DNA of 5,908 nucleotides from a bacterium (GTDB lineage: Bacteria; SM23-31; JAUVVT01): positions 1-5,908 of the forward strand of contig JAUWXV010000226.1 in NCBI GenBank assembly GCA_030616165.1, given 5' to 3'. The position numbers and the translations under genes were made by a program. Positions 1 to 5,908 of the stretch are shown here, in pieces. The notes under the pieces are model-generated. The model searched no databases. It worked only from the letters and a program-made list of their open reading frames with translations, and was not told where the DNA came from. Position 1 is the first letter of the stretch; every line of letters starts with the position of its first letter.

Positions 1-23
1 TTAAAATATGCTTATAACATTTG

Positions 24-51
24 AAATTTGAATTTAGAATTTAGTATTTCT
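24..51. repeat. Short degenerate heptamer repeat (AATTTAG-like)
   Basis: Four adjacent 7-bp units can be read: AAATTTG, AATTTAG, AATTTAG and TATTTCT. Only the middle two are identical. This may be a remnant of a longer heptamer tandem repeat, or chance in AT-rich DNA. Confidence 0.35.
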
Positions 52-220
52 TATTATAGGGATTCACAAAACTATTTTTTTATAAACAATTAAAAATATC
101 ATTGATAACTGTTGTCATTCCCGTGAAAACGGGAATCCATCTGTTTTATCAATACACATTCATAATGGATTCCCACTTTCGTGTGTGTTGCACAACACCG
201 CCGTGTCATTTCGACCGAAG

Positions 221-240
221 TCCCCCGAGTACTCGGGGGA
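221..240. repeat. Perfect 20-bp palindrome inside the insertion
   Basis: TCCCCCGAGT is followed immediately by its exact reverse complement, giving a 10-bp stem with no loop. Its central 12 bases (226-237, CGAGTACTCGGG) recur at 946-957 in another repeat cluster. Confidence 0.8.
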
Positions 241-265
241 CGTAGTGGAGAAATCTCATAACGCT

Positions 266-291
266 TGCTGTAGAAGGTGTTCTTCACCTTC
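266..291. repeat. Hairpin module, copy 1
   Basis: GAAGGTG (273-279) pairs with CACCTTC (285-291) around the loop TTCTT. The 19 bases at 273-291 are identical to 1008-1026. Counting five more matching bases upstream (TGCTG, then two mismatches), 24 of 26 positions agree. A decayed third version is visible at about 4316-4335. Confidence 0.7.
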
Positions 292-449
292 GACCCTCGG
301 GCTTTGCTCGTAATGACAAAAAAAATAGTTCTGCAACATCCACTTTCGTTGGAATGACATACTGGATTATTGTTTTATCATTTAATTTTTTTGTGTCATA
401 ACTGAACTTTTTCCACATTAAGCTGACTAATAAGAAAAATATTTAAAAA

Positions 450-553
450 ACTGCAAAACCAACTCTAAAAATATGGCGTTTTTTATCAAAATTGATAAAA
501 AGTGATGTTTGTAAATACAATAATAACATATTGTTAAAAATCGGTTTTGCAGT
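450..553. repeat. 104-bp AT-rich inverted-repeat element with internal hairpins
   Basis: ACTGCAAAACC (450-460) is the exact reverse complement of GGTTTTGCAGT (543-553). Between these 11-bp arms lie two further hairpins: TTTTTATCAA (480-489) / TTGATAAAAA (492-501) with a 2-base loop, and TAACA (524-528) / TGTTA (532-536). No reading frame spans it. It could be a small MITE (terminal inverted repeats, no clear target duplication) or a structured RNA with a closing stem. It does not fit the integron attC consensus. Confidence 0.5.
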
Positions 554-641
554 AAATTTTTACCATACCTGTAACTTATTACTGTGTAATAATTTACGAG
601 TTTTGTGAATGGCTATATTTCTTATTCTTATTGTTTTGTTT

Positions 642-671
642 TTGTAGATTTCTCTTTTTTTATGGTAAAAT
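642..671 (+). promoter_or_regulatory. Possible promoter for the small membrane-protein gene
   Basis: TTGTAG (642-647) and TAAAAT (666-671) are separated by 18 bp and lie 35 bp before the start codon at 706. The match is modest in a T-rich stretch, so this is a weak prediction. Confidence 0.3.
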
Positions 672-705
672 TTAACAGAAAAGAATAAATTTCAATGAGG
701 TTAAA

Positions 706-903
706 ATGAAGATTTTTGCTGTTATTGTATCAATTCTTTCACTTTTTGGATGCATCTTAATCCCTTTTCTTTCATTCTTTAATGTTGTAAGTTTCGAAAC
801 ATATTTGCGTTGGTTTAATATCGCCAGTCTTTTTTGGTTTTTATCTGCTCCAATTTGGCTGATCCCTAATTTATTTAAAAAGACTGCTGAAAAAGTCAAA
901 TAA
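706..903 (+). CDS. Small two-helix membrane protein of unknown function (65 aa)
   Basis: I do not recognise a named family. The 65-residue product is almost entirely hydrophobic, with two likely membrane helices at about residues 3-26 and 33-56. They are joined by a short loop around SFETY and followed by a basic tail (KK, then KVK). The start is supported by a Shine-Dalgarno-like GAGG at 697-700, five bases before the ATG, which is the clearest ribosome-binding site in the window. An inner-membrane location is inferred from composition; the N-terminus does not look like a cleaved signal peptide. The sugar-kinase gene begins 220 bp downstream on the same strand, but a repeat cluster and a strong promoter lie between them, so cotranscription is doubtful. 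A minus-strand open frame overlaps it and looks like a shadow. Confidence 0.7.
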   Translation: MKIFAVIVSILSLFGCILIPFLSFFNVVSFETYLRWFNIASLFWFLSAPIWLIPNLFKKTAEKVK

Positions 904-919
904 GTAGTTAATCATGAAT

Positions 920-1026
920 GTCATTGCGACCCCGAGAACTCGGGGCGAGTACTCGGGACGACGCCTGCGCAGGCGTGGCAATCTCCTGGTATTTATATTC
1001 TGCTGACGAAGGTGTTCTTCACCTTC
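920..1026. repeat. REP-like mosaic of stacked palindromes
   Basis: The cluster begins GTCATTGCGAC (920-930). It contains four palindromic modules: CCCCGAG (930-936) / CTCGGGG (939-945), the 10-bp palindrome CGAGTACTCG (946-955), the perfect 16-bp palindrome ACGCCTGC/GCAGGCGT (961-976), and the 19-bp hairpin at 1008-1026, identical to 273-291. The block GGCAATCTC (977-985) closes the GTCATTGCGA-type unit. No protein is encoded. Lying between the membrane-protein gene and the kinase promoter, it may attenuate readthrough, but there is no T-tract to call a terminator. Confidence 0.7.
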
Positions 1027-1089
1027 ACCCTTATTAATGTTAAATAAAAGTAATTTTCCTGAAAAGTGTATAAATTTTATAAAAATTTT

Positions 1090-1118
1090 TTGACAATTAG
1101 TATATGAATCACTATATT
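1090..1118 (+). promoter_or_regulatory. Strong predicted promoter of the sugar-kinase gene
   Basis: A perfect TTGACA (1090-1095) is followed, after exactly 17 bp, by TATATT (1113-1118). An A/T-rich UP-like tract (about 1068-1089) precedes it. The same bases also fit the Bacteroidota pattern (TTG, 20 bp, TAnnTTT), as TATATTTA at 1113-1120. The -10 box ends only five bases before the kinase ATG at 1124, so the expected transcription start falls on or next to the start codon. Confidence 0.65.
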
Positions 1119-1123
1119 TAAAA

Positions 1124-2707
1124 ATGAGAAAAAAATTCATCATTGTTCCTGTAGATGGTGCAACAAACATTAAGTTAGAAGTCTTAGATTTTAATACATT
1201 AACAACAGTCCATACAGATAATACAATAAGCCCGACAAAAGAAGTAAAAGGTTTAAAATATAACTGTACCGCTGATGAATTTAAGTGGTTTGATAGGTGT
1301 ATCCGTGCATTGCCCGATGAGTTAAAAAATATTGCTGTCATTTCGCCTGTGGCAAGAGGAGCTTCAGGAGGATTGGTCGGTTTGGATAATACCTTAATTG
1401 AAGTCCCTGGCGGGGGTTTGACATTAGCATATACTCAGGAGTATCCTGAAAGAGTAGAAAATCGTTTTAATGAACTTGCAGGAACCAAAAAAGAATTTTT
1501 TCTCGAAACCGGGTCTATCAGGGATTTCCCCGGCAGTTTGACTCTCACAAAAAGGCTGGTCTTTGAAGAATTAGAAAGGCCCGCCTTACTGAAAAATGCC
1601 GCAGGTTTTGGCACCTACGGTATTTTGATGTCAGGACATTTTCTCGGAGATGATTTCTTAAAAGCAGTAAGAACAGCAGGAAATGAACACAGTTATTGGA
1701 TGGCTCACACCGGGGCAAGGAATATCAATGAGACACCCGGTACACCAAGCAGACTTGCAGAAAAAATTGAATCATTCTGGAGACTGATTCCAAAAGAGTC
1801 CTCTGTTTCTTATAAGGGCATAGGAAATATGCCTCATAATCAGGCAGACTCATTAAAACTTTCTGAGGAAATTCTTGTCGTCAGTGGAGGACATGATACC
1901 TGCTTATCTCATATACCGGTAATGTCCACGTTTTATCAGGTATTTCCTGAAAATGCAGGGAAACCTGTAATACATATAGATGGGGGAACGTGGACGATGA
2001 TTGCTCAGATTGGAGGCGCTTTAACACTCCCTGAAAATGGCTATGAAAGAGATATTATTGTACAGGGAACTATTGATGGAGAACCTGTAGTGACCGCTCG
2101 GTACGGGGGAGGAAGTGATTTCAGATATATCAAAAGTCTTATGGAAAAAAGAGGACAAATCTTCGGAGGACAACTTGATGTAAAACTGCTGGAAAAAGTC
2201 GTTAAAGATGCTGATTGCTTTGTGCTCCCTAATATTCATCCAAACAACTATAAAACCGGTCCATTCCCTGATTTAAAAGGAAGAATTATTAATGAAGATA
2301 CATTCTACAGGTATCCTGATAGAGCACATATTATTGCGAATCTCACTACTGCAGTCACAACAGAACACCAGATTACTTCTATAATAAAAGATAGTGAAAT
2401 TCCAATAGTTCTTACTGCAGGCGGTTCTACAGACCCTTATTTTGGAAGATTGCTTGCAGCACTCACAGCAAGAAAAGTTTACGCCATGTTTGATAAAGAT
2501 GGTAATGCAGTGAGCGAAACAACAACGTTAGGTGCCGCAATTGTAGGTAAAGCCGCATGTCTGAATATGCATCCTTATCAAGTTGACGTAAGCAGTTTGG
2601 GCATTTTATATAGAGAATATAAACCATTTGAAGGGAAAATTGCTGAACAAATTAAGCATTACAGAGAAAACTTGATGAAAGAAATAGGAAAATGGAAAAG
2701 TAAATGA
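1124..2707 (+). CDS. FGGY-family carbohydrate kinase, rhamnulokinase-like
   Basis: A cytoplasmic sugar kinase of the FGGY family (527 aa, near the family's usual 480-530), predicted to phosphorylate a ketose with ATP. Recognisable elements are the N-terminal phosphate loop VDGATN (10-15), the catalytic-base motif SGGHDT (254-259, Asp258), the HIDGGTW strand and turn (284-290) that opens the C-terminal domain, and the nucleotide-binding AGGSTDPYF (432-440) followed by ETTTLGAA (465-472). The HDT and GTW motifs resemble rhamnulokinase, and a rhamnose-type isomerase follows, so L-rhamnulose is the favoured substrate; L-fuculose or another ketose cannot be excluded. Oddly, the Asp of the phosphate loop (DxGTT in relatives) appears shifted by one residue. 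No Shine-Dalgarno precedes the start; the ATG is chosen because it opens the first beta strand and sits just after a strong promoter. Confidence 0.85.
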   Translation: MRKKFIIVPVDGATNIKLEVLDFNTLTTVHTDNTISPTKEVKGLKYNCTADEFKWFDRCIRALPDELKNIAVISPVARGASGGLVGLDNTLIEVPGGGLTLAYTQEYPERVENRFNELAGTKKEFFLETGSIRDFPGSLTLTKRLVFEELERPALLKNAAGFGTYGILMSGHFLGDDFLKAVRTAGNEHSYWMAHTGARNINETPGTPSRLAEKIESFWRLIPKESSVSYKGIGNMPHNQADSLKLSEEILVVSGGHDTCLSHIPVMSTFYQVFPENAGKPVIHIDGGTWTMIAQIGGALTLPENGYERDIIVQGTIDGEPVVTARYGGGSDFRYIKSLMEKRGQIFGGQLDVKLLEKVVKDADCFVLPNIHPNNYKTGPFPDLKGRIINEDTFYRYPDRAHIIANLTTAVTTEHQITSIIKDSEIPIVLTAGGSTDPYFGRLLAALTARKVYAMFDKDGNAVSETTTLGAAIVGKAACLNMHPYQVDVSSLGILYREYKPFEGKIAEQIKHYRENLMKEIGKWKSK

Positions 2708-2814
2708 TTACCCAGGAATTGCAATAATATTTATGATTCATCAACGATTTTCATGTTTTAAGGAATAAGTAACCTATTTTAAAAAGTCAAGTTTTTATGA
2801 AACACACTTCAATT

Positions 2815-2839
2815 GTCATTCCTGCGAAAGCAGGAATCC
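2815..2839. repeat. REP-like hairpin
   Basis: GTC precedes the stem ATTCCTGC (2818-2825) / GCAGGAAT (2830-2837), closed by a GAAA loop, and CC follows it. This is the same family as the unit at 114-140, with GTCATTCC at the start and GGAATCCA at the end. Confidence 0.75.
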
Positions 2840-2850
2840 AGTAATATTGC

Positions 2851-2878
2851 TCTCTGTCCCGCAAATGCGGGACAGAGA
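2851..2878. repeat. Strong 13-bp hairpin in the kinase-isomerase spacer
   Basis: TCTCTGTCCCGCA (2851-2863) pairs perfectly with TGCGGGACAGAGA (2866-2878) around two bases. The stem is long enough to stall or protect RNA. It has no T-tract on either strand, so I do not call it an intrinsic terminator. It could stabilise the kinase mRNA 3' end or lower expression of the isomerase relative to the kinase. Confidence 0.65.
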
Positions 2879-2973
2879 AAATGAGTAAAATCAAGTATTT
2901 TCATGTTTTGTGGCGCTCTGAAGGAGCATGAGTGTTTATTATGAAAACAAAAAAAGATGGATAAGTAAAAAAA

Positions 2974-4227
2974 ATGGCACATAATCTAAATAAAATAATA
3001 ACAAAAGGATTGGATTCCTTGAAAGCGACATTCGGGGAGGAATCTATTGAGAAAGCGATTGCTCATACAAAAAGATTTATGGTCGAAATCCCTGGCTGGC
3101 AGGTCTGGGAAGGTTTTGGAGGAGGTGGAAGATTTGAAGGAGAAACAACCGGCGGTGGAGCAAGAAACACTGAAGAAATTGCGCAGGATATTGGTTTCAT
3201 TCATCAGTTAACAAAGTCAACTCCTGATGTTGGCATTCATATACTATGGTTTTTATCAAAGGACGGCATTACCGGTGACTTCGAAATTGCAAGGAAAGTA
3301 AAAGAAGAACTTGAAAATAATGGTATCAGAATGGGCTCAATAAGTCCAACATATTTTTTATCGGGTTCAGAAGATGGAAGTTTTACATCGCAGCAACCTG
3401 CAGCAAGAAAAAGATACATAGAGCAGACCCTACTCGGTGCAAAAATTGCCGCAGAACTTTCAAACGGTCTTTTGACATTATGGTTTCCTGACGGAACAAA
3501 CTATCCCGGACAAAGAGAACTCCAGCAAAAAATTGAATTGATGATGGATTGTATTACGGAATTCTGGGAACGAGTGCCTGAGGATACAAAAAGTAAACTG
3601 AATAAGGTCTTATTTGAGTATAAACTATTTGAGCCGGGAACATACAGCACAACTATCCCCGACTGGGGAACTGCACGAGAGTTATCTCGATTAATTGGGG
3701 AAAAAGGTGGTGTTCTTGTAGATTTAGGTCATCATCATCACGGCACAAATATTGAGCAAATCGTTGCCGCATTGATTTCATTCGGTATCCCTGGCGGTTT
3801 TCATTTTAATACCAGGTATGCAGCGGATGATGACCATTCTGTGCAGGCAGATTATCTACTGGCGAAAATCTTTTATGAACTCATCAAGGGGGATGTTATA
3901 TATAATGAAAATCCATCGAAAAATTGGGCTTATGCACTTGACCAGATGGTAAGAGCAGAACAGCGAATACCATCTATACTGAAATCAATCGATGCATTAA
4001 AAAGGTCAATTGCAAAGGCAGTTCTAATTGATGGCATTTCATTGGGCGGTTATCAAGAGAAAAAAGACATTATCGGTGCCAGTGTTGAATTCGAAAAAGC
4101 ACTGTTACACACTGATACTGGACCAATTGTGATGGAGTCATACAGAAGACAGGGACTCCACCCCGTCCCATTAACCGTCTACCACGAAAGCGGCTATCAG
4201 ACAAAAATCGAGCAAGAAAGACGATAA
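2974..4227 (+). CDS. rhaI: L-rhamnose isomerase, RhaI (Pseudomonas stutzeri) type
   Basis: A cytoplasmic TIM-barrel sugar isomerase (417 aa; relatives about 430) that converts L-rhamnose to L-rhamnulose. Known relatives also accept L-mannose and D-allose. Signature stretches are LWFPDGTNYPGQ (169-180), FEYKLFEP (214-221), VLVDLGHHHHGTN (247-259), GGFHFN (274-279), ADDDH (284-288) and the end YHESGYQTKIEQERR (403-417). Aligned by memory to the P. stutzeri enzyme, all metal ligands are in register: Glu215, Asp250, His277 and Asp323 for one site, and His253, Asp285 and Asp287 for the other. After Asp323-Gln324 the usual His-Asn is replaced by Met-Val, so specificity may differ. The start has only a weak purine-rich region upstream (GGATAAG, 2959-2965). 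It follows the kinase on the same strand after 266 bp; together they give the first two steps of rhamnose breakdown. Confidence 0.88.
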   Translation: MAHNLNKIITKGLDSLKATFGEESIEKAIAHTKRFMVEIPGWQVWEGFGGGGRFEGETTGGGARNTEEIAQDIGFIHQLTKSTPDVGIHILWFLSKDGITGDFEIARKVKEELENNGIRMGSISPTYFLSGSEDGSFTSQQPAARKRYIEQTLLGAKIAAELSNGLLTLWFPDGTNYPGQRELQQKIELMMDCITEFWERVPEDTKSKLNKVLFEYKLFEPGTYSTTIPDWGTARELSRLIGEKGGVLVDLGHHHHGTNIEQIVAALISFGIPGGFHFNTRYAADDDHSVQADYLLAKIFYELIKGDVIYNENPSKNWAYALDQMVRAEQRIPSILKSIDALKRSIAKAVLIDGISLGGYQEKKDIIGASVEFEKALLHTDTGPIVMESYRRQGLHPVPLTVYHESGYQTKIEQERR

Positions 4228-4232
4228 TGGTA

Positions 4233-4254
4233 GGTCAGACATTCCTGTCTGACC
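4233..4254 (+). repeat. Hairpin just after the isomerase stop codon
   Basis: GGTCAGACA (4233-4241) pairs with TGTCTGACC (4246-4254) around TTCC, six bases past the stop codon. Its position suggests an mRNA 3'-end structure, but it is followed by ATATGAAAC rather than a run of T, so a terminator role is uncertain. Confidence 0.55.
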
Positions 4255-4270
4255 ATATGAAACATAATTT

Positions 4271-4304
4271 TGTAGGGGCACAGCGCCGCTGTGCCCTTTC
4301 TAAC
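4271..4304. repeat. 34-bp palindromic repeat, copy 1
   Basis: The stem GGGCACAGCG (4276-4285) pairs with CGCTGTGCCC (4287-4296) around one base, followed by TTTCTAAC. The whole 34 bases recur at 4537-4570 with a single difference (G at 4278, T at 4544). Confidence 0.8.
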
Positions 4305-4371
4305 CTTCCTGCGGTTGAGGGTATTCTTCACTTCGAATATCTAACGTTGCTCACAATAACATCTCTCATTA

Positions 4372-4393
4372 ACCCCTGACTTCAGTCAGGGGT
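4372..4393. repeat. 10-bp-stem hairpin
   Basis: ACCCCTGACT (4372-4381) pairs perfectly with AGTCAGGGGT (4384-4393) around TC. No T-tract is adjacent. Confidence 0.6.
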
Positions 4394-4432
4394 ACATGAA
4401 ATATTAAAAAAACCCCCCTTAATAATCCTACC

Positions 4433-4482
4433 TGTCATTACCCCTGTCCTGCCCTGGAGGGAACCGTAGTGGAGAAATCTCA
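4433..4482. repeat. REP-like unit related to the insertion at 183-339
   Basis: It opens with GTCATTACC and ends with CGTAGTGGAGAAATCTCA (4465-4482). The latter is an 18-bp exact match to 241-258. The middle differs: instead of a perfect palindrome it carries an imperfect CCTGCCCTGGAGGGA stretch. Confidence 0.65.
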
Positions 4483-4536
4483 ATCCAACTGCAGGTCCCT
4501 AAAATTCACAATACCTTTACAAAAAAATCACCGCCC

Positions 4537-4570
4537 TGTAGGGTCACAGCGCCGCTGTGCCCTTTCTAAC
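4537..4570. repeat. 34-bp palindromic repeat, copy 2
   Basis: It is 33/34 identical to 4271-4304, in the same orientation, 266 bp away. On the minus strand it lies downstream of the nucleotidyltransferase gene. A T-tract (A run at 4521-4527 on the + strand) follows on that strand only after about 13 bases, which is too far for a standard terminator. Confidence 0.8.
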
Positions 4571-4672
4571 TGGTATTTGATCAGACGTTTGGAATTAAAC
4601 GGATTCGGATGATTTTGGTATGATTTAAGAAATAGTGGTTGTTCTATTCTATCGGTATAAACAATCTGTGAT

Positions 4673-5263
4673 TCAACATAGGTTTTTAAAAAGAATTTGT
4701 AATTTATTTATAATATTAGTTGTTCCTTTTTCTTTACATAATGGTGACAATTGTTCAATTATAAAGTCAATATTAAGATTTTTACCTTGCCGAACAATAA
4801 TTCCTTCAACATCCATCCAATCTTTTGTTCGATCTGCAAATGCTTTAAGTATAATAAGGTCTTCGGCAGAACAAGTCATTAATCTACAATCAGGATGAAA
4901 AGAAAAAAAAGTTGCTCCTTTAATCATTTGTTCTTCAAATTGTAAACCTGATAGTGATATATCAACTGATACATCATTTGAAGCATATAACAATAATACT
5001 CTGTTAGCAAGTGCAAAATTATAGGCGTCAGATATTCGGGAACGATAACTTCTTAATAAATCTTTGCTATATTTACCTTCGTTACCAAATCCACACAATA
5101 GACAAAGGTCAATATCTTGAGTCATTCTTATTTCACCCCATCGAAGTACTGCCAATCCACCTATAAAACAAAATTGCCATTTGTTTTCTTCCATTGTGTT
5201 TTGTAATTCCAATCCTGCTTTAAATAAAGGATTTATAGTTTCTTGTTTGTTTGACTCTATCAT
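4673..5263 (-). CDS. AbiEii-like nucleotidyltransferase (possible toxin of a two-gene unit)
   Basis: A 196-aa protein of the nucleotidyltransferase fold. The core motif is GG at residues 35-36, followed by the metal-binding pair D50-I-D52 in MTQDIDL and a probable third acidic residue, D101, in VSVDISLSG. The C-terminal block CSAEDLIILKAFADRTKDWMDVEGI (131-155) is characteristic of AbiEii-type and related proteins; AbiE toxins are reported to transfer nucleotides to RNA. It starts two bases after the stop of the small gene upstream on the same strand. There is no Shine-Dalgarno, so translational coupling is likely. Its GC content is low, about 28% in lines counted by eye against about 43% in a sampled stretch of the kinase gene, which suggests transfer. 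The target and whether it is toxic cannot be told from sequence; a housekeeping or orphan transferase remains possible. Confidence 0.75.
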   Translation of the reverse strand: MIESNKQETINPLFKAGLELQNTMEENKWQFCFIGGLAVLRWGEIRMTQDIDLCLLCGFGNEGKYSKDLLRSYRSRISDAYNFALANRVLLLYASNDVSVDISLSGLQFEEQMIKGATFFSFHPDCRLMTCSAEDLIILKAFADRTKDWMDVEGIIVRQGKNLNIDFIIEQLSPLCKEKGTTNIINKLQILFKNLC

Positions 5264-5265
5264 TT

Positions 5266-5508
5266 TTATTTTTTTAATTGCCGTTTTTTCATTTTCATAA
5301 AAATTTTCTGTTGCTCGATTAATCCGCTATCAAAACGTATCTTTCTATGGTTGAATGCATACTCCAACATCTCATTAATTAACATTTGATTCCTTTGATA
5401 ATAATCTTTAGATTGCAGTTCACTACGTTTCACCCTTTCTAAAGAAATACTCGCTTTCTTCCAAATATTTACCCACTTTATTATTTCTTTATTATTACTA
5501 TTTTTCAT
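5266..5508 (-). CDS. Small helical partner protein of the nucleotidyltransferase (80 aa)
   Basis: An 80-residue, lysine-rich, probably alpha-helical protein. From memory it resembles small proteins often encoded just upstream of AbiEii-like nucleotidyltransferases, with a pattern of WxxxWKKAxxxLExxKRxEL near the N-terminus (residues 12-31 here) and SGLIEQQKIFMKM near the end (61-73). The operon is tight: its stop codon lies two bases before the transferase start codon. By analogy with two-gene toxin-antitoxin arrangements it could be the antitoxin or a substrate-presenting partner, but no DNA-binding or known antitoxin domain is evident. The ATG at 5506-5508 has no Shine-Dalgarno. GC is about 30% in counted lines, like the transferase. 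The gene is probably real, because the residue pattern, composition and spacing fit together. Confidence 0.65.
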   Translation of the reverse strand: MKNSNNKEIIKWVNIWKKASISLERVKRSELQSKDYYQRNQMLINEMLEYAFNHRKIRFDSGLIEQQKIFMKMKKRQLKK

Positions 5509-5520
5509 TGTAAGAAATGT

Positions 5521-5556
5521 TTTAGTTAAATATCAGTCTCGTATAGTATAACTAAA
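5521..5556 (-). promoter_or_regulatory. Inverted-repeat operator candidate
   Basis: TTTAGTTA (5521-5528) and TAACTAAA (5549-5556) are perfect inverted 8-mers, 20 bp apart. They span the predicted -10 box and transcription start of the two-gene unit. The related 9-mers TTAAATATC (5526-5534) and CTAAATATC (5552-5560) are also repeated directly. Such placement suits autorepression, but no repressor is identified. Confidence 0.35.
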
Positions 5557-5574
5557 TATCTCACCTGACCACAA
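5545..5574 (-). promoter_or_regulatory. Predicted promoter of the two-gene nucleotidyltransferase unit
   Basis: On the minus strand, TTGTGG (5574-5569) and TATACT (5550-5545) are 18 bp apart. This gives a leader of about 30 bases before the ATG at 5508. The -10 box is good (5 of 6) and the -35 box is moderate. Confidence 0.4.
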
Positions 5575-5602
5575 TGGAGCGCAGCGGAATAGAGGTCAGG
5601 TG
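5562..5602. repeat. Stem-loop between the minus-strand genes
   Basis: CACCTGACC (5562-5570) pairs exactly with GGTCAGGTG (5594-5602) around a 23-base loop. It lies 44 bp past the stop of the partial gene at 5646 and overlaps the predicted -35 box of the next gene. No T-tract follows on either strand. It may be another palindromic repeat, as the core GGTCAG/CTGACC also forms the hairpin at 4233-4254. Confidence 0.5.
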
Positions 5603-5645
5603 CATTGGTTGTTTCGGCACATATATTTGGACATTATCGTCATTG

Positions 5646-5908
5646 TTACCCCAAGGCTTCTATATCAGCCAGGTCCTTTTTCCTTCCTAAAGCCCTCTTG
5701 TTCGATATGAACTGTTCACGTCCAATGTAGTGAACAGGAATATTCCCGTACTTTCCCTCAACCCTCCCTGAAAAAGCTTCCTCCCACGAAACCCCGGTAA
5801 TTGATGTAATAATATCTACTCGGACTGGGGGGACGCCAAGCTGTATTACCTTATCCGGGCTCTCAAAATCCTGTATTTTCAGACCAACCGAGCCGAACCC
5901 AAATTCGT
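5646..5908 (-). CDS. C-terminal part of a second nucleotidyltransferase-fold protein (partial)
   Basis: An open frame enters from the right edge (first full codon at 5906) and runs 86 residues to a TAA at 5646-5648. The start lies outside the window. The sequence matches, from memory, the C-terminal half of small nucleotidyltransferase-like proteins of about 150 aa (DUF6036-like). The order is FGFGSVGLKIQDF (2-14), VIQLGVPPVRVDIITSITGV (20-39), WEEAF...RVEG (41-51), then HYIGREQFISNKRALGRKKD (59-78) and LADIEALG (79-86). Asp31 of the fragment would be the third catalytic acidic residue. The missing N-terminal half should hold the GG and DxD motifs. It is a different subfamily from the transferase at 4673-5263 and is much richer in GC, about 46% in counted lines. 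Its role is unknown; such genes are often found in accessory regions. Confidence 0.75.
   Translation of the reverse strand, partial: EFGFGSVGLKIQDFESPDKVIQLGVPPVRVDIITSITGVSWEEAFSGRVEGKYGNIPVHYIGREQFISNKRALGRKKDLADIEALG

Follow-up and report, generated by a model that had tools for sequence, protein, structure and literature searches.

IS elements that target REPs or stem-loops are already known, and the MITE reported here is a variant of such a system. IS1272, a member of the IS1182 family, uses stem-loop targets (inverted repeats with loops of 4-6 nt), replacing the stem-loop and leaving no duplication, and recognition was proposed to be by structure, not by sequence (Wan et al. 2017, PMC5678879). 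Duplication of just the loop is an outcome drawn in the model for that element, as pathway c in the legend of Fig. 13, but it was not observed (PMC5678879). ISRm22 of Sinorhizobium meliloti has all its copies in REPs, with 6-bp direct repeats and occasional mismatched hybrids (Tobes and Pareja 2006, PMC1525189). REP-specific insertion is likewise described for IS1397 and for ISPsy8 (IS3 family), the latter lying on the axis of symmetry of a predicted hairpin, with 3-bp repeats (PMC1525189). REP dimers within longer palindromes, in regular arrangements, are presented for Anabaena variabilis, Thermomicrobium roseum and Halothiobacillus neapolitanus in the passages of another study that deal with such dimers (PMC3733652).

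The locus described here is a nested palindrome: a MITE, non-autonomous and lacking a transposase, sits within the apex of a REP-type palindrome, at positions 181-343 of the window (by which we mean the whole 5,908-nt stretch that was analysed). Nearest to it in anatomy is ISRm22, with which it shares REP targets, insertion on the axis of palindromy and direct repeats; ISRm22, however, has its own transposase and is listed in the IS4 family, and the likeness rests on anatomy, not on end sequence. The kind of target, a stem-loop, is shared with IS1272, and ISs of the IS1182 family have the ends of the MITE together with a short duplication. Unlike at IS1272 sites, where the stem-loop is deleted without duplication, here both REP arms are kept, the stem is split and the loop is duplicated, which fits pathway c; the window element is moreover a MITE, confined to one REP family in its genome. 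ISPsy8 and IS1397 are alike in REP targeting, but differ in being autonomous and in belonging to another family. The REP dimers also place a palindrome within a palindrome, but in their case it is the REP itself that is inserted, and those same passages describe neither transposon ends nor target duplication (PMC3733652). No publication on MITEs with these ends came up in a limited literature search.

Anatomy of the locus

The window corresponds to C325, a contig of the 3.74-Mb draft genome G000, whose KSB1 affiliation is taken from kinship with its class-mates, candidate division KSB1 bacterium isolate B69T1L10 (G002 = G041) and bacterium isolate CSMAG_1171 (G001 = G042). An initial annotation, made from the letters of the window, had proposed a MITE-like insert within a REP-type inverted pair, and several of its readings are found as described: the 10-bp string CCACTTTCGT occurs at both 173-182 and 340-349; the inverted ends TGTTGCACAAC (186-196) and TGTTGCAGAAC (338-328, minus strand) are identical at 10 of 11 positions (13 of 16 for the full end); and removal of the insert restores a REP, the joined flanks reading TGGATTCCCACTTTCGTTGGAATGACA, a REP-like hairpin of the kind present at 114-139 and 2815-2840. 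The target REP sequence is GTCATTCCTGCGAAAGCAGGAATCCA, and comparison of copies gives an element end consensus of GTG-NN-TGTTGCANAAC, i.e. GTG-NN-TGTTGCA. The interior of the MITE encodes no transposase, and Rfam gave no match within the window. Features are collected in Table 1.

Table 1. Features of the nested palindrome and of the related REPs in the window
Feature	Position	Strand	Basis and remarks
MITE	181..343	+	163 bp; borders set by 12 own-genome copies, 8 KSB1 copies and IS1182-family ISs
Left terminal inverted repeat GTG-TG-TGTTGCACAAC	181..196	+	Copy comparison
Right terminal inverted repeat, outward reading GTG-GA-TGTTGCAGAAC	328..343	-	Copy comparison
Intact REP GTCATTCC-CGTGAAAACG-GGAATCCA, partner of the interrupted REP	114..139	+	Pattern match
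Interrupted REP, left arm TGGATTCCCAC	166..176	-	Sequence; arm class common to essentially all other copies
Duplicated core TTTC, left copy (predicted hairpin loop)	177..180	.	Seen as CTTTCG at 176-181 and, together with element bases, as the 10-bp string
Duplicated loop TTTC, right copy	344..347	.	Copy comparison
Interrupted REP, right arm GTTGGAATGACA	348..359	-	Sequence, pattern match
Inner REP-like unit A GTCATTTCGACCGAAGTC...GACGTAGTGGAGAAATCTC	205..257	+	Partial matches, alignment; also occurs alone elsewhere in the genome
Unit A apex palindrome CCCCCGAGTACTCGGGGG	222..239	.	Alignment; other palindromes at this place in other copies
Inner REP-like unit B GTCATTACGAGCAAAGCCCGAGGGT...	272..317	-	Inverted relative to unit A; approximate borders
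Uninterrupted REP GTCATTCCTG-CGAAAG-CAGGAATCCA, same loop	2815..2840	+	Empty target of the same class; fold places GAAA in the loop

Elsewhere in the window, an FGGY-type carbohydrate kinase (1124-2707) is followed by an L-rhamnose isomerase-like protein (2974-4227), and an AbiEii-like nucleotidyltransferase (PF08843, E 3.6e-6) is encoded on the minus strand at 4673-5263, with a small ORF upstream of it (5266-5508, minus strand). Another repeat family, GTAGGG(G)..CACAGCGCCGCTGTGCCCTTTCTAAC with a palindrome, appears at about 4272-4305 and 4537-4570.

Repetition within the genome

With the insert as a DNA query, 56 matches were found in its own genome, the full-length ones being 73-91% identical. 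The end sequence TGTTGCANAAC has 33 exact sites there, against one for the reversed control pattern; this excess, together with the 12 complete copies, shows that the element ends are not due to chance. About 7 of the 33 sites lie in unrelated sequence and the remainder are element ends, each of which adjoins a REP arm of the GTCATTCC or GGATTCC type (one arm, at L016, is degenerate). Besides the 12 copies with both ends there are about a dozen partial ones; copies occur in both orientations, and essentially all are at REP apices. Complete copies measure 135-189 bp, counted from the TG ends; their interiors partly differ and their ends are constant.

The constant ends, the direct duplications specific to each copy and the two orientations support the nesting of a MITE-like element within a REP-type inverted pair. 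The initial annotation had made its proposal depend on the boundaries and flanking duplications of other copies, and on the flanking repeat not showing the same arrangement everywhere. The boundaries coincide across copies, 11 of 12 have flanking duplications, and insert-free REPs of the same kind exist, for example at 2815-2840. As expected of a MITE, the element is short, non-coding, inverted-ended and repeated in the genome; target-site duplications accompany 11 of 12 copies here (at least 5/6 bases) and 7 of 8 in the KSB1 genome discussed below (at least 4/6), and ends like its own are carried on other replicons by autonomous elements, the IS1182-family ISs (Bacteroidota, L339).

The copies vary in several further ways. 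At L009 (1328-1610) two elements stand in tandem with one middle target core in common, as if the second had inserted beside the first. About a dozen copies have the left end only, several of them breaking off just where GAGAAATCTC, at the 3' edge of inner unit A, ends; partial copies are found at L013, L016, L023, L027, L052, L015 and L022, and those with the right end only are rare. The apex of unit A (222-239 in the window) is wholly different in sequence and length in L002, L006, L008, L011 and L023, and in nearly all copies this apex is palindromic (CCCCCGAGTACTCGGGGG, CACCGCTGAAAGCGGTG; a long C-run/G-run in L011), as if exchanged in blocks. Yet another palindrome, about 30 bp long (TCCTCCGAAGGCGGATCCGCCTTTGGCGGA and variants), lies within the element or replaces part of it, at varying points; in L007 and L008 (also L005, L018 and L061) it forms a third level of nesting. 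Within the ends, the NN dinucleotide (184-185 and 339-340 in the window) is among the most variable positions, at about 1.4-1.6 bits with its neighbours near zero, and this variability between nearly constant neighbours is seen in all copies, those of the KSB1 genome included.

Size of the duplicated core

Duplication was scored on the six bases outside the TG ends, left against right. Eight of the 12 complete copies match at 6/6 and three at 5/6 in direct orientation, with different targets (CTTTCG, CAAAAG, CGCAGG, CGAAAG, CCTGCG), and the summed score exceeds that of shuffled partners (p = 8e-5). Since several different targets are each matched on both sides, these are insertions. The exception, L011 (1/6 direct, 5/6 inverted), looks recombinant, its flanks being as recombination between two copies would leave them.

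About 4 bp are duplicated as the core, namely the hairpin loop (TTTC/GAAA), and the element ends in GTG-NN-TGTTGCA; the call rests on mismatches at the outer positions. At L006 the empty REP would read TG-CGAAAG-CA, and its left copy ends in TG while its right copy begins with CA; the outer TG and CA are supplied by the element. The two sides of the 10-bp repeat disagree at its outer bases in other copies. Among the IS1182-family relatives described below, a G stands next to the left TG in 14/14 and a C next to the right CA in 14/14, and the target bases facing them vary. Identity along the six positions is 9, 12, 13, 11, 11 and 6 of 14 in these relatives, and 5, 8, 7, 7, 7 and 5 of 8 in the KSB1 genome. 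The constant G and C beside the ends and the varying bases that face them place the core at about 4 bp and the window element at 181-343. The apparent 10-bp duplication arises because the outer GTG/CAC of the element resemble the apex bases of the window REP.

The duplication claimed by the initial annotation is therefore present, but its length of 10 bp was too great; as a literal duplication length it was rejected, identity of that extent being found in the window and not generally. Likewise the insertion that it placed at 183-339 is right, with borders off by 2-4 bp.

The hairpin as target

Folded as DNA, the joined flanks leave exactly TTTC unpaired in the predicted loop; in the intact REP at 2815-2840 the unpaired bases of the predicted loop are GAAA. 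CGAAAG or its complement occurs at 346 sites in contigs C1-C80 (848 kb), and seven of these are at a stem apex, defined as a stem with at least 7/8 pairs. With so few apex sites, the confinement of the element to apices goes far beyond what the 6-mer explains. A partner shuffle for palindromy within this genome is uninformative, as all of its targets are one repeat.

Elements in related genomes

The KSB1 MAG B69T1L10, of the same class as the window genome and a different family, has at least eight complete elements of 76-193 bp with ends TGNNTGTTGCACAAC. Most have as their interior two other hairpins, GCGGGGTC...GACCCCGC and TTCGGGTC...GACCCGAA, very different from those of the window element; that the same ends enclose different interiors suggests that a transposase acts in trans. 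The six-base match is 6/6 in three copies, 5/6 in three, 4/6 in one and 2/6 in one; tested against shuffled partners, the duplications have p = 1.2e-4 and the palindromy of the flanks p = 0.035. One clear insertion into a hairpin reads ATTGTCC-[CGCAAG]-GGACAAT; as exceptions, the target at L260 is no clear palindrome and L257 is without duplication.

A GTDB pattern search with an element end plus REP arm found two MAGs, and one with the inner unit gave no match. The full element as a DNA query against 40 relatives recovered inner REP-like pieces only, because the interiors differ. In a genome of the same family as that of the window (L231:3414-3510), an element end lies in a REP arm, and about 87 bp further on AGGAG and ATGGAACAAA stand at the contig end. 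The AGGAG, a possible ribosome-binding site, and the possible start codon may mark the beginning of an autonomous element; its continuation was sought in six genomes and the next contig was not found.

IS1182-family ISs with the same ends

The initial annotation had suggested looking for a transposase whose IS ends start TGTTGCA, and this search turned up members of the IS1182 family on other replicons. When viral contigs were scanned for the end motif by pattern, 120 rows were obtained, mostly chance. In one of the 80 loci checked, L339, another end lies at a distance of 1742 bp, and CCCTTG is duplicated exactly; its ends are TGCTTGTTGCACAAC, and between them lies an IS1182-family transposase in two pieces, disrupted (NF033551; DUF772, DDE_Tnp_1_6). 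Close relatives of this transposase were sought in the viral contigs, and the search recovered nothing but the transposase itself. Relatives on Bacteroidota plasmids (L413-L418, L420-L431; Rufibacter, Arenibacter, Spirosoma, Pedobacter, Myroides and Hymenobacter) have ends TGNNTGTTGCA. Their duplications are 6/6 in Rufibacter (CGATCG) and Arenibacter (CCCTTG), 5/6 in most others and at most 3/6 in three (L414, L427, L430). Several are in visible hairpins, such as TAACGTTCTG...CAGAATGTTA (L424) and GGACATTTT...AAAATGTCC (L431), and the flanks of these ISs are more palindromic than shuffled partners (p = 0.002). They have GTGNNTGTTGCANAA and a core of 4-6 bp in common with the MITE. The same ends thus occur in a second genome of the class, on other interiors, and with duplications on IS1182-family ISs.

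How the element may move

In the window genome the element has inserted repeatedly, with defined boundaries, direct duplications, two orientations and near-exclusive targeting of REP apices. We read 181-343 as an IS1182-type MITE whose ends a trans-acting DDE transposase of the IS1182 family joins at the tip of a REP hairpin with duplication of the loop, and give this reading a probability of roughly 0.85. The transposase would bind the ends GTG-NN-TGTTGCANAAC and join them at the tip of the hairpin-forming REP by two strand transfers, one to either side of the loop; in the repair that follows, the loop (4 bp, GAAA/TTTC) would be copied, and the element would be left between two REP halves. 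That an IS1182 transposase is the agent, and that a cruciform or hairpin shape is recognised and not sequence alone, are what we infer. More tentative, at somewhat short of even odds, is the proposal that transposition is directed by structure throughout: joining at the loop edges of an extruded REP, cut spacing set by the loop, and loop duplication as the product.

It is improbable that the same MITE is moved by some other DDE transposase (e.g. IS1634- or IS4-type, like that of ISRm22) and not by IS1182. ISRm22 is indeed alike in having 10/10 copies in REPs, with 6-bp direct repeats, on the palindromy axis (PMC1525189), and tblastn found no IS1182 transposase in the part of the window genome that was searched (contigs totalling about 1.08 Mb, and other loci, out of 3.74 Mb). 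Yet the end GTGNNTGTTGCACAAC with a C/G-flanked 4-bp core occurs on IS1182-family ISs, and the ends of IS1634 are described as C-----YT (PMC2266710). Across the whole of the window genome the rve and Transposase_mut profiles, both for families other than IS1182, had no matches, and PF01609 (DDE_Tnp_1, not an IS1182 profile) found just one broken transposase relic, nothing usable. An IS4-type assignment from duplication length alone was rejected.

It is very unlikely that a RAYT (Y1_Tnp, HUH) moves the split arms and the inner REPs together as one REPIN-like single-strand element, with no target duplication. The window genome has seven Y1_Tnp matches, the interior of the MITE is an inverted pair of REP-like units, REPIN-like, and partial copies often end at the 3' edge of inner unit A; but a single palindromic element predicts an inverted core (CGAAAG...CTTTCG), whereas the core is direct in 11/12 copies, and copies with other targets retain the match between left and right. 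IS200/IS605-type transposition makes no target duplication. The direct repeats thus defeat this explanation, and none of the seven RAYT loci has a flanking REP pair of the studied kinds (stray matches occur in three). As a model for the outer unit it was rejected: what moves has its borders at GTGNNTGTTGCA, beyond the inner REP pair, and is accompanied by duplications. The suggestion of the initial annotation that the unit is transposon-like rather than a classical REP is supported. The seven RAYT-like loci are L082-L088; beside that of L082 there is a tandem DNA repeat (overlapping frames, repeated peptide).

Least probable of all is that there was no transposition and that REP recombination or template switching built the nested palindromes, the short direct repeats being microhomology: the genome does hold several interleaved palindrome families, the unit A apex is swapped freely among copies and L011 looks recombinant, but the ends GTGNNTGTTGCANAAC stay constant around other interiors in two genomes that belong to different families, and the two orientations, the matched duplications of varying sequence and the presence of the ends on gene-bearing ISs also speak against it.

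Implications

For ISs that land in REPs or stem-loops, the reading of shape versus sequence and the product of joining are poorly documented. In the window genome, about a dozen complete elements have each entered a hairpin of one class, and what is duplicated is the loop. A related genome has the same ends in other hairpins. With the IS1182-family ISs added, insertion directed by shape can be put to the test, the end sequence and the target being defined and the transposase family named. If the MITE is moved at hairpin tips by structure-directed transposition, it would represent the outcome that was drawn but not observed in the IS1272 stem-loop model. The hairpin interior of the element would then supply fresh targets and build nested palindromes, a simple route to such palindromes in intergenic regions.
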